In this document: piece after piece, positions 1 through 64,000 of the stretch
How the letters are laid out: every line of letters begins with the position of its first letter
Position numbering within the stretch: the stretch's first letter is position 1
NCBI GenBank assembly: GCA_001447805.1
Contig: CP013099.1
Coordinates: 1,612,001 to 1,676,000, forward strand
Direction of reading: 5' to 3'
DNA length: 64,000 bases
Source: Candidatus Tenderia electrophaga
Lineage (GTDB): Bacteria > Pseudomonadota > Gammaproteobacteria > Tenderiales > Tenderiaceae
The notes under the pieces: generated by a model
What the model was told of the DNA's origin: nothing
Seen by the model: only the letters and a program-made list of their open reading frames with translations
Database searches by the model: none
Translations under genes and position numbers: made by a program

Positions 1-16
1 CCATTGTCCACATGGT

Positions 17-604
17 TCAGACCTCGAGCCGGTCTTTGGCGAAATTTAACACCCGTTCGGCACCGCTGTGTTCAATGCGATGTTGAAAGGGTTCCAACTC
101 CCGACGTGACCCGATAAGTAGCACTACGTATTTATGGGCCTTGATGGCCTGTTCCAATACTTCGATCTGCTCCTCGGGGATGCCCATGCGATGCAGCATG
201 GAGGCGACGTGGGAGAAGGCGGCCGCTGCCGCCATGAGGGCGCCTACCAGGGCGCTGTAGGTCATGGTCCAGAGGAAGGTCTCGAACAGCAATGCTTGAT
301 CGGTGCCTTCCAGGGAGGCCACGGTGCTGATCAGGCTGGCCACCAATCCCCACAGGGCGCCGATGATGGCGCCCCATTGGGCCCATTTTTTCATGCGCAC
401 CTTGGGGGAGGGATAGTAAATGCCGAGAAAATCGTCGCCCTTGGACAGGCGCGGACCGAGGAGGGAGATGCGGTCCATGAGGAAATCGTGTTCGATCAGA
501 TATTCGATGGTGCGGATGGCCTGGTTTTCGTGCACAAACACGGCGGCCAGGATGTGTTCCTGAAAGGGACGCCATGGCGTTTTGTTGATCTGTTCTTCGC
601 TCAT
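17..604 (-). CDS. Two-helix membrane protein of unknown function, possibly stress-protein-like
   Basis: A 195-residue protein. A soluble N-terminal part (residues about 15-70, including FVHENQAIRTIEYLIEHDF) is followed by two hydrophobic segments (about 76-96 and 107-135) and a soluble C-terminal segment. The arrangement recalls small alpha/beta domains of the general-stress-protein-17M/DUF1269 type that sense or ride on membranes, but I see no catalytic motif, so the function is unknown. The frame is open upstream to 766; I chose the ATG at 604 because the upstream part is arginine-rich and overlaps the neighbouring gene in another frame. It lies 31 bp after the TauE/SafE gene on the same strand, so it may be the last gene of the oxidase accessory cluster. 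Confidence 0.7.
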   Translation of the reverse strand: MSEEQINKTPWRPFQEHILAAVFVHENQAIRTIEYLIEHDFLMDRISLLGPRLSKGDDFLGIYYPSPKVRMKKWAQWGAIIGALWGLVASLISTVASLEGTDQALLFETFLWTMTYSALVGALMAAAAAFSHVASMLHRMGIPEEQIEVLEQAIKAHKYVVLLIGSRRELEPFQHRIEHSGAERVLNFAKDRLEV

Positions 605-635
605 CTGAGCCCCTTGCGTCGGTGTTCTCCCGATT

Positions 636-1436
636 TTATTGGGTGTTCGCTTGCGCAGTGGCGAGTACCGCCTGTGGCGGGCTGATGCAGTCACGATCGG
701 GATCGAGGGCCGAGATCTGCTCCATGGGCATCTGATGTGGCATGTCGTCATGGGCCTCATGATCATGCCGCCCCAAGGGCGTGCCGCGCAGCAGCGTCAC
801 CAGGCCGATGCCGATCAGCAGTATGGCCCCCAGCTTGAGGACCCTGCCGCGCGTGGCCGGGGTGACGCTGCGCAGCAAGGCCGGCGCCGCCAGCATGGCC
901 GGGACCGTGCCCAGGCCGAAGCTGAACATGATCAGGGCGCCCTGCCAACTGGCGGCGGCGCTGAGGCTCAGGCTCAGGCCGGCATAAACCAAGCCGCAGG
1001 GCAGCAGGCCGTTTAACACGCCCACGGTGTACCAAGGTCCGGTATTGTCGTGGCCTGCCGCGACCGGTAGCCAACGGCTCAGGCCGGTGATGTCGGCCAG
1101 CCGTGCGCTGAACCGGGCAAAGGGATCGGGCAGCCAACCGCCGATATGCAGGGCCAGGAGGATAATCACCAGGCCGGCGAAGATGCTGAGCATATGCTGG
1201 ACACTGCCCAGCCCGCCCGCCGCAGTGCCGTGGGCGACCACACCGCCGATGAGGCCGGCCACCAGACCCAGGGCGGTGTAAGTGGTGAGCCGGCCCAGTT
1301 GGTAGCTGATCAGTCCCGGCCACCAGGTCTGGGGGCGGCTCATGCCCATGGCCGCGACCAGGCCGCCGCACATGCCGATGCAGTGCAGACTGCCGAGAAA
1401 GCCGATGGCGAATCCGGCGGCCAAGAGTTCGGTCAT
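636..1436 (-). CDS. TauE/SafE-type membrane protein with His/Met-rich tail
   Basis: A 266-residue polytopic protein with about six membrane segments. The N-terminus carries the motif GSLHCIGMCGG (residues about 15-25), typical of the sulfite-exporter TauE/SafE-like (UreH-type) proteins found beside cco accessory genes in many Proteobacteria. Family members near ccoGHIS are thought to take part in cytochrome oxidase maturation or metal handling, but their substrate is not settled. The C-terminal tail after the last helix has a cluster of His and Met (RHDHEAHDDMPHQMPM), a plausible copper-binding stretch; that is inference. Its ATG overlaps the stop of the upstream gene by 4 bp, so the two are translationally coupled. 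Confidence 0.85.
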   Translation of the reverse strand: MTELLAAGFAIGFLGSLHCIGMCGGLVAAMGMSRPQTWWPGLISYQLGRLTTYTALGLVAGLIGGVVAHGTAAGGLGSVQHMLSIFAGLVIILLALHIGGWLPDPFARFSARLADITGLSRWLPVAAGHDNTGPWYTVGVLNGLLPCGLVYAGLSLSLSAAASWQGALIMFSFGLGTVPAMLAAPALLRSVTPATRGRVLKLGAILLIGIGLVTLLRGTPLGRHDHEAHDDMPHQMPMEQISALDPDRDCISPPQAVLATAQANTQ

Positions 1437-2113
1437 TGACCCCCCGTGATGTCGGACGCCTCGTCCAGCAGGCTCAACAAACGATCGAATTGGTCTGGCG
1501 GCACAAACTGCAGCAAGGGCTTGTCCTGCGGCGGCACCACCACATCCAATCCCAGTCTTGGATAGAGTAGATGCAGGTTGCCGTCGGCGTCACGGCGACG
1601 TTCGCCGGGCTGACCGAACTGCCTTTCGATCAGCGCCGGCGCGAGGGAGATGGGTGGGATATAGGTGAGCGACTTGACGATACTGGCGTCCACGGCGCCC
1701 CGGTGCTCAGGCGCGATCTGCATCTTGATATTGCCCGAGGGGAAGGCCATGGGCCGGTGTGCCTGCGCCTTGATGCGGTCGATGAGCTCGGGGGCGGCGT
1801 CCAGTTCGATCACGATCTTGGCGCGATCGGGTGAGGTGGGGAAGAAGGCCTCCAGGGTCTCCTGGGCACCGGCGGGACGTTCGACCTGCACGAACAGGGC
1901 GCGTTCGCTCTGGCTGTGCAGTGCCGCTTCTGCCTGCTTCAGGGTGGACTGCCCCAGCACGACGCCGAGAACATGGAGCCGGCCCTGGGCGTCCAAGTGA
2001 GCGTTCCACACGCGCATGGACGAAGAGGATTGATCGGCCTCACCCCCCGGCCAGAGGGTGAAGATCGCCAGGCCGATCAAGACCGCAGTCAGCAGCTTCA
2101 GTTTCGTGCTCAT
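1433..2113 (-). CDS. Conserved-looking membrane-anchored protein, function unknown
   Basis: A 226-residue protein with one N-terminal hydrophobic segment (residues 4-22) that could be a signal anchor or an uncleaved signal peptide, followed by a soluble, presumably periplasmic domain. No cysteine pairs, haem motif or known catalytic motif are visible. It sits where ccoH (FixH-like) is often found, between ccoG and a TauE/SafE gene, but its sequence and length do not look like CcoH. A role in assembling or modulating the cbb3 oxidase is suggested by position only. It is coupled by a 4-bp overlap to the TauE/SafE gene, and ccoG ends 37 bp upstream. Confidence 0.7.
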   Translation of the reverse strand: MSTKLKLLTAVLIGLAIFTLWPGGEADQSSSSMRVWNAHLDAQGRLHVLGVVLGQSTLKQAEAALHSQSERALFVQVERPAGAQETLEAFFPTSPDRAKIVIELDAAPELIDRIKAQAHRPMAFPSGNIKMQIAPEHRGAVDASIVKSLTYIPPISLAPALIERQFGQPGERRRDADGNLHLLYPRLGLDVVVPPQDKPLLQFVPPDQFDRLLSLLDEASDITGGQ

Positions 2114-2150
2114 CGTATAGGTCTATAAATAAATACTCTCAGCGACCGGG

Positions 2151-3602
2151 TCAACGCGGCGGGCGAATGATCACACTTTCTCGTGTGAACACCCGGTCTG
2201 GATGGTTTATATCCTTTAATACAAAGGTGATGGGTGTATGCTCATGCGGCAGTTGCGCCGGCCTGGCACGGACATCGACATTGAAGGGCACCAGTTTATC
2301 CGCCTTCAGGGTCATGAGCTCATCGATACCGGAGACCTCGAGCCCTTCGACCCCTGCGGTGCTTATGCGCACCTGCATGGCCTGTTCGGTCTTGTTGAGT
2401 ATCTTGAAGGTATAACGGTTTTGCACCGAACCATCGGACATGACCGTGTAGAGCGGTTGACGCTGATGCAGGATGTGCCAATCGATGGGCGCAATATTGG
2501 TCAAGCCATAGAGGATGCCGCCAAAGGCGAACAGCATAATGGCGGCATAGACCAGCACGCGCGGCCGCTTCAAGGGCGATTTGACCACCTCGCCGGCCAT
2601 CTCGCGCAGCGAGGCATAACGGATCAGGCCCTTGTTGCGGCCCACCTTGTCCATGATGCTGTCGCAGGCATCGATACACAGGCCACAGGTGATGCAGCCC
2701 TCCTGCTGACCGTTGCGGATATCCACCCCGGTGGGGCAGACGGCGACACACATGCGGCAATCGATACAATCCCCCAACTCTTTGTTGTCGGCCTTGAGCT
2801 TGCCGCGCGGTTCGCCGCGCTCGACATCGTAGGTGGGCAGGAGGGTGTCCTTGTCGTACATCACGCCTTGGATGCGGGCATAGGGGCAGAGCCAAAAGCA
2901 CACTTGTTCGCGCAGATAGCCGGCCAGAAAATAGGTGCCCAGGGTGAACATCAACAATACGATGTAGGCGATGATATGGGCGTTCAGGGTGAAGACATCG
3001 CGCCATAACTGGAATGCATCGGTGAAGTAGGCCGCGAAGGTCATGCCGGTGAGGACGGCGATCGCCAGCCAGAGACTGTGTTTGAGCAACTTCTTGCGCG
3101 CCTTGACAAGGCTCAGCGGCGCCTTTTCAAGCTTGCGCCGCTGTGCCGGGGGTCCTTCGATCTTTTCTTCAATCAGGGTAAAGACATCGGTCCAGATGGT
3201 CTGGAAGCAGAAATAGCCGCAGAATACCCGTCCCGCGATGGCTGTGACGCCAAACAGGATCATGGCCATCAGGATCAGCACCAGGGAGAGCATCCAGACG
3301 TCCTGAGGATGCACGGTGATGGCGAACAGGTGGAACTGACGATCGGGGATGTCGAACAGGATGGCCTGTTGACCGCCCCAACGCAGATAGGGGCCGATGA
3401 AGAAGATCAACCAAAGACTGGCGCTGAACCATTTGAGTTTGCGGAACCGACCGGGCATACGTTTGGCGTGTATGGTTTCGTCGCCGAGATTGACATGCCA
3501 ATGTACGGTCTCGTCATAGATCTCTTGCACATTGTCTGCACTGATTTGAGGTTTTTGCGCGTCCATAGCCATTGCTGCGTCGTGGTTGAGGTTGGAAGAC
3601 AA
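2151..3602 (-). CDS. ccoG: Cytochrome c oxidase accessory protein CcoG
   Basis: A 483-residue membrane ferredoxin-like protein needed to assemble cbb3 oxidase; the family has been linked to copper reduction for CcoN. It has about five membrane segments. Paired cysteines occur in VFCGYFC (residue about 127) and QVCFWLCP (about 233). Two [4Fe-4S] clusters are indicated by C279-C282-C285-C289 (CIDCRMCVAVCP) and C303-C306-C309-C313 (CITCGLCIDAC). A C-terminal soluble beta domain follows the last helix (about 350-370). Length matches the RdxA/FixG family. It is separated from the ccoP end by about 375 bp holding a small peptide gene and a stem-loop, so it may be transcribed apart from ccoNOQP. Confidence 0.96.
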   Translation of the reverse strand: MSSNLNHDAAMAMDAQKPQISADNVQEIYDETVHWHVNLGDETIHAKRMPGRFRKLKWFSASLWLIFFIGPYLRWGGQQAILFDIPDRQFHLFAITVHPQDVWMLSLVLILMAMILFGVTAIAGRVFCGYFCFQTIWTDVFTLIEEKIEGPPAQRRKLEKAPLSLVKARKKLLKHSLWLAIAVLTGMTFAAYFTDAFQLWRDVFTLNAHIIAYIVLLMFTLGTYFLAGYLREQVCFWLCPYARIQGVMYDKDTLLPTYDVERGEPRGKLKADNKELGDCIDCRMCVAVCPTGVDIRNGQQEGCITCGLCIDACDSIMDKVGRNKGLIRYASLREMAGEVVKSPLKRPRVLVYAAIMLFAFGGILYGLTNIAPIDWHILHQRQPLYTVMSDGSVQNRYTFKILNKTEQAMQVRISTAGVEGLEVSGIDELMTLKADKLVPFNVDVRARPAQLPHEHTPITFVLKDINHPDRVFTRESVIIRPPR

Positions 3603-3744
3603 AAAACAAAGCCTGGTGGGTTACTTCCTTGGACACCCGAGGTCGGGGCTTTGCTGCACCGAGCGGGCGGGAAGTTCACGGCTTTAAAAATATATTAGTC
3701 ATTGATAATATTCTATACGATGTGCGCGTCATGGGGCAGGTAAA

Positions 3745-3767
3745 ATTTCGGGGGCGCAAGGCCCCCG
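3745..3767 (-). terminator. Stem-loop after the small peptide gene, possible terminator
   Basis: On the minus strand CGGGGGC pairs with GCCCCCG around a 5-nt loop (3749-3767) and is followed by AAATTTTACC. The short T-run makes it a weak intrinsic terminator or a processing/stabiliser hairpin. It sits 19 bp past the stop of the 38-residue peptide gene and upstream of ccoG, so it could mark the 3' end of the ccoNOQP transcript. Confidence 0.5.
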
Positions 3768-3785
3768 TGTCGGCGAAAATGCCCC

Positions 3786-3902
3786 CTAATCTTTGTCGTC
3801 CGGTTTTTGATTCATCAAATTGCGCAGCCGAATGGCAAGAAAGACAAAGACGATGACGGCGCCAAGTACTGATAGGATGGAACCGATCACTACGCTATCC
3901 AT
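3786..3902 (-). CDS. Small single-helix membrane peptide of the cbb3 operon (38 aa)
   Basis: An open frame of 38 codons starting at the ATG at 3902 and ending at TAG. It is preceded by a perfect AGGAGG with a 5-nt spacer. The peptide has one membrane helix (residues about 4-24, VVIGSILSVLGAVIVFVFLA) and a basic then acidic tail ending NQKPDDKD. It follows ccoP by about 75 bp on the same strand. Small one-helix subunits accompany cbb3 oxidases (CcoQ, and CcoM described in Pseudomonas stutzeri), and CcoS is another short membrane protein of these clusters, but I cannot assign it to one of them by sequence. It is more likely real than not because of the strong ribosome site, helix and position. 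Confidence 0.7.
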   Translation of the reverse strand: MDSVVIGSILSVLGAVIVFVFLAIRLRNLMNQKPDDKD

Positions 3903-3977
3903 AATGGCCTCCTAAATTGTTTGTCTGGGTGGCGAAAGAGAAAGCCCGCAAGGGCGGGCTCCCAAGTTTGATGACCG

Positions 3978-4832
3978 TTACTGTTGACCGCCACCGAAGG
4001 ACCAGACGCGCACCGTAAGCAGTTTAATATCGTTGTCTGACAAGCGTTCATCGAAGGCGGGCATGACGGCACTGCGGCTGCCTTCCACATCTTCCTGATT
4101 GACACCCTTGCTGATGGTGCGAATCACCTCGTCACGGGAATCGCCGAAACGCCAGACACTGTCGGTCAGATTGGCCGAACCGAAATCGGGCACGCCTTTG
4201 GCATCTTCGCCGTGGCACAGACCGCAACCGCTTTCTTCATACAAAGACCAGCCGGCTTGGGTGGCCTGTCCCTGGGGCAGGGCGATGACAAAGTCGGCCA
4301 ACTGCTCGATCTCGGCCTGACCGAGGTCCGCCTGGAAGGCCGGCATCATACCTTCGCGGCCGTTGGTGATGGTCTCTTTGATGGCGTCCACCGAACCGCC
4401 GTAGAGCCAGTTGTCGTCGCGCAGATTGGGGAAACGCCCTTCCACACCCTGACCGCCGGCACCGTGACAGGCGGAGCAATAGTCACCGAACAAGGCATTG
4501 GTATAGGAGTTGGCGAAGTTGAGCATCTCCTGGTCGGCCAGGATCTGCTCGGCGCTCATAGTTTCCAGCTGATCCATATAGGGCTCGCGGATCTCCTGGT
4601 ACTTGGCCACCGCCTGTTTGTATTCCTTGATGGAGCTCCAGTTCAACAGCCCCTCATTCGGCCCATTGATCAACGGTATAGAGGGGTAAAGGATGAAATA
4701 GACGACACACCAGAGCAGACTCAGGTAAAAACAGATGGTCCACCACTTGGGCGGCGCGTTGGTCAGTTCACGAATGCCGTCCCACTCGTGCCCCGTGTCA
4801 GGCGCTTGGCCTGGATTATTATGATTGCTCAT
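3978..4832 (-). CDS. ccoP: cbb3-type cytochrome c oxidase subunit III (dihaem cytochrome c)
   Basis: A 284-residue membrane-anchored dihaem cytochrome that passes electrons to CcoO/CcoN. There is one N-terminal membrane helix (about 31-52), then two cytochrome c domains with haem-binding sites C119-x2-C122-H123 (CSACH) and C203-x2-C206-H207 (CGLCH). Candidate axial methionines are in MMPAF (about 162) and VMPAF near the C-terminus. This is the short, single-anchor form of CcoP. It starts 3 bp after the ccoQ stop, so it belongs to the ccoNOQP operon. Confidence 0.97.
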   Translation of the reverse strand: MSNHNNPGQAPDTGHEWDGIRELTNAPPKWWTICFYLSLLWCVVYFILYPSIPLINGPNEGLLNWSSIKEYKQAVAKYQEIREPYMDQLETMSAEQILADQEMLNFANSYTNALFGDYCSACHGAGGQGVEGRFPNLRDDNWLYGGSVDAIKETITNGREGMMPAFQADLGQAEIEQLADFVIALPQGQATQAGWSLYEESGCGLCHGEDAKGVPDFGSANLTDSVWRFGDSRDEVIRTISKGVNQEDVEGSRSAVMPAFDERLSDNDIKLLTVRVWSFGGGQQ

Positions 4833-4835
4833 GGC

Positions 4836-5030
4836 TTACTTCTCCCAATGCTCAGAATCTTCTCTCAGGACAAAGTCACGATGCTGCTCCAGCTTAGTCT
4901 TGCTGCTCGGTTTGAATACCAGGTAGTAAAGTCCGATCATGCAGAAAAAGATCGCAACCGTGACGAACAGCCCCCACCAGTCGGTAGCGGTCATCGCCGC
5001 CCAGTCTGTGTGCAAGTAATCGCTAATCAT
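4836..5030 (-). CDS. ccoQ: cbb3-type oxidase small subunit CcoQ/FixQ
   Basis: A 64-residue protein with one membrane helix (about 19-38, including [19 protein letters not shown]) and a charged cytoplasmic tail, the usual shape of CcoQ, which stabilises the oxidase complex. The start at 5030 overlaps the ccoO stop by 4 bp (ATGA), giving translational coupling, and ccoP follows after 3 bp. Longer readings upstream in this frame run through ccoO in another frame and are not credible. Confidence 0.93.
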
Positions 5031-5671
5031 TGTCGGTAATCCTTGCCTTCCTGAAAGTCCACCATCGTGCCCAAGACCTGGAGATAGGCGACCATGGCGT
5101 CCATCTCGGTCTTGCCCTTGACCGCCTGCTCTGCACCGGCAAAGTCCGCGTCTGTATAGGGCACCCCTACCGCCGCCATGGCGCGCAGCTTGGTTTCGGT
5201 CATGGAGGCGTCGATCTTGTTCTCGGCCAACCACGGATAACGCGGCATGACGGACTCGGGCACCAGCGAACGCGGATCCATCAGGTGCTGACGCTGCCAC
5301 TCGTCGGAGTACTTACCGCCGACGCGGGCCAGGTCGGGACCGGTGCGCTTGGAACCCCACTGGAAGGGATGGTCATACTTCGATTCCACCGCCAGGGAGT
5401 AGTGGCCGTAACGCTCCTTTTCGTCGCGGAAGGGGCGAATCATCTGTGAGTGGCACAGGTAACAGCCTTCACGGATGTAGATATCGCGGCCTTCCAGCTC
5501 CAGGGCCGTGTAGGGACGGATGTTGTCCTCCTCTTCCGTCAAATCTTCCATGGTGTTTGGCAGATAATAGAGCGGGACGATCTCCACTACCCCGGCGACC
5601 AGTAGCGTGATGGCCAGTACGCCGGACAACAGCCAAACATTCTTTTCATTTTTCTCTTGAAATGATGACAT
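5027..5671 (-). CDS. ccoO: cbb3-type cytochrome c oxidase subunit II (monohaem cytochrome c)
   Basis: A 214-residue protein with an N-terminal membrane helix (about 13-35) and a periplasmic monohaem domain. The haem site is C70-YL-C73-H74 in [14 protein letters not shown], a signature of CcoO/FixO. It receives electrons from CcoP or soluble cytochromes and passes them to the low-spin haem of CcoN. I chose the ATG at 5671, 14 bp after ccoN, because of a nearby GGAGG and because the open frame upstream only mirrors ccoN. Confidence 0.96.
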
Positions 5672-5685
5672 CGTTTTCTCCTCCC

Positions 5686-7110
5686 TCAAGCTTTGGAGGT
5701 GGCCGTGGCGCCGGCACCTGCAGGTTGACGTAGTGTCATGACGATGTTGTAGAGCATCACGCAGGCACCGAGGAAGAAGATCAATCCGCCCACGGCACGC
5801 AGTACATAGTAGGGATGCATGGCGGCGACCGATTCCACGAAGGTATACATCAGGTTGCCGTAATCGTCGGTGGCGCGCCACATCAGGCCCTGCATGATGC
5901 CCGAGACCCACATGGCGCAGATGTAGATCACGGCACCGATGGTGGACATCCAGAAGTGCAGGCTGACCAGGGAAGTGGAATACAATTCACGGCCCCACAG
6001 ACGCGTAACCATATGATAGATGGCGCCGATGGAGACCATGGCGACCCAACCCAGGGCACCGGAGTGTACGTGGCCAATGGTCCAGTCCGTGTAGTGAGAC
6101 AGGGCGTTGACCGTCTTCAAGGACATGACCGGCCCCTCGAAGGTGGACATGGCGTAGAAGGCCAAAGACACGATCAGGAAACGCAGGACATAGTCTTCAC
6201 GCAGTTTGTGCCAGGCCCCGGACAGGGTCATCATGCCGTTGATGGCGCCCCCCCATGAAGGAATGATCATGGCGATGGAGACCGCGGCACCCAGCGAGCC
6301 GGTCCAGTCGGGCAGGGCGGTGTAATGCAGATGGTGTGCACCCAGCCAGGCATAACCGAACATCAGCGCCCAGAAGTGCAGTACCGACAGCCGATAGGAG
6401 AAGATGGGCAGTTCGGCCTGTTTGGGCACGAAGTAATACATGATGCCGAGAAAGCCGGCGGTCAGAAAGTAACCGACGGCATTGTGCCCCCACCACCACT
6501 GCACCATGGCATCCTGCACGCCCGAATACATGGAGTAGGACTTCATCAAGCTCACCGGAATGGCCATGGAGTTGCCAACATGCAGATAGGTGATCATGAT
6601 CATCATGCCGAGAAAAAACCAGTTAGCCACATAAATATGTGAATTCTTGCGTGTGGCCAGGGTCATGATGAAGTTGAACATGAAGGCCACCCACACCACG
6701 GCGATCAGGATATCGATGGGCCACTCCAGCTCGGCGTACTCCTTGCCCTGGGTCAGCCCCAGGGGCAACGTGATCACTGCCAGGACGATAATCAGATTCC
6801 AGCCCCAGAAGGTGAACCAGGCCATCTTGTCGCTCCATACCCGCACACCGCAGGTGCGTTGCACCACGTAATAGGCCGTGGCCATGAGGACGCTGCCGCC
6901 GAAGGCGAAGATGACGGCATTGGTGTGCAGCGGTCTGAGTCGACCGAAGGTGAGATAGGGATTGTCGAAATTGAGGTCGGGGAATGCCAGTTGGGATGCG
7001 ATAAATGTTCCCACCAGTGTGCCGACGACCAGATAGATGACCGACATGATGGTGAACCATTTCACCACCTCGAAATTATATGTCGGCTGGTCGAGTGTAG
7101 TAGTGGACAT
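5686..7110 (-). CDS. ccoN: cbb3-type cytochrome c oxidase subunit I (catalytic)
   Basis: A 474-residue, about twelve-helix haem-copper oxidase that reduces oxygen to water at high affinity and pumps protons. Haem and copper ligands fit the family: H62 (low-spin haem b), H209 in [11 protein letters not shown] and H259/H260 (CuB), Y253 as the probable cross-linked tyrosine of this subclass, and H347/H349 in TIGHVHSG (high- and low-spin haem). A strong GGAGGT lies 3 nt before the ATG. It is the first gene of ccoNOQP. I did not find a clear FNR/ANR palindrome in the upstream 260 bp. Confidence 0.98.
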
Positions 7111-7288
7111 AGTACCTCCATACGTAACTATTGTTATCTGTTACACCGCCCGTCGTCGGGTTATAACTGGATCACAGCCGCGTTTGTGATAGTTGTCGCT
7201 GTGTCTCGACGATCAGGGGTATGTCCGAAACCGTTGCGCGCGCCCTTTGCCTTGAATTTGTTCTGTATTTCATTTTTTCTATCGCCTG

Positions 7289-7318
7289 CGCATGCCGGCC
7301 ATGCTTGGCCGGCATGCG
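7289..7318. repeat. Perfect 12-bp inverted repeat between the cytochrome gene and ccoN
   Basis: CGCATGCCGGCC and its reverse complement flank the 6-nt loop ATGCTT. On the minus strand it lies 57 bp after the stop of the small cytochrome gene and about 180 bp before ccoN. No T-run follows directly on either strand, so it could be a non-canonical terminator, an mRNA-end stabiliser or a protein-binding site. The rest of 7111-7374 contains nothing else I recognise. Confidence 0.6.
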
Positions 7319-7374
7319 GGTCACAGACGGGGTGTTCATTGCGACCCTTAATCCAAAGTGTCAGGCAGCAATCC

Positions 7375-7686
7375 TTATTTGGATTGCGCAACCATGTAGT
7401 CAACGGCGGCCTTGACCTCTTCATCGGTCAAAGACTTCTTGCCGCCTTTGGGCTTCATCTTGCCGATGCCGTTAATGGCGTTGTGATACAGAGTCTCTTC
7501 GCCCTTGGCGATACGGTCAGCCCAAGCAGCGCTATCACCGGTTTTTGGCGCACCCATCATGCCGGACCCGTGACACATCTTGCAGGTTTTGTTGTACACA
7601 GCTTCACCATCGGCGGCATTGGCCGGGAGTGCGATCAACAGCGCGGCGGCGGGGGCGGCAAGTTTCATGAGTCGCTTGAAGTTCAT
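7375..7686 (-). CDS. Small cytochrome c (class I, c5-like), periplasmic
   Basis: A 103-residue precursor with a Sec signal peptide (about 1-25, ending ALPANA). The mature part has one haem site CKMCH and a c5-type body with GSGMMGAP, a probable methionine ligand in KMKPKGG, and the C-terminal helix EVKAAVDYMV. It is a likely electron donor for the cbb3 oxidase encoded just downstream, or a general soluble carrier. The start at 7686 is supported by GAGGAGATAT upstream; a longer frame exists but adds a non-signal N-terminus. A sigma-70-like promoter lies upstream at 7785-7812. Confidence 0.9.
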   Translation of the reverse strand: MNFKRLMKLAAPAAALLIALPANAADGEAVYNKTCKMCHGSGMMGAPKTGDSAAWADRIAKGEETLYHNAINGIGKMKPKGGKKSLTDEEVKAAVDYMVAQSK

Positions 7687-8162
7687 ATCGATATCTCCTC
7701 TTGTTGTTCCAAGGTTGCTGGTAAAAGTGAGACAGGGGTGAGGTGTTCTTGCCTGATTGGCGGCCACGCGCCTGACTCAGCTTCATTAAAGTCGAACATT
7801 CTTAACTGTCAATGTCCTTACAAACGGTTGGATTATAAGACCACTCAAACGTTACGTGTATAGAGCATACACGTTTGTTAAAAAAAATCATACATGTTTT
7901 ATGTGGGCAAATAGCAATTTGTTTTGTATGGACTCTTCGGGGCGCGGCGGCACAGGGTGAGCTGCGCCGACGCGCTGCGGCCGAGTGTGGGGAGGCAAGA
8001 AAAAAACCAGCTTAAAATCAATCGGCCAGACATTGGTTTCGGCGGCTGAGGAGCCCGAAAAACGCTGGCCTGAATGTTGCACCATCTTCGGCTGAGGGAC
8101 GAAAATCGACCCATGGCGTGGTTTTCGTCAAAAAAACGTCAGTCAAATATGGAGGACACAGC
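7687..8162. other. 476-bp region between divergent genes, with an inverted repeat
   Basis: No credible gene. The left part holds the promoter of the small cytochrome gene. At 7854-7874 the 8-bp arms ACGTGTAT and ATACACGT are separated by AGAGC, in AT-rich DNA followed by a run of seven A; this could be an operator or hairpin. The GC-rich part 7930-8110 shows only overlapping shadow frames. Confidence 0.6.
7785..7812 (-). promoter_or_regulatory. Sigma-70-like promoter for the small cytochrome c gene
   Basis: On the minus strand TTGACA and TTTAAT are separated by 16 bp. The -10 box ends about 100 bp before the ATG at 7686. The match is by eye. Confidence 0.5.
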
Positions 8163-8495
8163 GTGACTACACCCATTTCCAACAATAATCCAGGTGGTGT
8201 TGCCAATAAACAGGCGGGGCGCCCGGAAGAGCGCGAATCCCGGGGCCAGGCTCCGGCGGCGCAAACTCAGCAGGTGCACGGCCGCCAGGACGATGCGCTT
8301 ACCGTCAGTCGCGCCGCGGAGATGCTGAGCCAGGGGTCGGCTCCGCGCGCTCAGGGCGTGATCCAGTCAGCCGAGCAGGCGGCGCACGTGGCGCAGCAGC
8401 TCAAGGCCCATATCCAGGCCGATCCCGGTGCGGCGCTTGCCGGTCAGGCGCAGGGATTGTCCAGCGAAATGTTGGAGCTATTGAAGGCGGGCTAA
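8163..8495 (+). CDS. Small Gln/Ala-rich hypothetical protein
   Basis: A 110-residue protein read from GTG at 8163, supported by GGAGG 7 nt upstream (TATGGAGGACACAGC). The first half is low-complexity and polar (Asn, Gln, Arg, Gly); the second half is predicted helical (LTVSRAAEML, then QAAHVAQQLKAHIQADPGAALAGQAQ). It has no signal peptide or membrane helix. The composition recalls small cytoplasmic flagellar or chaperone-like proteins, but I cannot place it in a family. It stands alone, 135 bp before the COG4255-like gene. Confidence 0.65.
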   Translation: MTTPISNNNPGGVANKQAGRPEERESRGQAPAAQTQQVHGRQDDALTVSRAAEMLSQGSAPRAQGVIQSAEQAAHVAQQLKAHIQADPGAALAGQAQGLSSEMLELLKAG

Positions 8496-8630
8496 GCCCG
8501 TCGGGCGCCGCGAGTGGCGCCTGACACCCGGTAGGCATAGGGACGTGCCTGATCCCCCCATCGCAGCGGCTGGCCATGCCGGAGCCGAAGCTCTATTATA
8601 TGGAGCGAATTTCATCTCCCCCGGCAGGTC

Positions 8631-9668
8631 ATGCAGCAACGACACATCACACTCTTCATCCCCGGCCTGTTGGGCGCCGACGTGCTGCGCGAGCGGCGCT
8701 ATTTTGAGGGCCTGGCGGTTGCGCAGCTGGAATTGATGTTGTCGCGCGCGCGGCGAAAGCGCCATCAGTCGCAAGGCTCGGACGCCGCTCTGTTTAACTT
8801 GTTCGGCTATCCCGCCACTCAGAGGCATCCGCCGGTGGCCGCTGTGACTCATGTCGTCGATCAGGGTTGTGCGCCGCCGCGTGACTGCCTGCGCGCCGAT
8901 CCGGTGCACCTGCAGCCAGATCGGGACCGCATCGTCATGCTCGGTAATCGGCCGCTGGCGGTGACCCCGGCCGAGGCGCAGCAGCTGGCGGCGGAATTCA
9001 ACCGCCTGTTCGCCGAAGACGGTCTGACACTGGAAACCCCGGTGGCCGAGCGCTGGTATCTCACCTGCGATCATGCCCCGGACATTCGCACCCGGCCGCT
9101 GCAGGACGTCATCGGCCAGGATATCCATCAACACCTGCCGGCCGGCGGTGCCGCCATGCACTGGCACAAGATTCTCAACGAGGTACAGATGTTGTTTTAC
9201 GCCAGTCCGGTGAACCAGGCCCGGCGCCAGCGCGGCCTGCCCGAGATCAACAGCATCTGGCTGTGGGGCGAGGGTGAGCTGCCCCGGCTAGCCACGCAGA
9301 CCTGGCAGCAGGTGTGGAGCAACGACACCCTCAGCGCGGCCTTGGCGCAGGTGAGCCAAACCGAGCGTAACACCCTGCCCGCCAGCGGCGAAGAGTGGCT
9401 GGAACAGGCCACGGCAATGGGCCGCCACCTGGTGGTGATCGAGGCGCTGGCCGAGGCGCTGCAGCAACAGGATTTGCAGCGTTGGCGCGACATGATCGAA
9501 GCGGTAAACGATGAGTGGTTGCGCGCCTTGATGGCGGCGCTAAGCAGCAAGCGCCTGGCCAGCATCCGCCTGCTCAGCGACAACGCCGAATTTGAACTGG
9601 ACGCCAAGCGCCTCAAACACTGGTGGCGTCGTCGCCGTTCCCTGACCAAGCTGCAATTGGGCGCCTGA
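8631..9668 (+). CDS. COG4255-like protein of the alkaline phosphatase/phosphoglycerate mutase type
   Basis: A 345-residue cytoplasmic protein starting ITLFIPGLLG. Proteins of this type are often labelled phosphoglycerate-mutase-like or regulatory proteins and are found directly before recJ in gammaproteobacteria. Recognisable parts are the N-terminal strand, MLGNRPLAVTPAEAQQLAAEFN (start about residue 103), RWYLTCDHAPDIRT (about 143), KILNEVQMLFYASPVN (about 184) and INSIWLWGEGELP (about 208). The metal-binding residues of a true mutase are not evident, so the catalytic activity is unknown. Its stop overlaps the recJ start (TGATG). Confidence 0.8.
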   Translation: MQQRHITLFIPGLLGADVLRERRYFEGLAVAQLELMLSRARRKRHQSQGSDAALFNLFGYPATQRHPPVAAVTHVVDQGCAPPRDCLRADPVHLQPDRDRIVMLGNRPLAVTPAEAQQLAAEFNRLFAEDGLTLETPVAERWYLTCDHAPDIRTRPLQDVIGQDIHQHLPAGGAAMHWHKILNEVQMLFYASPVNQARRQRGLPEINSIWLWGEGELPRLATQTWQQVWSNDTLSAALAQVSQTERNTLPASGEEWLEQATAMGRHLVVIEALAEALQQQDLQRWRDMIEAVNDEWLRALMAALSSKRLASIRLLSDNAEFELDAKRLKHWWRRRRSLTKLQLGA

Positions 9669-11416
9669 TGACAGTCGAGATCCTGCGCCGCGCCGTGCCC
9701 GACAACTGGCATACGCTGTTTCCCGATCTGCATCCGGTCCTGGCGCGCGTCTACGCCGGCCGCCAAGTGGCATCCGAGCGGGAACTGGAAACCGGTCTGG
9801 ACAGGTTACCACCGCCGCAGCTCATGAAGGGGATGGCACAGGCGGTGGCAGTATTGGCGCGTGCGGTGGAGGACGGGCGCCGCATTCTCGTGGTGGGCGA
9901 TTTCGACGCCGACGGTGCCACCAGCACGGCGCTGGCCTTGCGCGCCCTGCGCCTGCTGGGGGCGGCCGATGTCCAGTTTCTGGTGCCCAACCGTTTCGAA
10001 TACGGTTATGGCCTGACGCCGGAGATCGTCGCCGTTGCCGCTGCGCGCGCGCCCGACGTCATCGTCACCGTGGACAACGGCATCGCCAGCCTGGACGGTG
10101 TGCGCGCGGCGCGGGCGCACGGCATGCAGGTGGTGGTGACCGACCACCACCTGCCGGGCGCGACCCTGCCCGAGGCCGAGGCCATCGTCAATCCCAATCA
10201 ACCCGGTTGCCAGTTCCCGAGTAAGTCTCTGGCTGGGGTTGGGGTGATCTTCTACGTCATGCTGGCCTTGCGCGCTGCCCTGCGCGACAACGGTTGGTTC
10301 CAACGCCGCAGTTTGGAGTCGCCCAATCTGGCGCAATTGCTGGACATCGTCGCCCTCGGCACCGTCGCCGATGTGGTGCCCCTGGATCACATCAACCGCA
10401 TCCTGGTGGCTCAGGGATTGGCGCGCATCCGCAGCGGCCGCTGTTGTCCCGGTATTCAGGCCTTGCTTGAAGTCGCCGGGCGACGCGGCGACACCGTGGT
10501 CGCCGCCGACATGGGTTTTGCCGTCGGCCCGCGTCTCAATGCCGCCGGGCGCTTGCAGGATATGAGTCTTGGCATTCAGTGTCTGCTGACGGACGATCCA
10601 CAGCAGGCGCGTGCACTGGCCGCTGAGTTGGACGGCCTCAATCGCCGGCGCCGCGCCATCGAAGATGAGATGCGTGACCAGGCCCTGCACCATCTACAAG
10701 CACTGCAGCTGGAAGAGACCGCCGCGCTGCCGGCGGGACTGTGCCTGTTCCACGAAGAATGGCACCAGGGCGTGATCGGCATCCTGGCTGCGCGCATCAA
10801 AGAGCGCTACCATCGCCCGGTGATCGCCTTCGCCGCCGCCGATGATGATCATATTAAGGGCTCGGCGCGCTCGGTGGCCGGTTTTCATATCCGCGACGGC
10901 CTGGAGGCGGTGGCCACTCGCTGCCCGGGTCTGGTACAAAAATTCGGCGGTCACGCCATGGCGGCGGGCCTGACCGTGAAGCGCACCGACTTCGAAGACT
11001 TTGTCTGCGCCTTCGATGCGGAGGTGCGCCGCCACTTGGCCGAGGACGATCTGCGCGGCCGGGTCTGGAGCGATGGCGCCTTGAATGGCGCGGATTTGAA
11101 CCTGGGCCTGGCCGAATCCCTGCGCCAAGCCGGCCCCTGGGGGCAGGGCTTTCCCGAGCCGGTGTTCGATGGCGAATTCCGACTGCTCAAGCGCCGCATT
11201 GTCGGCGAGCGGCATTTGAAACTGACCCTGCAAACCGATGGCGCCGGTCAGGTGCTTGACGCCATCGCCTTCAATGTCGTGGACGACGCATGGCCTGCGG
11301 ATGTTGCCATGGTGAAAATGGCCTATAAGTTGGATGTCAATCATTACCGCGACAGCCGCACTCTGCAGCTCATGGTGGAGCATATCGAGCCGCTCGCCGC
11401 GACAACGCCATCCTAG
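9668..11416 (+). CDS. recJ: Single-stranded-DNA-specific 5'-3' exonuclease RecJ
   Basis: A 582-residue DHH-family exonuclease used in recombination repair and mismatch repair. The motifs are in order: VVGDFDADGATST (motif I), VTVDNGIAS, then VVTDHHLPG (the DHH motif), followed by GTVADVVPL, and in the DHHA1 part GSARSVAGFHIRDGLEA and KFGGHAMAAGL. Length is normal (about 577 in E. coli). The start at 9668 is chosen by coupling to the upstream stop (TGATG); an open extension to 9623 has no ribosome site. It is followed at 11438-11455 by an 18-nt perfect palindrome (AATAAGCGC/GCGCTTATT) that may help terminate transcription. Confidence 0.97.
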   Translation: MTVEILRRAVPDNWHTLFPDLHPVLARVYAGRQVASERELETGLDRLPPPQLMKGMAQAVAVLARAVEDGRRILVVGDFDADGATSTALALRALRLLGAADVQFLVPNRFEYGYGLTPEIVAVAAARAPDVIVTVDNGIASLDGVRAARAHGMQVVVTDHHLPGATLPEAEAIVNPNQPGCQFPSKSLAGVGVIFYVMLALRAALRDNGWFQRRSLESPNLAQLLDIVALGTVADVVPLDHINRILVAQGLARIRSGRCCPGIQALLEVAGRRGDTVVAADMGFAVGPRLNAAGRLQDMSLGIQCLLTDDPQQARALAAELDGLNRRRRAIEDEMRDQALHHLQALQLEETAALPAGLCLFHEEWHQGVIGILAARIKERYHRPVIAFAAADDDHIKGSARSVAGFHIRDGLEAVATRCPGLVQKFGGHAMAAGLTVKRTDFEDFVCAFDAEVRRHLAEDDLRGRVWSDGALNGADLNLGLAESLRQAGPWGQGFPEPVFDGEFRLLKRRIVGERHLKLTLQTDGAGQVLDAIAFNVVDDAWPADVAMVKMAYKLDVNHYRDSRTLQLMVEHIEPLAATTPS

Positions 11417-11570
11417 CCGCGCCGAGCAGGCCGCCTGAATAAGCGCGCGCTTATTTCCGCTGCAATACTAAAGTATCTGCAGCGAGCCTCGATATATCCA
11501 ATGTGGGGCTGGACGCTAGAGGTGGGTCGTGCGGTGGATATTTGTCTCCGTCGCTTGAAGATTCAGAGCG

Positions 11571-12827
11571 TTGTACAGCAGTGGTAATCGAGTTGACACT
11601 AAGGCCAAGGAACAGACTTTGTTTGCCAAACTGCGCAACATTTTCGGGTTTAAGCGACATATTCTGCCGCCATTCGTGTTGTTGAGTGCCGGGATAGGTT
11701 TGGTATGGCTGTTGCCGCATCCGGTTCTGCTTTCTGTCTTCATTGCGGTCATGTCCTTTCTGTGGATGTGGCAGGGCAAGCGCGCCGCATGGCTGCCCGC
11801 ATCCTCTAAGGTGTCCGCAGGCCAAGCCAACGCCGCCGTCGATCAGGAGATCAATCGCACCCTCGATGGCGTGCGTGCGGATATGCATGAGCAATTCGAA
11901 CGCGCCAAAAACGAACTGGGCCAGGTGCGCGGTTTGCAGGGCACTGCCATCGAAGGTCTGGTGAACAGTTTTACCGGTTTGGAGCAGCAGTCTCAGCAAC
12001 AGCTGGGGCTGGTGGTTGATTTGATCCAACGCATTTCAAGCCAGTTTTCCGATGAATCGGGGCAGCACCAAATGGCGCAAGAGGCGGCAGAGATTGTGAC
12101 GATATTCGTCGACAATATCAGGGCCATGGGTAAGGGCAGTATGGACCTGGTCAATGCCATGAATGACATCAGCGAACAATTGACCGCGGCCGACAAGCTG
12201 TTATCCGAGATCGACGGCATCAGTGGCCAGACCAACCTGCTGGCATTGAATGCCGCCATCGAGGCCGCCCGTGCCGGTGAAGCGGGCCGCGGCTTTGCCG
12301 TGGTGGCTGATGAAGTCCGTCACCTGTCACAGCGTAGCAGCCAATTCAGCGAACAGATCCGTGAAAACTATAATGTCACCCGCCAGACCATGCGGCGCGC
12401 CGGCGAGATCGTCGGTGACATGGCCTCGCGCGATATCGATATGGCGCTGACCTACCAGGACCGGATCTCGGAAATGATGAATGAGGTCGCCGATACCAAC
12501 AAAATGCTGTCGCAAGAATTGAACAATGTCTCCGGACTGGCGGAAAACATCAGTGAAAATGTCGGTGTGGCGGTGCGCTCGCTGCAGTTTGAGGACATGA
12601 CGCGTCAGTTGATCGAGGGCTTGGAGGTGCGCGGCGACACGCTGCACTTGTTGACCGAAAAGCTGATCGACTTGAGCCGGGTGGAGGCGGGCCACACGCT
12701 GGAGCACACCAATTTGTTGCAGAGAATTCAGCAGCTCAAGGCGGATGTCGAGCGGGAATTGGAAATCCTGGCGCATCGCTCCATTCAGCAACAGGATATG
12801 GGTTCCGGCGAAGCCGAGTTGTTCTAA
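11571..12827 (+). CDS. Methyl-accepting chemotaxis-type signal transducer without a periplasmic sensor
   Basis: Up to 418 residues. A short hydrophobic hairpin (two helices, residues about 30-70) is followed by a long helical cytoplasmic part. The signalling tip is intact: [20 protein letters not shown] and [16 protein letters not shown] (around residues 216-250). No periplasmic domain and no clear HAMP domain are visible, so it probably senses a cytoplasmic or membrane state. The start is uncertain: TTG at 11571 or TTG at 11619, the latter preceded by AAGGAA. It is followed after 26 bp by a lone receiver-domain gene, suggesting a two-gene signalling unit. No CheA or CheW lies nearby. Confidence 0.88.
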
Positions 12828-12853
12828 GACAGACCAAGGAAGGCACAGAGGCA

Positions 12854-13222
12854 ATGGCAAACATACTGATAGTTGATGACGAGGCGCCCATCCGTACCCT
12901 GTTGGGTAAAATCGTCAACAAGGACGGGCATGAAGTCATGGAGGCGGAGGACGGCGTGCATGCCTGTGAGACCTATCGAGATGCCGAGATCGACCTGATT
13001 ATCACCGACCTGGTGATGCCGCGCAAAAACGGTATCGAAATGATCATGGAACTGAAAAAGGACCGTCCCGGGATCAAGGTGATCGCCATTTCGGGCGGCT
13101 CGGGATTTTCGGGGCAGATCGACCTGTTGTCAGTGGCCCGCTTGCTGGGCGCCAAACACATCATCAAGAAACCGTTTACCGTGGATGAAATCCGCGCCGC
13201 GGTGAACGATATACTGGCTTAG
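12854..13222 (+). CDS. Stand-alone receiver-domain response regulator (CheY-like)
   Basis: A 122-residue protein consisting only of a receiver domain. The acidic pocket is D8-D9 (VDDE), the phospho-acceptor is D52 in IITDLVMP, the switch residue is S80 in IAISGG, and K105 is in IKKPF. With no output domain it presumably acts by protein-protein contact. It lies in one operon with the transducer upstream, which suggests a shared pathway. AAGGAAGGCACAGAGG precedes the ATG. Confidence 0.93.
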   Translation: MANILIVDDEAPIRTLLGKIVNKDGHEVMEAEDGVHACETYRDAEIDLIITDLVMPRKNGIEMIMELKKDRPGIKVIAISGGSGFSGQIDLLSVARLLGAKHIIKKPFTVDEIRAAVNDILA

Positions 13223-13277
13223 GGCAGCCTGAATTTCCTCCCCTGCTCGTGGAGTCACGCATCAGGCGGGGTTGATA

Positions 13278-13735
13278 GTCGCCGCTCCGCCAGGGGACGG
13301 ATCCCCATGCTGCTTCATTGAGTGCCCCGCTTCCTCCCCTCGGGGAAAGATAAGTTGTCATTCTTGCGTTGGTTGCTGGTGAGAGGGTGCGTGGGTGTAG
13401 CGAGTAGCCGCCCCGCCGGGGGTCAGATCCCCATGCTTCGCCCCATGCTGCTTCATTGAGTGCCCCGCTTCCTCCCCTCGGGCAAAGATAAGTTGTAATT
13501 CTTGCGTTGGTTGCTGGTGAGAGGGTGCGTGGGTGTAGCGAGTAGCCGCCCCGCCGGGGGTCAGATCCCCATGCTCCGCATGGGGCCCCGCTTCCTCCCC
13601 TCGGCAAAGATAAGTTGTCATTCTTGCGTTGGTTGCTGGTGAGAGGGTGCGTGGGTGTAGCGAGTAGCCGCCCCGCCGGGGGTCAGATCCCCATGCTCCG
13701 CATGGGGCCCCGCTTCCTCCCCTCGGGGCGGCTGT
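13278..13735. repeat. Intergenic tandem repeat, units of 138, 123 and 122 bp plus partial copies
   Basis: Full units begin with CCCCGCTTCCTCCCCTCGG at 13325, 13463 and 13586; partial copies flank them at 13278-13324 and 13708-13735. The core of about 95 bp (from GATAAGTTGT to GTCAGATCCCCATGC) is almost identical among units. Units 2 and 3 end in the hairpin CCCCATGC-TCC-GCATGGGG, while unit 1 and the left partial copy have CTGCTTCATTGAGTG instead. Because one period (122) is not a multiple of three, the long minus-strand reading frames here do not survive all copies and are not counted as genes. The array fills the gap between the response regulator and prfB. Confidence 0.92.
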
Positions 13736-13767
13736 AGTAGAATCGCCGTTTTTCGGACGAATTCACT

Positions 13768-14866
13768 ATGTTGGAAATCAATCCTATCGTACGTCAGGTC
13801 AAGGATATGCAAGAGCGCAGCGCTGCGCTGAGGGGGTATCTTTGACTTTGAAAGCAAGCAGGAGCGCCTGATCGAGGTCGAGCGCGAGCTAGAAGCCCCG
13901 GATGTCTGGAGCGACCAGGAGCGGGCTCAGTCGCTGGGTAAGGAGCGCGCCCAGCTGGAGCAGGTGGTCAAGACCATCACCGATCTCGACAGCAGTCTGG
14001 GGGATGCCGAGGCGCTGCTGGAAATCGCCGCTGAAGAAAATGACACCGATACGGTGGCTTCAGTCGAGGGCGATCTGGCCGAACTGGAAAAACGGCTCGA
14101 AACCTTGGAATTCCGACGCATGTTCTCCGGCGAAATGGATGCCAAGCATGCCTTCGTCGACATCCAGGCCGGTTCCGGCGGCACCGAGGCCCAGGACTGG
14201 GCCAATATGCTACTGCGCATGTATCTGCGCTGGGGCGAGCGCAGCGGCTTTAAGACCGAGTTGATCGAGGTCTCGGAAGGGGAGGTGGCGGGCATCAAGA
14301 GTGCCACCCTCCACGTCGAGGGTGAGTACGCCTTCGGTTGGCTGCGCACCGAGACCGGCGTGCACCGGCTGGTGCGCAAGTCGCCCTTCGATTCCGGCAA
14401 CCGCCGTCACACCTCCTTCGCCTCAGTGTTCGTGTCGCCCGAGATCGACGAAGATATCGATATCGACATCAATCCGGCCGACCTGCGCATCGATGTTTAT
14501 CGCGCCTCGGGTGCCGGCGGACAGCACGTCAACCGCACCGAGTCGGCGGTGCGTATCACCCATAACCCAACCGGCATCGTGGTACAGTGCCAGAACGACC
14601 GCTCCCAGCACAAAAACAAGGCCACCGCCATGAAACAGCTCAAGGCCAAGCTCTATGAGCTGGAGATGATGAAACGCGCCGGCGACCAACAGGCGGTGGA
14701 GGACAGCAAGGCCGACATCGGCTGGGGCAGCCAGATCCGTTCTTACGTATTGGACCAATCGCGCATCAAGGACCTGCGTACCGGGGTGGAGACCGGCAAC
14801 ACCCAGGCGGTGCTGGACGGTGACTTGGATCAGTTTATCGAGGCCAGCCTGAAAAGCGGCCTCTAG
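13768..14866 (+). CDS. prfB: Peptide chain release factor 2, with programmed +1 frameshift
   Basis: RF2 releases peptides at UGA and UAA. The first 25 codons run from ATG 13768 to CTT 13840-13842, followed by an in-frame TGA (13843-13845). Skipping T13843 continues with GAC at 13844 and stays open to 14866, giving 365 residues, the E. coli length. The shift site has the classical parts: Shine-Dalgarno-like AGGGGG at 13831-13836, a 3-nt spacer, then CTT-TGA-C. The tripeptide SPF for stop recognition is in RKSPFDSGN and the catalytic GGQ in GAGGQHVN. Frameshifting at UGA lets RF2 control its own level. lysS follows after 27 bp, as in many gammaproteobacteria. Confidence 0.98.
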
Positions 14867-14893
14867 TAGTTATTCACAAAAAGAGTTGTAGCC

Positions 14894-16396
14894 ATGACAG
14901 AAGAACAACAGACTCAAGACGAACACCGCCTCATCGCCGAACGGCGCGCCAAGCTCAAAGAGATACGCGAAAAGCGCATTGCCTTTCCCAGCGACTTCCG
15001 CCGCAATGTCATGGCCGGCGAGCTGCACGCCGAGTACGGCGAGAAGGACAATGAGGCCTTGGAGGCCAATGCGCTGCGCGTCAGCATCGCCGGGCGTCTG
15101 ATGGCCAAGCGCGTCATGGGCAAGGCCAGCTTCGCCCAGCTATTGGACGAGTCGGGCCGCATGCAGATCTTCGTGCAGCGCGATGCGGTGGGGCAAGAGA
15201 TCTATCAAGAGTTCAAGGGCTGGGACGTGGGCGACATCATTGGCGCTGAGGGTACCCTTTTCCGCACCAAGACCGGCGAGCTTTCGGTCAAGGCCGATTC
15301 CATTCGTCTGCTGACCAAGTCGCTGCGGCCGCTGCCGGACAAGTTTCACGGCCTGGAAGACCAGGAGACCCGTTATCGTCAGCGCTATCTGGATCTGATT
15401 ATGAATCAGGCCGCGCGCGAGACCTTTCGGGTGCGCACCCGCATTATTCAGCATATCCGTCATTACCTCGACAGCAAGGGCTTTTTGGAGGTCGAGACGC
15501 CGATGATGCATGCCATCCCCGGCGGCGCCACGGCGCGGCCCTTTATCACCCATCACAACGCCCTGGATTTGCAGATGTTCCTGCGCGTGGCCCCCGAGCT
15601 GTATCTGAAACGGCTCATCGTCGGCGGTTTCGAGCGGGTGTATGAGATCAACCGCAACTTCCGCAACGAGGGTGTCTCCACGCGCCACAATCCCGAGTTC
15701 ACCATGCTCGAGTTCTACGAAGCCTATGCCGATTACCACGACCTGATGGACCACACCGAGGAGATGCTGCGCGGTATGGCGCTGGAGATTCTGGGCGACA
15801 CCAAGCTTTCCTATCAAGGTGAGGTCTACGATTTCGGCAAACCCTTTGCCCGTCTTACCGTGAAGCAATCCATTCTGTTCTACAACCCGGATATCAGCGA
15901 GGATGAGCTGGATGATCTGGACAGGGCCCGCGCCGTGGCCGAGCGCCTGGGCATTCCCCTCAAGGACAGCTACGGCCTGGGCAAGGTGCAGATCGAGATC
16001 TTCGAAAAGACGGTGGAGCATCGCCTCAAGGAACCGACCTTTATCACCGCCTATCCCACCGAGGTGTCACCCCTGGCGCGGCGCAATGACGCCGATCCCT
16101 ACGTTACCGACCGCTTCGAATTTTTCGTCGGCGGCCGCGAGCTCGCCAACGGCTTTACCGAGCTCAACGATGCCGAAGACCAGGCCGAGCGCTTCCGCAA
16201 ACAGGTGGAGGAGAAGGAGGCCGGCGATGACGAGGCCATGCATTTCGATGCCGATTATGTGCGCGCCTTGGAGCACGGCATGCCGCCAACGGCGGGTGAG
16301 GGCATTGGTATCGACCGTCTGGTGATGTTGTTCACCGACGCAGCGTCGATTCGTGATGTGCTGTTGTTTCCTTACATGCGGCCTGAAATGATATAA
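14894..16396 (+). CDS. lysS: Lysyl-tRNA synthetase (class II)
   Basis: A 500-residue class II synthetase that charges tRNA-Lys with lysine. The N-terminal OB-fold anticodon domain (about 55-165) includes [15 protein letters not shown]. The catalytic core shows motif 1 ([21 protein letters not shown], starting about residue 197), motif 2 ([20 protein letters not shown]) and motif 3 ([13 protein letters not shown]). Length is normal. It is probably co-transcribed with prfB. Downstream, GCCGCT and AGCGGC could form a weak hairpin before the convergent HDOD gene. Confidence 0.98.
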
Positions 16397-16434
16397 GCAG
16401 AGGCCGCTTAAAATGTGCGCATAGCGGCTTGCGC

Positions 16435-17274
16435 TTAGGCGCTGAACATTTTCTGAATCAGCGCCACCTCTTCCTGCGCCTCTTCCATGATGGCAATGCT
16501 CTGCTCCGGTGTGAGCCCGAGCTTTTTGAAGGCCGGGATTTGCATCCACTCGGTTTTGGTGTGAGGGTGGGCGGTGCCGACGTAACTGAGAATATTGGCG
16601 ACAGTGACGATATCCACGTAGTCCACTTCTTCGCCGGAGTCGTAACGCAGGTCTTCGTGGTTAGAGACCACGTCAATCAGCTCTTGCGGAAAGTCCCATT
16701 CGTCCAGGATGGTGGTGCCGATCAGGTTGTGGATCTTGTCGACAATGCGTTGCAGCAGTGCCTCGTCTTGCAGCTCCGGGATGTTGACCGCTTCGGTGTA
16801 AACCGGGATGGCGCCGATGTCGTGGATCAGACCGGCCAGCATGGCCTGGTCGGGTTTGAGCCTGGTGAACTTGCGCGCCAGCACGTGACTGATGGCGGCT
16901 ACCCGGGTGCTGTGCAGCCAGAGTTCCTTTAGGTGCTTTTCCACACTCGGATTGGCGCCTTTTTGATAAAGCTGTTCCATGACCATGCCGGTGATGATGT
17001 TGCGCACCACGGTCTGCCCCAGCCGGGTGATGGCGTTCTGTAGGTTTTCGATGGGCATGGCGCCGCGATACAGCGGGCTGTTGGCGATATGCAGCAGCCG
17101 GGCGGTGAGCACCGGGTCCGAGCCGATGGTGACGGCGATCTTGGCGGCGGAGGAACTCGGATCCTGGACGACGTCACGCACCTTCAGCGCCACTTCCGGC
17201 AGGGTGGGCAGGTTGATGCGATTATGGTTGATGTCATCAAGAAATTTCGCTAGCAGTTTGCTTTCCAGACTCAC
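16435..17274 (-). CDS. HDOD-domain signalling protein (second of a tandem pair)
   Basis: A 279-residue cytoplasmic protein with an HDOD domain (HD-related, output-type) covering about residues 15-215. It begins with LPTLPEVALKVRDVVQDP and contains a core LIHDIG (about residue 149). HDOD proteins usually lack phosphodiesterase activity and act as regulatory adaptors in proteobacterial signalling, motility or stress. It is clearly paralogous to the upstream gene (same N-terminal motif, same ISHVLARKFTRL region and C-terminal LTPEQSIAIMEEAQ), so the pair comes from tandem duplication. Confidence 0.88.
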   Translation of the reverse strand: MSLESKLLAKFLDDINHNRINLPTLPEVALKVRDVVQDPSSSAAKIAVTIGSDPVLTARLLHIANSPLYRGAMPIENLQNAITRLGQTVVRNIITGMVMEQLYQKGANPSVEKHLKELWLHSTRVAAISHVLARKFTRLKPDQAMLAGLIHDIGAIPVYTEAVNIPELQDEALLQRIVDKIHNLIGTTILDEWDFPQELIDVVSNHEDLRYDSGEEVDYVDIVTVANILSYVGTAHPHTKTEWMQIPAFKKLGLTPEQSIAIMEEAQEEVALIQKMFSA

Positions 17275-17316
17275 GCGTAAACCTCGATAATCGATTTGAA
17301 ACTCATTGCGCTCCGC

Positions 17317-18162
17317 TCATCCCGAAATCACTTTTTGTATTTCGGCGATGTCGGCTTGGGCCTCCGCCATGGCCCGTACGCTCTGTTCGGGTGTCAACTC
17401 CAGTTTTTCGAAGGCCGGAATGCCGTTCCAGTCGATGCTGTTGGCCTTGTGTTTGGGCTGGCCCATATAGCTGTGCAGATTGGCGACCAGCACCACGTCG
17501 GTATAATCCGGTTCCGGGCCGGGGTTGCGATGATAGTCTTCGTGCTCGGCGGCCACCTGAACCAGTTGTGGCGGAAAATGCCATTCCTCCAGAATCAATT
17601 GGCCGATCTCCTGATGCATCCTGTCGATGACGCGATAGAGAATGGATTTGTTTTCCATGACTTCGGGGAATTTCGTCGCCCGCTTCAGGATGGGCAGGAT
17701 GCCGATGTCGTGGATCAGTCCGGCCAGCATGGCCTCGTCGGGGTTGAGGCGGGTAAAGCGTCGCGCCAACACATGACTGATGGCCGCCACTCGGGCACCG
17801 TGGACCCAGAGGTTGAGCATGTCCTGTTTGATCGGGCCCATCTTCTCGGCCTGGTAGAGCTGGCGCATCACCAGGCTGGCCACCACGTTACGCACACAGA
17901 CGCCGCCCAGCCGCACCACCGCCGTGCGCACGTTGTCGACGGAATTCAGACCGCGGAAGAAGACACTGTTGGCAACCTGCAGCAGCCGCGCCGAGAGGGC
18001 GGCGTCCGTGCCCACCAGCTTGGCGATCTTGTCGGCCGAGACCATCGGGTCGTCGACCAGTTTACGCACCTTGATGGCGACTTCCGGTAGCGTGGGCAAC
18101 TCAAGCTGACCCGTGCTGACATCCTCCATCAAGGCGGCGATGAATTTGTCTTCGGCATTCAC
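17317..18162 (-). CDS. HDOD-domain signalling protein (first of a tandem pair)
   Basis: A 281-residue paralogue of the downstream protein, with the same layout: LPTLPEVAIKVRKLVDDP near the N-terminus, ISHVLARRFTRL, LIHDIGILPIL in the core, and LTPEQSVRAMAEAQ at the C-terminus. The separation of 42 bp and common orientation indicate an operon. The function is unknown beyond the family's adaptor role. The two copies have diverged substantially, so the duplication is old. Confidence 0.88.
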   Translation of the reverse strand: MNAEDKFIAALMEDVSTGQLELPTLPEVAIKVRKLVDDPMVSADKIAKLVGTDAALSARLLQVANSVFFRGLNSVDNVRTAVVRLGGVCVRNVVASLVMRQLYQAEKMGPIKQDMLNLWVHGARVAAISHVLARRFTRLNPDEAMLAGLIHDIGILPILKRATKFPEVMENKSILYRVIDRMHQEIGQLILEEWHFPPQLVQVAAEHEDYHRNPGPEPDYTDVVLVANLHSYMGQPKHKANSIDWNGIPAFEKLELTPEQSVRAMAEAQADIAEIQKVISG

Positions 18163-18230
18163 GCGTGACGTTCCCTGTTGTTATAAAGAGACTGCACTAA
18201 GTATCGGCGCGCCTCTCGGGAACTCAAGTG

Positions 18231-19184
18231 TTAGAAGGAGTAGGGTAACTCCTTGAGCTGGAGGGCAGATGCGTCGCTCTGCGAAAGATAGAGCGGGCCG
18301 TTTTCCGCCGCCTCGATTTCGGCCACCATGAGCAAATCCGAGCCGCCGCCGGGATGGGGTTGGGCGATGAGCACGTTGCCGGCCTTGCGGGCCTCGCCGT
18401 CATGACGGTAGACCACATCACCGGGAGCGGGTGCTTCGCTGTCGCTGTGGGCCAGATACATGCGCCGTTTGAGCTTGCCCAAGTACTCCATGCGCGCGAC
18501 GATCTCCTGGCCGGGAAAACAGCCCTTTTTGAAGCTCAGGCCGCCGACGGTCTTGAGATTGGTCATTTGCGGTACAAAGGCCTCGACATTGGCCTGGCGC
18601 AGGACGGGGATCCCGGCCTGGATATCGAGCATTTCCCAGGCCCGGGGCGAGACCTCGGCCATGAAGGTGGAGAGGCGGTTATAGGCCTGTTTCATGTCCT
18701 CCGGCGGTCCGAACAACTGATAACGGGGAAAGGGGCCGGGGATGCGGATAATGGTGATGTTGCCGTGGCTGGACACGCCGTTGATCTGTTCCGGCAACTC
18801 GCCGACGACCGCCATCAGTTTTTGGTCGATATTCGGGCCGGAAACGCCTACCTGAGTGATGCTGTCGCTGACGTCCTCCAGTTTTACCTTGGACATGAGC
18901 ACGAACATAGCGAGCCGTTTGTGAGTAGCCTCGATGAGTTCCCTGGGCATGGCTAGGTAGTAGGCGCCATCGGCTTTAAAGACACGGAATAAGGCCAGCA
19001 TGCGTCCCTTGGGATTGCAATAGGCGCTGAGTTGGCTTTGCTCCTCGGTCACGCCCTGCTTCAGGTCATTGGTGAACTGGTTGTGCAGAAACTCGGCGGC
19101 GTCATCGCCTTCGGCCTTAACAAGACCATAGTCCGACAGCTCGGTGACGGCATCGCGATTCAATACGGCTTCGAATTCATTCAT
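18231..19184 (-). CDS. ygfZ: Folate-binding Fe-S cluster assembly/repair protein YgfZ
   Basis: A 317-residue protein of the GcvT-like fold. The family signature K-G-C-[FY]-x-G-Q-E is seen as KGCFPGQE at residues 220-227, with the conserved cysteine C222. YgfZ supports the repair or assembly of certain Fe-S proteins with tetrahydrofolate bound. It is divergent from sdhC, whose SdhB carries three Fe-S clusters; this neighbourhood of ygfZ and the sdhE/ygfX genes is common. Confidence 0.92.
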   Translation of the reverse strand: MNEFEAVLNRDAVTELSDYGLVKAEGDDAAEFLHNQFTNDLKQGVTEEQSQLSAYCNPKGRMLALFRVFKADGAYYLAMPRELIEATHKRLAMFVLMSKVKLEDVSDSITQVGVSGPNIDQKLMAVVGELPEQINGVSSHGNITIIRIPGPFPRYQLFGPPEDMKQAYNRLSTFMAEVSPRAWEMLDIQAGIPVLRQANVEAFVPQMTNLKTVGGLSFKKGCFPGQEIVARMEYLGKLKRRMYLAHSDSEAPAPGDVVYRHDGEARKAGNVLIAQPHPGGGSDLLMVAEIEAAENGPLYLSQSDASALQLKELPYSF

Positions 19185-19244
19185 AGTGGTTTCTTCTTTG
19201 TAAGATTAAGATTGAGTCTAAATGGAGGGGATGATAACGCAGTA

Positions 19245-19273
19245 TTGGCGAAGAAGTAATACTAGACTAATAT
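19245..19273 (+). promoter_or_regulatory. Sigma-70-like promoter before sdhC
   Basis: TTGGCG and TAATAT are separated by 17 bp, with the -10 box ending 27 bp before the sdhC ATG. Found by eye. Confidence 0.5.
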
Positions 19274-19300
19274 CATCACTCCGATACACTAAGGGCTTGT

Positions 19301-19687
19301 ATGAAGAATAATAAACCCGACACCCGACCGGTTTATCTCGATCTGCGGCATATCCGCCAGCCTGTCACGGCGATCGCCTCCATCGGCCACCGTATTTCCG
19401 GTGTGTTGCTGTTTCTGTCCATCCCCTTTTTTATCTGGTTGTTGGAACGCTCTCTGCACAGCCCGCAGGGCTATCAGCAGGTGATGGCGCTCTTCGATAA
19501 CGGCTTGGTCAAACTGTTGACCGTGCTGGTCGCCTGGTCCGCGGCGCATCATTTTTTCGCCGGTGTGCGCTTTCTATTGCTGGACGTGGAAATCGGTGTG
19601 GCGTTGCCGGCGGCGCGGCGTAGCGCCATGACGGTGAATATTTTAGGCGTCGTGGCGGTCGTGATCGCGGTGGTGATGGTGCTATGA
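19301..19687 (+). CDS. sdhC: Succinate dehydrogenase cytochrome b subunit
   Basis: A 128-residue membrane anchor with three helices. The N-terminal RPVYLDLRHIRQPVTAIASI and GHRISGVLLFL carry the quinone-site serine/arginine region, and the haem b histidine is probably in AHHFFAGVRFLLLD. With SdhD it anchors the complex and reduces quinone. The TGA stop overlaps the sdhD ATG by 4 bp. It is the first gene of sdhCDAB-sdhE-ygfX. Confidence 0.95.
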   Translation: MKNNKPDTRPVYLDLRHIRQPVTAIASIGHRISGVLLFLSIPFFIWLLERSLHSPQGYQQVMALFDNGLVKLLTVLVAWSAAHHFFAGVRFLLLDVEIGVALPAARRSAMTVNILGVVAVVIAVVMVL

Positions 19688-20031
19688 GCTGGCAGATGAC
19701 GGGCTTGAAGGCTTGGTTGTTGCAGCGCGTCAGCGCGGTCTATATGGCCGTATTTCTAGCCTATTTTCTCGTGTCACTGGTGGTGGCCCCGCCGCGTGAC
19801 TATGGCGAGTGGCAGGCCTGGATGCATGCGGGCCCCATGGCGCTGGCCAGCGCCGTGTTTTTTATTGCATTGCTGGCCCATGCCTGGGTCGGTATCCGTG
19901 ATGTCATGCTGGATTACATTAAGCCTTTCGCCCTGCGCGTGACGCTGCTGATCGTGTTGGCGCTCGGCCTGCTGGTTATGGCATTGTGGGCCATCAGGAT
20001 TTTACTAACCGCAGGAGGCGCAGCCGCGTGA
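19684..20031 (+). CDS. sdhD: Succinate dehydrogenase membrane anchor subunit
   Basis: A 115-residue protein with three membrane helices. It opens with [17 protein letters not shown], typical of SdhD, and the helix-2 motif [15 protein letters not shown] supplies the second haem ligand. It overlaps sdhC at its start and sdhA at its stop (GTGA), so all three are translationally coupled. Confidence 0.94.
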
Positions 20032-21797
20032 GCAGTTCCATACCCGTCCGCAGATTCGATACGCTTGTGATCGGCGCCGGCGGCGGCGGCCTGAGGGCGG
20101 CGCTGCAATTGGCCCAGGCCGAGGCCCATGTGGCGGTGGTCTCCAAGGTCTTTCCCACCCGTTCCCATACCGTGGCCGCGCAGGGCGGCATGAACGCCGC
20201 TCTGGCCAATGTCTTGCCGGACAACTGGCATTGGCACATGTTCGATACCATCAAGGGCAGTGATTACTTGGCCGACCAAGACGCGGTGGAATACATGTGC
20301 CGCGCGGCGCCGCGCCTGGTAGTGGAGTTGGAGCACGCCGGGGTGCCGTTCTCGCGCCTGGATGACGGCAAGATCTATCAGCGACCCTTCGGTGGGCAGA
20401 GCCAGAACTTCGGCGGCGAGCAGGCCGCCCGCACCTGCGCCGCGGCCGACCGCACCGGCCACGCCATTCTTCACTCTTTATATCAACAGAATATTCGCGC
20501 CAAGACCCATTTCTTCGATGAATACCTGGCCCTGGATTTGGTCCGCGACGATGACGGCTATATCCTCGGTGCGGTGGTGATGGAGATCGAGACCGGCGAA
20601 CCCATGATCATCGAGGCCAAGGCCACCCTGCTGGCCACCGGCGGCGCGGGGCAGATCTTCCGCACCAACACCAACGCCCACATCAATACCGGCGACGGCA
20701 TGGGCATGGCCTTGCGCGCCGGCATCCCGCTGCAGGACATGGAGTTCTTCCAGTTTCACCCCACCGGCGTGGCCGGCAAGGGCATGCTGATCACCGAGGG
20801 CGCGCGCGGCGAGGGGGGGTATCTCTTGAACAAGGACGGCGAACGCTTTATGGAGCGCTATGCCCCTAACGCCAAAGACCTGGCCAGTCGCGACGTGGTC
20901 AGTCGCGCCATCTACACCGAGGTCAAGGAGGGGCGCGGCTGCGGCCCGAAGGGCGATCACGTCATGCTCAAGCTCGATCATTTGGGTGTGGACGTGGTGC
21001 AAAAGCGCCTGCCCGGTATCCGCGCCACGGTGCAGACCTTTCTCCACCTCGATCCGGCTCACGAGCCCATCCCGGTCTATCCGACCGCGCACTACACCAT
21101 GGGCGGCATCCCCACCAATCGTCATGGCCAGGTGGTGGCGCCACTGGGCAATACGGCGGAGGAAACGGTCCCCGGCCTGTATGCCGCCGGTGAATGTGCC
21201 TGCGTTTCGGTGCACGGCGCCAACCGTCTGGGCGGCAACTCCCTGTTGGACATCGTGGTCTTCGGCCGCGCCGCCGGCAATCATATCATCGACCACCTAC
21301 AGGAAAACCGTTATCACCGCCCGCTGAGCGGCGACAGCGTTGATCAGGCCATGGCGCGGCTGGCGCGCTGGGATCAAACCGGCGAAGGCGAGTCGGTGAA
21401 GCAACTCAAGGACGAGCTGAAGAAGACCATGGAAGAGTATTGCGGCGTGTTCCGCAGCGACGAGATCCTGAACCAGGGCGTGGACAAGGTGGTCCAATTG
21501 GAGGCGCGTCTCAAGGATGCGCGCCTGCAGGACCATAGCAAGGTCTTCAACACCGCCCGTGTCGAGGCCTTGGAGCTGGAGAACCTCATGGACATCGCCT
21601 TGGCGACCGTGGTGTCGGCCTGCGCGCGCAAGGAGAGTCGCGGCGCCCATTCGCGCATCGACTATCCCGAGCGCGACGACGAGCATTGGCTCAAGCATTC
21701 CTTGTTTTTTAAGGAGGGTCGCAAAATCGATTACAAACCGGTGCGCATGAAACCCTTGTCGGTGGATTCTTTTCCGCCCAAAGCGCGTGTCTATTAG
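20028..21797 (+). CDS. sdhA: Succinate dehydrogenase flavoprotein subunit
   Basis: A 589-residue flavoprotein that oxidises succinate to fumarate in the TCA cycle. The N-terminal dinucleotide site [13 protein letters not shown] is followed by the FAD-attachment histidine (H47) in [13 protein letters not shown]. Further landmarks are the catalytic-region motif [22 protein letters not shown] (start about residue 242), [10 protein letters not shown] and [14 protein letters not shown] chose GTG at 20028, which overlaps the sdhD stop and has GGAGG 10 nt upstream. FAD attachment requires the SdhE encoded downstream. Confidence 0.97.
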
Positions 21798-21807
21798 AGG
21801 TGCCGTG

Positions 21808-22500
21808 ATGCGTTTTTCCATCTATCGCTACAACCCCGAGACCGACGACAAACCTTACATGCAGGTCTTCGAAGTGGAAACCCACCCCGGTATGATGCTG
21901 CGCGACGCCCTGATCGAGATCAAGGCGCAGGACGAAAGCTTTACCTTTCGTCATTCCTGCGGCGAGGGGGTGTGCGGTTCCGACGGGCTCAACATCAACG
22001 GCAGCAACGGTCTAGCCTGTATCACGCCGCTGGCCCAGTTGAAGGAGCCGGTGGCGGTGCGCCCGCTCCCCGGGCTTCCGGTGATCCGTGATCTGGTGGT
22101 GGATATGAGCCAGTTCTATCATCAGTACCGCTCGGTCAAACCCTATCTCACCGTGCATGATCCCGAACCGGAAGTCGAATACCGCCAGTCGCCCGAGGAA
22201 CGGGAGAAGCTGGACGGCCTGTACGAATGTATTTTGTGCGCCTGCTGCTCCACCGCCTGTCCCTCGTTCTGGTGGAATCCGGACAAATTCCGCGGACCGG
22301 CCGCCTTGTTGCAGGCCTATCGCTTCATCGCCGACAGCCGCGACCAGGCCACCGCCCAACGGCTGGAGGAACTGGAAGGCCCGTATCGTCTGTTCCGCTG
22401 CCACAGCATTATGAACTGCACCAACGTCTGCCCCAAGGGACTCAACCCCACCCAGGCCATCGGCGAGATCAAAAACATCATGCTCAAAAACAACAGCTGA
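21808..22500 (+). CDS. sdhB: Succinate dehydrogenase iron-sulfur subunit
   Basis: A 230-residue electron-transfer subunit. Cysteines for the [2Fe-2S] centre lie in SCGEGVCGSDG and GLAC, for [4Fe-4S] in CILCACCSTACP, and for [3Fe-4S] in CHSIMNCTNVCPKGLNP. The ATG at 21808 follows a GAGGTG; an upstream in-frame start at 21787 would overlap sdhA by 11 bp and is less likely. The stop TGA overlaps the sdhE ATG. Confidence 0.97.
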   Translation: MRFSIYRYNPETDDKPYMQVFEVETHPGMMLRDALIEIKAQDESFTFRHSCGEGVCGSDGLNINGSNGLACITPLAQLKEPVAVRPLPGLPVIRDLVVDMSQFYHQYRSVKPYLTVHDPEPEVEYRQSPEEREKLDGLYECILCACCSTACPSFWWNPDKFRGPAALLQAYRFIADSRDQATAQRLEELEGPYRLFRCHSIMNCTNVCPKGLNPTQAIGEIKNIMLKNNS

Positions 22501-22760
22501 TGAGCGCCGAACCCGATTTAAACCAGGCAACCAAGTCCCGACTGCAATGGCGTTGCCGCCGCGGCATGTTGGAGCTTGATCTGCTGTTGCAGCCTTTCGT
22601 GGAAAGGCGCTACGACCATCTCAGCGCAGAAGAAAAACAACAGTTTCACGCGCTGCTCGACTTCCAGGACCAGGAATTGCTGGAATGTCTCATGCTACAA
22701 AAACCCCCGGAGGACGAGACACTCAATGACATCATCAGAAAAGTTCGCAATACCGTTTAG
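22500..22760 (+). CDS. sdhE: SdhA flavinylation factor SdhE (CptB)
   Basis: An 86-residue helical protein containing the signature R-G-x-x-E as RRGMLELD (residues about 19-26). It also has ERRYDHLSAEEKQQFHALLD and a C-terminal ILRKV-type helix. SdhE binds SdhA and promotes covalent FAD attachment. The frame is open far upstream through sdhB, but the ATG at 22500 overlapping the sdhB stop gives the family's normal length. Confidence 0.94.
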   Translation: MSAEPDLNQATKSRLQWRCRRGMLELDLLLQPFVERRYDHLSAEEKQQFHALLDFQDQELLECLMLQKPPEDETLNDIIRKVRNTV

Positions 22761-23193
22761 AATCAATCTTAAGACTTCGTTTATCCTCAATGGCGCGCTG
22801 TTGCTGATGTATCTCGGCGCGTTTTATTGGCTTTGGGCCTTTGACCTGAACCTGCTTGTTAAACTGGTCCTGTTGGCCGCCCTCATGGTCGGATTTATCA
22901 ACCATACCCGCCACTATTTGCTCAAAAAAGGCAGGCGCGCTGTTGCCAATCTGGTATGGCAGGATCAGGAGCGTTGGCAACTGGAAACCGTGCGCGGTGA
23001 AACCCTGGATGTGAAACTGTTGGGTAGCAGCTTCGTCAATCCCTGGTTGATCGTGCTCAACTTCAAGCCCGAGACGGGCGGACGCCTGTGGCCCGTGGTG
23101 ATCATGCCGGACAGCGTTGACAGCACCACCTTCAGGCGCTTAAGTGTAAAACTGCGTTTGTACGGCGGCGAAGCGGCGGGCCAGACCGTTTAG
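22726..23193 (+). CDS. ygfX: YgfX/CptA-like inner-membrane protein
   Basis: A 155-residue protein with two N-terminal membrane helices (about 18-38 and 40-58) and a soluble C-terminal domain including WQLETVRGETLDVKLLGSSFV and LWPVVIMPDSVD, as in the YgfX family encoded next to sdhE. E. coli YgfX was described as the toxin partner of YgfY/SdhE affecting cytoskeletal proteins; that toxin role is debated. The ATG overlaps sdhE by 35 bp, with CCGGAGGA 11 nt upstream, so the two are coupled. Confidence 0.82.
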   Translation: MTSSEKFAIPFRINLKTSFILNGALLLMYLGAFYWLWAFDLNLLVKLVLLAALMVGFINHTRHYLLKKGRRAVANLVWQDQERWQLETVRGETLDVKLLGSSFVNPWLIVLNFKPETGGRLWPVVIMPDSVDSTTFRRLSVKLRLYGGEAAGQTV

Positions 23194-23260
23194 GTCTGGC
23201 GCAATTCCGGTATCCCGCTATATCTTTAGGAGTGATGAATCAAGCTGAAGGGAGGACATC

Positions 23261-23599
23261 ATGACTGAACTCAGTACACAACACTGCCAAGCCTGCCGCG
23301 CCGGGGCGCCGCACGCCACGGCACAGCAGCGCGAGGAATTCATGGCCCAGCTGCCAGACTGGGAGATCGTCAGCGTCGCGGGCGTTGATCGCCTGCGCCG
23401 GGAATTCGGCTTCGAGAACTTCGTCCAGGCCTTGGCCTTTACCAACAAGGTGGGCGAGATCGCGGAACAGGAGGGCCATCACCCCGCGCTTTTGACGCAG
23501 TGGGGCACGGTCACGGTGGAATGGTGGAGCCACAAAATCAAGGGCTTGCACGTCAATGACTTCGTCATGGCGGCCAAGACCGATGACCTGTACAGATGA
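23261..23599 (+). CDS. phhB: Pterin-4a-carbinolamine dehydratase
   Basis: A 112-residue enzyme that dehydrates 4a-hydroxytetrahydropterin, recycling the cofactor of aromatic hydroxylases. The active-site motif is EQEGHHPALLTQWGTVTVEW, with the family [E/x]-x-H-H-P core. The N-terminus carries CQACRAGAPHAT, as in the PhhB form of Proteobacteria. GGGAGG lies 7 nt before the ATG. No phenylalanine hydroxylase gene is seen in this window. Confidence 0.93.
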   Translation: MTELSTQHCQACRAGAPHATAQQREEFMAQLPDWEIVSVAGVDRLRREFGFENFVQALAFTNKVGEIAEQEGHHPALLTQWGTVTVEWWSHKIKGLHVNDFVMAAKTDDLYR

Positions 23600-23740
23600 C
23601 GGGGTTATATATCGATATAAACGATCGCCCAGACTATATTAATCAATTTCACAAATATACTACCCCCGCCTAAGCTGATCTCCAGACGATTGATTAATCG
23701 CCTTTAGATATCCCCATAACACTACGGATAGGAGTTCAGC

Positions 23741-25204
23741 ATGAGCAAGACCCGTTTGACCACCTCCAGCGGCGCCCCCGTGGCCGAGGACAACAACAGC
23801 ATCAGCGTCGGCGAGCGAGGCCCGCTGACCTTCGACAATCATTACCTGTTCGAAAAGCTGGCCCACTTCAACCGCGAGCGTATCCCGGAGCGCGTGGTGC
23901 ATGCCCGCGGGACCGGCGCGTACGGCAGCTTCACCCTCAGCAAGCGTCTTAGCGAACACACCATCGCCAGCTTCCTGCAGCAGGAAGGTCAGCAGACCGA
24001 AGTCTTTGTGCGCTTCTCCACAGTCGGCGGCGGTCAGGACTCCAGCGATTACGCCCGCGACCCGCGTGGTTTCGCCATCAAGTTCTATACGGAGCAGGGC
24101 AACTTCGATCTGGTGGGCAACAATACGCCGGTGTTCTTTTTAAACGATCCGATCAAGTTTCCCGATTTCATTCATTCGCAGAAGAAGGATCCGCGCACCA
24201 ACCTGCCCAACCCGGCCAACATGTTCGAGTTCTGGGCCAACCATCCGCAGTCCCTGCACCAGATGACGATTTTAATGTCGGACCGGGGCATTCCCTGTTC
24301 CTATCGTCATATGCATGGCTTCAGTTCCCATACCCTGAGCTTTTGGAACGATAAGGGCAAGCGTGTCTGGGTCAAGTGGCACATCAAAAGCAACCAGGGC
24401 ATCAAAACCGTCAGCAACGAAGAGGCCGCCACGATGCCCGCGTTCGGCGCGCAGCAGGATTTGGTCGAGGCCATTGACCGCGGCGAGTTCCCCAGCTGGA
24501 CGGTGAAGCTGCAGATTATGAGCGAAGAAGAGGCCAGGCACTATCACATCAACCCCTTCGATCTGACCAAGATCTGGCCGCACAGTGATTTCCCGCTGAT
24601 AGAGGTTGGCCAGCTGGAGCTGAACCGCAACGTCGGCAACTACTTCGCCGAGACCGAGCAGGCCGCCTTCGCCCCCAGCCATCTGGTGCCCGGCATCGGC
24701 GCATCACCCGACCGTATGTTGCAGGCGCGGCTGATGGCCTATCAGGACGCCCATCGTTATCGCGTCGGTGCCAACGCCAACCAGATTCCGGTGAACGCGG
24801 CCCGGTGCCCGGTGCACCATTACCAGCGTGACGGCGCCATGGCGGGCATGTGCCCGGCGCACGGCGGTGGTGATAATCAAGGTGGCGGGGTGAATTTTTA
24901 TCCCAATGACCGTGGCGATCAAGGCGCTCCGATGCCGGATTCTCAGCTGACCGCACCGCCCATGCCGGTGGAGGGCGATGCCTGGATCAAAAGCTACGAT
25001 ACCGCAGAAGACGACTACTATACCCAGCCCGGCAATCTGTTTCGCCTCATGCATGATGATCAGAAACAGCAGCTCACCAGCAACATTGCCGATGGATTGG
25101 TGCATGCCACGACGGCGGTACAGGAACGTATGTTGGCCCAATTCGCCAAGGCAGATCCCGACTACGCCGCGCGCGTGAAACAGGCCATGACTCGGATCGC
25201 TTGA
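23741..25204 (+). CDS. Haem catalase (monofunctional, small subunit)
   Basis: A 487-residue catalase that dismutates hydrogen peroxide. The distal histidine is H54 in RVVHARGTGAYG, the catalytic asparagine N128 in LVGNNTPVFF, and the proximal haem tyrosine Y334 in RLMAYQDAHRYR. The length and lack of a C-terminal flavodoxin-like domain put it with small-subunit (clade 1 or 3) catalases, katA-like. GATAGGAG precedes the ATG. The upstream AT-rich 140 bp contains short palindromes (TATATCGATATA at 23608-23619, CGATTGATTAATCG at 23688-23701), but I could not match an OxyR site. It stands alone and ends in a terminator at 25225. Confidence 0.95.
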   Translation: MSKTRLTTSSGAPVAEDNNSISVGERGPLTFDNHYLFEKLAHFNRERIPERVVHARGTGAYGSFTLSKRLSEHTIASFLQQEGQQTEVFVRFSTVGGGQDSSDYARDPRGFAIKFYTEQGNFDLVGNNTPVFFLNDPIKFPDFIHSQKKDPRTNLPNPANMFEFWANHPQSLHQMTILMSDRGIPCSYRHMHGFSSHTLSFWNDKGKRVWVKWHIKSNQGIKTVSNEEAATMPAFGAQQDLVEAIDRGEFPSWTVKLQIMSEEEARHYHINPFDLTKIWPHSDFPLIEVGQLELNRNVGNYFAETEQAAFAPSHLVPGIGASPDRMLQARLMAYQDAHRYRVGANANQIPVNAARCPVHHYQRDGAMAGMCPAHGGGDNQGGGVNFYPNDRGDQGAPMPDSQLTAPPMPVEGDAWIKSYDTAEDDYYTQPGNLFRLMHDDQKQQLTSNIADGLVHATTAVQERMLAQFAKADPDYAARVKQAMTRIA

Positions 25205-25224
25205 TTTATCTGGCCGTGTAAAAA

Positions 25225-25257
25225 GGCCGGGCCCGTGCGCAAGGGTCCGGCTCTTTT
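25225..25257 (+). terminator. Intrinsic terminator of the catalase gene
   Basis: GCCGGGCCC (25226-25234) pairs with GGGTCCGGC (25243-25251), with one G-T pair, and is followed by TCTTTT. It lies 21 bp past the catalase stop. Confidence 0.8.
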
Positions 25258-25290
25258 AATGTTTTGCCGCAAGCGGGCGATTACTTATTG

Positions 25291-25411
25291 CCGGGACGGA
25301 AATGACGAATACCCGAGTTGCGAAATACGCCGTGCGCTGTGAATACATTTCTGTACGCTCGATGGCCGCTTTCATGCGTCCAACGGTTCCGCAACATGGG
25401 TGTTCATCATT
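25291..25411 (-). repeat. Dispersed repeat element, copy A (about 120 bp)
   Basis: Read on the minus strand, this copy matches the element at 58222-58335. The shared order is AATGATGAAyrCCCATGT, then TTGGmCGCATG, CATCGA, TACAG, ATGTATkCACAGCG, then yGGGTATTCGTCATT or its variant. The two ends are near-complementary (ATGATGAACACCCATG against CGGGTATTCGTCATT), so a single strand could fold into one long hairpin. It sits between the catalase terminator and the infA promoter. Confidence 0.8.
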
Positions 25412-25451
25412 AGAAACTTGTCAGTATGTTGCGGTTGCATAAGACCCGCCC

Positions 25452-25480
25452 GTGACATGGCGGCCTTAAACGTGTACAAT
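25452..25480 (+). promoter_or_regulatory. Sigma-70-like promoter of infA
   Basis: GTGACA and TACAAT are separated by 17 bp. It would give an mRNA leader of about 180 nt before the infA ATG. The leader contains a possible hairpin GCCGG-GCCGGC around 25580-25604. The whole gap 25205-25668 contains no gene; it holds this promoter, the catalase terminator and repeat copy A. Confidence 0.5.
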
Positions 25481-25668
25481 GGCCGGCCTTAGCACTATAT
25501 AAGTTTCACAGACTCTCATCTCATCGTGGTATTGATCGCCACGTCTTTCTGACTGGACGCGGTTCAGTCACTCTTGCGGCCGGTAAGCAATGGTAGCCGG
25601 CGGTCTGAACAGAAAAATCCAATTTGATGATTGCGCTAATAAATTCTTTTCAACGCACAGGAGTACGT

Positions 25669-25890
25669 ATGGCTAAAGAAGAACTGATCGAATTTGAAGG
25701 CACGGTTGTGGATGTGATGCGCAACCAGAAATACATGGTCGAGCTGGAAAACGGCATGCAGGTTCAGGCCTATACGTCCGGCAAGATGCGCCGTTACCGT
25801 ATCCGCGTCGTCAACGGTGACAAGGTCACACTTGAGCTGTCCCCCTATGATCTGAGCAAGGGCCGGATCAGTTTCCGACACAAGCATTAA
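25669..25890 (+). CDS. infA: Translation initiation factor IF-1
   Basis: A 73-residue single OB-fold (S1-like) protein that binds the ribosomal A site during initiation. Family landmarks are [50 protein letters not shown] and FRHKH. ACAGGAG lies 5 nt before the ATG. It ends in HKH rather than the E. coli end, closer to a betaproteobacterial style. It is a lone gene behind a long leader. Confidence 0.96.
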
Positions 25891-26647
25891 TCCTGTCCAG
25901 GCGCGGTTTAACGTTCGAGCCGCAGCATCGGATCAGAGGTGGAATGGGCACGCAATGTGTCCACGCACTGCCCCCAACACATTGATCAATAGAACTGCCT
26001 GACATTGCTGTAGAGCGGTTGTTGAGCAACGGGCACAGCGTCCCCACCGCAGCGTTTCTGGAATCCTCATAATCGAACATCATGCGATCGAAGGCGGGGT
26101 TGAGATGATGTCCTGCCGTGTCGGTCCAAGCCATCGCTGAGGGTGAATCCCTGTGTTTGGTCGCTGAAGGTGTGGGTATAGACGCCGGCACAGATTTGGG
26201 CATAGCAGCGATAGCGCAGATCCAAGATCCATCACCGCGATAACCAGGCCGCCAGGCGTGAATACCGACAGCTAGGCTATTTCTATCCGCCCCACGCGCG
26301 TACTGCCGAGGCCGCTTATCGCGCCATCCTGGCCTATCAGCATGGCGTGGATGACAGGAGATGTCGCCCAATGGCGGGCGTTTTATCACCACCTTTGCTG
26401 ATGGGCGGGTGGCCATGTGCGCGGCGGATGCGCGCCACTGAGTGGAATAGGGACGGCTGCGAAGGGCGCTCAGCTAATCCCGTTACCCCGTTCAAGGGTA
26501 TCCACCACCCAGAACGCAACGGTTAAAACCAATAATCAACGCATAGGATAGGCAGCGCGCGCGTTCATTCACCGCGGCGGATAAGGTCGTCGCGTCCTTT
26601 GCGCTAGAACATCCATCCAGCCCTATTCCGGGCGCTCCCTATCGGCT
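25891..26647. other. 757-bp gene-poor region with traces of decayed coding sequence
   Basis: No intact gene. On the minus strand, 26218 down to about 26080 reads DLRYRCYAQICAGVYTHTF and on through FTLSDGLDR, then a change of frame continues as HHLNPAFDRMMFDYEDSRNA; on the plus strand 26232-26345 reads RDNQAARREYRQLGYFYPP and on through TAEAAYRAILAYQ before losing sense. These coherent, protein-like fragments broken by stops and frame changes suggest one or two old genes in decay. I cannot name them. Confidence 0.45.
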
Positions 26648-26833
26648 TCATGTCTCCTTGTCCCCGAAGACCTCGTCACGCCAATTCGGCCCCAGAGAGT
26701 GCTCCAGATAGTCGCGAATGAATTTGCGTACCATCTGGGACGGGGTGACGTCTTCTCGGGCGCAGAGTTGCTCGAAGACCGACTTCTTTTTCGGGTCGAT
26801 TAGCAGGGTGAGGCGCGCGGTTCTGTTCTCCAT
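26648..26833 (-). CDS. Small ribbon-helix-helix (CopG/Arc-type) DNA-binding protein
   Basis: A 61-residue protein. The start of the fold is a beta-strand (ARLTLLIDP), followed by two helices (KKSVFEQLCARED and PSQMVRKFIRDYLEHS), as in ribbon-helix-helix repressors. I prefer the ATG at 26833, preceded by GAAGAGAGA; a TTG at 26854 would add seven residues. It is divergent from the SulP transporter gene and could repress one or both genes through the palindromic site at 26859-26886. There is no neighbouring toxin gene. Confidence 0.75.
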   Translation of the reverse strand: MENRTARLTLLIDPKKKSVFEQLCAREDVTPSQMVRKFIRDYLEHSLGPNWRDEVFGDKET

Positions 26834-26858
26834 GAGTCTCTCTTCGTTCAACAAGCAT

Positions 26859-26886
26859 GTTAATCATATTAACATTGATGATTAAC
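26859..26886. promoter_or_regulatory. Nested inverted repeats, candidate operator between the RHH and SulP genes
   Basis: GTTAATCAT (26859-26867) and ATGATTAAC (26878-26886) form a 9-bp inverted repeat with a 10-bp spacer. Within it GTTAAT-CAT-ATTAAC (26859-26873) is a smaller palindrome. Such paired short palindromes are typical targets of ribbon-helix-helix dimers, so autoregulation of the divergent gene is a reasonable inference. Confidence 0.55.
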
Positions 26887-26944
26887 TGGGCAACCATCTA
26901 ATATATGCCGGTTGTAACAAATATCATCCTGGAGTTCCACCGGC

Positions 26945-28720
26945 ATGCCCCACCGTAGTCACCTGTTTTCCCTGCGCATCGCCCATGCCCTGCGCGAGAG
27001 TTGCCTCAAGGTGCCTTATACGCCGCGGCGTCTGGCCAAGGATGTGGGGGCTGGCATCACGGTCGGGATTATCGCCATTCCCCTGGCCATGGCCCTGGCC
27101 ATCGCCAGCGGGGTGGCGCCCCAGCACGGTCTCTATACCGCCATGATCGCCGGTTTTGTCATCGCGCTCACCGGCGGGTCGCGCTACAGCGTCTCCGGTC
27201 CGACGGCGGCCTTCGTGGTGATCCTGTTTCCGGTGGCGCAGCAGTTCGGTCTGGGCGGTCTGCTGGTGGCCACCCTGATGGCGGGGCTGATGCTGGTGGG
27301 ATTTGCCGTAGGGCGCTTGGGCCGTTTGATCGAATACGTGCCCGAGCCGGTGACGCTGGGCTTTACCGGCGGCATCGCCATCGTCATCGCCACCCTGCAG
27401 GTGAGGGACTTATTCGGTCTGTCGCTGGCCGAGTATCCGGACAACTGGTTGGGCAAGATCGCCGCGCTGGGGATGGCCCTGCCCAGCGTCGATTGGGCCA
27501 CCACCTTGGTCGGCACGGCCACCTTGGCGGTCTTGCTGTACTGGCCGCGGCTGCGCCTGCCCCTGCCGGGCCATTTGGCCGCGCTGCTGGTGGGCGTGCT
27601 GGTCGCGCTGTTGCTGGCCCAGGCGGGGCATCCGGTGGAGACCATCGGCACGCGCTTCAGTTTCAGTCTGGCGGACGGCACGACGGGTCAAGGGATTCCG
27701 GCCATCCTACCCGAATGGGTCTGGCCTTGGCAGCAGCCGGGCCCGGATGGCCAGCCCATTGACTGGTCTTTGGCCACCTGGCAGGCGCTGCTGTCCGCCG
27801 CCTTTTCCATCGCCGTGCTGGGGGCCATCGAATCGCTGCTCTGCGCCGTGGTCCTGGACGGCATGACGGGGACGCGTCACAGCGCCAATAGCGAGTTGCT
27901 GGGCCAGGGCATCGGTAATCTGGTGGTGCCCTTTTTCGGCGGTATCACCGCCACCGCCGCCATTGCCCGTTCGGCCGCCAATGTGCGCGCCGGGGCTGAG
28001 TCACCGGTGGCGGCGCTGGTCCATGCCCTGGTGGTGATGGCGGCCCTATTGGCCTTGGCGGGGGTGCTCTCCTATCTGCCCATGGCCAGCCTGGCGGCGC
28101 TGTTGCTGATGGTGGCCTGGAACATGAGCGAGGCTCCCAAGGCGGCAGCGATCGTACGCAAGGCGCCGCTGGGCGATGTGCTGGTGCTGGGGGTGTGCCT
28201 GTCGCTGACGGTACTGTTCGACATGGTCATCGCCATCACCGCCGGCATCGTGCTGGCGGCGCTGCTGTTCATGCGCGAGATCTCGCACATGACCAAGGTC
28301 ACGGATACCACCGCCAGCACACGTCTCGGCCTGATCCGCGCTCAGTGGCTGCCGCTGCAGGACTTGGCGGTCTTTAAAGTCAACGGTCCGCTGTTTTTCG
28401 CTGCGGCGGAACGCATCTTCGCCGAGTTACTGGCACAGCTGGCGGACAAACGGGTGGTGGTGCTCAACCTGGAGGCGGTCACTGTGCTGGATGCGGGCGG
28501 CTTGTCGGCGCTGAGCAAGTTCATCGATGCTTGCGGCAAACGGGGGATCAAGCTGATCATCGCCAATCTCCAGTTCCAGCCGCTGCGGACCCTGGCCAAG
28601 GCCAAGATGGGGCCGGTTCGGGAGCGCCTGTTGTTCGCACCCACCCTGGACGAGGCGATCTGGTTCGTCCAGTCCGAGGCGGCCCTGCGCCAGGGCACGG
28701 CGCGTGCGTCAACGGAGTGA
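26945..28720 (+). CDS. SulP-family anion transporter with STAS domain
   Basis: A 591-residue inner-membrane transporter. About twelve helices (residues about 25-430) include the family segment [20 protein letters not shown] and [20 protein letters not shown] cytoplasmic STAS domain (about 450-560) contains [19 protein letters not shown], with the usual conserved aspartate. The substrate could be sulfate, bicarbonate or another anion; sequence alone does not decide, although the family's name suggests sulfate. GGAG lies 10 nt before the ATG. It overlaps the convergent nadB end by 12 bp. Confidence 0.92.
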
Positions 28721-30319
28721 TTTGATTTCCGGTACTAAGATGGTGTTGTGCAGGTTACTGTCGTCCGGCGCGGGGTGGTCGCGGGTATAGTGCAGGCCGC
28801 GACTCTCCTTTCTATTGATGGCAGAGCGTACGATCAGCTCGGCCACCAATACCAAATTACGCAGTTCCAGTGAGTCGTTGTTGACCGTGTGGCTGGCGTA
28901 GTATTCGTCGATCTCTTTTTGCAGGATGCGGATACGTGCCAAGGCGCGCTGCAGACGTTTGTCGGTGCGCACGATGCCGACGTAGTCCCACATCACGCGC
29001 CGCAGTTCGTCCCAGTCGTGGGCGATGACGATCTCTTCCGGGGACTGGGTAACCCGACTGGCGTCCCACAGCGGCAGGGCCGGAGGTTGGTACGGTTGCT
29101 GCAGCCGTGCGGCGATGTCTTCGGCGGCCGCCTTGGCGAAGACCAGACACTCCAGCAGTGAGTTGCTGGCCATGCGGTTGGCGCCGTGCAGGCCGGTGAA
29201 GGCGGTTTCGCCGATACCGTAGAGACCAGCAAGGTCGGTCTGGCCGCACATGTCGGTCACGACGCCGCCGCAGGTATAATGGGCGGCGGGGACCACCGGG
29301 ATAGGTTCGCGGGTGATGTCGATGCCGAATTCCAGACAACGTGTGTAGACTGTCGGAAAATGGTTGCGGATGAAATCGGCCGGCTGGTGACTGATGTCCA
29401 AATAGACGCAGTCCAGGCCGAGACGTTTCATCTCGTGGTCGATGGCGCGGGCGACGATGTCGCGCGGTGCCAGTTCGGCCTGCGCATGAAACTTGGGCAT
29501 GAAGCGCGTGCCGTCCGGTAATTTCAGCAGCGCGCCTTCGCCACGCAGCGCTTCGGTAATCAGGAATGACTTGGCCTTGGGGTGATACAGGCAGGTCGGG
29601 TGAAACTGCACAAACTCCATGTTGGCGACGCGGCAGCCGGCGCGCCAGGCCATGGCGATGCCGTCGCCGGTGGAAACGTCCGGGTTGCTGGTGTAGAGAT
29701 ACACCTTGCCGGCACCGCCGGTGGCCAGTACGGTGAAACGGCTGGACAGGGTGAGTACCTGTTGCTTTACTTTATCCAGGACGTAGCAGCCCAGGCAAGT
29801 ATGATCGGGCTGGCCCAACTTGGCGGATGTAATCAGATCGATGGCGATGTGGTTTTCCAAAACGTCGACGTTGGGATGACGTTTGAGTTGCGCCACCAGG
29901 GTATTCTGAATCGCCTTGCCGGTGGCGTCGGCGGCATGGAGTACACGGCGGTGGCTGTGGCCGCCTTCGCGGGTTAAATGAAAATCGGTGCTACCGTCGG
30001 GCCGGGTTTCGCGGGTAAAATCAACGCCGCATTGCACCAGCCAATCGATGGCTTCACGACCGTGTTCGACGGTGTAGCGCACCACCTGGGGATCGCATAG
30101 GCCGGCACCGGCGCGGCGCGTGTCCTCGATGTGAGATTCGATGGAGTCTTTGGCGTCGAGCACTGCCGAGATGCCGCCCTGGGCGTAATAGGTCGCCCCC
30201 TCACGCAGTCGGTCCTTAGTGATGACGGCGATACTGGCGTTTTCGGCCAGGTGGAGGGCCAGGCTGAGACCGGCTGCTCCCCCGCCGATGATGACGGCGT
30301 CGTATTGTGACTGATTCAT
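28709..30319 (-). CDS. nadB: L-aspartate oxidase
   Basis: A 536-residue flavoenzyme that oxidises L-aspartate to iminoaspartate, the first step of de novo NAD synthesis. It has the N-terminal FAD motif [43 protein letters not shown]-type sequence, [21 protein letters not shown] and [12 protein letters not shown]. Length is normal (540 in E. coli). It is divergent from rpoE, an arrangement kept in many gammaproteobacteria. Confidence 0.97.
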
Positions 30320-30391
30320 ATTCGGGTTAATGTGATAAGGGAAATAGTTTCAATTACTTATCATATAATACCGGTTTTTTGAAGTTGTACT

Positions 30392-30418
30392 GAACCCTGG
30401 AGAGACGAGACGGTCTAT
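30392..30418 (+). promoter_or_regulatory. Possible sigma-E-type promoter before rpoE
   Basis: GAACCC and TCTAT are separated by 16 bp, resembling the GAACTT-N16-TCTGA pattern of autoregulated rpoE/algU promoters, with two mismatches. A housekeeping -10-like TATAAT also occurs at 30364-30369, but without a clear -35. Confidence 0.35.
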
Positions 30419-30454
30419 TCGTTGACTAAATGAAGACTAACAATAACAACATGG

Positions 30455-31036
30455 ATGGTCCGCATGGGTGATCACAAAGCGGACCAGGCGCTGGTCGAGC
30501 GTGTGCAGGGAGGGGATAAGGCCGCCTTCGATTTGCTGGTTCTCAAGTATCAGCATAAGGTGGTGAATTTAATTTCACGCTATGTGCATGATTCGGCGGA
30601 GGTTTACGATGTGGCGCAGGAAGCCTTTATCAAGGCCTACCGGGCCTTGCCGAACTTTAGAGGTGATAGTGCTTTCTATACATGGTTATATAGAATAGCC
30701 ATCAATACGGCCAAGAATCATCTGGTGGCCCAGGGTCGGCGTCCACCGAAGACCGATATCGATGTGGAAGACGCGGAACAATACGGCAGCAACGATGATC
30801 TAAGGGAGTACGAAACGCCCGAGGGTATGATGCAGAAGAGCGAAATCGAGCGGGTGGTGGTGGACACCATTGAGAACCTGCCAGAAGATCTGCGTACCGC
30901 CATCACCTTGCGTGAACTCGAAGGTTTGAGTTACGAAGAGATCGCCCAAGCCATGGGATGTCCAGTCGGGACGGTTCGCTCAAGGATTTTTCGGGCGCGT
31001 GAGGCGATCCAGAAACAATTGAAACCACTGTTGTAG
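30455..31036 (+). CDS. rpoE: RNA polymerase sigma factor RpoE (AlgU)
   Basis: A 193-residue ECF sigma factor for envelope stress. Region 2 includes KYQHKVVNLISRYVHD and EAFIKAYRALPNFRGDSAFY (promoter melting and -10 recognition), region 4 includes LREYETPEG-like linker, ELEGLSYEEIAQAMGCPVGT and RSRIFRAREAI. It heads rpoE-rseA-rseB-rseC-mucD. The start is either ATG 30455 or ATG 30464; neither has a strong ribosome site. Confidence 0.96.
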   Translation: MVRMGDHKADQALVERVQGGDKAAFDLLVLKYQHKVVNLISRYVHDSAEVYDVAQEAFIKAYRALPNFRGDSAFYTWLYRIAINTAKNHLVAQGRRPPKTDIDVEDAEQYGSNDDLREYETPEGMMQKSEIERVVVDTIENLPEDLRTAITLRELEGLSYEEIAQAMGCPVGTVRSRIFRAREAIQKQLKPLL

Positions 31037-31063
31037 TATACATACATTAAGCGGACGGGTTAT

Positions 31064-31678
31064 ATGGCGAAGGACAATATGAACGAAGAAATTTCGGCAT
31101 TAATGGATGGCGAAGTCGACCACCAAAGGATGCAGCAACTGATACGCGAACTGCGTAACCAATCCGATGGTCGCGATTGTTGGGCCCAATATCATCTCAT
31201 CGGTGATGCCCTGCGCAACAACCTCCCGCCCCATATCGATCGAAGTTTTGTCAACAATATTAGTCAAGCCATCGCCAGCGAAGATTTGCCCGCTCCCGTC
31301 GCTCCCCGGCCTGCGCCGCAAACTAAACCCAAACGCCCCGCCGTCGCCGGTCCCTGGGGTGGTTTCGCCCTGGCCGCGTCCGTTGCCGCGGTGGCCTATT
31401 TAGGCGTCGGGCTGATTACCCAGGAAGATCAAGGCGCCGCTCCCCGCGTGGCTGTCACCGCCCCGGCGGCGCCGGTGGCCCCTCTGGCTCAGACCCTGCC
31501 CGCCGACGATATCAGGACCGTGCAAGGGCAGCAGTGGAACGTGGCCCAGCCGGCTGTTGAATCGAGGCTGAACAATTACCTTTACAGTCATCGGAATGTG
31601 GCCGGTTCGACGGCGATGAGCCCCGTGGTGTTGCCGAATGCCCGCCTTGTCGTTACTCAGCCGCCTCGTGGTGAGTAA
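31064..31678 (+). CDS. rseA: Anti-sigma-E factor RseA (MucA)
   Basis: A 204-residue single-pass inner-membrane protein that holds RpoE until cleaved by DegS and RseP. The cytoplasmic sigma-binding domain has EISALMDGEVDHQRMQQLI and CWAQYHLIGDALRNNLPP. A membrane helix follows (about residues 98-117), then an Ala/Pro-rich periplasmic part. The start may be ATG 31064 or ATG 31079, the latter with AAGGAC 4 nt upstream. It lies 27 bp after rpoE. Confidence 0.92.
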   Translation: MAKDNMNEEISALMDGEVDHQRMQQLIRELRNQSDGRDCWAQYHLIGDALRNNLPPHIDRSFVNNISQAIASEDLPAPVAPRPAPQTKPKRPAVAGPWGGFALAASVAAVAYLGVGLITQEDQGAAPRVAVTAPAAPVAPLAQTLPADDIRTVQGQQWNVAQPAVESRLNNYLYSHRNVAGSTAMSPVVLPNARLVVTQPPRGE

Positions 31679-31686
31679 CGAACAGT

Positions 31687-32664
31687 ATGTTGTTTAATCG
31701 CAGTGCCAAGCCACCCCGCCCGCGCAGTGCGACTCCAAACTTAACCCCGGGCCCGCGTCGCAGCGCCGCCGTAGCGCTGATGTCAGCCATCTTGTTTGGC
31801 ATCGGGCTTGTGTTTGGCGCTCAGACCGTCTCAGCCGGCCAGCAATCCCCCCAACAGTGGCTGGAAAAGATGTCTGCGGCCATGCAGGAGCTGAGCTACC
31901 AGGGCGTGTTTGTGTATCGTCGCGACGCCGAGCTGGCGGCCATGAAAGTGACCCACATCGTCGACCAGCACGGTGCGCGGGAACTATTGGAAACCTTGAC
32001 GGGCGAGCCGCGTCGGGAAGTGCGGAGCGCCCCCCTGGCCGGTGACGACAAGGCCGCCATACCGCAGCTGGGTAAAATCGATCGCTATTACACGCTTGAG
32101 TTGATGGGAGAGGATCGCACTGCCGGCCTAGACACCAAGGTGGTGTCGGTGGTGCCCAAGGATGAGTACCGTTACGGTTACCGATTGTGGCTGGATCAAA
32201 CGACCGGTTTGCTGTTGAAATCGGATTTGTTGGCCCGGGACGGTTCTATTTTGGAGCAGGTGATGTTCACCTCGCTGGAAGTGATTGAGCCGGAGGCGCT
32301 GGAAAACGTATCGCCCCCGCACGAAAGAGAACACTCCGGTCACACCTCGAACAAGCCGCAGAGCGAGTTGCCGTGGACTGTGGAAAAGCTGCCCAGCGGT
32401 TTCGAGTTGCTGGAATCACAGCCGGTCGTCAATCACGGCGATGTGTTGCACCTGGTGTACAGTGACGGTCTCGCGTCTGTTTCAGTATTCGTCGAGAGCG
32501 CCAAGTCGGAAGGTGAGGCGTTTGTAGGTGTGTCGCGCATGGGCGCCGTCAACGCCTATGGCGCGGTGCAGAACGGTTACCAGCTCACCGTGGTCGGCGA
32601 AGTGCCTGAAATTACGGTCAAGACCATGGGGCGCTCACTTAAACACAAAGGATCGGCGCAATGA
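31687..32664 (+). CDS. rseB: Sigma-E regulatory protein RseB (MucB)
   Basis: A 325-residue periplasmic protein with a hydrophobic signal segment (about residues 27-52). The MucB/RseB fold includes AMQELSYQGVFVYRRD, EPRREVRS-type, YRYGYRLWLDQTTGLLLKSD and, in the C-terminal domain, LPSGFELLESQ. RseB binds RseA and shields it from DegS, and senses mislocalised lipoproteins or LPS. Its stop overlaps the rseC start by 4 bp. Confidence 0.93.
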   Translation: MLFNRSAKPPRPRSATPNLTPGPRRSAAVALMSAILFGIGLVFGAQTVSAGQQSPQQWLEKMSAAMQELSYQGVFVYRRDAELAAMKVTHIVDQHGARELLETLTGEPRREVRSAPLAGDDKAAIPQLGKIDRYYTLELMGEDRTAGLDTKVVSVVPKDEYRYGYRLWLDQTTGLLLKSDLLARDGSILEQVMFTSLEVIEPEALENVSPPHEREHSGHTSNKPQSELPWTVEKLPSGFELLESQPVVNHGDVLHLVYSDGLASVSVFVESAKSEGEAFVGVSRMGAVNAYGAVQNGYQLTVVGEVPEITVKTMGRSLKHKGSAQ

Positions 32665-33146
32665 TCGAGGAAAGCGGCCAAGTCATTTCCCGCGAGGGTG
32701 ATTATGCCTGGGTGGAAACGGAACGCAAGAGTACGTGTTCCAGTTGCGCGGCCAACAAGGGTTGCGGCACCGGCGTGATTTCAAAATTCTACAGCGGTCG
32801 TTTCAGCCGCGTGAAGGCCTTGAACACGGTGAACGCATCTGTCGGCGATCGGGTGGTGCTGGGGTTGGCGGAAGACGCCTTGGTGCGCGGCTCGCTGGCC
32901 GTTTACGGTTTGCCCCTGTTAAGCTTGATGGTGATGGCCCTGCTCGGCAGTGCCGTCGCCGATGAAGTGGGCCTGCAGCAGGCCGACGGCCTGACCGCCG
33001 TATTCGGACTCGCTGGTTTGTTATTCGGCTTTTATCTGGTCCGGTCGTTCAGTCACAGGATTGCCGCCGATACTCGTTATCAGCCGGTGATTTTGCGGCA
33101 CTGTAATGAATTTCCCACCGAGACGCTTGTCAATATTCCACGCTAA
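32661..33146 (+). CDS. rseC: Sigma-E regulatory protein RseC (MucC)
   Basis: A 161-residue inner-membrane protein. Cysteines C25-C28 and C35 in TCSSCAANKGCGTG give the family's candidate metal or redox site, and two helices follow (about residues 76-96 and 107-125). RseC has a mild role in sigma-E control and in reduction of SoxR in E. coli. It is coupled to rseB. Confidence 0.9.
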   Translation: MIEESGQVISREGDYAWVETERKSTCSSCAANKGCGTGVISKFYSGRFSRVKALNTVNASVGDRVVLGLAEDALVRGSLAVYGLPLLSLMVMALLGSAVADEVGLQQADGLTAVFGLAGLLFGFYLVRSFSHRIAADTRYQPVILRHCNEFPTETLVNIPR

Positions 33147-33189
33147 GCAACAAATCAAGCATTAAGGCTTCAATACAAGGAGAGAGGCA

Positions 33190-34632
33190 TTGAACGTAAG
33201 AACGAAATCGGTCGCCGTGATCTACGCATTGGTATTGATCCTGGTTGGCGTCATGCCCGGTATCAGCAACGCCGCCCAGCTGCCTGATTTTACCTCGGTG
33301 GTGGAAGACAGCAGCGCCGCCGTGGTCAACATCAGCACCACGCAAAAGGTCAAACATGAGCGCCGCGGCTTTCCTCATGGCATGCCCAATTTTCCCGAGG
33401 GTACGCCATTTGATGAATTCTTCCGCCGCTTTTTCGATGAAGAGCAGCGTGGTCCGGGCGGTCAAATACCGCGCGAGTATGACGCACACTCGCTCGGCTC
33501 CGGTTTTATCATTTCCAAGGACGGCTATATTCTCACCAATTATCATGTCATTCGTGACGCTGATGAGATCATTGTGCGGCTCAGCGATCGCCGTGAGCTG
33601 GAAGCGGAAGTGATCGGCAGCGACCCGCGCAGCGACGTGGCCGTGCTCAAGGTCGAGGCCGAAGACCTGCCCGTGGTGAAGATCGGCGACTCCGGCAAAC
33701 TTAAAGTGGGCGAATGGGTATTGGCCATTGGTTCACCCTTCGATTTCGATCACACCGTGACCGCCGGGATCGTCAGCGCCGTGGGTCGCAGTCTGCCGAA
33801 TGAAAATTACGTCCCCTTCATCCAGACCGACGTGGCCATCAACCCGGGTAATTCCGGCGGGCCGCTGTTCAACATGGACGGTGAGGTGGTGGGTGTGAAC
33901 GCCCAGATCTACAGCCGTACCGGCGGTTTCATGGGCTTGTCGTTCACCATCCCCATCGACTTGGCAATGGACGTGGTCAAGCAACTGAAGGATGTGGGGC
34001 ATGTCACCCGCGGTTGGTTGGGTGTGCTGATCCAGGATGTCACCCGCGAGCTGGCCGAGTCCTTTGACATGGACAAGCCGGTAGGGGCTTTGGTCTCGCA
34101 GGTGTTGCCCGACAGCCCGGCGCAGGCGGCCGGATTTGAAGTCGGCGATATCATCACCGAATTCAACGGTAGGAAGGTGCAGACCTCGGCCGCGCTGCCG
34201 CCCATGGTCGGTGTCACCCCGGTGGACGAAGAAGTGCCGGTCAAGGTGATACGCAACGGCAAGGTCAAGACCTTGAAGGTGACCATCGGCGAATTGCCCA
34301 GCGACGAAGAGATTCAGGCCTCCACCACCGAGCCGGGCAGCGCCAACGATACACGTCTGAATGTGGATGTCGCCGACCTGAACGACGAGCAGCGTGAGGA
34401 ATTGGGTTTGAAGGGCAAAGGCGTATTGGTGACCGAGGTAAAATCCGGTCCTGCCCATGACGCCGGCATTCGCCAGGGTGATGTGATCGTCATGATCAAT
34501 AACCAGAACATCAAGGATGCCGAACACTTCCGCGAAGTGGCCGAAGACCTGCCCAGCGCCAAGCCGGTGGCGGTACTGGTGCAGCGCCGCGACGGGCCGG
34601 TATTCCTCGCGTTAAAATTGCCCAGCGAATAA
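33190..34632 (+). CDS. mucD: Periplasmic serine protease of the Do family (MucD/DegP)
   Basis: A 480-residue secreted protease/chaperone. The signal peptide spans about 1-28 (ending ISNA). The catalytic triad is H119 (NYHVIRD), D149 (RSDVAVLKV) and S222 (NPGNSGGPLF). Two PDZ domains follow (about 265-360 and 385-475). It degrades misfolded envelope proteins. TTG at 33190 is used as start, backed by AAGGAGAGAGG. Being last in rpoE-rseABC-mucD links it to the sigma-E regulon. It ends with a strong terminator. Confidence 0.96.
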   Translation: MNVRTKSVAVIYALVLILVGVMPGISNAAQLPDFTSVVEDSSAAVVNISTTQKVKHERRGFPHGMPNFPEGTPFDEFFRRFFDEEQRGPGGQIPREYDAHSLGSGFIISKDGYILTNYHVIRDADEIIVRLSDRRELEAEVIGSDPRSDVAVLKVEAEDLPVVKIGDSGKLKVGEWVLAIGSPFDFDHTVTAGIVSAVGRSLPNENYVPFIQTDVAINPGNSGGPLFNMDGEVVGVNAQIYSRTGGFMGLSFTIPIDLAMDVVKQLKDVGHVTRGWLGVLIQDVTRELAESFDMDKPVGALVSQVLPDSPAQAAGFEVGDIITEFNGRKVQTSAALPPMVGVTPVDEEVPVKVIRNGKVKTLKVTIGELPSDEEIQASTTEPGSANDTRLNVDVADLNDEQREELGLKGKGVLVTEVKSGPAHDAGIRQGDVIVMINNQNIKDAEHFREVAEDLPSAKPVAVLVQRRDGPVFLALKLPSE

Positions 34633-34951
34633 TTTCGCCGGGCAGGGTTGATGGACAAGGGGCTGAACACTCAGCCCCTTGTTTTTTTGTTCAAGGCCGG
34701 TGCTTTTTTGACCGCCTTGCTGCGCGACGGGTCAATGTACGCTTTCCCACGGCCGGAGTGCTCGATATAGTGTCGACGATGTGTGTGCGCTCATCGATCG
34801 CGCCCGCCAGACATGCCACTCCCTTGAGCCGCCTCGCGACGGGCGGTGGTGAGAAATGCGGGCTGGGTTTATGCGGGGACCGAAATTCGCTAGAATTGCG
34901 CTCCAAAATCAATGCCATCGTGGTCATTGACCTGATGAAGTCAAAAACTTA
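34633..34951. other. 319-bp gap before lepA
   Basis: Holds the mucD terminator (34657-34688). The rest has no credible gene; short frames on both strands are arginine-rich shadows. A possible -10 (TAGAAT, 34892-34897) precedes lepA but lacks a convincing -35. Confidence 0.5.
34657..34688 (+). terminator. Strong intrinsic terminator of the rpoE-mucD operon
   Basis: AAGGGGCTGA and TCAGCCCCTT form a perfect 10-bp stem with loop ACAC, followed by GTTTTTTT. Confidence 0.93.
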
Positions 34952-36745
34952 ATGAAGCACATCCGAAACTTTTCCATCATTGCGCACATCGACCACGGCA
35001 AATCTACCCTGGCTGACCGCATTATCCAGATCTGCGGCGGCTTGACCGAACGCGAAATGGCCGAACAGGTGCTCGATTCCATGGATCTGGAGCGGGAGCG
35101 GGGCATTACCATCAAGGCCCAGAGCGTCACGCTTAACTACAGCGCAGCGGATGGCCAGACCTACCAGCTGAATTTTATCGATACCCCGGGACACGTGGAT
35201 TTTTCCTATGAGGTGTCGCGCTCACTGGCGGCCTGTGAAGGGGCTTTGTTGGTGGTGGACGCCTCCCAGGGGGTGGAGGCCCAGAGCGTGGCCAATTGCT
35301 ATACCGCCTTCGATCAGGGGCTGGAAGTGATGCCGGTGCTGAACAAGATCGATCTGCCGGCGGCCGATCCCGAGCGCGTCATCAAGGAGATTGAGAACGT
35401 CATCGGTATCGAGGCGGTGGACGCCCCGCGTGTCAGCGCCAAGACCGGTCTGGGGGTGGATCATCTGCTGGAAGCGCTGGTCAAGCGCATTCCGCCGCCC
35501 GAGGGCGATCCCGAGGCGCCCCTGCAGGCGCTGATTGTCGACTCCTGGTTCGACAGCTATGTGGGGGTGGTCTCCCTGGTGCGGATCATGAACGGCACGC
35601 TGCGCCAAAAGGATAAAGTAGTGGTGATGTCCACCGGGGTTCAGCATCAGGTGGATCATGTGGGTGTGTTCTCACCCAAGCGGCTGGACACCGAGGTGCT
35701 GAGGGCCGGCGAGGTGGGGTATATGATCGCCGGCATCAAGGACATCTACGGCGCGCCGGTGGGGGATACCATCACCTCGGCCAAAAATTCCGCCAGCCAA
35801 GCCCTGCCCGGCTTCAAAGAGGTGCAACCGCGCGTCTTCGCCGGCCTGTTCCCCATCAGTTCCGATGACTACGAAGACATGCGCGAGGCCCTGTCCAAAC
35901 TCAAGCTCAATGACTCGGCCCTGTTTTACGAGCCCGAGACCTCGTCGGCGCTGGGCTTCGGCTTCCGCTGCGGTTTTCTCGGCATGTTGCACATGGAGAT
36001 CGTGCAGGAGCGCCTGGAGCGGGAATACGACCTGGACCTGATCACCACCGCGCCGACGGTGGTCTATGAAGTGGAAACCACCAAGGGTGAGGTGGTCAAC
36101 GTCGACAACCCGGCCAAGCTGCCCGAATTGAGCAACATCGCCGAGATCCGCGAGCCCATTATCGAGGCCAATATCCTGCTGCCCCAGGAGTACCTGGGCA
36201 ATGTCATCGGCCTGTGTGTCGAGAAGCGGGGGGTGCAGAAAAATATGCAATATACCGGCAGCCAGGTGGCGTTGACCTACGAACTGCCGTTAAACGAAGT
36301 GGTATTGGATTTTTTCGACCGTTTGAAATCGGTATCGCGCGGTTTCGCCTCGCTGGATTACGAGCTGAAGCGCTATCAGCCCAGTAATCTGGTCAAACTG
36401 GATATTCTGATCGGCGGTGAGGTGGTCGACGCACTGGCCATGATTGTGCATCGCGACAAGGCCGATGGGCAGGGCCGCGCCCTGGTCGAACGCATGAAAG
36501 AACTGATTCCGAGACAGATGTTCGATGTCGCCCTGCAGGCCGCCATCGGTAATAAGATCATCGCCCGCAGTACCGTCAAGGCCCTGCGCAAGAATGTCAC
36601 CGCCAAGTGTTACGGCGGTGACGTAAGCCGCAAGCGCAAACTGCTGGAAAAACAAAAAGAGGGTAAGAAGCGCATGAAGTCGATAGGCAAGGTGGATATC
36701 CCCCAGGAGGCCTTTCTGGCGGTGCTGGACGTAGGTAAAAAGTAG
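34952..36745 (+). CDS. lepA: Elongation factor 4 (LepA)
   Basis: A 597-residue translational GTPase that acts on stalled or mistranslocated ribosomes. G1 is [14 protein letters not shown]2/G3 [10 protein letters not shown] and DTPGHVDF, G4 NKID. The LepA-specific C-terminal domain (about 490-597) includes [19 protein letters not shown] near the end. It lies directly before lepB, the lepAB arrangement typical of gammaproteobacteria; lepB starts on the base after the stop. Confidence 0.98.
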
Positions 36746-37567
36746 ATGAATTTTGATTTTGCAACCGTAATGGTGGTGGCGGTGGTGATCACGGGCGCGC
36801 TCTGGGCCTTGGACGTTTGGCTTTGGCGACCGAAGCGCCGGCAGGCCGCCGAACGCCTGAAACAGCAGGGCGTGGAAGAGAAGGTGATCACCAACACCAT
36901 CAAAGAACCGGTGTTGGTGGAATATGCCCGTTCCTTTTTTCCGGTGATCCTGGCGGTGCTGGTGCTGCGCTCGTTCCTGGTGGAGCCGTTTCGCATTCCC
37001 TCCGGTTCCATGATGCCCACCCTGCTGTCCGGCGATTTTATTCTGGTGAACAAATTCGCTTACGGTATCCGCTTGCCCGTGGTCAACACCAAGATCATCG
37101 AACTGGATCAGCCGGAGCGCGGTGACGTGGTGGTGTTTCGTTATCCCGAGGATCCCTCGGTGGACTATATAAAGCGCGTAGTCGGGTTGCCCGGCGACAC
37201 CATCAGCTATTTCGGCAAGCAGATTTATGTCAACGGCGAGTTGGCCAAACAGACCAGCCTTGGACCGTATATCGCCACCGGTGAGGGCGGCTATATGACC
37301 GGCGCCGACCTGCGCCTGGAACAGCTCGACGCAGTGGAACACAAGATCCTGGTGGTCAAGGGGCGTCCCTCGAAAGAGGGCGAGTACGTCGTTCCCGAGG
37401 GGCATTATTTTGTCATGGGCGATAACCGTGATAATAGTAACGACAGCCGGGTATGGGGCTTTGTGCCGGATGAGAATCTGGTTGGCAGGGCCTTCATGAT
37501 CTGGATGAACTGGGACGGCGTTCAGGACCGGGTATCCTGGGAACGCATCGGCACCATAATCGACTAA
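36746..37567 (+). CDS. lepB: Signal peptidase I
   Basis: A 273-residue inner-membrane protease that removes signal peptides from secreted proteins. Membrane helices lie at about 5-25 and 62-79. The catalytic serine is S88 in PSGSMMPTL and the general-base lysine K143 in YIKRVVGLPGD. Box E (GHYFVMGDNRDNSNDSR) is intact. It follows lepA without a gap and is followed by the DUF4845 gene after 20 bp. Confidence 0.97.
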   Translation: MNFDFATVMVVAVVITGALWALDVWLWRPKRRQAAERLKQQGVEEKVITNTIKEPVLVEYARSFFPVILAVLVLRSFLVEPFRIPSGSMMPTLLSGDFILVNKFAYGIRLPVVNTKIIELDQPERGDVVVFRYPEDPSVDYIKRVVGLPGDTISYFGKQIYVNGELAKQTSLGPYIATGEGGYMTGADLRLEQLDAVEHKILVVKGRPSKEGEYVVPEGHYFVMGDNRDNSNDSRVWGFVPDENLVGRAFMIWMNWDGVQDRVSWERIGTIID

Positions 37568-37587
37568 TCGTAGCTCGGGGTAAAAAT

Positions 37588-37962
37588 ATGCTCAACACGC
37601 CACAATCACAACGCGGCATGACCGCGATCGGGATGGCGATGATACTGGCGCTGTGCGGTTTCGTGCTGATCATCGTCGTCAAGTTGTTTCCGGTCTATCT
37701 GGAAAGCTTCAAGGTCAATTCCGCCTTGCAGGGCCTGACCAGTGACAGTCGCGTCGAGGGCGCCAGCGACGCCAAGGTCAAGGAGTTGATTCTGAAGAAG
37801 CTCCAAGTCGATGACGTGGATCACCTTACGAATAAAGATATCCAGATCGTCAAGCAAGGCGCCAAGCGCCAGGTCTCCATCGATTACGAACGGCGCGTCT
37901 CCATGATGGGCAACGTGGATGCCGTCGTGGCCTTCGACAACAGCGTCGAGATAGGGAACTGA
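37588..37962 (+). CDS. DUF4845-type small membrane protein
   Basis: A 124-residue protein with one membrane helix (about 14-34, beginning TAIGMAMILALCGFVLIIV) and a small soluble domain. It resembles the DUF4845 family, regularly encoded between lepB and rnc in gammaproteobacteria. The function is not known; the N-terminal GMTAIGM resembles a pilin-like start but lacks the FTLxE motif. Its stop abuts the rnc start. Confidence 0.85.
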   Translation: MLNTPQSQRGMTAIGMAMILALCGFVLIIVVKLFPVYLESFKVNSALQGLTSDSRVEGASDAKVKELILKKLQVDDVDHLTNKDIQIVKQGAKRQVSIDYERRVSMMGNVDAVVAFDNSVEIGN

Positions 37963-38640
37963 TTGTTGGATTCCCTGGACCGGCTTGGTAAGGCGCTCGA
38001 CTATCGATTCAAAGATCCAGCGCTGCTCGAACTGGCGCTGACGCACCGCAGCGTCAGCAATCAAAACAACGAACGACTAGAGTTTCTCGGTGATGCGGTG
38101 TTGGGCTGCATCATCGCCGCGGAGTTGTTTGCGCGTTTTCCCCAGGCCAGCGAAGGCGAACTGACTCGCCTGCGCGCCAGTCTGGTCAAAGGTGACACCC
38201 TGGCCAAGATCGGTCGTGAACTGGCGCTGGGTGATCATCTTCGTCTCGGTTCAGGCGAACTGAAAAGCGGCGGTTTCCGCCGCAGTTCCATCCTCGCCTG
38301 CGGCGTGGAGGCCATCATCGGTGCAGTATGGAACGACGGTGGATATACGGCTGCCCGTCAATTGGTGGTGCGCTTGTATGAATCTCGCCTCGAGGAGGTC
38401 TCGCCGGAAGCGGCGCACAAGGATCCCAAGACCCGTCTGCAAGAACTATTACAGGCACGCAAACTGCCGTTGCCGGTGTATGAATTGTTGTCGGTGGAAG
38501 GTGAGGCCCACGACCAGATCTTCTGCGTCAGCTGTCAGGTGGATGGTTTGTCCGACCCTGGCCAGGGGCGGGGCGCCAGCCGGCGCAAGGCCGAACAGGA
38601 TGCGGCGCGGCGCGTCTACGAACTCATCACCCGCCAATAA
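37963..38640 (+). CDS. rnc: Ribonuclease III
   Basis: A 225-residue double-stranded-RNA endonuclease for rRNA processing and mRNA control. The catalytic signature ERLEFLGDAVLG (residues about 37-48) is intact. The C-terminal dsRNA-binding domain (about 154-223) includes DPKTRLQELLQAR and GQGRGASRRKAEQDAA. It begins at TTG 37963 (or TTG 37966) immediately after the preceding stop, so translation is probably coupled. Confidence 0.97.
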   Translation: MLDSLDRLGKALDYRFKDPALLELALTHRSVSNQNNERLEFLGDAVLGCIIAAELFARFPQASEGELTRLRASLVKGDTLAKIGRELALGDHLRLGSGELKSGGFRRSSILACGVEAIIGAVWNDGGYTAARQLVVRLYESRLEEVSPEAAHKDPKTRLQELLQARKLPLPVYELLSVEGEAHDQIFCVSCQVDGLSDPGQGRGASRRKAEQDAARRVYELITRQ

Positions 38641-38654
38641 GCGAATATATCTCT

Positions 38655-39557
38655 ATGGAAAATGACAGCATGAATGTCCATTGCGGGTATGCCGCCATCG
38701 TCGGCCGTCCCAATGTGGGTAAATCGACCCTGATGAATCGTATTCTGGGGCAGAAGATCAGTATTACCTCGCGCAAGCCGCAAACCACCCGCCACCGCAT
38801 TCTGGGCATCAAGAGCGCAGCCGGGAGTCAGGCCATTTACGTCGACACCCCCGGCCTGCACAAGGCCGGCAACAAGGCCCTCAACCGCTATCTCAACCAG
38901 GCTGCCGGCGCGGCGTTGAAGGATGTGGATGTGGTGCTGTTCGTGGTGGCGGGGACCAAGTGGACCGAGGAGGACGACAACGTTCTCGCACGGCTCAAGC
39001 AGGCCGCCACCCCGGTGATTCTGGTGGTCAACCAGGTCGACCGCCTGCAAAAAGAAGCGCTCTTGCCCCATCTGCATAGACTCTCTGAATTGATGGCATT
39101 TCGCAGCATCGTGCCGGTGTCGGCCAAGACCGGCGAAAACGTCGAGCAGCTGGAGCAGGAGGTGGAAAAGCTATTGCCGCAATCCCCCCCGTTCTTTCCC
39201 GACGACCAGATCACCGACCGCAGTATGCGCTTTATCGCCGCTGAGATCGTACGCGAAAAGCTGACCCGTCAGCTGGGCCAGGAGCTGCCCTACGAATTGA
39301 CCGTGGAGATCGAGGCCTACGAGGCGGAAGAGGATCTTACCACCATCCACGCCTTGATCTGGGTGGCGCGGCCGGGACAAAAGGCCATCGTCATCGGCAA
39401 GGGCGGCAAGGCGCTGAAAAAGGTCGGCGAGCAGGCGCGCCGGGACCTGGAGACCCTGCTGGCGCAAAAGGTCTTGCTCAAACTGTGGGTCAAGATCAAA
39501 GCGGGCTGGTCGGCCGACGAACGGGCCCTGCGTAGCCTGGGTTATACTGACGACTGA
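38655..39557 (+). CDS. era: Ribosome-assembly GTPase Era
   Basis: A 300-residue GTPase that binds 16S rRNA. G1 is GRPNVGKSTLMN, G2/switch region ITSRKPQTTRHRI, G3 DTPGLHKAGNKAL, G4 NQVD. A type II KH domain at the C-terminus (about 215-290) contains VIGKGGKALKKVGEQARRDLE. Together with rnc and recO this forms the conserved rnc-era-recO set. Confidence 0.98.
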   Translation: MENDSMNVHCGYAAIVGRPNVGKSTLMNRILGQKISITSRKPQTTRHRILGIKSAAGSQAIYVDTPGLHKAGNKALNRYLNQAAGAALKDVDVVLFVVAGTKWTEEDDNVLARLKQAATPVILVVNQVDRLQKEALLPHLHRLSELMAFRSIVPVSAKTGENVEQLEQEVEKLLPQSPPFFPDDQITDRSMRFIAAEIVREKLTRQLGQELPYELTVEIEAYEAEEDLTTIHALIWVARPGQKAIVIGKGGKALKKVGEQARRDLETLLAQKVLLKLWVKIKAGWSADERALRSLGYTDD

Positions 39558-39577
39558 TTTTCAGATCGCCGCTTGCC

Positions 39578-40351
39578 ATGGCGCAGTTCAATCAAAAAGT
39601 GGTGCTGGAACCGGCCTATGTGCTGCACCAGCGTCCCTATCGCGATACCAGTTTGCTGCTGGAGGTGTTCTCGTCTAACCACGGCCGCCTCGGCCTGGTG
39701 GCGCGCGGCGTCAGGGCCAAGGGCGGTCAGCGCCGTGCCTTATTGCAGCCCTTTACGCCCTTGAGTTTGTCTTGGTCGGGGCGAGGAGAGCTGGCTACAT
39801 TGACCGATGCGGAGGCCGATCCTGCAGCCCACCGCCTCGTCGGCCAGGTATTGTTGAGCGGCTTTTATCTGAACGAACTGTTGCTGCATTTGCTGCATCG
39901 CCACGACCCCCATCCTGAATTGTTCGCCCATTATCGCTATACTTTGCAGCAATTGAGTCGCGTCAGTGGTGCCGATCATGAGCGGCGTTTGCAGGTCAGC
40001 CTGAGACTGTTCGAAAAGCAGCTGCTGCAAGAGATCGGTTATGGTCTGGTGCTGGACTATGAAGTGGAGCAGGGTGAAGCCATCGATCCGGAACGCCTAT
40101 ATCGTTTTGTGCTGGGCCAAGGACCGGTGGCGGCGCGGGCCGGCGCCGAGCCGGGGGCGCTGTTGTTCCCCGGCAGCTCCCTGTTGGCCCTGGCGGCGCA
40201 CCGTCTCGACCAGCCCCGGGTCCTCAAGGACGCCAAGCGCCTCACGCGCCTGGTGTTGGACCATTACCTGGCGGGACGCAAGCTGCACAGCCGCCAATTA
40301 TTGCTGGATCTGCAGCGCGGCGCCGAGGCCGCTGCCTTGAACAAATCCTGA
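39578..40351 (+). CDS. recO: DNA repair protein RecO
   Basis: A 257-residue recombination mediator that helps load RecA with RecR. The N-terminal OB fold includes [18 protein letters not shown] and [21 protein letters not shown]. The C-terminal helical part has [20 protein letters not shown] and [21 protein letters not shown]. There is no zinc-finger cysteine cluster, as in other gammaproteobacterial RecO. Confidence 0.95.
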
Positions 40352-40361
40352 ACTATCAAAC

Positions 40362-41099
40362 ATGGAGTCAATGATGTTATTGGGTGTCAATATCGATCAC
40401 GTCGCCACCTTGCGCCAGGCGCGCGGCACGCGCTATCCCGATCCGGTGCAGGCCGCCATCGAGGCGGAACAGGCCGGCGCCGACGCCATTACCCTGCATC
40501 TGCGCGAGGACCGGCGCCACATTCAGGAGCGCGACGTGGAAATGCTGAAGGGTATCTTGCTCACGCGTATGAACCTGGAGATGGCCGTGACCGAGGACAT
40601 GCTGGCCATCGCCGAGCGCATCCGCCCGGCGGAGTGCTGCCTGGTGCCCGAGCGGCGCGAGGAACTCACCACCGAAGGTGGCCTGGAGGTGGCCGGGCAG
40701 CAGGATCGCATGCGCGAGGCCTGTGCCCGCCTGGCCGCGGTCGGCACGCGGGTGTCTCTGTTTATCGATGCCGATCCGGCCCAAATCGAGGCCGCGGCGA
40801 CGGTGGGCGCGCCGGTGATCGAGATCCACACCGGCCATTTCGCAGACGCCGACACAGCGCAGGCGCGCCAGGCCGAGTTCGAACGCATCCTTGCCGCAGT
40901 CAAGCAGGGTGACGCCCTGGGCTTGCATGTCAACGCCGGTCACGGGCTCAACTACCAGAATGTGGCCCAGATCGCCGCCATTCCCCAATTGCGTGAGTTG
41001 AATATCGGTCATGCGATTATCGCCCGGGCCTTGTTCACCGGCCTGCAGGGGGCGGTGGCAGAGATGAAACGCCTGATGCTGGAGGCACGACGCGGGTGA
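40362..41099 (+). CDS. pdxJ: Pyridoxine 5'-phosphate synthase
   Basis: A 245-residue TIM-barrel enzyme that joins deoxyxylulose phosphate and aminoacetone phosphate into pyridoxine phosphate. Signature segments are [49 protein letters not shown] and [13 protein letters not shown]. The exact start is uncertain: ATG 40362, 40371 or 40374; a GGAG at 40365-40368 favours 40374. It overlaps acpS at GTGA. Confidence 0.97.
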
Positions 41100-41482
41100 T
41101 TTTCGGCATCGGTACCGATATCGTCGCCGTCAGCCGTATCCAAGCCGGCCTGGCGCGTTACGGTGAAAGGTATGCGCGCCGTATCCTGGCGCCGGCGGAA
41201 CTGGCACTGTTTCAGGCCAGCGTCCTGCCGGGCCATTTTCTGGCCAAGCGCTTTGCCGCCAAGGAGGCCGCGGTCAAGGCCATGGGCACCGGCTTTCGCG
41301 ACGGCATCACACTGGGCCAGATCGCCGTCAATAACGACCTGCACGGCCGACCCGAACTGATCTTCAGCGGCCGTGCCGAGCAGGTATGCCGTGAGCTTGG
41401 CATCGGCGCCGCGCACCTGAGTCTGGCGGATGAAAGGGAATATGCCATCGCCTTTGTCACCTTATTGCGCGATGGCGCTTGA
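41096..41482 (+). CDS. acpS: Holo-[acyl-carrier-protein] synthase
   Basis: A 128-residue phosphopantetheinyl transferase that activates ACP with coenzyme A. The two motifs are [12 protein letters not shown] (metal-binding aspartate) and [22 protein letters not shown] at 41096 overlaps the pdxJ stop. It is the last gene of the lepA-acpS run. The 80 bp after it contain only the promoter of the tRNA gene. Confidence 0.96.
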
Positions 41483-41520
41483 GATGACGGCAATAAATAC
41501 TAATTAATCGTAATTGCCTC

Positions 41521-41549
41521 TTGAAAAAAACGAATTACATTAGTACTAT
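41521..41549 (+). promoter_or_regulatory. Promoter of the initiator tRNA gene
   Basis: TTGAAA and TACTAT are separated by 17 bp, followed by a GC-rich stretch (CTGCGCAGCTG), as expected for a growth-rate-controlled stable-RNA promoter. The -10 box ends 13 bp before the tRNA. Confidence 0.65.
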
Positions 41550-41562
41550 ACTGCGCAGCTGC

Positions 41563-41639
<77 letters not shown>

Positions 41640-41655
41640 ATTTTAGTGTTGCAGG

Positions 41656-41679
41656 AAGCCCCGTATTCGGGGCTTTTTG
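41656..41679 (+). terminator. Intrinsic terminator after tRNA-fMet
   Basis: AAGCCCCG and CGGGGCTT form an 8-bp stem with loop TATT, followed by a T-run. It may leak to allow rimP-nusA transcription. Confidence 0.9.
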
Positions 41680-41744
41680 TTAGCTGCGACACGAACGATT
41701 CGGTGTCCATAACGCCCGGATAATAATAGTGTCGTAAGAAGAAG

Positions 41745-41765
41745 TGGGCCATAGGCCCATTTTTT
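41745..41765 (+). terminator. Terminator-like hairpin in the rimP leader, probable attenuator
   Basis: TGGGCC-ATA-GGCCCA followed by TTTTTTG, 19 bp before the rimP ATG. A terminator inside the leader of rimP-nusA-infB fits the rimP-leader attenuators reported in Proteobacteria, probably read through depending on NusA. Confidence 0.7.
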
Positions 41766-41784
41766 GTTTCAACAAGGTGAAAAG

Positions 41785-42249
41785 ATGGTCCGACAAGCGT
41801 CGGTTAAGGTACTGCAACTGCTCGAGCCATTGGTCGAAGGGCTGGGGTATGAATTTGTCGGTGCGGAATATCTGCCCCAGGGCAAGCACTCGCTGCTGCG
41901 CGTCTATATCGACCTGCCGGAGGACGGCATCGGTGTCGAAGACTGCGAGCGCGTCAGCCGCCAGGTCAGCAGTATGCTGGATGTGGAAGATCCCATTCCC
42001 GGGCATTACACCCTCGAGGTATCTTCCCCCGGCATGGACCGGCCCTTGTTTACGGTCGGGCAGTTCCAGCGTTTTGTCGGTCGTGAGGTCAAACTGCTGC
42101 TGTCACGGCCGGTGCATAAGCGCCGCAAGATGACGGTGGAATTGCAGGGTGTGACGGACGATGTGGTGACCGTGATGCTCGAAGGCGAAGCGATCCAGAT
42201 CGATTTCGATAATATTGAAAAGGCACATCTGGTGCCGGTATTTGACTGA
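41785..42249 (+). CDS. rimP: Ribosome maturation factor RimP
   Basis: A 154-residue protein for 30S subunit maturation. Landmarks are QLLEPLVEGLGYEFVGAEYL, LRVYIDLPEDGIGVEDCERV, LEVSSPGMDRPLFT and the C-terminal SH3-like part IQIDFDNIEKAHLVPVF. The ATG at 41785 has AAGGTGA upstream; an extension to 41764 lies within the leader hairpin. It heads rimP-nusA-infB-rbfA-truB. Confidence 0.95.
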   Translation: MVRQASVKVLQLLEPLVEGLGYEFVGAEYLPQGKHSLLRVYIDLPEDGIGVEDCERVSRQVSSMLDVEDPIPGHYTLEVSSPGMDRPLFTVGQFQRFVGREVKLLLSRPVHKRRKMTVELQGVTDDVVTVMLEGEAIQIDFDNIEKAHLVPVFD

Positions 42250-42304
42250 AGCGTTGTCCCCCGGGACGAGCTGTTACAGGCAGTGCTGCAATAGAGGCTA
42301 AACG

Positions 42305-43801
42305 ATGAACAAAGAGATATTGTTAGTTGTAGATGCAGTGTCCAACGAAAAGGGTGTCTCCAAAGACATCATTTTCGGTGCGATCGAAGCCGCGTTGGCG
42401 ATGGCGACCAAAAAGCGCCACGGCGGCGAGATCGAGGTGCGCGTCGCCATCGATCGTGAGACCGGCGACTACAACGCCTTTCGCCGTTGGCAGGTGATCG
42501 ACGACGAGGAAGAATTCGAAAACCCCGATGCCCAGATCATGCTGGATGAGGCGCAGGCCAAGCAGCCTGGCATTGCCGCGGGCGAGTATATCGAAGAGCC
42601 GCTGGAGGCCGTCGAGTTCGGCCGCATCTCGGCCCAGACCGCCAAGCAGGTCATCGTGCAGAAGGTGCGCGAGGCGGAACGTGCCCAGGTGGTGGACGCC
42701 TACATCGACCGCGTCGGTGAGCTGGTGATGGGCGTGGTCAAGCGCGTCGATCGCGGCAATGTGATCCTGGATCTGGGCGGTAATGCCGAGGCCATTATCC
42801 TGCGCGAAGATATGATCCCGCGCGAGTCACTGCGCCCCGGCGACCGGGTGCGCGGCTATCTGCGCGAGGTCAGCTCCGAGCCGCGCGGCCCGCAACTGTT
42901 TGTCAGCCGCACCGCGCCGGAGTTGTTGATCGAGTTGTTCAAGCTCGAGGTGCCCGAGGCCGGTGAAGGCTTGATCGAAATCCGCGCCGCCGCCCGCGAT
43001 CCGGGCGTGCGTGCCAAGATTGCTGTCAAGAGCAACGACCAGCGCATCGATCCGGTCGGCGCCTGCGTCGGTATGCGCGGTTCGCGGGTGCAGGCGGTGT
43101 CCAACGAACTGGGCGGCGAGCGCGTCGATATCATACTCTACGACGACAACCCGGCGCAGTTCGTGATCAATGCCATGTCGCCGGCCGAGGTGGTGTCCAT
43201 TGTGGTCGATGAGGAAAGCCACACAATGGATATCGCGGTGAGTGAGGAAAATCTGTCTCAGGCCATCGGCCGGGGTGGTCAGAACATCCGTTTGGCCAGT
43301 CAGTTGAGCGGCTGGGAATTGAACGTCATGACCGAGTCGGACGCCGAGCAGAAGAGTGAACAAGAGTCCGCCGCCGTACTCCAACTATTGATGGAACAAC
43401 TGGATGTGGACGAAGAGGTGGCATCCATCCTGGTGCAGGAAGGCTTCAGCTCGATTGAAGAGGTGGCCTATGTACCGGTTCAGGAGATGCTCGAAATTGA
43501 AGAGTTTGATGAAGATATCGTCGAGGAATTGCGCAATCGCGCCCGTGATGTGTTGCTGACGCGCGCCATCGCCGGCGAAGAGCACGGCAGTGCCGCGCCG
43601 CAGCAGGATCTGCTGGAACTGGCGGGCATGGATGAGTCTCTCGCCCAGGCCTTGGCCGCCAGAGGCATCGTCTCGCGCGAGGATCTGGCCGAGCAGGCCT
43701 TAGATGATATTAGTGATATTGAAGGTTTGGACGCAGAACGGGCCAGTCAATTGATCATGGAAGCTCGTGCCCCTTGGTTTGCTGAAGAGCAACAAGGGTA
43801 A
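42305..43801 (+). CDS. nusA: Transcription termination/antitermination factor NusA
   Basis: A 498-residue RNA-polymerase-binding factor. The N-terminal domain (about 1-125) is followed by S1 (about 135-200, [20 protein letters not shown]), KH1 and KH2 (about 200-345, with [20 protein letters not shown] and [13 protein letters not shown]). Two acidic C-terminal repeats (about 360-430, 435-495), each with LL..G.SIEEV.Y-type sequence, correspond to the AR1/AR2 helix-hairpin-helix repeats seen in E. coli. It is the second gene of the operon. Confidence 0.97.
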
Positions 43802-43830
43802 TCAACAGCTGGCTGGAGGGTGACGATAAT

Positions 43831-46380
43831 ATGTCAGAAGTAACGGTTAAACAATTGGCGGAAGCAGTAGGTATTCCCATGGATCGCCTGCTCGTGCAAT
43901 TGGGCGAGGCAGGGGTCGAGGTGCCGCCCGGCGCCGATGCCACCATTAGCGACAAAGACAAGATGCAGTTGCTCAAGCACCTGCGTAAGGGCGACGAACA
44001 GGCCGAAGCGGCCAATTCCAGTCCCAAAAAGATCACCCTGAAGCGCAAGACTGTCAGCGAACTCAAGCAAACCGGCGGCGGCAAGGCCAAGACCGTCAGC
44101 GTCGAGGTGCGCAAGCGTCGCACCTACGTCAAGCGCAGTGTCGCCCTGGCGGATGAAAAGGCCGAACTGGAAACCAAGATGGCCGAAAGCGACGCGCGTC
44201 GTGCCGAGGAACAGGCCAAGTTGGCCGCCGAGGAAGAGGCGCGCCGTAAGGCGGTGGAAGACAAGCGCCGTCAGGAAGAAGAGGCCGAAGCCGCGCGCAA
44301 GGCCGCCGAGGAAGAGGCCGCCCGCAAGGCCGCCGAGGAACAGGCTCAGGCGCCCGTGACGCCCGCCGTGCCCGAAGAGGCCGTGCCGCCGTCCGAGGCC
44401 AAACCGACCACTAAGCGCGAGTCCGTCAAGGGCAAGAAGCGTGGCAAAGGCGGCGCAGAGGAGGAATTCGGCGGTCGCGGCAAACGCAACAAGGGTGGCC
44501 GTGAAGAACTGCACGTGTCAGCGGGCAAGTCGGGTCGTCGCAAGAAAAAACCCGCTAGGGCCGGCAAGGTCGTGGTGGGCGAAAGCCAGCACGGCTTCCA
44601 GAAACCCACCGCGCCCATCGTGCGTGAGGTGACCATCCCCGAGACCATTACCGTGGCCGACCTGGCCCAGCGCATGTCGGTGAAGGCGGCCGAAGTCATC
44701 AAGGCGATGATGGGCATGGGCTCCATGGTCACCATCAATCAGGTCATCGATCAGGAGACCGCCGCTGTCGTGGTCGAGGAAATGGGCCACACGCCCAAGC
44801 TGATGCGCGAGGATGATCTGGAGGCCGAAGTGTTGGCCAGCACCAGTGAGGAACAGGCCGGCGAACAGGTGCCGCGCGCACCGGTGGTGACCATCATGGG
44901 ACATGTCGACCACGGCAAGACCTCGCTGCTGGATCATATCCGCCGCGCCAAGGTGGCCGCCGGCGAAGCCGGCGGCATCACCCAGCACATCGGTGCCTAT
45001 CACGTCGAGACCGACCGCGGCATGGTCACCTTTCTGGATACCCCGGGCCATGCGGCGTTTACCGCCATGCGTGCCCGCGGCGCACAGGTGACCGACATCG
45101 TCATCCTGGTGGTGGCCGCCGACGACGGCGCCATGCCGCAGACCATCGAGGCCATCCAGCATTCCAAAGCGGCCGGTGTGCCGCTGATCGTGGCGGTCAA
45201 CAAGATCGACAAGCCCGAGGCCGAACCGGATCGGGTCAAACAAGAGCTGACCGGCCACGAGGTGATTCCGGAAGACTGGGGCGGCGACACCATGTTCGTC
45301 AACGTCTCGGCGAAAACCGGTGAAGGCATCGACGCCCTGTTGGATGCGGTACTGCTGCAATCCGAGGTGATGGAGCTGAAGGCGGTGGAAGACGGAGCCG
45401 CGACGGGTATCGTGGTCGAGTCCTCGCTGGACAAGGGCCGCGGCGCGGTGGCCACCATTCTGGTGCAGAACGGTACCTTGCGTAAGGGCGACATCCTGCT
45501 GGTGGGCAAGGAATACGGCCGCGTGCGCGCCATGTTCGACGAAACTGGCAAGCCGGTGGAGTCCGCCGGCCCCTCTATCCCGGTGCAGGTCTTAGGGCTG
45601 TCGGGCACCCCGGACGCCGGTGATATTGCCGCAGTGGTGGCGGAAGAGCGCAAGGCGCGCGAGATCGCTTTGTTTCGACAGGGCAAGTTTCGCGACGTCA
45701 AGTTGGCCAAGCAACAGGCGGCCAAGCTGGAGAATGTGTTCTCGCAAATGGCCGAGGGCGAGGTGGGTATGCTCAACCTGTTGGTCAAGGCCGACGTGCA
45801 GGGCAGTGTGGAGGCCTTGCGTGATTCCCTGACCAAGCTGTCCACTGACGAGGTCAAGGTCAAGATCATCGCCAGCGGTGCCGGCGGCATCACCGAGTCC
45901 GACATCAATCTGGCGCTGGCCTCGCAGGCCATCGTCATCGGCTTTAACGTGCGTGCCGACGGTGCCGCCAAACGCGTCGCCCAGGAAAACGATGTGGATC
46001 TGCGCTACTACAGCGTGATCTACGACATCATCGACGACGTCAAGCAGGCCATGTCGGGTATGTTGTCGCCGGAGATCCGCGAAGAGATCATCGGCCTGGC
46101 CGAGGTCAAGGACGTGTTCCGCTCGCCCAAGCTGGGCGCCATCGCCGGCTGTCTGGTGGTGGACGGTACGGTCAAGCGCAGCGCACCGATCCGTGTGCTG
46201 CGTGACAACGTGGTGATCTATGAAGGCGAGCTGGAATCGCTGCGGCGCTACAAGGATGACGTCAACGAAGTCAAGGCCGGCACCGAGTGCGGTATCGGCG
46301 TGAAGGACTACAACGACGTCAAGCCGGGCGACCAGATCGAGGTCTACGAGCGCGTCGAAGTGGCCAAGACCATCGACTAG
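43831..46380 (+). CDS. infB: Translation initiation factor IF-2
   Basis: An 849-residue GTPase that brings initiator tRNA to the 30S subunit. The N-terminal IF2-associated part is followed by a charged Ala/Glu/Lys/Arg-rich linker (about residues 105-180), a basic segment ([20 protein letters not shown]), then the conserved core: G1 [12 protein letters not shown] at about 357, G3 DTPGHAAF, G4 NKID. C-terminal domains include [10 protein letters not shown] and [14 protein letters not shown]. Internal in-frame starts could give shorter forms, as known in E. coli. Confidence 0.98.
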
Positions 46381-46382
46381 CC

Positions 46383-46745
46383 ATGCCCAGAGAGTTCAGT
46401 CGCACCAAACGGGTAGAGGCGCAGATCCAGCGCGAATTGGCGCAGTTGATACAATTCGAACTCAAGGACCCGCGCATCGGCCTGGTGACGGTGTCCGGCG
46501 TCGAGGTATCGAAAGATCTGGCCTATGCCAAGGTGTATGTTACGGCCCTGGGCGACGAGCAGCACAGCGTCGACGAGATGCTGGCGGCGCTTAATCACGC
46601 CGCCGGTTTCCTGCGCCGTGAACTGGGCAAACATCTGACTACCCGTGTCACGCCGCAGCTGAACTTTATCTACGATGAATCGGTGGAGCGCGGCGCCAAT
46701 CTGAGCGCCCTGATCGACGCCGCCCTGGCGCCGAAAGACAAGTAA
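46383..46745 (+). CDS. rbfA: Ribosome-binding factor A
   Basis: A 120-residue KH-like protein required for 16S 5'-end processing and cold adaptation. Landmarks are REFSRTKRVEAQIQRELAQL, FELKDPRIGLVTVSGVEVSKD and the C-terminal LTTRVTPQLNFIYDESVERG. It starts 2 bp after the infB stop. Confidence 0.96.
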   Translation: MPREFSRTKRVEAQIQRELAQLIQFELKDPRIGLVTVSGVEVSKDLAYAKVYVTALGDEQHSVDEMLAALNHAAGFLRRELGKHLTTRVTPQLNFIYDESVERGANLSALIDAALAPKDK

Positions 46746-46780
46746 TTTTCCAGAATTGGGTATTTGAGGGGATGTAAAAA

Positions 46781-47704
46781 TTGGCTAAGCGTCGTGCCAG
46801 AGGGAGAGACGTTAGCGGTATCCTGTTGCTGGACAAACCCACCGGGATCACCTCCAACGCGGCGCTGCAGCGGGTCAAGCGTCTGTTCTGCGCCAATAAG
46901 GCCGGTCACACGGGCAGTCTGGATCCCATCGCCACCGGCCTGTTGCCCATCTGCCTGGGCGAGGCCACCAAGGTCTCGGCCTATCTGCTCGATGCCGACA
47001 AGGGCTACCGTGTCACGGTCAAGCTGGGTGAGAAAACCACGACCGCCGATATCGAGGGCGAGGTGATCGAGTGCCGCCCGGTGCCCGCCTTGACGCGGGC
47101 GGCGGTGCAAACTCTGCTGGCCGGATTTGTGGGTGACATCGAGCAGGTACCGCCCATGTATTCCGCCCTCAAAAAGGATGGCCGGCCGCTCTACGAGCTG
47201 GCGCGTCAGGGTATCGAGGTGGAGCGTCGCCCACGCCGGGTGACCCTGTACTCCATTCAGCTGCTCGAGCTGCGGGCGGATGAACTGGACCTGGAGGTGA
47301 TGTGTTCCAAAGGCACCTATATTCGTACCCTGGCCGAGGATATCGGCGCACAGCTGGGTTGCGGCGGCCACGTCCAGGCATTGCGTCGCACCCTGACCGG
47401 CGGCTTTGAGCTCTGCCGTAGCGCCACCCTCGATGAGCTGGAGCGGGTGCGCGACGCGGCGCCGGCCGCGGCCCTGGACGCCTATTTGCTGCCCATGGAC
47501 AGCGCGCTGCAGGCCTGGCCCGCGGTGCGTCTGACTCGCGACATGGCCTATTACCTGCGCCACGGTCAGGCGGTGCTGGTGCCGCGGGCGCCTACCGCCG
47601 GACTGGTCAGGTTGTACGACAGTGACCAGGAATTTCTCGGCATCGGCCATATCCTGGATGACGGCCGGGTGGCGCCGAAACGCTTACTGGCCACGGCAGA
47701 TTGA
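46781..47704 (+). CDS. truB: tRNA pseudouridine-55 synthase
   Basis: A 307-residue enzyme that makes pseudouridine at position 55 of tRNA. The N-terminus [16 protein letters not shown]-type motif ([16 protein letters not shown]) precedes the catalytic aspartate D48 in [28 protein letters not shown] is the second family signature. A C-terminal PUA-like part ends the protein. TTG at 46781 is used, with GAGGGGATG upstream. Confidence 0.96.
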
Positions 47705-47746
47705 TCCATATGCCTGTTGCCAAGGGCCGTTGGGGTGATTCCGTGC

Positions 47747-47775
47747 TTGTTTCAGGTGCTTTGCAGCGGTAAAAT
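47747..47775 (+). promoter_or_regulatory. Sigma-70-like promoter of rpsO
   Basis: TTGTTT and TAAAAT are separated by 17 bp, giving a leader of about 45 nt before the rpsO ATG. Confidence 0.55.
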
Positions 47776-47827
47776 ACGCCGCTTTAAAGCTGCATAGTCA
47801 ATTGTGATTTTTTTTTGGGAGATATAC

Positions 47828-48097
47828 ATGTCATTAAATGCTGAAGCCAAGCAGAAGGTCGTTAATGACTTTCAGCGTTCCGAAGGAGACACCGGTTCCC
47901 CGGAGGTTCAAGTCGCGCTGCTAAGCGCCCGTATTAACCAGTTGTCCGGTCATTTTAAAGAACATTCTCATGATCACCATTCACGTCAGGGTTTGTTGAA
48001 AATGGTCAGCCAGCGCCGCAAGCTGTTGGACTACCTGAAGAAGAAAGACCTCAATCGCTATCGCGATCTGATTTCACGTCTCGGTCTGCGTCGCTAA
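47828..48097 (+). CDS. rpsO: 30S ribosomal protein S15
   Basis: An 89-residue primary 16S rRNA-binding protein. It carries the S15 signature [17 protein letters not shown] and [16 protein letters not shown], then [22 protein letters not shown] precedes the ATG 6 nt away. In E. coli S15 represses its own translation through a leader pseudoknot; the short leader here is not obviously the same fold. It is followed by pnp. Confidence 0.98.
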
Positions 48098-48163
48098 GGG
48101 CGCTGCCAATCAAGCCAATGACGACGCAACAAGACATTGGCGGCAATCAGATGTTCCCGTTTG

Positions 48164-48180
48164 GAAGATGCCGAATCTTC
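48164..48180 (+). promoter_or_regulatory. Hairpin in the pnp leader
   Basis: GAAGAT-GCCGA-ATCTTC forms a 6-bp stem 40 nt before the pnp start; a second pairing CCAATG/CATTGG lies at 48116-48141. In E. coli the pnp leader is cut by RNase III and then controlled by PNPase. The same control is possible here but not proved by these short stems. Confidence 0.4.
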
Positions 48181-48219
48181 GTTGAAACTAAAGCCACCCA
48201 GAAATCTTAAGGATACTTG

Positions 48220-50307
48220 ATGACACCCATTAAAAAGGTCTTTCAATACGGTGACCATAGCGTTACCTTGGAAACCGGTGAAATTGCCCGCCAGGCCTCC
48301 GGCGCCGTAATGTGCAGCATGGGCGATACCGCGGTCCTGGTGACCTGTGTCGCGCAGAAGGAAGCGATCGAAGGTCGCGACTTCTTTCCGCTGACGGTCA
48401 ACTATCAGGAGCGCACCTACTCGGCCGGCAAGATTCCGGGTGGTTTTTTCAAACGCGAAGGACGCCCCACCGAGAAAGAGACCCTGACCTCGCGCCTCAT
48501 CGACCGTCCTATCCGTCCCCTGTTTCCCAAGGCCTTTACCAACGAAGTTCAGATCATCGCCACTGTGGTCTCGCTGGACAGCGAGATCGATCCCGATATT
48601 CCCGCCATGATCGGTGCCTCGGCGGCACTGATGCTCTCCGGTGTACCGTTTCAGGGGCCAATCGGCGCCGCCCGCGTTGCCTACAAGGACGGCCAGTATG
48701 TGCTGAATCCCAGTATCTCCCAGCTGGAAGACTCGCAGCTTGATCTGGTCGTGGCCGGCACCGAAAACGCGGTGCTGATGGTTGAATCTGAGGCCAAAGA
48801 ATTATCCGAGCAGGTCATGCTGGATGCGGTCATGTTCGGTCACCAGCAACTGCAGGCGGTGATCAACGCCATCCGCGAATTCAGCGCCGAGGCCGATGTA
48901 AGGTCTTGGGATTGGCAAGCGCCGGGCAAGGACGAAGCCCTGGCCGCCGCCGTCAGTCAGGCCGCCGAGACCCAGATCGTCGAGGCCTATCAGATCAAGG
49001 AAAAACAGAGCCGTTATGCCCGCCTAAGCGAGATCCGCACGCAGGTGGTGGAACAGCTGTGTGCCGGTGAAGCGCCGCAATGGAGCGCCGCCGACGTCGG
49101 CGATGCCGTCGGCAGTCTGGAAAAACGCATAGTGCGTGAGCGTATCCTCGACGGTGAGCCGCGTATCGACGGGCGTGACAAGGACACCGTGCGTCCCATC
49201 AGCATCCGCGTCGGCGTGTTGCCGCGCGTGCATGGCTCGGCCCTGTTTACCCGCGGCGAGACCCAGGCGCTGGTAGCCACCACGCTCGGTACTGGCAAAG
49301 ACGCGCAATTGATCGACGCCATTGAAGGTGAGCGCAAAGAGCCCTTCATGTTGCACTACAACTTCCCGCCCTACTGTGTCGGCGAGACCGGTTTTGTCGG
49401 CAGCCCCAAGCGCCGCGAGATCGGTCACGGCCGTCTGGCCAAACGCGGCGTGCAGGCAGTGATGCCCAACATGGACGACTATCCCTATGTCATCCGCGTG
49501 GTCTCCGAGATCACCGAGTCCAACGGGTCCAGCTCCATGGCCTCGGTCTGCGGCAGCAGCCTGGCGATGATGGACGCGGGTATCCCGCTCAAGTCCCCGG
49601 TGGCCGGTATCGCCATGGGGCTGATCAAGGACGAGCAGCGTTTCGCCGTGCTGTCCGACATCCTGGGTGACGAAGATCACCTGGGCGACATGGATTTCAA
49701 AGTGGCCGGCACCACCGAGGGTGTCACCGCCCTGCAGATGGACATCAAGATCGACGGCATCACCCGCGAGATCATGGAGGCCGCTCTGGCTCAGGCCCAG
49801 GACGGTCGTATCCACATTCTGGGTGAGATGGCCAAGGCCATTTCGGCGCCGCGTGAAGAGTTGTCTGAATATGCGCCGCGTATCATCACCTTCAAGATTA
49901 ATCCGGACCGCATCCGCGACGTTATCGGCAAGGGCGGCGCCACCATCCGCGCCCTCACCGAAGAGACCGGCACCACCATCGACCTGGACGACAGCGGCAC
50001 GGTCAAGGTCGCCTCCGTCGACAAGGCCGCCGGTGAAGAGGCCAAACGTCGCATCGAAGAGCTGGTCGCCGACGTGGAAGTGGGTAAGGTCTACGATGGC
50101 AAGGTGGCCAAGCTGATGGACTTCGGCGCCTTCGTCACCATCCTGCCCGGCAAGGACGGCCTGGTGCACATCTCGCAGATCTCCAACGAGCGCGTCGAGA
50201 ATGTGGCCGACAAGCTGTCGGAAGGGGATACGGTCAAGGTCAAGGTACTTGAGGTCGACAAGCAGGGTCGTATCCGTCTGAGCATGAAAGCGGTGGCTGA
50301 AGGCTAA
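48220..50307 (+). CDS. pnp: Polyribonucleotide nucleotidyltransferase (PNPase)
   Basis: A 695-residue phosphorolytic 3'-5' exoribonuclease and degradosome partner. It has two RNase PH-like domains (about 10-145 and 310-545, with [20 protein letters not shown] and [18 protein letters not shown]), a KH domain (about 555-615, [18 protein letters not shown]) and an S1 domain (about 620-690, [20 protein letters not shown]). ATG 48220 is preceded by AAGGAT. Confidence 0.98.
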
Positions 50308-50334
50308 CGCTCCAGCGCCACCCGTTCAGATAAT

Positions 50335-50360
50335 AAAAAGGGGCCGTCGGCCCCTTTTTT
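50335..50360. terminator. Bidirectional terminator between pnp and the pseudopilin gene
   Basis: AAAAAGGGGCC-GTC-GGCCCCTTTTTT is symmetric, with T-runs on both strands, and so can end the convergent transcripts of pnp and the FimT-like gene. Confidence 0.9.
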
Positions 50361-50378
50361 ATTGCATGTTGTTTTGTT

Positions 50379-50930
50379 TTAGTTGCAATCGTATGGCTGC
50401 TCTTCGATGTGAAAACGTGCGGCGATGTTTACCACAACCGCACGGCTCTTGTTGTCGTCATGAGTGTTGCGCAGACAAAAGTGGCCCGTCGCACCGGTGC
50501 GCCCGTTAGGATTGAAATTGATGGCCTTGTTGTCGTTTCCTTTATAGGCCACATCGAGACTTTCCTCGGTAGCTGGTTGCAGCCGGACAATGCGTTCGCC
50601 GTCATCGATTTGATTGTTGCTAACGGAATCCACGAACAATATCCAACCATTGCTCCAGTCCGTCGAGGCATCCGTGTCACAAGCGCTGTCGCTGGCGCGT
50701 TTGCACAACACCACGGTCTGTCCGCTGCGCACCGCCTCGCTCTTGCCCAGGTTCAGGACCGTGATGATGTCATTGGCCGCGCTGGCGACACGGTTGTTGG
50801 CAATGATGCTCATAAACGAAGGCGCCGCCAGGCCGAGCAGGATGGCGAACACGGACAGTACTACGAGCAGCTCCACCAGGGTGAAGCCACGCGCTCTGGA
50901 GAATGTGGGTCGCAGGCCTCGGCGTTGCAT
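50379..50930 (-). CDS. Type IV pilus/type II secretion pseudopilin of the FimT/GspH type
   Basis: A 183-residue pseudopilin. The prepilin peptidase site RARGFTLVELLVVLSV (cleavage after Gly15, Glu at +5) starts the single hydrophobic helix, followed by a soluble beta domain with two probable disulfide cysteines (LCKRASDSACDT). FimT proteins are minor type IV pilus components linked to DNA uptake in some species. No pil or gsp partners lie nearby, so it is an orphan. Confidence 0.88.
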   Translation of the reverse strand: MQRRGLRPTFSRARGFTLVELLVVLSVFAILLGLAAPSFMSIIANNRVASAANDIITVLNLGKSEAVRSGQTVVLCKRASDSACDTDASTDWSNGWILFVDSVSNNQIDDGERIVRLQPATEESLDVAYKGNDNKAINFNPNGRTGATGHFCLRNTHDDNKSRAVVVNIAARFHIEEQPYDCN

Positions 50931-50952
50931 TCCGTTGCGCTTTGCTTAGGGA

Positions 50953-52149
50953 CTAATCTGTGCCGAGCACATGCTTGATGCGCTGCAGGGCTTCGCGCAA
51001 CATCGCGGTACTGGTGGCGAAGGACAGACGCATGTAACCCGGCGCACCGAAGGCGGACCCTGGCACCAGGGCCACGCCGGCCTCGTTTAACAGGAACTCG
51101 GCCAGGGCCACGTCGTCTTTGGCCTCGGTATGGCTGTTGATCACGCCCTGCATGGAGGGAAAGGCATAGAAGGTGCCCTGGGATTCGATGCACTGCACGC
51201 CGTGGATGCCGTTGAGTTCGGCGACGACAAAGTCGTGCCGCTCTTTAAACGCCTTGAGCATTTCTTGGATACAGGACTGATCGCCCTCCAACGCCGCCTG
51301 CGCCGCCACCTGGGCGATGGAGGTGGGGTTGGAAGTGCTCTGGGACTGAATCTTTTTCATGGCCTGGATCAAGGGCTTGGGCCCGCCGGCATAGCCGATG
51401 CGCCAGCCGGTCATGGAATAGGCCTTGGAGACACCGTTGAGCACGATGCTGCGGTCATACAGATCGGGACAGACGTTCAGGATGTTACTGAAGGGTTCCG
51501 CGGCCCAGAGGATATGCTCATACATGTCGTCGGTGGCGATGACCACCTGCGGATAGCGCCGCAGCACGTCGCCCAGCGCCGCCAGTTCCGCTTGGGTGTA
51601 AGCGATGCCAGTGGGGTTGGAGGGGCTATTGATGACGAACAGACGGGTGTCGTCGGTGATGGCCGCTTCCAGCTGCTCCGGGCTGATCTTGAAACTCTGC
51701 TCGATGCCCGCCTCGATGATTACCGGCGTGGCGCCGGCCAGGATCACCATGTCCGGGTAGGAGACCCAGTAGGGTGCCGGGATGATGACCTCGTCGCCGG
51801 GGTTGAGCATGGCCTGGGCCAGGTTGAAGAAGCTTTGTTTACCGCCGCAGGAGACCAGGATCTGATCAGGGGTGTAGTCGAAACCGTTGTCGCGTTTGAA
51901 TTTGGCAATGACGGCCTGCTTCAATTCCGGCGTACCGTCGACGGCGGTATATTTGGTGAAGCCGTCCCGGATGGCCTGGACGGCGGCGGCCTTGATATGC
52001 TCCGGCGTGTCGAAATCCGGCTCGCCGGCGCCCAGGCCGATGATGTCCTTGCCGGCGGCGCGCAGTTCCTTGGCCTTGGTGGTGACCGCCAGCGTGGGTG
52101 ACGGTTTGATGCGTTGAACGCGGTCGGAAAGTCGGAAGTTGATGCTCAT
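50953..52149 (-). CDS. aspC: Aspartate aminotransferase (class I, subgroup Ib)
   Basis: A 398-residue PLP enzyme of the Thermus-type aspartate aminotransferase family, converting aspartate and 2-oxoglutarate to oxaloacetate and glutamate. The PLP-binding lysine is K242 in NGVSKAYSMTGWRIGYAGG; other cofactor contacts are in NSPSNPTG (about 174-181) and TDDMY (about 206-210). The N-terminus SDRVQRIKPSPTLAV and GLGAGEPDFDTP are typical. Substrate range (aspartate or prephenate) is not settled by sequence. I start at ATG 52149; the frame is open upstream through the divergent uvrB gene. Confidence 0.94.
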   Translation of the reverse strand: MSINFRLSDRVQRIKPSPTLAVTTKAKELRAAGKDIIGLGAGEPDFDTPEHIKAAAVQAIRDGFTKYTAVDGTPELKQAVIAKFKRDNGFDYTPDQILVSCGGKQSFFNLAQAMLNPGDEVIIPAPYWVSYPDMVILAGATPVIIEAGIEQSFKISPEQLEAAITDDTRLFVINSPSNPTGIAYTQAELAALGDVLRRYPQVVIATDDMYEHILWAAEPFSNILNVCPDLYDRSIVLNGVSKAYSMTGWRIGYAGGPKPLIQAMKKIQSQSTSNPTSIAQVAAQAALEGDQSCIQEMLKAFKERHDFVVAELNGIHGVQCIESQGTFYAFPSMQGVINSHTEAKDDVALAEFLLNEAGVALVPGSAFGAPGYMRLSFATSTAMLREALQRIKHVLGTD

Positions 52150-52221
52150 CAGGCCCTCAAAAATGCTGCAGGTTTTTTTAGATGTTAATATTACTCGATT
52201 CGACGCCAATTCAGAATCCCC

Positions 52222-54246
52222 ATGACCAAGCCGTTTCAAATAAATTCGCCCTACCAGCCGGCGGGTGATCAGCCGACCGCCATCGGCGGCATGGTGGAGG
52301 GCTTGCGCGACGGCCTGATGCACCAAGTGTTGCTCGGCGTGACTGGTTCGGGCAAGACCTTCAGCATTGCCAATGTCATCCAAGAGGTGCAACGCCCGGC
52401 GCTGATCCTGGCGCCCAACAAGACCCTGGCGGCCCAGCTCTACGGCGAGATGAAGGAGTTCTTCCCCAATAATGCGGTGGAATACTTCGTCTCCTATTAC
52501 GACTATTACCAGCCCGAGGCCTATGTGCCGTCCTCGGACACCTTCATCGAGAAGGACGCCTCCATCAACGACCACATCGAGCAGATGCGCCTGTCGGCCA
52601 CCAAGGCGATTCTGGAGCGCAAGGACACCATTATCGTCGCCTCGGTGTCGGCCATCTACGGCCTGGGCGACCCGCGCGCCTACATGAGCATGATCCTGCA
52701 CCTGGTGCGCGGCGAAACGGTGGATCAGCGCGCCATCCTGCGGCGCTTGGCCGAGCTGCAATATACCCGCAATGACGTAGAGCTGGCGCGCGCCACCTAC
52801 CGGGTGCGCGGCGAGGTGATCGACATCTACCCGGCCGAGTCGGAGCGCGAGGCGGTGCGCGTGGAACTGTTCGACGACGAGATCGAGTCGCTGGCCTATT
52901 TCGACCCGCTTACCGGCGAGGTGCTGCGCCGCGTGCCGCGCCTGACCGTCTATCCCAAGAGCCATTACGTCACCGGCCGCCAGACCCTGCTCGACGCCAT
53001 TGAGCTCATTAAGGTGGAACTGAAGGAGCGCCTGCAGCAGCTGCGCGACAATGACAAACTGGTGGAGGCGCAGCGCCTGGAACAGCGCACCCTGTTCGAC
53101 ATCGAGATGATCCAGGAGCTGGGCTACTGTTCCGGCATCGAGAATTATTCGCGTTATTTATCGGGACGCCGAGCCGGCGAGCCGCCGCCCACCCTGTTCG
53201 ACTATCTGCCCGACGACGCCCTGCTGGTGGTGGACGAGAGTCACGTTACCATCCCCCAGATCGGCGCGATGTACAAGGGCGACCGCGCGCGCAAATCGAC
53301 GCTGGTGGAGTACGGTTTCCGCCTGCCTTCGGCGCTGGACAATCGGCCCATGAAATTCGAGGAGTTCGAGCGCCTGGCGCCGCAGTCGATCTACGTCTCG
53401 GCCACACCCGGCCCCTACGAACGGGAACATGCCGACAAGGTGGTGGAGCAGGTGGTGCGCCCCACCGGTCTGGTGGATCCGGACGTCGAGATCCGTTCGG
53501 TGACCACCCAAGTGGACGATCTCCTGTCCGAATGCAAGCTGCGCGCCGCAGCCGGCGAGCGGGTGCTGGTCACCACCCTGACCAAGCGCATGGCCGAGGA
53601 TCTGACCGAGTATCTGGCCGAACACCAGGTGCGGGTGCGTTATCTGCATTCCGACATCGACACGGTGGAGCGCGTGGAGATCATCCGCGATCTGCGCCTG
53701 GGCGAATTTGATGTGCTGGTGGGCATTAACCTGCTGCGTGAAGGATTGGACATTCCCGAGGTATCGTTAGTCGCCATTCTCGATGCGGACAAGGAGGGCT
53801 TTCTGCGCTCCGACCGATCATTGATCCAGACCATTGGCCGCGCTGCACGCAATCTCAATGGCAAGGCCATCCTTTATGCCGACAAGGTCACTGGCTCCAT
53901 GCAGCGGGCCCTGGATGAGACCGAACGCCGGCGCGAGAAACAAATCGCCCATAACAAGGCCCATGGCATTACGCCGCAAAGTATCAAACGCAAGGTCGCC
54001 GATGTCATGGAGGGCGCCTACGGCAGCATGCACGGTAACGCCCGGCAATACGCCAAGGTGGCGGACGAGGTGGCCGATTACGCCGCCATGTCGGCCGCCG
54101 AGCTAGGCAAAAAGCTTAAGCAGCTGGAACAGCAAATGTACGACCACGCCCAGAACCTCGAATTCGAAGACGCCGCCCGTGTGCGTGATCAGATCAGGCG
54201 TATCCAGGAGGCGGGCATGGGGCTGGCGCAGCACGGGGCTTTGTAA
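52222..54246 (+). CDS. uvrB: Excinuclease ABC subunit B
   Basis: A 674-residue helicase-like subunit of nucleotide excision repair. Walker A is GVTGSGKT (39-46). The damage-probing beta-hairpin region contains [20 protein letters not shown]. The helicase motifs [12 protein letters not shown] and QTIGRAARN are present, and the C-terminal UVR segment (about 630-665) binds UvrC. It is divergent from aspC and single. Confidence 0.98.
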
Positions 54247-54666
54247 TCCTCGCTGTTTGTGCGTCAGGCCGTCGCCGTCAGCGAGCGGCGAGAATAGGGT
54301 GAGCAGCTAAGACCGCATTGCCCGTAGAACGTTTCTAAACGTTTGCATTCCCTCTGGGAATACAAGCGGAAAGACGAAAAAGAGGTTCAACCCCGATTCG
54401 CCTCGATAAAAACCTAGTGCTATAGTCGGGAATATGTCGGGCTTAAGCGCTTTGCGGATGAGGTATGTGCGCCGTTTTGTGCGCCATGACGGCTTGCCGG
54501 CATATTCGAACACGCGGTTGAGAGACGGCGTTGCAGGCACTATTCATTAACGCGGCAGATTAAATTGCCTCATCATTAAATGTCGTGCCCCTATTGGCAC
54601 GGCTTGGCCGTGATAGTTGGGTATTGTGACCCGGATGGGTTACTTGAAATTTGCAAAGGGGATGCA
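54247..54666. other. 420-bp gap between uvrB and the sensor kinase
   Basis: I see no gene I can support. A 77-codon minus-strand frame (54307-54540) has no ribosome site and no recognisable motif. The last 87 bases could be coding if the kinase starts at ATG 54580. Confidence 0.5.
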
Positions 54667-56121
54667 TTGGACACGGAAACCGCGATGCCATTATCCGCCA
54701 CGGATGGCGGGTGGCTCCGGCAACTCATTGATGCGACACCTATCGGTCTGGTGGTGGTGAGCCGCGATGGGCACATCATGGTGACAAATACGGAACTTGA
54801 GCATCAGTTCGGTTATTCCCGCGCTGAATTGCTCGGCAAGCAGGTTGAAATGCTGCTGCCGGAGCGTTATCAAAATAGCCATCACGGCTTGCGTGGCGAC
54901 TATTCCCGCACGCCGCAGAAACGGCCGATGGGAATCGGGCGTGAGTTGTTCGGACGCCGCAAGGATGGCATGGAGTTTCCCATTGAAATCGGTCTCAACC
55001 CCATTGAGACCGAAACCGGTCCGGCGGTGATCGCCTCCATTTGCGACATCAGCGTGCGCACACGACTGCATACCAATTTCAGGCAAATGGTTGAAGCCTC
55101 CCCCGTGGGTACGCTCATGATCGATGGCGATGGCCGTATCGGCTTTGTCAACGCCAAGCTGTGCCAGTTGTTCGGTTATGAAGAAAACCAACTAATCGGT
55201 GAAAAGCTGGAGGTGCTGCTGCCGCCGCATTTTCGCAACGGCCATGTAGAGTTGCGTAATGCGTTTTTCGAAAACCCCGACGCCCGCGCCATGGGGCCGG
55301 GGAGGGACCTTAGTGGTTTGCGTAAGGACGGTTCGGAATTTGCAGTGGAGGTCGGGCTTAGCCCGGTGTATACCGAAGACGGTATCGCAGTGGTTGCCGC
55401 CGTCACGGACATCTCCGCACGCAAGGCGATGGAGCTGCACTTGCGCAAACTGAATGAGGATTTGGACGAGTTTAGCTACGTCGCCTCGCACGACTTGCGC
55501 GCGCCGTTACAGGGCATTGCCAGTTTGGTGGAATGGATCAGCGAAGACATCGGCGACGGTGGCGCCCCGGAGGTCTTGAATAAGCTTGAGCGTGTCAGGC
55601 AGCGCATCAATCGCATGGAATGTCTTATCGAAGATCTGCTGGCCTACGCGCGCGCCGGGCAGCGCAGCAGTGAATCGCGCGATATAGACGTTCTGGTGCT
55701 GCTAAAAAATATCGTCGAATTGGTCGAGATCCCCGCCCGCTTTACAGTCACACTGGATTCTGAGGTGGGGCATATCAATACTGCCTCAATCCCCTTGGAG
55801 ACGGTGTTGCGGAATTTGATTGGCAATGCCGTTAAACACCATGACCGTGAAACCGGTGTTGTCGCCGTGCAGGTGTATGCGGAGGGGCTGTTTTGTGTGT
55901 TTAGCGTTACGGATGACGGGCCGGGGATACCGCGCGCCGCGCATGAACGAATTTTTAAGTTGTTCCAGGCGTTGAATAGTCAATCCCGGGAACACGCCGG
56001 TGTCGGTCTTGCCATCGCCAAGCGCTTGGTGGAGTCTCACGGCGGGCGTATCGAAGTCAGGTCCGGGCAAGGCGGGCGCGGGACACGGTTTCGGTTTTGG
56101 TGGCCCTGTATGGCAACTTAA
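54667..56121 (+). CDS. PAS-domain sensor histidine kinase, no membrane segment
   Basis: A 484-residue cytoplasmic sensor. Two PAS domains (about 14-130 and 140-255, with NTELEHQFGYSRAELLGK and NAKLCQLFGYEENQLIGE) are followed by HisKA with H275 in SYVASHDLRAPLQGI, then HATPase with NLIGNAVKHHDRE, DDGPGIPRAAHERIFKLF and GVGLAIAKRLVESHGG. The two PAS domains are alike, so they probably arose by duplication. TTG at 54667 is preferred because AAAGGGG lies 5 nt upstream; an ATG at 54580 is possible but lacks a ribosome site. A receiver-GGDEF-EAL protein follows and is a plausible partner. Confidence 0.88.
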   Translation: MDTETAMPLSATDGGWLRQLIDATPIGLVVVSRDGHIMVTNTELEHQFGYSRAELLGKQVEMLLPERYQNSHHGLRGDYSRTPQKRPMGIGRELFGRRKDGMEFPIEIGLNPIETETGPAVIASICDISVRTRLHTNFRQMVEASPVGTLMIDGDGRIGFVNAKLCQLFGYEENQLIGEKLEVLLPPHFRNGHVELRNAFFENPDARAMGPGRDLSGLRKDGSEFAVEVGLSPVYTEDGIAVVAAVTDISARKAMELHLRKLNEDLDEFSYVASHDLRAPLQGIASLVEWISEDIGDGGAPEVLNKLERVRQRINRMECLIEDLLAYARAGQRSSESRDIDVLVLLKNIVELVEIPARFTVTLDSEVGHINTASIPLETVLRNLIGNAVKHHDRETGVVAVQVYAEGLFCVFSVTDDGPGIPRAAHERIFKLFQALNSQSREHAGVGLAIAKRLVESHGGRIEVRSGQGGRGTRFRFWWPCMAT

Positions 56122-56270
56122 GTCGGGCCTATGGGGCAAACGTCGTCGGCCACATAATCAACTCCGCCGTCGATCCCCGGTGTCGTAAACTCGTCGGTCT
56201 GCTGGAGAGTTACGGGGCGGCGGTGAGTTTGCCTTAGTCGATACATTTTACACGAGCGAAGGAGCGTAGC

Positions 56271-58115
56271 GTGTCAGATGCAGGAAAAAAACTCGATCCT
56301 TTTAGGGGGCAGATCCGCGCGTCTCATCTTGGTTTCGGTGTGCGCAAGCTCGGCACGTCAGGTTGGATGCAGGCCGACGAGACGGACGACTCCGACATTA
56401 GCGCCCCCAAGGTGATCCGATTACTGGTCGTGGATGACGATGATGTGGATAGAGAACGGATACGTCGTTTGTTGTCCCGCGCCCAGTCGGAATATGAAAT
56501 CCTCGATGTCGGCAGCGGTGCCGAAGCCATTGATATGCTGCTTGCCACACAACTGGATTGTGTGCTGCTCGATTATCACCTCGGCGATATGACCGGTACC
56601 GATGTTCTGCGTCGCATCAATGCAGAAGGTATTGTCACTCCCGTTATCATGGTCACCGGTGTCGGCGATGAGCAGTTGGTGGTCGAGACCATGCGTCTCG
56701 GCGTATATGACTATCTGCCCAAAAAGAAACTCAGTGGAAAACTGCTAAGCGACGCCATCGAGGCCAGTCTGCAGCGTGCGGCATTGGAACAGCGGCTGGC
56801 CGAGATGCAGCAGAAGCTGGAGCGCATGAGTCTGTATGACGAGCTTACCGGCCTGCCCAACCGCAACCTGTTTTTCGACCGCCTCAATCAGGCCATATTG
56901 AATGCCGAGCGTAAAGGGGGGCGGTTCGCATTGTTGATGATGGATCTTAATCTGTTCAAAGAGGTCAATGACACGCTGGGACACGAAGCGGGCGACGAGG
57001 TGCTGGCGGAAATAGGCTCTCGCTTTCGTCAGATTTCCCGTAAATCAGACACCATTGCGCGCCTCGGCGGTGATGAGTTCACCAGTATCCTGCATGGCGT
57101 CGATTCGATTGAGGGGGCAGTGTCCATCGCGCGAAAAATAATCGCTGCCGTCAATGAGCCGCTTGCCGTCTCGGGCAATGTCTTGCAGGTGGGGGTGTCC
57201 ATCGGCATCGCCGTGTATCCATCGCATGGCGATGAGGCCAGTAGTTTGCTGACCAATGCCGACCACGCCATGTATCAGGCTAAACGTAATCTGTCCGACT
57301 ATGTCGTGTATGGAGAACATGCCAGGTATCCGGATGCGGCTTCCGGGTCCGTGCCGGTCAGCAATTATTTGCATAAGGCAATGGATGAGAAGGAGCTGTA
57401 CATGATGTATCAGCCCAAGATCAATCTGGTGAGCGGCGCCGTCGTGGGTGTGGAGTCCTTGCTGCGCTGGCGCAGTCCTGAGCTGGGCCGGGTATGTCCG
57501 GATCAGTTTATTCCCTTTGCCGAGCGTTCCGCCTTGATCGAGCGGATTACCTTTGCCACCATCGCCATGTCCCTTGATCAGTTGAGTGCTTGGCAAGCTC
57601 AAGGTATGCCGTCGGTGCCGGTATCGGTCAACCTCTCGGCGCGGATGCTCGACGACATCGGGTTGCCCGACCGCGTTCTGCACGAGTTGGAAAGCCGGGG
57701 TCTGCAGCCCGCTGATTTGATACTAGAGATTACCGAAACCGCCCTCGCGTCCAGCAAGGCGCGCGCCAAGCAGGTATTGACCGCCCTCGCCGCCGCCGGT
57801 GTGGGTATTTCCATTGACGATTTCGGCAGCGGCTTTACCTCATTTCGCTATATTCGTGACATCGATATCAGCGAAATCAAGATCGACCGCCTGTTTGTCA
57901 AAAACCTCTCTGAAGAGACGCGCGACATCTCCATTGTCCGCTCAATTGCCTCGCTGTCCGAGTCGATGGATGTCCGGGTCGTTGCCGAGGGGATTGAATC
58001 CAAGCAAAACTGGCGCCTGCTGACCGAGCTCGGCTGTATTCACGGTCAAGGCTTTTGTATAAGTCAGCCGCTGCCGGCGGAGCAGTTTATGCAATGGTAC
58101 CGAGCCGCCGGCTGA
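56271..58115 (+). CDS. Response regulator with GGDEF and EAL domains
   Basis: A 614-residue protein. After a 48-residue leader it has a receiver (D101 in VLLDYHLGD, K in PKKKL), a GGDEF domain with intact GGDEF at 266-270 and an inhibitory-site RKSD five residues before it, and an EAL domain in which the motif reads ESL (E395) with SIDDFGSGFTSF intact. The EAL alanine-to-serine change is common and may not abolish activity. It probably makes or breaks cyclic-di-GMP in response to phosphorylation by the kinase upstream. GTG 56271 has GAAGGAGC 6 nt before it. Confidence 0.92.
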   Translation: MSDAGKKLDPFRGQIRASHLGFGVRKLGTSGWMQADETDDSDISAPKVIRLLVVDDDDVDRERIRRLLSRAQSEYEILDVGSGAEAIDMLLATQLDCVLLDYHLGDMTGTDVLRRINAEGIVTPVIMVTGVGDEQLVVETMRLGVYDYLPKKKLSGKLLSDAIEASLQRAALEQRLAEMQQKLERMSLYDELTGLPNRNLFFDRLNQAILNAERKGGRFALLMMDLNLFKEVNDTLGHEAGDEVLAEIGSRFRQISRKSDTIARLGGDEFTSILHGVDSIEGAVSIARKIIAAVNEPLAVSGNVLQVGVSIGIAVYPSHGDEASSLLTNADHAMYQAKRNLSDYVVYGEHARYPDAASGSVPVSNYLHKAMDEKELYMMYQPKINLVSGAVVGVESLLRWRSPELGRVCPDQFIPFAERSALIERITFATIAMSLDQLSAWQAQGMPSVPVSVNLSARMLDDIGLPDRVLHELESRGLQPADLILEITETALASSKARAKQVLTALAAAGVGISIDDFGSGFTSFRYIRDIDISEIKIDRLFVKNLSEETRDISIVRSIASLSESMDVRVVAEGIESKQNWRLLTELGCIHGQGFCISQPLPAEQFMQWYRAAG

Positions 58116-58221
58116 ACCTTTCTCCCCGCCTATAATTAAGCTGATAAGTGAACGGCAAGTTAATGCAACGTCTTGCAAGGGTTTTATTCCGCTACTTGCT
58201 AATATAGACTTGGCGTGATTA

Positions 58222-58335
58222 CCGGGACGAAAATGATGAATACCCATGTCCCGACACCCTTGGCCGCATGGCCGTGGTCATCGAACCTACAGGGATGTAT
58301 GCACAGCGTGTTTGGGAATATGGGCGTTCATCATT
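58222..58335 (+). repeat. Dispersed repeat element, copy B (about 115 bp)
   Basis: Matches copy A (25291-25411) in reverse. It begins ACCGGGACGAAAATGATGAA and ends GGGCGTTCATCATT, and its ends are nearly complementary (AATGATGAATACCCAT against ATGGGCGTTCATCATT). The central part contains GGATGTATGCACAGCGTG. It sits in the 255-bp gap 58116-58370 between the two GGDEF-EAL genes, ending about 36 bp before the next start codon; I see no promoter in that gap. Confidence 0.8.
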
Positions 58336-58370
58336 AAAGGCTTATTAGCCAATCACTAAACACGGGGAAG

Positions 58371-61300
58371 TTGTCCATCAAACAGCAGGCCTTATCATTA
58401 AGTCGTGCATCAGCCGGGCCGGTCTCGGCGGAATCGGCGGGCGTCGTCGCTTATATCGTTTGTTTTGCTGTGATCGCCTACGGTTCCTTCTTGGATGAGC
58501 GGGCGAGCGTGTGGTGGACGGACCTGGCCTGGACCTTCGCAGCGCTGCTGACAGGGCTGAAGTGCATGCGGGTTTCCGCCGGCTTAGAACAGCATGAGCG
58601 CCTGGCGTGGCGCTTGTTCGGCGGTGCCTGTTTCGCCTGGTTCGCCGGTATGTTGATCTGGGATTATCATGAGCTGCTGCGCGGCGCCCTGACCCCGTTT
58701 CCGGCAATGTCCGATATTGGTTTCCTTGCCTTCGCCCCCTTTTTTATGGCCGCCTTCGTTGCGCTTCAGTCACGTGTCCCGCGCTACGCGTTTACGGTGG
58801 TGCAAATCGCCAAGCTCGGCATTCTGGTCTGCGGCATTGTCATCGCCCATCTGATCGTACTGTTGGAGCCCATCCGGCAGCTCAACGGAAATTGGCTTTA
58901 TGTCAGCACCGCCTTGGCGTATCCGGCGCTGTACATGTCGGCGCTGGTGTATGGCATCGGCAGTGTCTGGCGATTGCTCGAAAGGGGCCTGCCGAAAGGC
59001 GTGCCGCTGGTATTGCTCGGCTTCGCCTTCCACGCCTTGGCGGATACGGTCTACGCCTACGGCCTGCTCGGAAACACTTATCAGGTCGGTGACCATATCG
59101 ATGTTCTATGGTTGATCGGCTTTGGCCTGATCTACGGGGGGGCGCTAAGACGCCAATACGGGGCCGGGGCTCGTGCTGTTGATGCCGCGTCGTCCGAGGT
59201 GGGAGGCAATCTGCCTACCGGCTGGCGCGGCTACGATGCCATGGTGCCGGTGATTGCCGTGTTGTGCGTATTGTTGGTGTCCTATGTCTATCAGGCCCAG
59301 CTTACCCCCGCAACCATTCAAATGCTGTTTCCGTTCGCCTTTATGATGGTGGTCTTTATCGCCATCGGTGAATTCGCCACGCAGCGCTTCCAGTCCGATA
59401 TCCAGTGGAAACTGGCGCAGAGTGAGGCGCATTTGCGTGCCGTGCTGTCTACAATTCCCTATGGGGTGCAGGAGATCGATATCCAAGGGAATATTCTATT
59501 CTCCAATGCGGCTCACGATACTCTGTTCGGTTACGCGCCGGGGGAGTTGCGGGGCCGTAATATATCCATGCTTTTGGCCGACCCGAAGGAGGGCCAGGCC
59601 ATCGGGTCATACCTGGCCTACCTGGCGGAACAGCAACCGCCTCCCGAACCCTATTTTTCCGCCGACCGTAAGCAGGACGGATCGGTCATCCAAATACAGG
59701 TCGATTGGAATTACAATTTCGATGCCAATGGCAGGGTCGTCGGTTTTATCTCCATAATAAGCGATATCACCGCCAAGCGGCTTATCGAAGATCAACTGCG
59801 CCAGGCGGCGGCGGTATTTCAAAGCACGTCGGAAGCCGTGATGGTGACCGATGCCGAGGCCAGGGTTAGCGCGGTAAACGCCGCCTTTACTGCCATTACC
59901 GGCTACGCACAGGAAGAGGTGTTGGGGAAGACCCCTAAGGTGCTGCGCTCCGGGCGCCATGACGACGAGTTTCATGATGACATGTGGCGCACCATCAAGG
60001 AAGAGGGGCGCTGGCGCGGGGAAATCTGGAATCGGCGCAAAAACGGCGAGGTGTTTCCGGTGTGGCAGGCGGTCAGCACCATTAAAGACGATGAAGGCAA
60101 GGTGAGCCATTATGTCTCAGTGTTTTCCGATATTTCGTCCATTAAACAGACCCAGGAGCAGCTCAATTATCTGGCCTACCACGATCCGCTCACCGATCTG
60201 CCCAACCGCCTGCTGTTCAACGACCGCCTGACCCACGCCATGGAGCGCGCCGCCCGCGCCCAGTGCCAGCTCGCGGTGTTGTTTATCGATTTGGATAACT
60301 TCAAGAATGTCAACGACAGTCTCGGTCATCCGGTGGGCGACGAGCTACTGATCAAGGTCGCCTCGCGGCTGCGCAACCTGTCGCGCAAGGACGACACTGT
60401 GGCCCGTCTCAGCGGCGATGAATTCGTCATCGTGTTGGAGAATATTCACGACGCTCAGGATACGGTCGTCCTGGCGCAGAAACTGATCGAAGCGTTTCAG
60501 GAGCCGTTCCTGGTGCGCGGCCACGAGTTGCACGTCACCCTCAGTATCGGCGTCAGTGTCTACCCGCGTGACGGCAGCAATGTGCAAACCCTGGTCAGAA
60601 ACGCCGATGCCGCCCTGTACCGCGCCAAGGAGGAGGGGCGTAACGATTTTTATTATTACACCGAAGAGCTGACCGCTTCGGTGTTCGAGCGTCTCAAACT
60701 GGAATCGGCCCTGCGCAATGCCTTGAAAAACGACGAGCTGGTGCTGCACTATCAACCGCTGATTTCGCTGCACAGCGGCCGGCCGATCGGCGTGGAGGCG
60801 CTGCTGCGTTGGCAACATCCCGAGTTCGGCCTGTTGCCGCCCAATCGCTTTATCGGCCTGGCGGAGGACACCGGCCTGATCGTGCCACTGGGGGAATGGG
60901 TGTTGTCCAGTGCCTGTCGGCAGATGAAGGCGTGGCTGCAACAGGGCTGCGACATCGAGCGCGTCGCGGTGAATGTATCGGGGCTGCAGCTGCGGCGCGG
61001 CGATTTCCAGACCACGGTCAACGATATCCTGCTCGCCACCGGCCTGGAGCCTGAGCACCTGGAGCTGGAGATCACCGAAAATTTCATCATGCACAAGACG
61101 GAGCGGGCGATCGATATTCTCGACAACTTGAAGGCGCTGGGCATCCAGATCGCCATCGACGATTTCGGCACCGGCTATTCATCCCTGAGCCATCTCAAGC
61201 GCCTGCCGGTGGACAAGCTCAAGATCGACCGCTCCTTCGTGCGCGACATTCCCGAGGACGCCAATGACGAGGCCATCGCCCGCGCCGTGGTGGCCCTGGG

Positions 61301-61481
61301 GCGGACGCTGCAGCTCAAAGTCATCGCGGAAGGGGTGGAGACGCCCGAACAGCAGCGGTTTCTGATTTCGCAGCAATGCGACGAGGCCCAGGGTTTTCTC
61401 TACAGCAAGCCTGTGCCGGCGGCGCAGGTCGCCGACCTGCTGAAGTGCTTGCCGGCCCTGATTGCCTCCCATTCATCCTAG
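58371..61481 (+). CDS. Membrane diguanylate cyclase/phosphodiesterase with two PAS domains
   Basis: A 1036-residue protein. The N-terminal third (to about 345) has eight or more membrane segments forming a membrane sensor of unassigned type. Two PAS domains follow (about 350-465 and 475-590, with SNAAHDTLFGYAPGELRGR and NAAFTAITGYAQEEVLGK). The GGDEF domain has SGDEF at 681-685 (an accepted variant) with inhibitory-site RKDD five residues upstream, and the EAL domain has EAL at 809-811 and AIDDFGTGYSSLSHLK, so both activities look intact. TTG 58371 is used with GGGGAAG upstream. Confidence 0.93.
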   Translation: MSIKQQALSLSRASAGPVSAESAGVVAYIVCFAVIAYGSFLDERASVWWTDLAWTFAALLTGLKCMRVSAGLEQHERLAWRLFGGACFAWFAGMLIWDYHELLRGALTPFPAMSDIGFLAFAPFFMAAFVALQSRVPRYAFTVVQIAKLGILVCGIVIAHLIVLLEPIRQLNGNWLYVSTALAYPALYMSALVYGIGSVWRLLERGLPKGVPLVLLGFAFHALADTVYAYGLLGNTYQVGDHIDVLWLIGFGLIYGGALRRQYGAGARAVDAASSEVGGNLPTGWRGYDAMVPVIAVLCVLLVSYVYQAQLTPATIQMLFPFAFMMVVFIAIGEFATQRFQSDIQWKLAQSEAHLRAVLSTIPYGVQEIDIQGNILFSNAAHDTLFGYAPGELRGRNISMLLADPKEGQAIGSYLAYLAEQQPPPEPYFSADRKQDGSVIQIQVDWNYNFDANGRVVGFISIISDITAKRLIEDQLRQAAAVFQSTSEAVMVTDAEARVSAVNAAFTAITGYAQEEVLGKTPKVLRSGRHDDEFHDDMWRTIKEEGRWRGEIWNRRKNGEVFPVWQAVSTIKDDEGKVSHYVSVFSDISSIKQTQEQLNYLAYHDPLTDLPNRLLFNDRLTHAMERAARAQCQLAVLFIDLDNFKNVNDSLGHPVGDELLIKVASRLRNLSRKDDTVARLSGDEFVIVLENIHDAQDTVVLAQKLIEAFQEPFLVRGHELHVTLSIGVSVYPRDGSNVQTLVRNADAALYRAKEEGRNDFYYYTEELTASVFERLKLESALRNALKNDELVLHYQPLISLHSGRPIGVEALLRWQHPEFGLLPPNRFIGLAEDTGLIVPLGEWVLSSACRQMKAWLQQGCDIERVAVNVSGLQLRRGDFQTTVNDILLATGLEPEHLELEITENFIMHKTERAIDILDNLKALGIQIAIDDFGTGYSSLSHLKRLPVDKLKIDRSFVRDIPEDANDEAIARAVVALGRTLQLKVIAEGVETPEQQRFLISQQCDEAQGFLYSKPVPAAQVADLLKCLPALIASHSS

Positions 61482-61514
61482 CCGGGGCGGGTTTTGCGCG
61501 GCGCAAAGCAAGTC

Positions 61515-61543
61515 TTGCATTTCGGCAAGGATACCGGTATCTT
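61515..61543 (+). promoter_or_regulatory. Promoter of tRNA-Val
   Basis: TTGCAT and TATCTT are separated by 17 bp, with the -10 box ending 12 bp before the tRNA. Confidence 0.55.
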
Positions 61544-61555
61544 AGCGCCCTCTTC

Positions 61556-61632
61556 AGGCGCGTAGCTCAGTTGGTTAGAGCACCACCTTGACATGGTGGG
61601 GGTCGTTGGTTCGAGTCCAATCGCGCCTACCA
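61556..61632 (+). tRNA. tRNA-Val (GAC)
   Basis: A 77-nt cloverleaf with encoded CCA. The acceptor stem AGGCGCG/CGCGCCT is fully paired; the anticodon stem is CCACC/GGTGG with anticodon GAC at 61590-61592; the T-loop is GGTTCGAGTCC. It reads GUC and GUU codons. Confidence 0.95.
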
Positions 61633-61644
61633 GATACTGAAGAA

Positions 61645-61669
61645 GCCCCGCCTCGAGCGGGGTTTTTTT
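61645..61669 (+). terminator. Intrinsic terminator after tRNA-Val
   Basis: CCCCGC and GCGGGG form a stem with loop CTCGA, followed by seven T. Confidence 0.9.
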
Positions 61670-61723
61670 GTTTGTGCCCTGCCGCTGGCCCTGATTAAAG
61701 TCCCCCGATCCCCGGCCGATAAT

Positions 61724-61756
61724 ATAATTGACAATCATTCTTATTCGCATTAGATT
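61724..61756 (+). promoter_or_regulatory. Fur-box-like site overlapping the bfd promoter
   Basis: TTGACA (61728-61733) and TAGATT (61751-61756) are separated by 17 bp. The sequence ATAATTGACAATCATTCTTA resembles the Fur box GATAATGATAATCATTATC. Iron-Fur repression of bfd would be expected from this position. Confidence 0.65.
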
Positions 61757-61791
61757 GGTGCGTAGAGATTAATATTTATCGAGGAATGGGC

Positions 61792-62091
61792 ATGTACGTT
61801 TGCATCTGCCATCGGATTACCGACATTCAAATCAGTGAAGAGGTGGCCAAAGGGGCCGACAGCCTGCGTGAGTTGAACAAGCGGCTGGGGGTCGCGTCTC
61901 AGTGCGGCAAATGCCGTCAATGCGCCAAGCAGGTGCTGCAACAGGCGATCAGTGAGTCGTGCAGCGCCGCTCCCGACCGTGCTGGCGTGGATTCACCTCA
62001 GCCCTGTGCTGCACGATCAGCTCACGGCCATCAATCAATATTTCCTGCACGCCGGAATGTTCAAGAAGCGGGGGCTGAAGCGGCTCAATAA
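61792..62091 (+). CDS. bfd: Bacterioferritin-associated ferredoxin, with a run-on C-terminus
   Basis: The first about 60 residues are a standard Bfd: C4 and C6 (MYVCICH), then C38 and C41 (QCGKCRQC), which bind a [2Fe-2S] cluster used to release iron from bacterioferritin. I favour ATG 61792, 6 nt after GAGGA; ATG 61786 is in frame. Instead of stopping at about residue 64, the frame runs on for about 35 residues through the remains of bfr in another frame, so the native stop seems to have been lost when the two genes were joined. Confidence 0.85.
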
Positions 62092-62190
62092 GGCCGACTA
62101 CCGAACCCCCTCTCTATCGGTAAGGATGTGGAACAGCATGATTGACACGCTGGGGCGGGAGCATTCTCTGCAATCGCACATCTGATCCGG
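61976..62190 (+). pseudogene. bfr: Degenerate bacterioferritin (bfr) fragment
   Basis: Directly after bfd, one frame reads [19 protein letters not shown] and [13 protein letters not shown] (to 62101), the N-terminal helix of bacterioferritin. The next about 29 codons of a normal bfr (with the SIDEMKHAD helix and LEGLPNLQ) are missing, and the sequence continues in another frame as [11 protein letters not shown] (62110-62142), then ends. The start codon is also gone. This is a pseudogene created by an internal deletion and frame change. Confidence 0.85.
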
Positions 62191-62217
62191 TGCGCAATCT
62201 CTGCCGGCATCACAAAA

Positions 62218-62250
62218 ACGTCATAAAAACTTCATCTATGTGTCATTAAA
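62218..62250 (+). promoter_or_regulatory. Pho-box-like direct repeats before the PAP2 gene
   Basis: Three 11-bp units in a row, ACGTCATAAAA, ACTTCATCTAT and GTGTCATTAAA, resemble PhoB-binding units (CTGTCAT plus four AT-rich bases). They end about 40 bp before the ATG of the PAP2 gene. Confidence 0.5.
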
Positions 62251-62291
62251 GCGTTTGACAATAGCTCTCAAAACGGGGGAGCACAAACGCC

Positions 62292-62819
62292 ATGCCTACC
62301 ATTGTCAACACCGTTACCAAATGTGATCTGATCGCCTTCCGCTGGTGTATGTCGCGCAAACGCCATGCCGAAATCGCCCGCTTGGCGCGCTGGATATCAA
62401 AGACCGGTGACGGTTACCTCTATGCCCTGATCGGCGTGCTGTTGTTATGGCTGGACGCCGAGTCCGGCCCACCCTTCGCCCTGGCGCTGTTGCTGGCCTT
62501 TGCCGTCGAGTTGCCCACCTATCTGGTGAGCAAGAATACCGTCAGGCGCCATCGCCCGGCGGATGCCATCGTCGGTTTCAGTTCCTTTCTGCAGCCCTCG
62601 GACAAGTTCAGTTTTCCGTCCGGTCATACCGCTGCCGCCTTTCTGTTTGCCAATGTTGTTGCGTTTTATTATCCGGCCTATGCGTTACCGGCCTACAGTG
62701 CGGCGTGCCTGATCGGCGTGTCGCGGGTCTTGTTGGGGGTTCACTTTCCCAGCGACATCGTGGCCGGTATGGCACTGGGGCTGGTAAGCGCCGAACTGGC
62801 GCTATGGATGCTGGGTTAG
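62292..62819 (+). CDS. PAP2-superfamily membrane phosphatase
   Basis: A 175-residue integral membrane protein. The acid phosphatase motifs are in order: KNTVRRHRP (K-x6-RP type), FSFPSGHTAA, and SRVLLGVHFPSD with the catalytic histidine. PAP2 enzymes of this kind dephosphorylate phosphatidate, undecaprenyl pyrophosphate or similar lipids; the substrate is unknown here. A candidate Pho box precedes it, and a glycosyltransferase gene starts 11 bp after its stop. Confidence 0.9.
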   Translation: MPTIVNTVTKCDLIAFRWCMSRKRHAEIARLARWISKTGDGYLYALIGVLLLWLDAESGPPFALALLLAFAVELPTYLVSKNTVRRHRPADAIVGFSSFLQPSDKFSFPSGHTAAAFLFANVVAFYYPAYALPAYSAACLIGVSRVLLGVHFPSDIVAGMALGLVSAELALWMLG

Positions 62820-62829
62820 GGGCGCGGGC

Positions 62830-63900
62830 GTGCGGATATTGTATGGCGTTCAGGGTACCGGTAATGGACATGTCACCCGTGCTCGGACCATGGCGCGGGC
62901 GCTGTCGGACTCCGGCCTGGAGGTGGATTATCTGTTTTCGGGACGGCCGCGGGATGGGTACTTCAACATGGAGCCCTTTGGTGATTTTCGTTGTTATCGC
63001 GGGCTCAGCTTTTGCTGGCATGACGGCCGCATCGATTATCTCGCCACCACGCTTAACAATAACCTGATCCGCTTGTTGCGCGATATCCGCTGTTTGGATT
63101 TGTCGAACTATGACTTGGTCATCACCGACTTCGAGCCTATTACCGCCTGGGCGGCCAAACGCAGCAAAACACCTTCGCTGGGTATCGGTCACCAATATGC
63201 CTTCCGCTTCGATAATGTGCCTACTTCCGGTCATACCGTGATCGGTAAGCTGCTGTTGGACCATTTTGCGCCCGCCCAGCGCACGCTGGGCTTCCATTGG
63301 CACCATTTCAACAGCGCCATACTGCCGCCGCTGATCGAGCCGCAGGCCCATACGATCAGTTGCGAGCCCGACAAGATCCTGGTGTATCTGCCCTTTGAAA
63401 ACAGCACGCGTGTGATTGAATTCTTACGCGTGATCAAGGATGTGGATTTCTATTTTTATTGCGCAGTCGATGCAGCGCGCGATGAACACAATCTGCATCT
63501 GCGACCCTTGGATCGCGAGGCGTTCCAGCGCGACTTGGCCAGTTGTAACGGCGTCATCGCCAACGCCGGATTCGGCCTCTTGAGCGAGGCCATCCAGGCG
63601 GGCAAGAAATTGCTGGTCAAGCCCATGCAGCGCCAGATGGAGCAGCTCTCCAACGCCGCGGCCATCGAAGCGCTGGAGATCGGGGAGGTGATGCAGGGCT
63701 TCAATCTCAGGCAGTTGCGCGAATGGCTGAGCGAAGAGTGTCCCGGGCCGCGGCCGTATCCCGATGTGGCCAAGGCCATTGTGGACTGGATCGAATCCGG
63801 TTTCGCCTTGGATGAAAATCACTTGGCGCAGCAATTATGGAGCAACTGTCTGCAGTTCCAGTTTCCCGCCGACGATGAGTCTGAGCCGGCCTACCTCTAG
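62830..63900 (+). CDS. Glycosyltransferase of the MJ1255/VC2487 family
   Basis: A 356-residue cytoplasmic protein. The N-terminal GVQGTGNGHVTRARTMARAL motif, ITDFEPITAWAAKRSKTPSL, and the C-terminal NAGFGLLSEAIQAGKKLLVKP with PMQRQMEQLSNAA are typical of this GT-B-like family. Its acceptor is unknown. GTG 62830 is used, 11 bp after the PAP2 stop, so the pair forms an operon. A link to lipid or cell-surface glycan changes under phosphate stress is an inference from the upstream Pho-like repeats. Confidence 0.85.
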   Translation: MRILYGVQGTGNGHVTRARTMARALSDSGLEVDYLFSGRPRDGYFNMEPFGDFRCYRGLSFCWHDGRIDYLATTLNNNLIRLLRDIRCLDLSNYDLVITDFEPITAWAAKRSKTPSLGIGHQYAFRFDNVPTSGHTVIGKLLLDHFAPAQRTLGFHWHHFNSAILPPLIEPQAHTISCEPDKILVYLPFENSTRVIEFLRVIKDVDFYFYCAVDAARDEHNLHLRPLDREAFQRDLASCNGVIANAGFGLLSEAIQAGKKLLVKPMQRQMEQLSNAAAIEALEIGEVMQGFNLRQLREWLSEECPGPRPYPDVAKAIVDWIESGFALDENHLAQQLWSNCLQFQFPADDESEPAYL

Positions 63901-63909
63901 GCACCGTGG

Positions 63910-64000
63910 TCAGAAACGGTAGCCCTTGGGTACCACCACCACACCTTTATCCGACACGCTAAAGCGCTGGCGGTCCTTGGCCAGATCGATGCCGATCTCC
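63910..64000 (-). CDS. glgC: 3' end of probable glucose-1-phosphate adenylyltransferase (partial)
   Basis: Only the last 29 codons lie inside the window: EIGIDLAKDRQRF, then SVSDKGVVVVPKGYRF and stop. This resembles the C-terminal beta-helix end of GlgC (IG-x-D-x-x-x-D-x-x-RF...GVVxV). The gene continues beyond position 64000. The identification rests on a short stretch. Confidence 0.6.
   Translation of the reverse strand, partial: EIGIDLAKDRQRFSVSDKGVVVVPKGYRF

Follow-up and report, generated by a model that had tools for sequence, protein, structure and literature searches.

The window analysed here, a 64,000-nucleotide stretch of the Candidatus Tenderia electrophaga genome, carries on its minus strand the genes ccoN, ccoO, ccoQ and ccoP of a cbb3-type oxidase, an enzyme with high affinity for oxygen, followed by a small open reading frame (ORF) and by ccoG, which encodes a cbb3 assembly factor (Table 1). 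The small ORF starts with ATG, encodes 38 amino acids and reads MDSVVIGSILSVLGAVIVFVFLAIRLRNLMNQKPDDKD. The end of ccoP (3978) is 75 bases upstream of it and ccoG lies downstream, with an alternative TTG start at 3602 in the ORF list. The original prediction had placed a 38-residue frame with an AGGAGG ribosome-binding site between ccoP and ccoG, and had held that CcoQ is encoded separately. The frame and the motif were both found, the latter five bases before the ATG. CcoQ has a frame of its own, although its match to FixQ (15.4 bits) is under the cut-off of 29; the small ORF gave no match to FixQ.

Table 1 Features of the cco locus in the window, and orphan copies of the small protein in other genomes
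Feature	Position	Strand	Evidence
Putative CcoM-like single-helix small ORF, stop codon included	3786..3902	-	frame, conservation, dN/dS, AlphaFold2
AGGAGG ribosome-binding site, 5 nt 5' of ATG	3908..3913	-	sequence
ccoP (cbb3 subunit III)	3978..4832	-	TIGR00782, 251.7 bits
ccoQ (FixQ-like, sub-threshold)	4836..5030	-	PF05545 E 0.018 and position
ccoO (cbb3 subunit II)	5027..5671	-	PF02433 E 2.2e-83; TIGR00781
ccoN (cbb3 subunit I)	5686..7110	-	TIGR00780, 697 bits
ccoG (cbb3 assembly factor)	2151..3569	-	TIGR02745, 475 bits
Hairpin of 10 bp in the ccoP–small ORF gap, with a U-rich tail after it	3940..3963	-	fold analysis
7-bp G+C-rich hairpin 3' of the small ORF, where the ccoNOQP-small-ORF transcript may end	3749..3767	-	fold analysis
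Orphan small-protein copy	L065:6808-6921		
Orphan small-protein copy	L067:6669-6788	-	
Orphan small-protein copy	L069:6321-6440	-	

Between ccoG and a DsbD_2-type membrane gene, the window also encodes a 226-amino acid protein (1433-2113, minus strand) for which neither a Pfam family nor a credible NCBIfam match was obtained. A homologue with 30% identity is located near the cco cluster of another genome (L066).

Conservation and synteny of the small ORF

In order to identify homologues of the small ORF, public genomes were scanned with a CcoG alignment and the best 80 of the 521 confirmed loci were taken, a choice by which the sample leans to relatives of the window CcoG. ccoP lies upstream of ccoG in 68 of these best 80 loci. 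The original prediction had proposed a search for small ORFs after ccoP in related genomes, and had named lack of conservation of the frame or of the ribosome site in relatives as the result that would count against it. Within the same best 80 of 521, the ccoP–ccoG gap holds a homologue in 66 of the 68 named loci; the start is intact in all except L138 (65 of 66). A GGAG, GAGG or AGGA motif precedes 54 of the 65 starts, compared to 41% of shuffled upstream sequences. The result that would have counted against the prediction was therefore not obtained. Two loci, L078 and L132, have ccoP upstream of ccoG and no small ORF. The remaining 12 of the 80 ccoG loci, which lack an upstream ccoP on the contig, were left out of this count; in eight of them ccoG starts less than 500 bases from the end of the locus.

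The carriers, many of which oxidise sulfur, methyl compounds or iron, belong to the Gammaproteobacteria and Zetaproteobacteria and include Thiocapsa, Thiohalocapsa, Methylophaga, Sedimenticola, Candidatus Thiodiazotropha, Mariprofundus and a Nitrosomonadales assembly. The ORF is intact in both Thiocapsa roseopersicina (L130) and Methylophaga sulfidovorans (L148). Its start follows the ccoP stop by a median of 71 bases (range 9–390), the distance being nine bases in several Mariprofundus-type loci.

At wider taxonomic scales the same arrangement was observed. In the order of the window's genome, six of 11 genomes, its own included, carry the small ORF, and the same six have a ccoG above cut-off. 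A profile built from the 66 sequences matched 43 of 369 genomes of the class at E ≤ 0.01 and 33 at E ≤ 1e-7, while ccoG was matched at 1e-20 in 221 and above cut-off in 191; a comparison of the listings indicates that all 33 genomes are also in the ccoG list. The small ORF is between ccoP and ccoG in 27 of 30 class-level loci. Several of the weaker matches are members, G043 among them. G068 and G305 were assigned by position, 15 and 120 bases after ccoP, as was G063, whose first start gives an 11-base overlap with the end of ccoP and is followed by an inner ATG. Three other weak matches are false members (G112, G156 and G099). None of these, followed as matches in long frames, is a fusion of the helix to CcoP: G112 (362 amino acids) reads as a secretion-type membrane protein, G156 (199 amino acids) is unrelated and G099 is a DUF3149 protein. 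At phylum level, 29 of 378 genomes gave a match with E ≤ 0.001, of which 27 belong to one family (f206). The match is between ccoP and ccoG in 28 of the 29, a count in which one contig-edge case was scored by eye and one non-member control locus was excluded.

As a specificity control we used 35 ccoG loci that belong to other lineages and that the profile did not match. ccoP is upstream in 31 of the 35, and no gap contains a family member; the top score, 6.2, was that of a DUF3149-like ORF. In a plasmid collection, all 356 records that matched annotated cco operons are below 60% identity, and most are rhizobial.

Some members depart from the common form. In L250 (1530-1901, minus strand) the member between ccoP and ccoG has a long C-terminal extension rich in lysine and arginine. 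Orphan second copies away from cco genes are found in three genomes (G135, G146 and G353) and have the common motif RITRLMK[ST]CNS. Among the ccoG matches listed across the class, carriers of the small ORF have a ccoG of the lower-scoring TIGR02745 group and not of the highest-scoring one, which includes those of the CcoM-bearing genomes G171 and G372.

Coding evidence and predicted topology

The pattern of substitution is that of a protein-coding gene. Close homologue pairs mostly have dN/dS values of 0.03–0.18, and 193 homologue pairs differ at 2012, 1183 and 4138 sites on codon positions 1, 2 and 3, respectively. The small ORF is a genuine gene and not a chance frame, because purifying selection has kept the frame, its position and the protein sequence; it is coding, conserved and syntenic, and its product has one predicted helix.

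AlphaFold2 folded the window protein as one helix (residues 3–31, mean pLDDT 86), in agreement with the single membrane helix that had been predicted. D2 is invariant in the 66 sequences and V4 occurs in at least 90% of them; together with the helix these are the conserved parts. The NQKPDDKD-like tail, which had been suggested as a feature to search for in related genomes, is restricted to close relatives. The C-terminal tail of the window protein is basic, and all 66 members are richer in lysine and arginine after the helix than before it. The tail is thus probably cytoplasmic, and the charge distribution would place the N-terminus in the periplasm.

Flanking hairpins and transcription

Hairpins flank the small ORF on both sides (Table 1). 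The one between ccoP and the ORF, absent from the original prediction, has modest z scores of −1.09 and −1.57 in two fold computations. The one 3' of the ORF had been proposed as a possible end of the operon. It is present, with a likewise modest z of −2.27 (−0.87 over a longer stretch), but a simple terminator scan of the window called neither hairpin. Across the homologous loci, the gap between ccoP and the ORF folds more stably than shuffled sequences (z < −2) in 31 of 55 loci, and that between the ORF and ccoG in 53 of 64. A hairpin with a T-run comes after the small ORF in 22 of 66 loci and before it in four. This pattern of folds and T-runs is consistent with a small ORF that closes the ccoNOQP transcript, with an internal stem-loop. 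A search for FNR/Anr boxes returned three sites with one mismatch, none near the cco operon, a count not above chance, and a promoter scan gave three matches where 2.6 are expected.

Relation to CcoM

No Pfam or NCBIfam model covers the small-ORF family. We regard as chance membrane-helix matches the two that the window protein had in these collections, Syndecan (E 0.011) and oadG (E 0.17). The likely closest relative by profile-profile score is CcoM, a 36-residue subunit of the cbb3-1 oxidase of P. stutzeri (NCBIfam NF041600; PDB 5djq chain N). According to PMC8267372, some of the cbb3 oxidases of Pseudomonas have CcoM as a subunit, and papers citing its discovery report that it stabilises the oxidase.

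Aligned with hhalign, the small-ORF and CcoM profiles scored 27.5 (probability 86.8%) over 31 columns, start to start. Reversed profiles scored 11.1 and 12.4. Hydrophobic segments of CcoN, CcoO, CcoP and CcoG reached at most 14.2 in 104 comparisons, and none of 600 column permutations reached 27.5, the maximum being 22.7. The CcoQ profile scored 19.5, in another register. Gammaproteobacterial members alone scored 29.4 against CcoM. The group assigned to the Zetaproteobacteria by record title (16 sequences, including one from a Nitrosomonadales assembly and one titled only Proteobacteria) by itself scored 22.0, just within the permutation range. When the 66 members were compared to 18950 NCBIfam models, the top single E-value (2.8e-4) was that of CcoM, matched by the Methylophaga sulfidovorans member with residues 1–31 on model positions 1–31 (21.3 bits). 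The CcoM model matches only six of the 66 members, as does the small_EYxxD model, and the window protein has no match to it.

The two families are alike in length (36–38 amino acids), in their one helix with the same predicted topology, and in a start-anchored D-x-V-[VA]-[IL]; a basic C-terminal tail is a further CcoM-type trait of the small-ORF family. However, the family lacks the W-[KR]-D end of CcoM, and the invariant CcoM columns A9-G10 and F27-x-W29-x-D31 are not matched in its alignment. A profile search of solved structures did not recover the CcoM chain 5djq_N, and PDB searches with the sequence and with the profile returned no oxidase chain. None of the 66 members reaches the curated CcoM cut-off of 40 bits, the best being the 21.3 bits given above, and the small ORF is outside the CcoM equivalog as defined. 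With a profile score far above the controls, CcoM is probably a remote relative, though the small ORF is not an equivalog; common ancestry is supported but not proven.

The gene location differs as well: the small ORF is between ccoP and ccoG, whereas Pseudomonas ccoM is outside the operon. The NCBIfam CcoM model is above cut-off in 43 of 59 Pseudomonadaceae genomes. In 30 ccoM loci from this family, no cco gene lies within 1.5 kb. The small-ORF profile matches 26 of the 59 genomes at E ≤ 1, with the best match (5e-4) in a 651-amino acid frame and weak matches in small frames (G406 and G416).

Comparison with other small oxidase proteins

CcoQ/FixQ (PF05545) is likewise a small one-helix cbb3 component encoded in the same operon, but in the window it is a separate gene. 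CcoH/FixH (PF05751) gave no match with the small ORF, and the canonical CcoH of this genome (85.9 bits) is encoded at C1:1607426-1607881, about 4 kb to the left of the window. As the CcoQ-like frame and the canonical CcoH are both separate, the small ORF is neither.

According to sections of PMC8267372, Campylobacter jejuni encodes two one-helix proteins downstream of ccoP, CcoX (DUF4006) and CcoY (33 amino acids); deletion of ccoX abolishes oxidase activity and deletion of ccoY lowers it. They resemble the small ORF in size, helix and position after ccoP, but the genes that come next are ccoZ and ccoH in Campylobacter and ccoG here. DUF4006 was not among the Pfam matches of the window protein, nor was it seen for the 66 members among the 25 families listed of 44. 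For CcoY the comparison covers size, helix and gene position as described in that source. That such proteins, encoded after ccoP, are described there as needed for cbb3 activity in Campylobacter makes a real role for the small ORF more plausible. CydX and CioY (the latter as described in parts of PMC11955535) are also hidden small one-helix subunits encoded beside oxidase genes; however, they belong to bd-type oxidases, another superfamily, and there is no family match.

A putative fifth subunit of the cbb3 oxidase

The small ORF had been suggested to encode an extra single-helix subunit or an assembly factor of the cbb3 oxidase, and the synteny, the ribosome-binding motif and CcoM as best remote match support a protein of this kind. 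We consider it probable that the small ORF is an inner-membrane protein gene that ends the ccoNOQP operon, and that its product is a distant relative of CcoM, resident in the operon, that stabilises the cbb3 oxidase. Its single helix would pack against helices of CcoN and CcoP and so stabilise the complex once assembled, the effect reported for Pseudomonas CcoM; the protein would then be an operon-encoded fifth subunit. From synteny, from co-occurrence with ccoG and from the likeness to CcoM we infer that the protein is physically part of the complex and stabilises it, and by the same analogy it may work like CcoM. The orphan copies away from cco genes count against this reading.

Alternatively, the protein could be a cbb3-specific assembly factor that acts in CcoP/CcoN maturation or together with CcoG and is then released. 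We regard this as unlikely. In almost every locus the small ORF does adjoin ccoG, an assembly gene, but hairpins, some with the T-runs described above, tend to part it from ccoG and not from ccoP, and the Mariprofundus-type ORFs start only nine nucleotides past the ccoP stop. Moreover, a Zetaproteobacterial-type genome (L294:3080-3274; G480) has a weak family member just upstream of ccoN and a divergent ccoG, and thus the small ORF may move together with the structural genes.

Equally improbable in our view is an independent small subunit, unrelated to CcoM and bound at another site, which might for example dock the oxidase to the bc1 complex. Scores below the CcoM cut-off would suit such a subunit, and there are precedents: portions of PMC7876108 describe a Rhodobacter supercomplex in which helices of cytochrome cy and CcoH dock the oxidase to the bc1 complex, and bc1 docking is proposed for Campylobacter CcoXYZ in parts of PMC8267372. 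Against it stands the similarity to the CcoM profile, which keeps its register from the start codon onwards and exceeds all controls. A chance frame, a leader peptide or an attenuator element would agree with the shortness of the frame and the hairpins on both sides, but is very improbable, as the low dN/dS and the substitution pattern contradict it, the position is conserved and orphan copies elsewhere keep the protein sequence.

If the family is CcoM-like, a fifth subunit would be widespread among microaerophilic methylotrophs and oxidisers of sulfur and iron, and would have been missed because most members have fewer than 40 residues. Work on their oxidases, be it structures, heterologous expression or subunit counts, would be incomplete without the small protein. 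A defined gene beside ccoP also opens the role of the small helix to testing outside Pseudomonas. Hidden one-helix oxidase subunits are a known kind of protein; within the reach of our searches, neither this family nor its position in the operon appears to have been described, and a search of open-licence papers found no description of the small ORF.

More tentatively, a fifth-subunit family could be ancestral to the operon in many Gamma- and Zetaproteobacteria, with the CcoM of Pseudomonas as a derived branch whose gene moved out; this history is possible, though we would not favour it at present. Under it, the orphan paralogues would serve as alternative subunits, tuning this oxidase or a different one.

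Other small ORFs in the ccoP–ccoG gap

The gap between ccoP and ccoG is occupied by other small ORFs in further lineages. A hydrophobic ORF of 85–88 amino acids was observed in two of them (L211 and L229), the one in L211 having no Pfam match. In another lineage (L220) the gap includes a 39-amino acid one-helix ORF that matches DUF3149 with 22.0 bits (cut-off 23.2), and DUF3149 may be linked to the cbb3 oxidase in some bacteria.

Follow-up and report, generated by a model that had tools for sequence, protein, structure and literature searches.

A tandem Pho box precedes a PAP2 phosphatase–glycosyltransferase pair, a candidate phosphorus-free glycolipid operon of Candidatus Tenderia electrophaga

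Introduction

Does phosphate limitation govern a two-gene unit of Candidatus Tenderia electrophaga—a membrane lipid phosphatase followed by a glycosyltransferase—and, if so, what might the unit make? Aquatic bacteria that exchange phosphate-bearing for sugar-bearing lipids need less phosphorus, and their susceptibility to antimicrobial peptides and grazers is altered. Known remodelling pathways depend on PlcP together with Agt, and studies of mutants leave glycolipid synthases without an assigned gene. A Methylosinus plcP-agt mutant still makes monoglycosyl-DAG (PMC9239053), and P. aeruginosa possesses a further glycolipid for which there is no known glycosyltransferase (PMC8528852). The locus described here, found in a 64,000-nucleotide stretch of contig CP013099.1 (‘the window’), offers a concrete candidate glycosyltransferase family, whose promoter signature allows tests in culturable Vibrio, Marinomonas and Methylomonas.

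Results

The two genes lie in the last 1.8 kb of the window, both on the + strand. The upstream gene (62292..62819) encodes a PAP2-type membrane lipid phosphatase of 175 aa (Pfam PF01569, E 2.9e-21), and the sequence GGGGGAG (62275..62281, + strand), 10 nt ahead of its ATG, is a likely ribosome-binding site. After a gap of 10 nt follows a gene with a GTG start (62830..63900), encoding a 356-aa GT-B glycosyltransferase (GT) with the Pfam domain Glyco_trans_1_3, which scored 234.6 bits, against a curated cut-off of 195.9, with the TIGR00661 model of the MJ1255/VC2487 family. A preliminary description of this DNA had coupled a PAP2 gene to an MJ1255-type GT, and the domain scores and the narrow gap uphold that pairing. 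Upstream of the locus, the window contains a tRNA-Val (gac) gene (61556-61632) and, behind a bfd-like gene, a coding remnant of bacterioferritin (61945-62186); bacterioferritin genes are far better kept at the same place in the congener G003 (L002 3043-3903).

Ahead of the PAP2 gene stands a tandem Pho box of four 11-bp units (62207..62250, + strand). Three units with TCAT cores had been described previously, and are present at 62218-62250 (ACGTCATAAAA / ACTTCATCTAT / GTGTCATTAAA); a further unit, GCATCACAAAA, continues the register upstream (62207-62217) and had gone unmentioned, as had the geometry of the -10 element. The four-unit array scored 11.1, the maximum for the window, the next independent site reaching 6.5. 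Scoring with a PhoB matrix, as had been suggested for this site, gave 12.6 bits for the best single 18-bp box (ACTTCATCTATGTGTCAT, 62229..62246, + strand) with an E. coli matrix (shuffle P 0.003 in the 200-nt upstream region). As a single box, however, the site is unexceptional, because 35 sites across the window attain its count of 10/14 consensus positions, and the single-box score was dropped as proof at the level of the window for this reason. The array is therefore beyond chance as a tandem, though not as a single box.

The predicted -10 hexamer, GACAAT (62257..62262, + strand), begins exactly 10 nt past the last TGTCAT. A composite of two units, a 10-nt spacer (N10) and a -10 hexamer was scored using a matrix built from E. 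coli sites and from the organism's own phoB, pstS, second pst operon and plcP promoters, with the PAP2 site left out; the PAP2 promoter ranked first among 127,932 window positions (14.6, compared with 8.3 for the next). Two attributes of Pho-regulon promoters are thus seen at the PAP2 gene, namely direct upstream repeats of the 11-bp PhoB unit (four in register), and a box that takes the place of a -35 element at a fixed distance from the -10 (N10, then GACAAT). The motif TTGACA (62255-62260) was ruled out as a -35 element, no -10 being located 16-18 nt downstream of it, and the PhoB geometry fits better.

A PhoB, likewise expected of a Pho regulon, is encoded in the same genome (C1:2299737; TIGR02154, 346.4 bits against a cut-off of 296.2), as are several other response regulators of OmpR/PhoB type. 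By sequence comparison, the N10 spacing is common to the PAP2-GT promoter (TGTCAT-N10-GACAAT) and four more promoters of this genome: those of pstS (TGTAAT-N10-CATACT), the second pst operon (TGTCAT-N10-TATGAT), phoB (TGTAAC-N10-TCTAAT) and plcP (TGTCAT-N10-CATAGT). The identities of the pst genes were checked. The phoB gene, a histidine-kinase-like ORF, two PstS-like genes and the second pst operon are clustered (L161 and L162, G000:C1:2292000-2316000), with separate Pho boxes within the cluster.

Roughly 1 Mb from PAP2-GT lies a separate Pho-boxed operon, absent from the preliminary description, in which plcP (C1:684809-685618) overlaps a GT4 gene; the best match of this GT4 was to an alpha-monoglucosyl-DAG synthase model (132.8 bits, under its cut-off). 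Since the plcP-GT4 operon is both Pho-boxed and separate, the organism would own two Pho-controlled glycolipid units.

Two congeners, G003 (L002) and G001 (L003), keep the PAP2-GT pair and an upstream region that can be aligned to the window across CTTCAT/CTTCAC and GCGTTTGACAAT/GCGTTTAACAAT; the tandem units are aligned in G003 and take a weaker form in G001. The pair is patchy, with a GT above the TIGR00661 cut-off in 2/6 sampled congeners. The PAP2 frame of G001 (L003 2407-2650, - strand) is shifted in its final third, reflecting either misassembly or a gene copy in decay. Further afield, TIGR00661 alone recovered mostly weak, unrelated GTs and was rejected as a probe. When an alignment of PAP2-linked GTs was run against 85,000 species genomes, more than 560 GT relatives emerged, the best 80 loci being retained. 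In most of these best 80 of >560 loci an orthologous PAP2 gene lay directly upstream of the GT, and the pair recurred in Vibrio, Marinomonas, Neptuniibacter, methanotrophs and Cellvibrio.

The preliminary description had staked its reading on conservation of the repeat upstream of orthologues and on co-occurrence of the pair with Pho boxes, and the reading survived on both counts. With the E. coli PhoB matrix, 67 dereplicated PAP2 upstream regions had a coding-strand median score of 11.4, compared with medians of 2.1 for the reverse strand, 1.6 for dinucleotide shuffles and 1.1 for 293 upstream regions of other genes from the same loci; a score of at least 10 bits was reached by 57% of PAP2 upstreams and 2.4% of other-gene upstreams (P 7e-26). 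A second comparison, using the consensus CTGTCATNNNNCTGTCAT from the literature (PMC11828411), agreed with the first: at least 10/14 consensus positions were matched on the coding strand in 70% of the 67 PAP2 upstreams, against 11% for other genes (P 1.4e-25) and 10% for the reverse strand of the same 67. When relatives were aligned on their best box, extra units emerged 11 and 22 bases upstream, and the -10 score peaked at a gap of exactly 10 nt after the box. Pho-box scores of plcP promoters, taken from 30 of these genomes, had a median of 9.5, and the promoters of the pair hence resemble Pho promoters no less than those of an accepted Pho gene do.

Upstream scoring found no convincing box at several loci (for example L046 and L060), and none at three TIGR00661 relatives not linked to PAP2 (L005, L006, L008), where the best score was 5.5. 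In Nitrosomonas-type loci lacking PAP2 (L085, L093, L107), a near-perfect box (CTGTCATTTTTCTGTCAT) stood directly before the GT. The Pho box therefore follows the GT, not PAP2 alone. Very strong Pho-box scores were also recorded upstream of a HemB-like gene that closely follows the pair in Marinobacterium (25.9 at about 6060-6260 of L032; 16.3 at about 5440-5640 of L038), where the boxes may serve a divergent gene.

Lipid genes recurred around the GT. Its neighbours in the best 80 of >560 loci included plcP (6), Agt-type GT4 (3), DgkA (16) and YegS-type DAG kinase (4), with a patatin-like lipase adjoining two of the nearby plcP copies; no set of lipid A or polysaccharide genes was observed to recur near the GT in these 80. 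The proteins were called PlcP from a metallophosphoesterase domain, scores far under LpxH cut-offs, strong mutual identity and a plcP-agt-type arrangement. On a GT tree, quickly built and with some long branches, plcP adjacency switched 8 times and DgkA adjacency 3 times, and because these adjacencies change repeatedly the neighbourhood is not one inherited block. In an even class sample of 369 genomes the GT was present in 8 (about 2%; one distant hit was left out), and plcP occurred in 7/8 of these, compared with 96/361 (27%) of the others (Fisher P 7e-4). It was contiguous with the GT or within about 2 kb of it in 3/8 GT genomes of this sample, in the arrangements plcP-PAP2-GT (G257), plcP near a patatin-PAP2-GT-DAG kinase cluster (G331) and plcP-GT without PAP2 (G364). 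Among 50 scan genomes, plcP was found in 33 and was undetected in the Vibrio, Neptuniibacter and Marinobacterium genomes carrying the pair, where the pair itself would thus be the source of DAG. Membrane lipid remodelling, the function first proposed for the pair, gains support from its linkage to plcP, DgkA, YegS-type DAG kinase and Agt-type GT genes and from plcP co-occurrence.

The PAP2 protein has the three motifs of its superfamily, KX6RP (K81-R88-P89), PSGH (109-112) and SR-X5-H-X3-D (144-155), all invariant in 33 orthologues, and a helical membrane fold in its predicted structure (pLDDT 94.5). The nearest solved folds were LpxE (6ebu, Z 22.1) and B. subtilis PgpB (5jki, Z 19.4), which resemble it over the whole length of the fold and in the catalytic motifs, although identity is only 26-28%, and operon partner and regulation are unlike. 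The protein fell short of the NCBIfam models for the lipid A 1-phosphatase LpxE (12.8 bits against 177) and for the undecaprenyl-diphosphatases SepP (53.8 against 250) and YbjG (41.6 against 229).

For the GT, the predicted structure (pLDDT 92.2) is a GT-B fold closest to YojK, the yeast sterol glucosyltransferase UGT51 and MurG (Z 21-23). In common with MurG (Z about 21) and other GT-B enzymes of families GT1 and GT28, it has an N-terminal loop that is rich in glycine and contains an invariant His, and an E/Q/N nucleotide-sugar motif in its C-terminal part, at 12-18% identity. Set against GT28-type MGDG synthase (a GT-B fold with a DAG acceptor site), the model bears on the fold, which is that of MurG and the UGTs, and not on the acceptor. 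Fold likeness by itself does not point to one substrate, for PAP2 or for the GT.

Discussion

Regulation of PAP2-GT by PhoB is strongly supported by sequence comparison, and the lipid role moderately so by linkage. It appears reasonably likely that PAP2-GT is a PhoB-activated two-gene operon making a phosphorus-free glycolipid, PAP2 producing DAG and the GT glycosylating it; the unit would probably let cells swap phosphorus-containing membrane lipids for sugar lipids. At low phosphate, PhoB~P would bind the tandem 11-bp units and bring in RNA polymerase at the -10 element (62257). PAP2 would then strip phosphate from phosphatidate (or a related phospholipid phosphate), giving DAG and free phosphate, and the GT, with its MurG/UGT-like nucleotide-sugar site, would move sugar from a nucleotide sugar onto the DAG. 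That DAG is the acceptor we infer from the repeated linkage of the GT to DAG-producing and DAG-consuming genes. The distant Pho-boxed plcP-GT4 operon would yield DAG from existing phospholipids, and DgkA or YegS-type kinases may return surplus DAG to phosphatidate. The active sites of LpxE, a lipid A 1-phosphatase, and PgpB, a PGP phosphatase, face the periplasm. Were the PAP2 site likewise periplasm-facing, and the GT cytoplasmic as expected, DAG would need to cross the bilayer; DAG crosses bilayers readily. Besides this topology, several points count against the reading: PAP2 is missing at some GT loci, several loci have no convincing box, the pair is patchily distributed, and the fold class of the GT also glycosylates sterols, polyketides and lipid II.

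A different division of labour under the same Pho control would have the GT extend the plcP-GT4 product, for example from monoglycosyl-DAG to diglycosyl-DAG or by a charged sugar, with PAP2 only salvaging the phosphate of phosphatidate. The genome does already hold plcP and a GT4 with sub-cut-off resemblance to alpha-monoglucosyl-DAG synthase, and plcP accompanies the GT in all but one of the eight GT genomes of the class sample. We nevertheless consider this unlikely: in Vibrio, Neptuniibacter and Marinobacterium the pair is present with plcP undetected, so that the GT there cannot need a plcP product, and in L119, L203 and L206 plcP and the GT adjoin without another GT, which implies that the GT uses DAG itself. 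Rather less likely again is an envelope role, also Pho-controlled, in which PAP2 would dephosphorylate lipid A, undecaprenyl pyrophosphate or PGP; the acceptor decorated by the GT would be a polyprenyl, lipid A or a polysaccharide. To this one could bring the identity of the nearest solved PAP2 structures (LpxE and PgpB), the weak NCBIfam matches to SepP and YbjG, and the fold that the GT has in common with MurG; every such NCBIfam match is far under its cut-off, however, and the neighbours that recur are DAG enzymes (plcP, DgkA, YegS-type kinase), not a lipid A or polysaccharide set.

That the units are a chance resemblance, or the site of another OmpR/PhoB-type regulator, and the pair is not phosphate-controlled at all, seems very improbable. 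Single boxes of equal consensus count are scattered through the window and the genome has further regulators of this type, but against this reading stand the tandem array, the -10 spacing, the likeness to the organism's own phoB and pst promoters and the enrichment across genera. We therefore retain the PhoB-activated, DAG-glycosylating operon as the preferred reading.

Comparison with known systems places the operon near, rather than within, the plcP-agt pathway. Remodelling by plcP-agt (Phaeobacter MED193 and Pelagibacter, PMC4796936; Methylosinus OB3b, PMC9239053) combines a Pho box, a DAG-former and a DAG glycosyltransferase, as PAP2-GT would by analogy, and makes monoglycosyl- or glucuronosyl-DAG under phosphate limitation; plcP itself is often beside the GT in relatives. 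The DAG-former of plcP-agt is, however, the PlcP metallophosphoesterase, where PAP2-GT has a PAP2 phosphatase, and its glycosyltransferase is the GT4 enzyme Agt, where PAP2-GT has a Glyco_trans_1_3/TIGR00661 GT. As both enzyme families differ, PAP2-GT is not a member of the plcP-agt operon type. P. aeruginosa, with PlcP (PA3219), Agt1 (PA3218) and Agt2 (PA0842), resembles the present genome in that one gammaproteobacterium has two separate Pho-boxed glycolipid units, although its known enzymes are both Agt homologues, unlike the MJ1255/VC2487-type GT (PMC8528852).

A Pho-boxed PAP2-GT unit occurs in many other water and soil bacteria. The literature found assigns no acceptor to the MJ1255/VC2487 family, and a lipid acceptor, if true, would for that reason annotate many hypothetical genes. 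A search of open-access papers, subscription papers being outside its scope, found none tying MJ1255, TIGR00661 or the PAP2-GT pair to the Pho regulon, nor any tying this GT family to phosphate-controlled lipid remodelling. V. cholerae VC2487 appeared in the searched literature solely for a ChiS ChIP peak upstream of the gene, a hint that some branches of the family answer to chitin, not phosphate (PMC11856585).

The GT is also encoded on four metagenomic viral contigs in IMG/VR, where phage-type neighbours are present and viral status is as assigned by IMG/VR; this GT was not found among the named phages of INPHARED. On two contigs plcP is directly beside the GT (L203, IMGVR_UViG_3300035180_003417, and L206, IMGVR_UViG_3300031813_001254; PlcP 43% and 31% identical, respectively, to that of the present genome) and on another it is one gene away (L205, IMGVR_UViG_3300036715_001865; 47%), which suggests virus-borne lipid-remodelling genes. 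A broader proposal, which in our judgement is evenly balanced between true and false, is that the MJ1255/VC2487 (TIGR00661) subfamily constitutes a further, unrecognised family of phosphate-controlled lipid GTs besides Agt, which gamma- and betaproteobacteria would pair with either of two exchangeable sources of DAG (PAP2 acting on phosphatidate or PlcP acting on phospholipids), and that some viruses carry plcP-GT to remodel host membranes in infection.

PlcP-like genes are also found in named phages. In the SAR11 phage Pelagibacter phage Mosig EXVC030M (L213, MT647606.1, 94129-94866), such a gene, annotated as UDP-2,3-diacylglucosamine hydrolase, is divergent to an adjoining putative phosphate ABC transporter gene, and Synechococcus phage S-SRM01 also has a PlcP-like gene.
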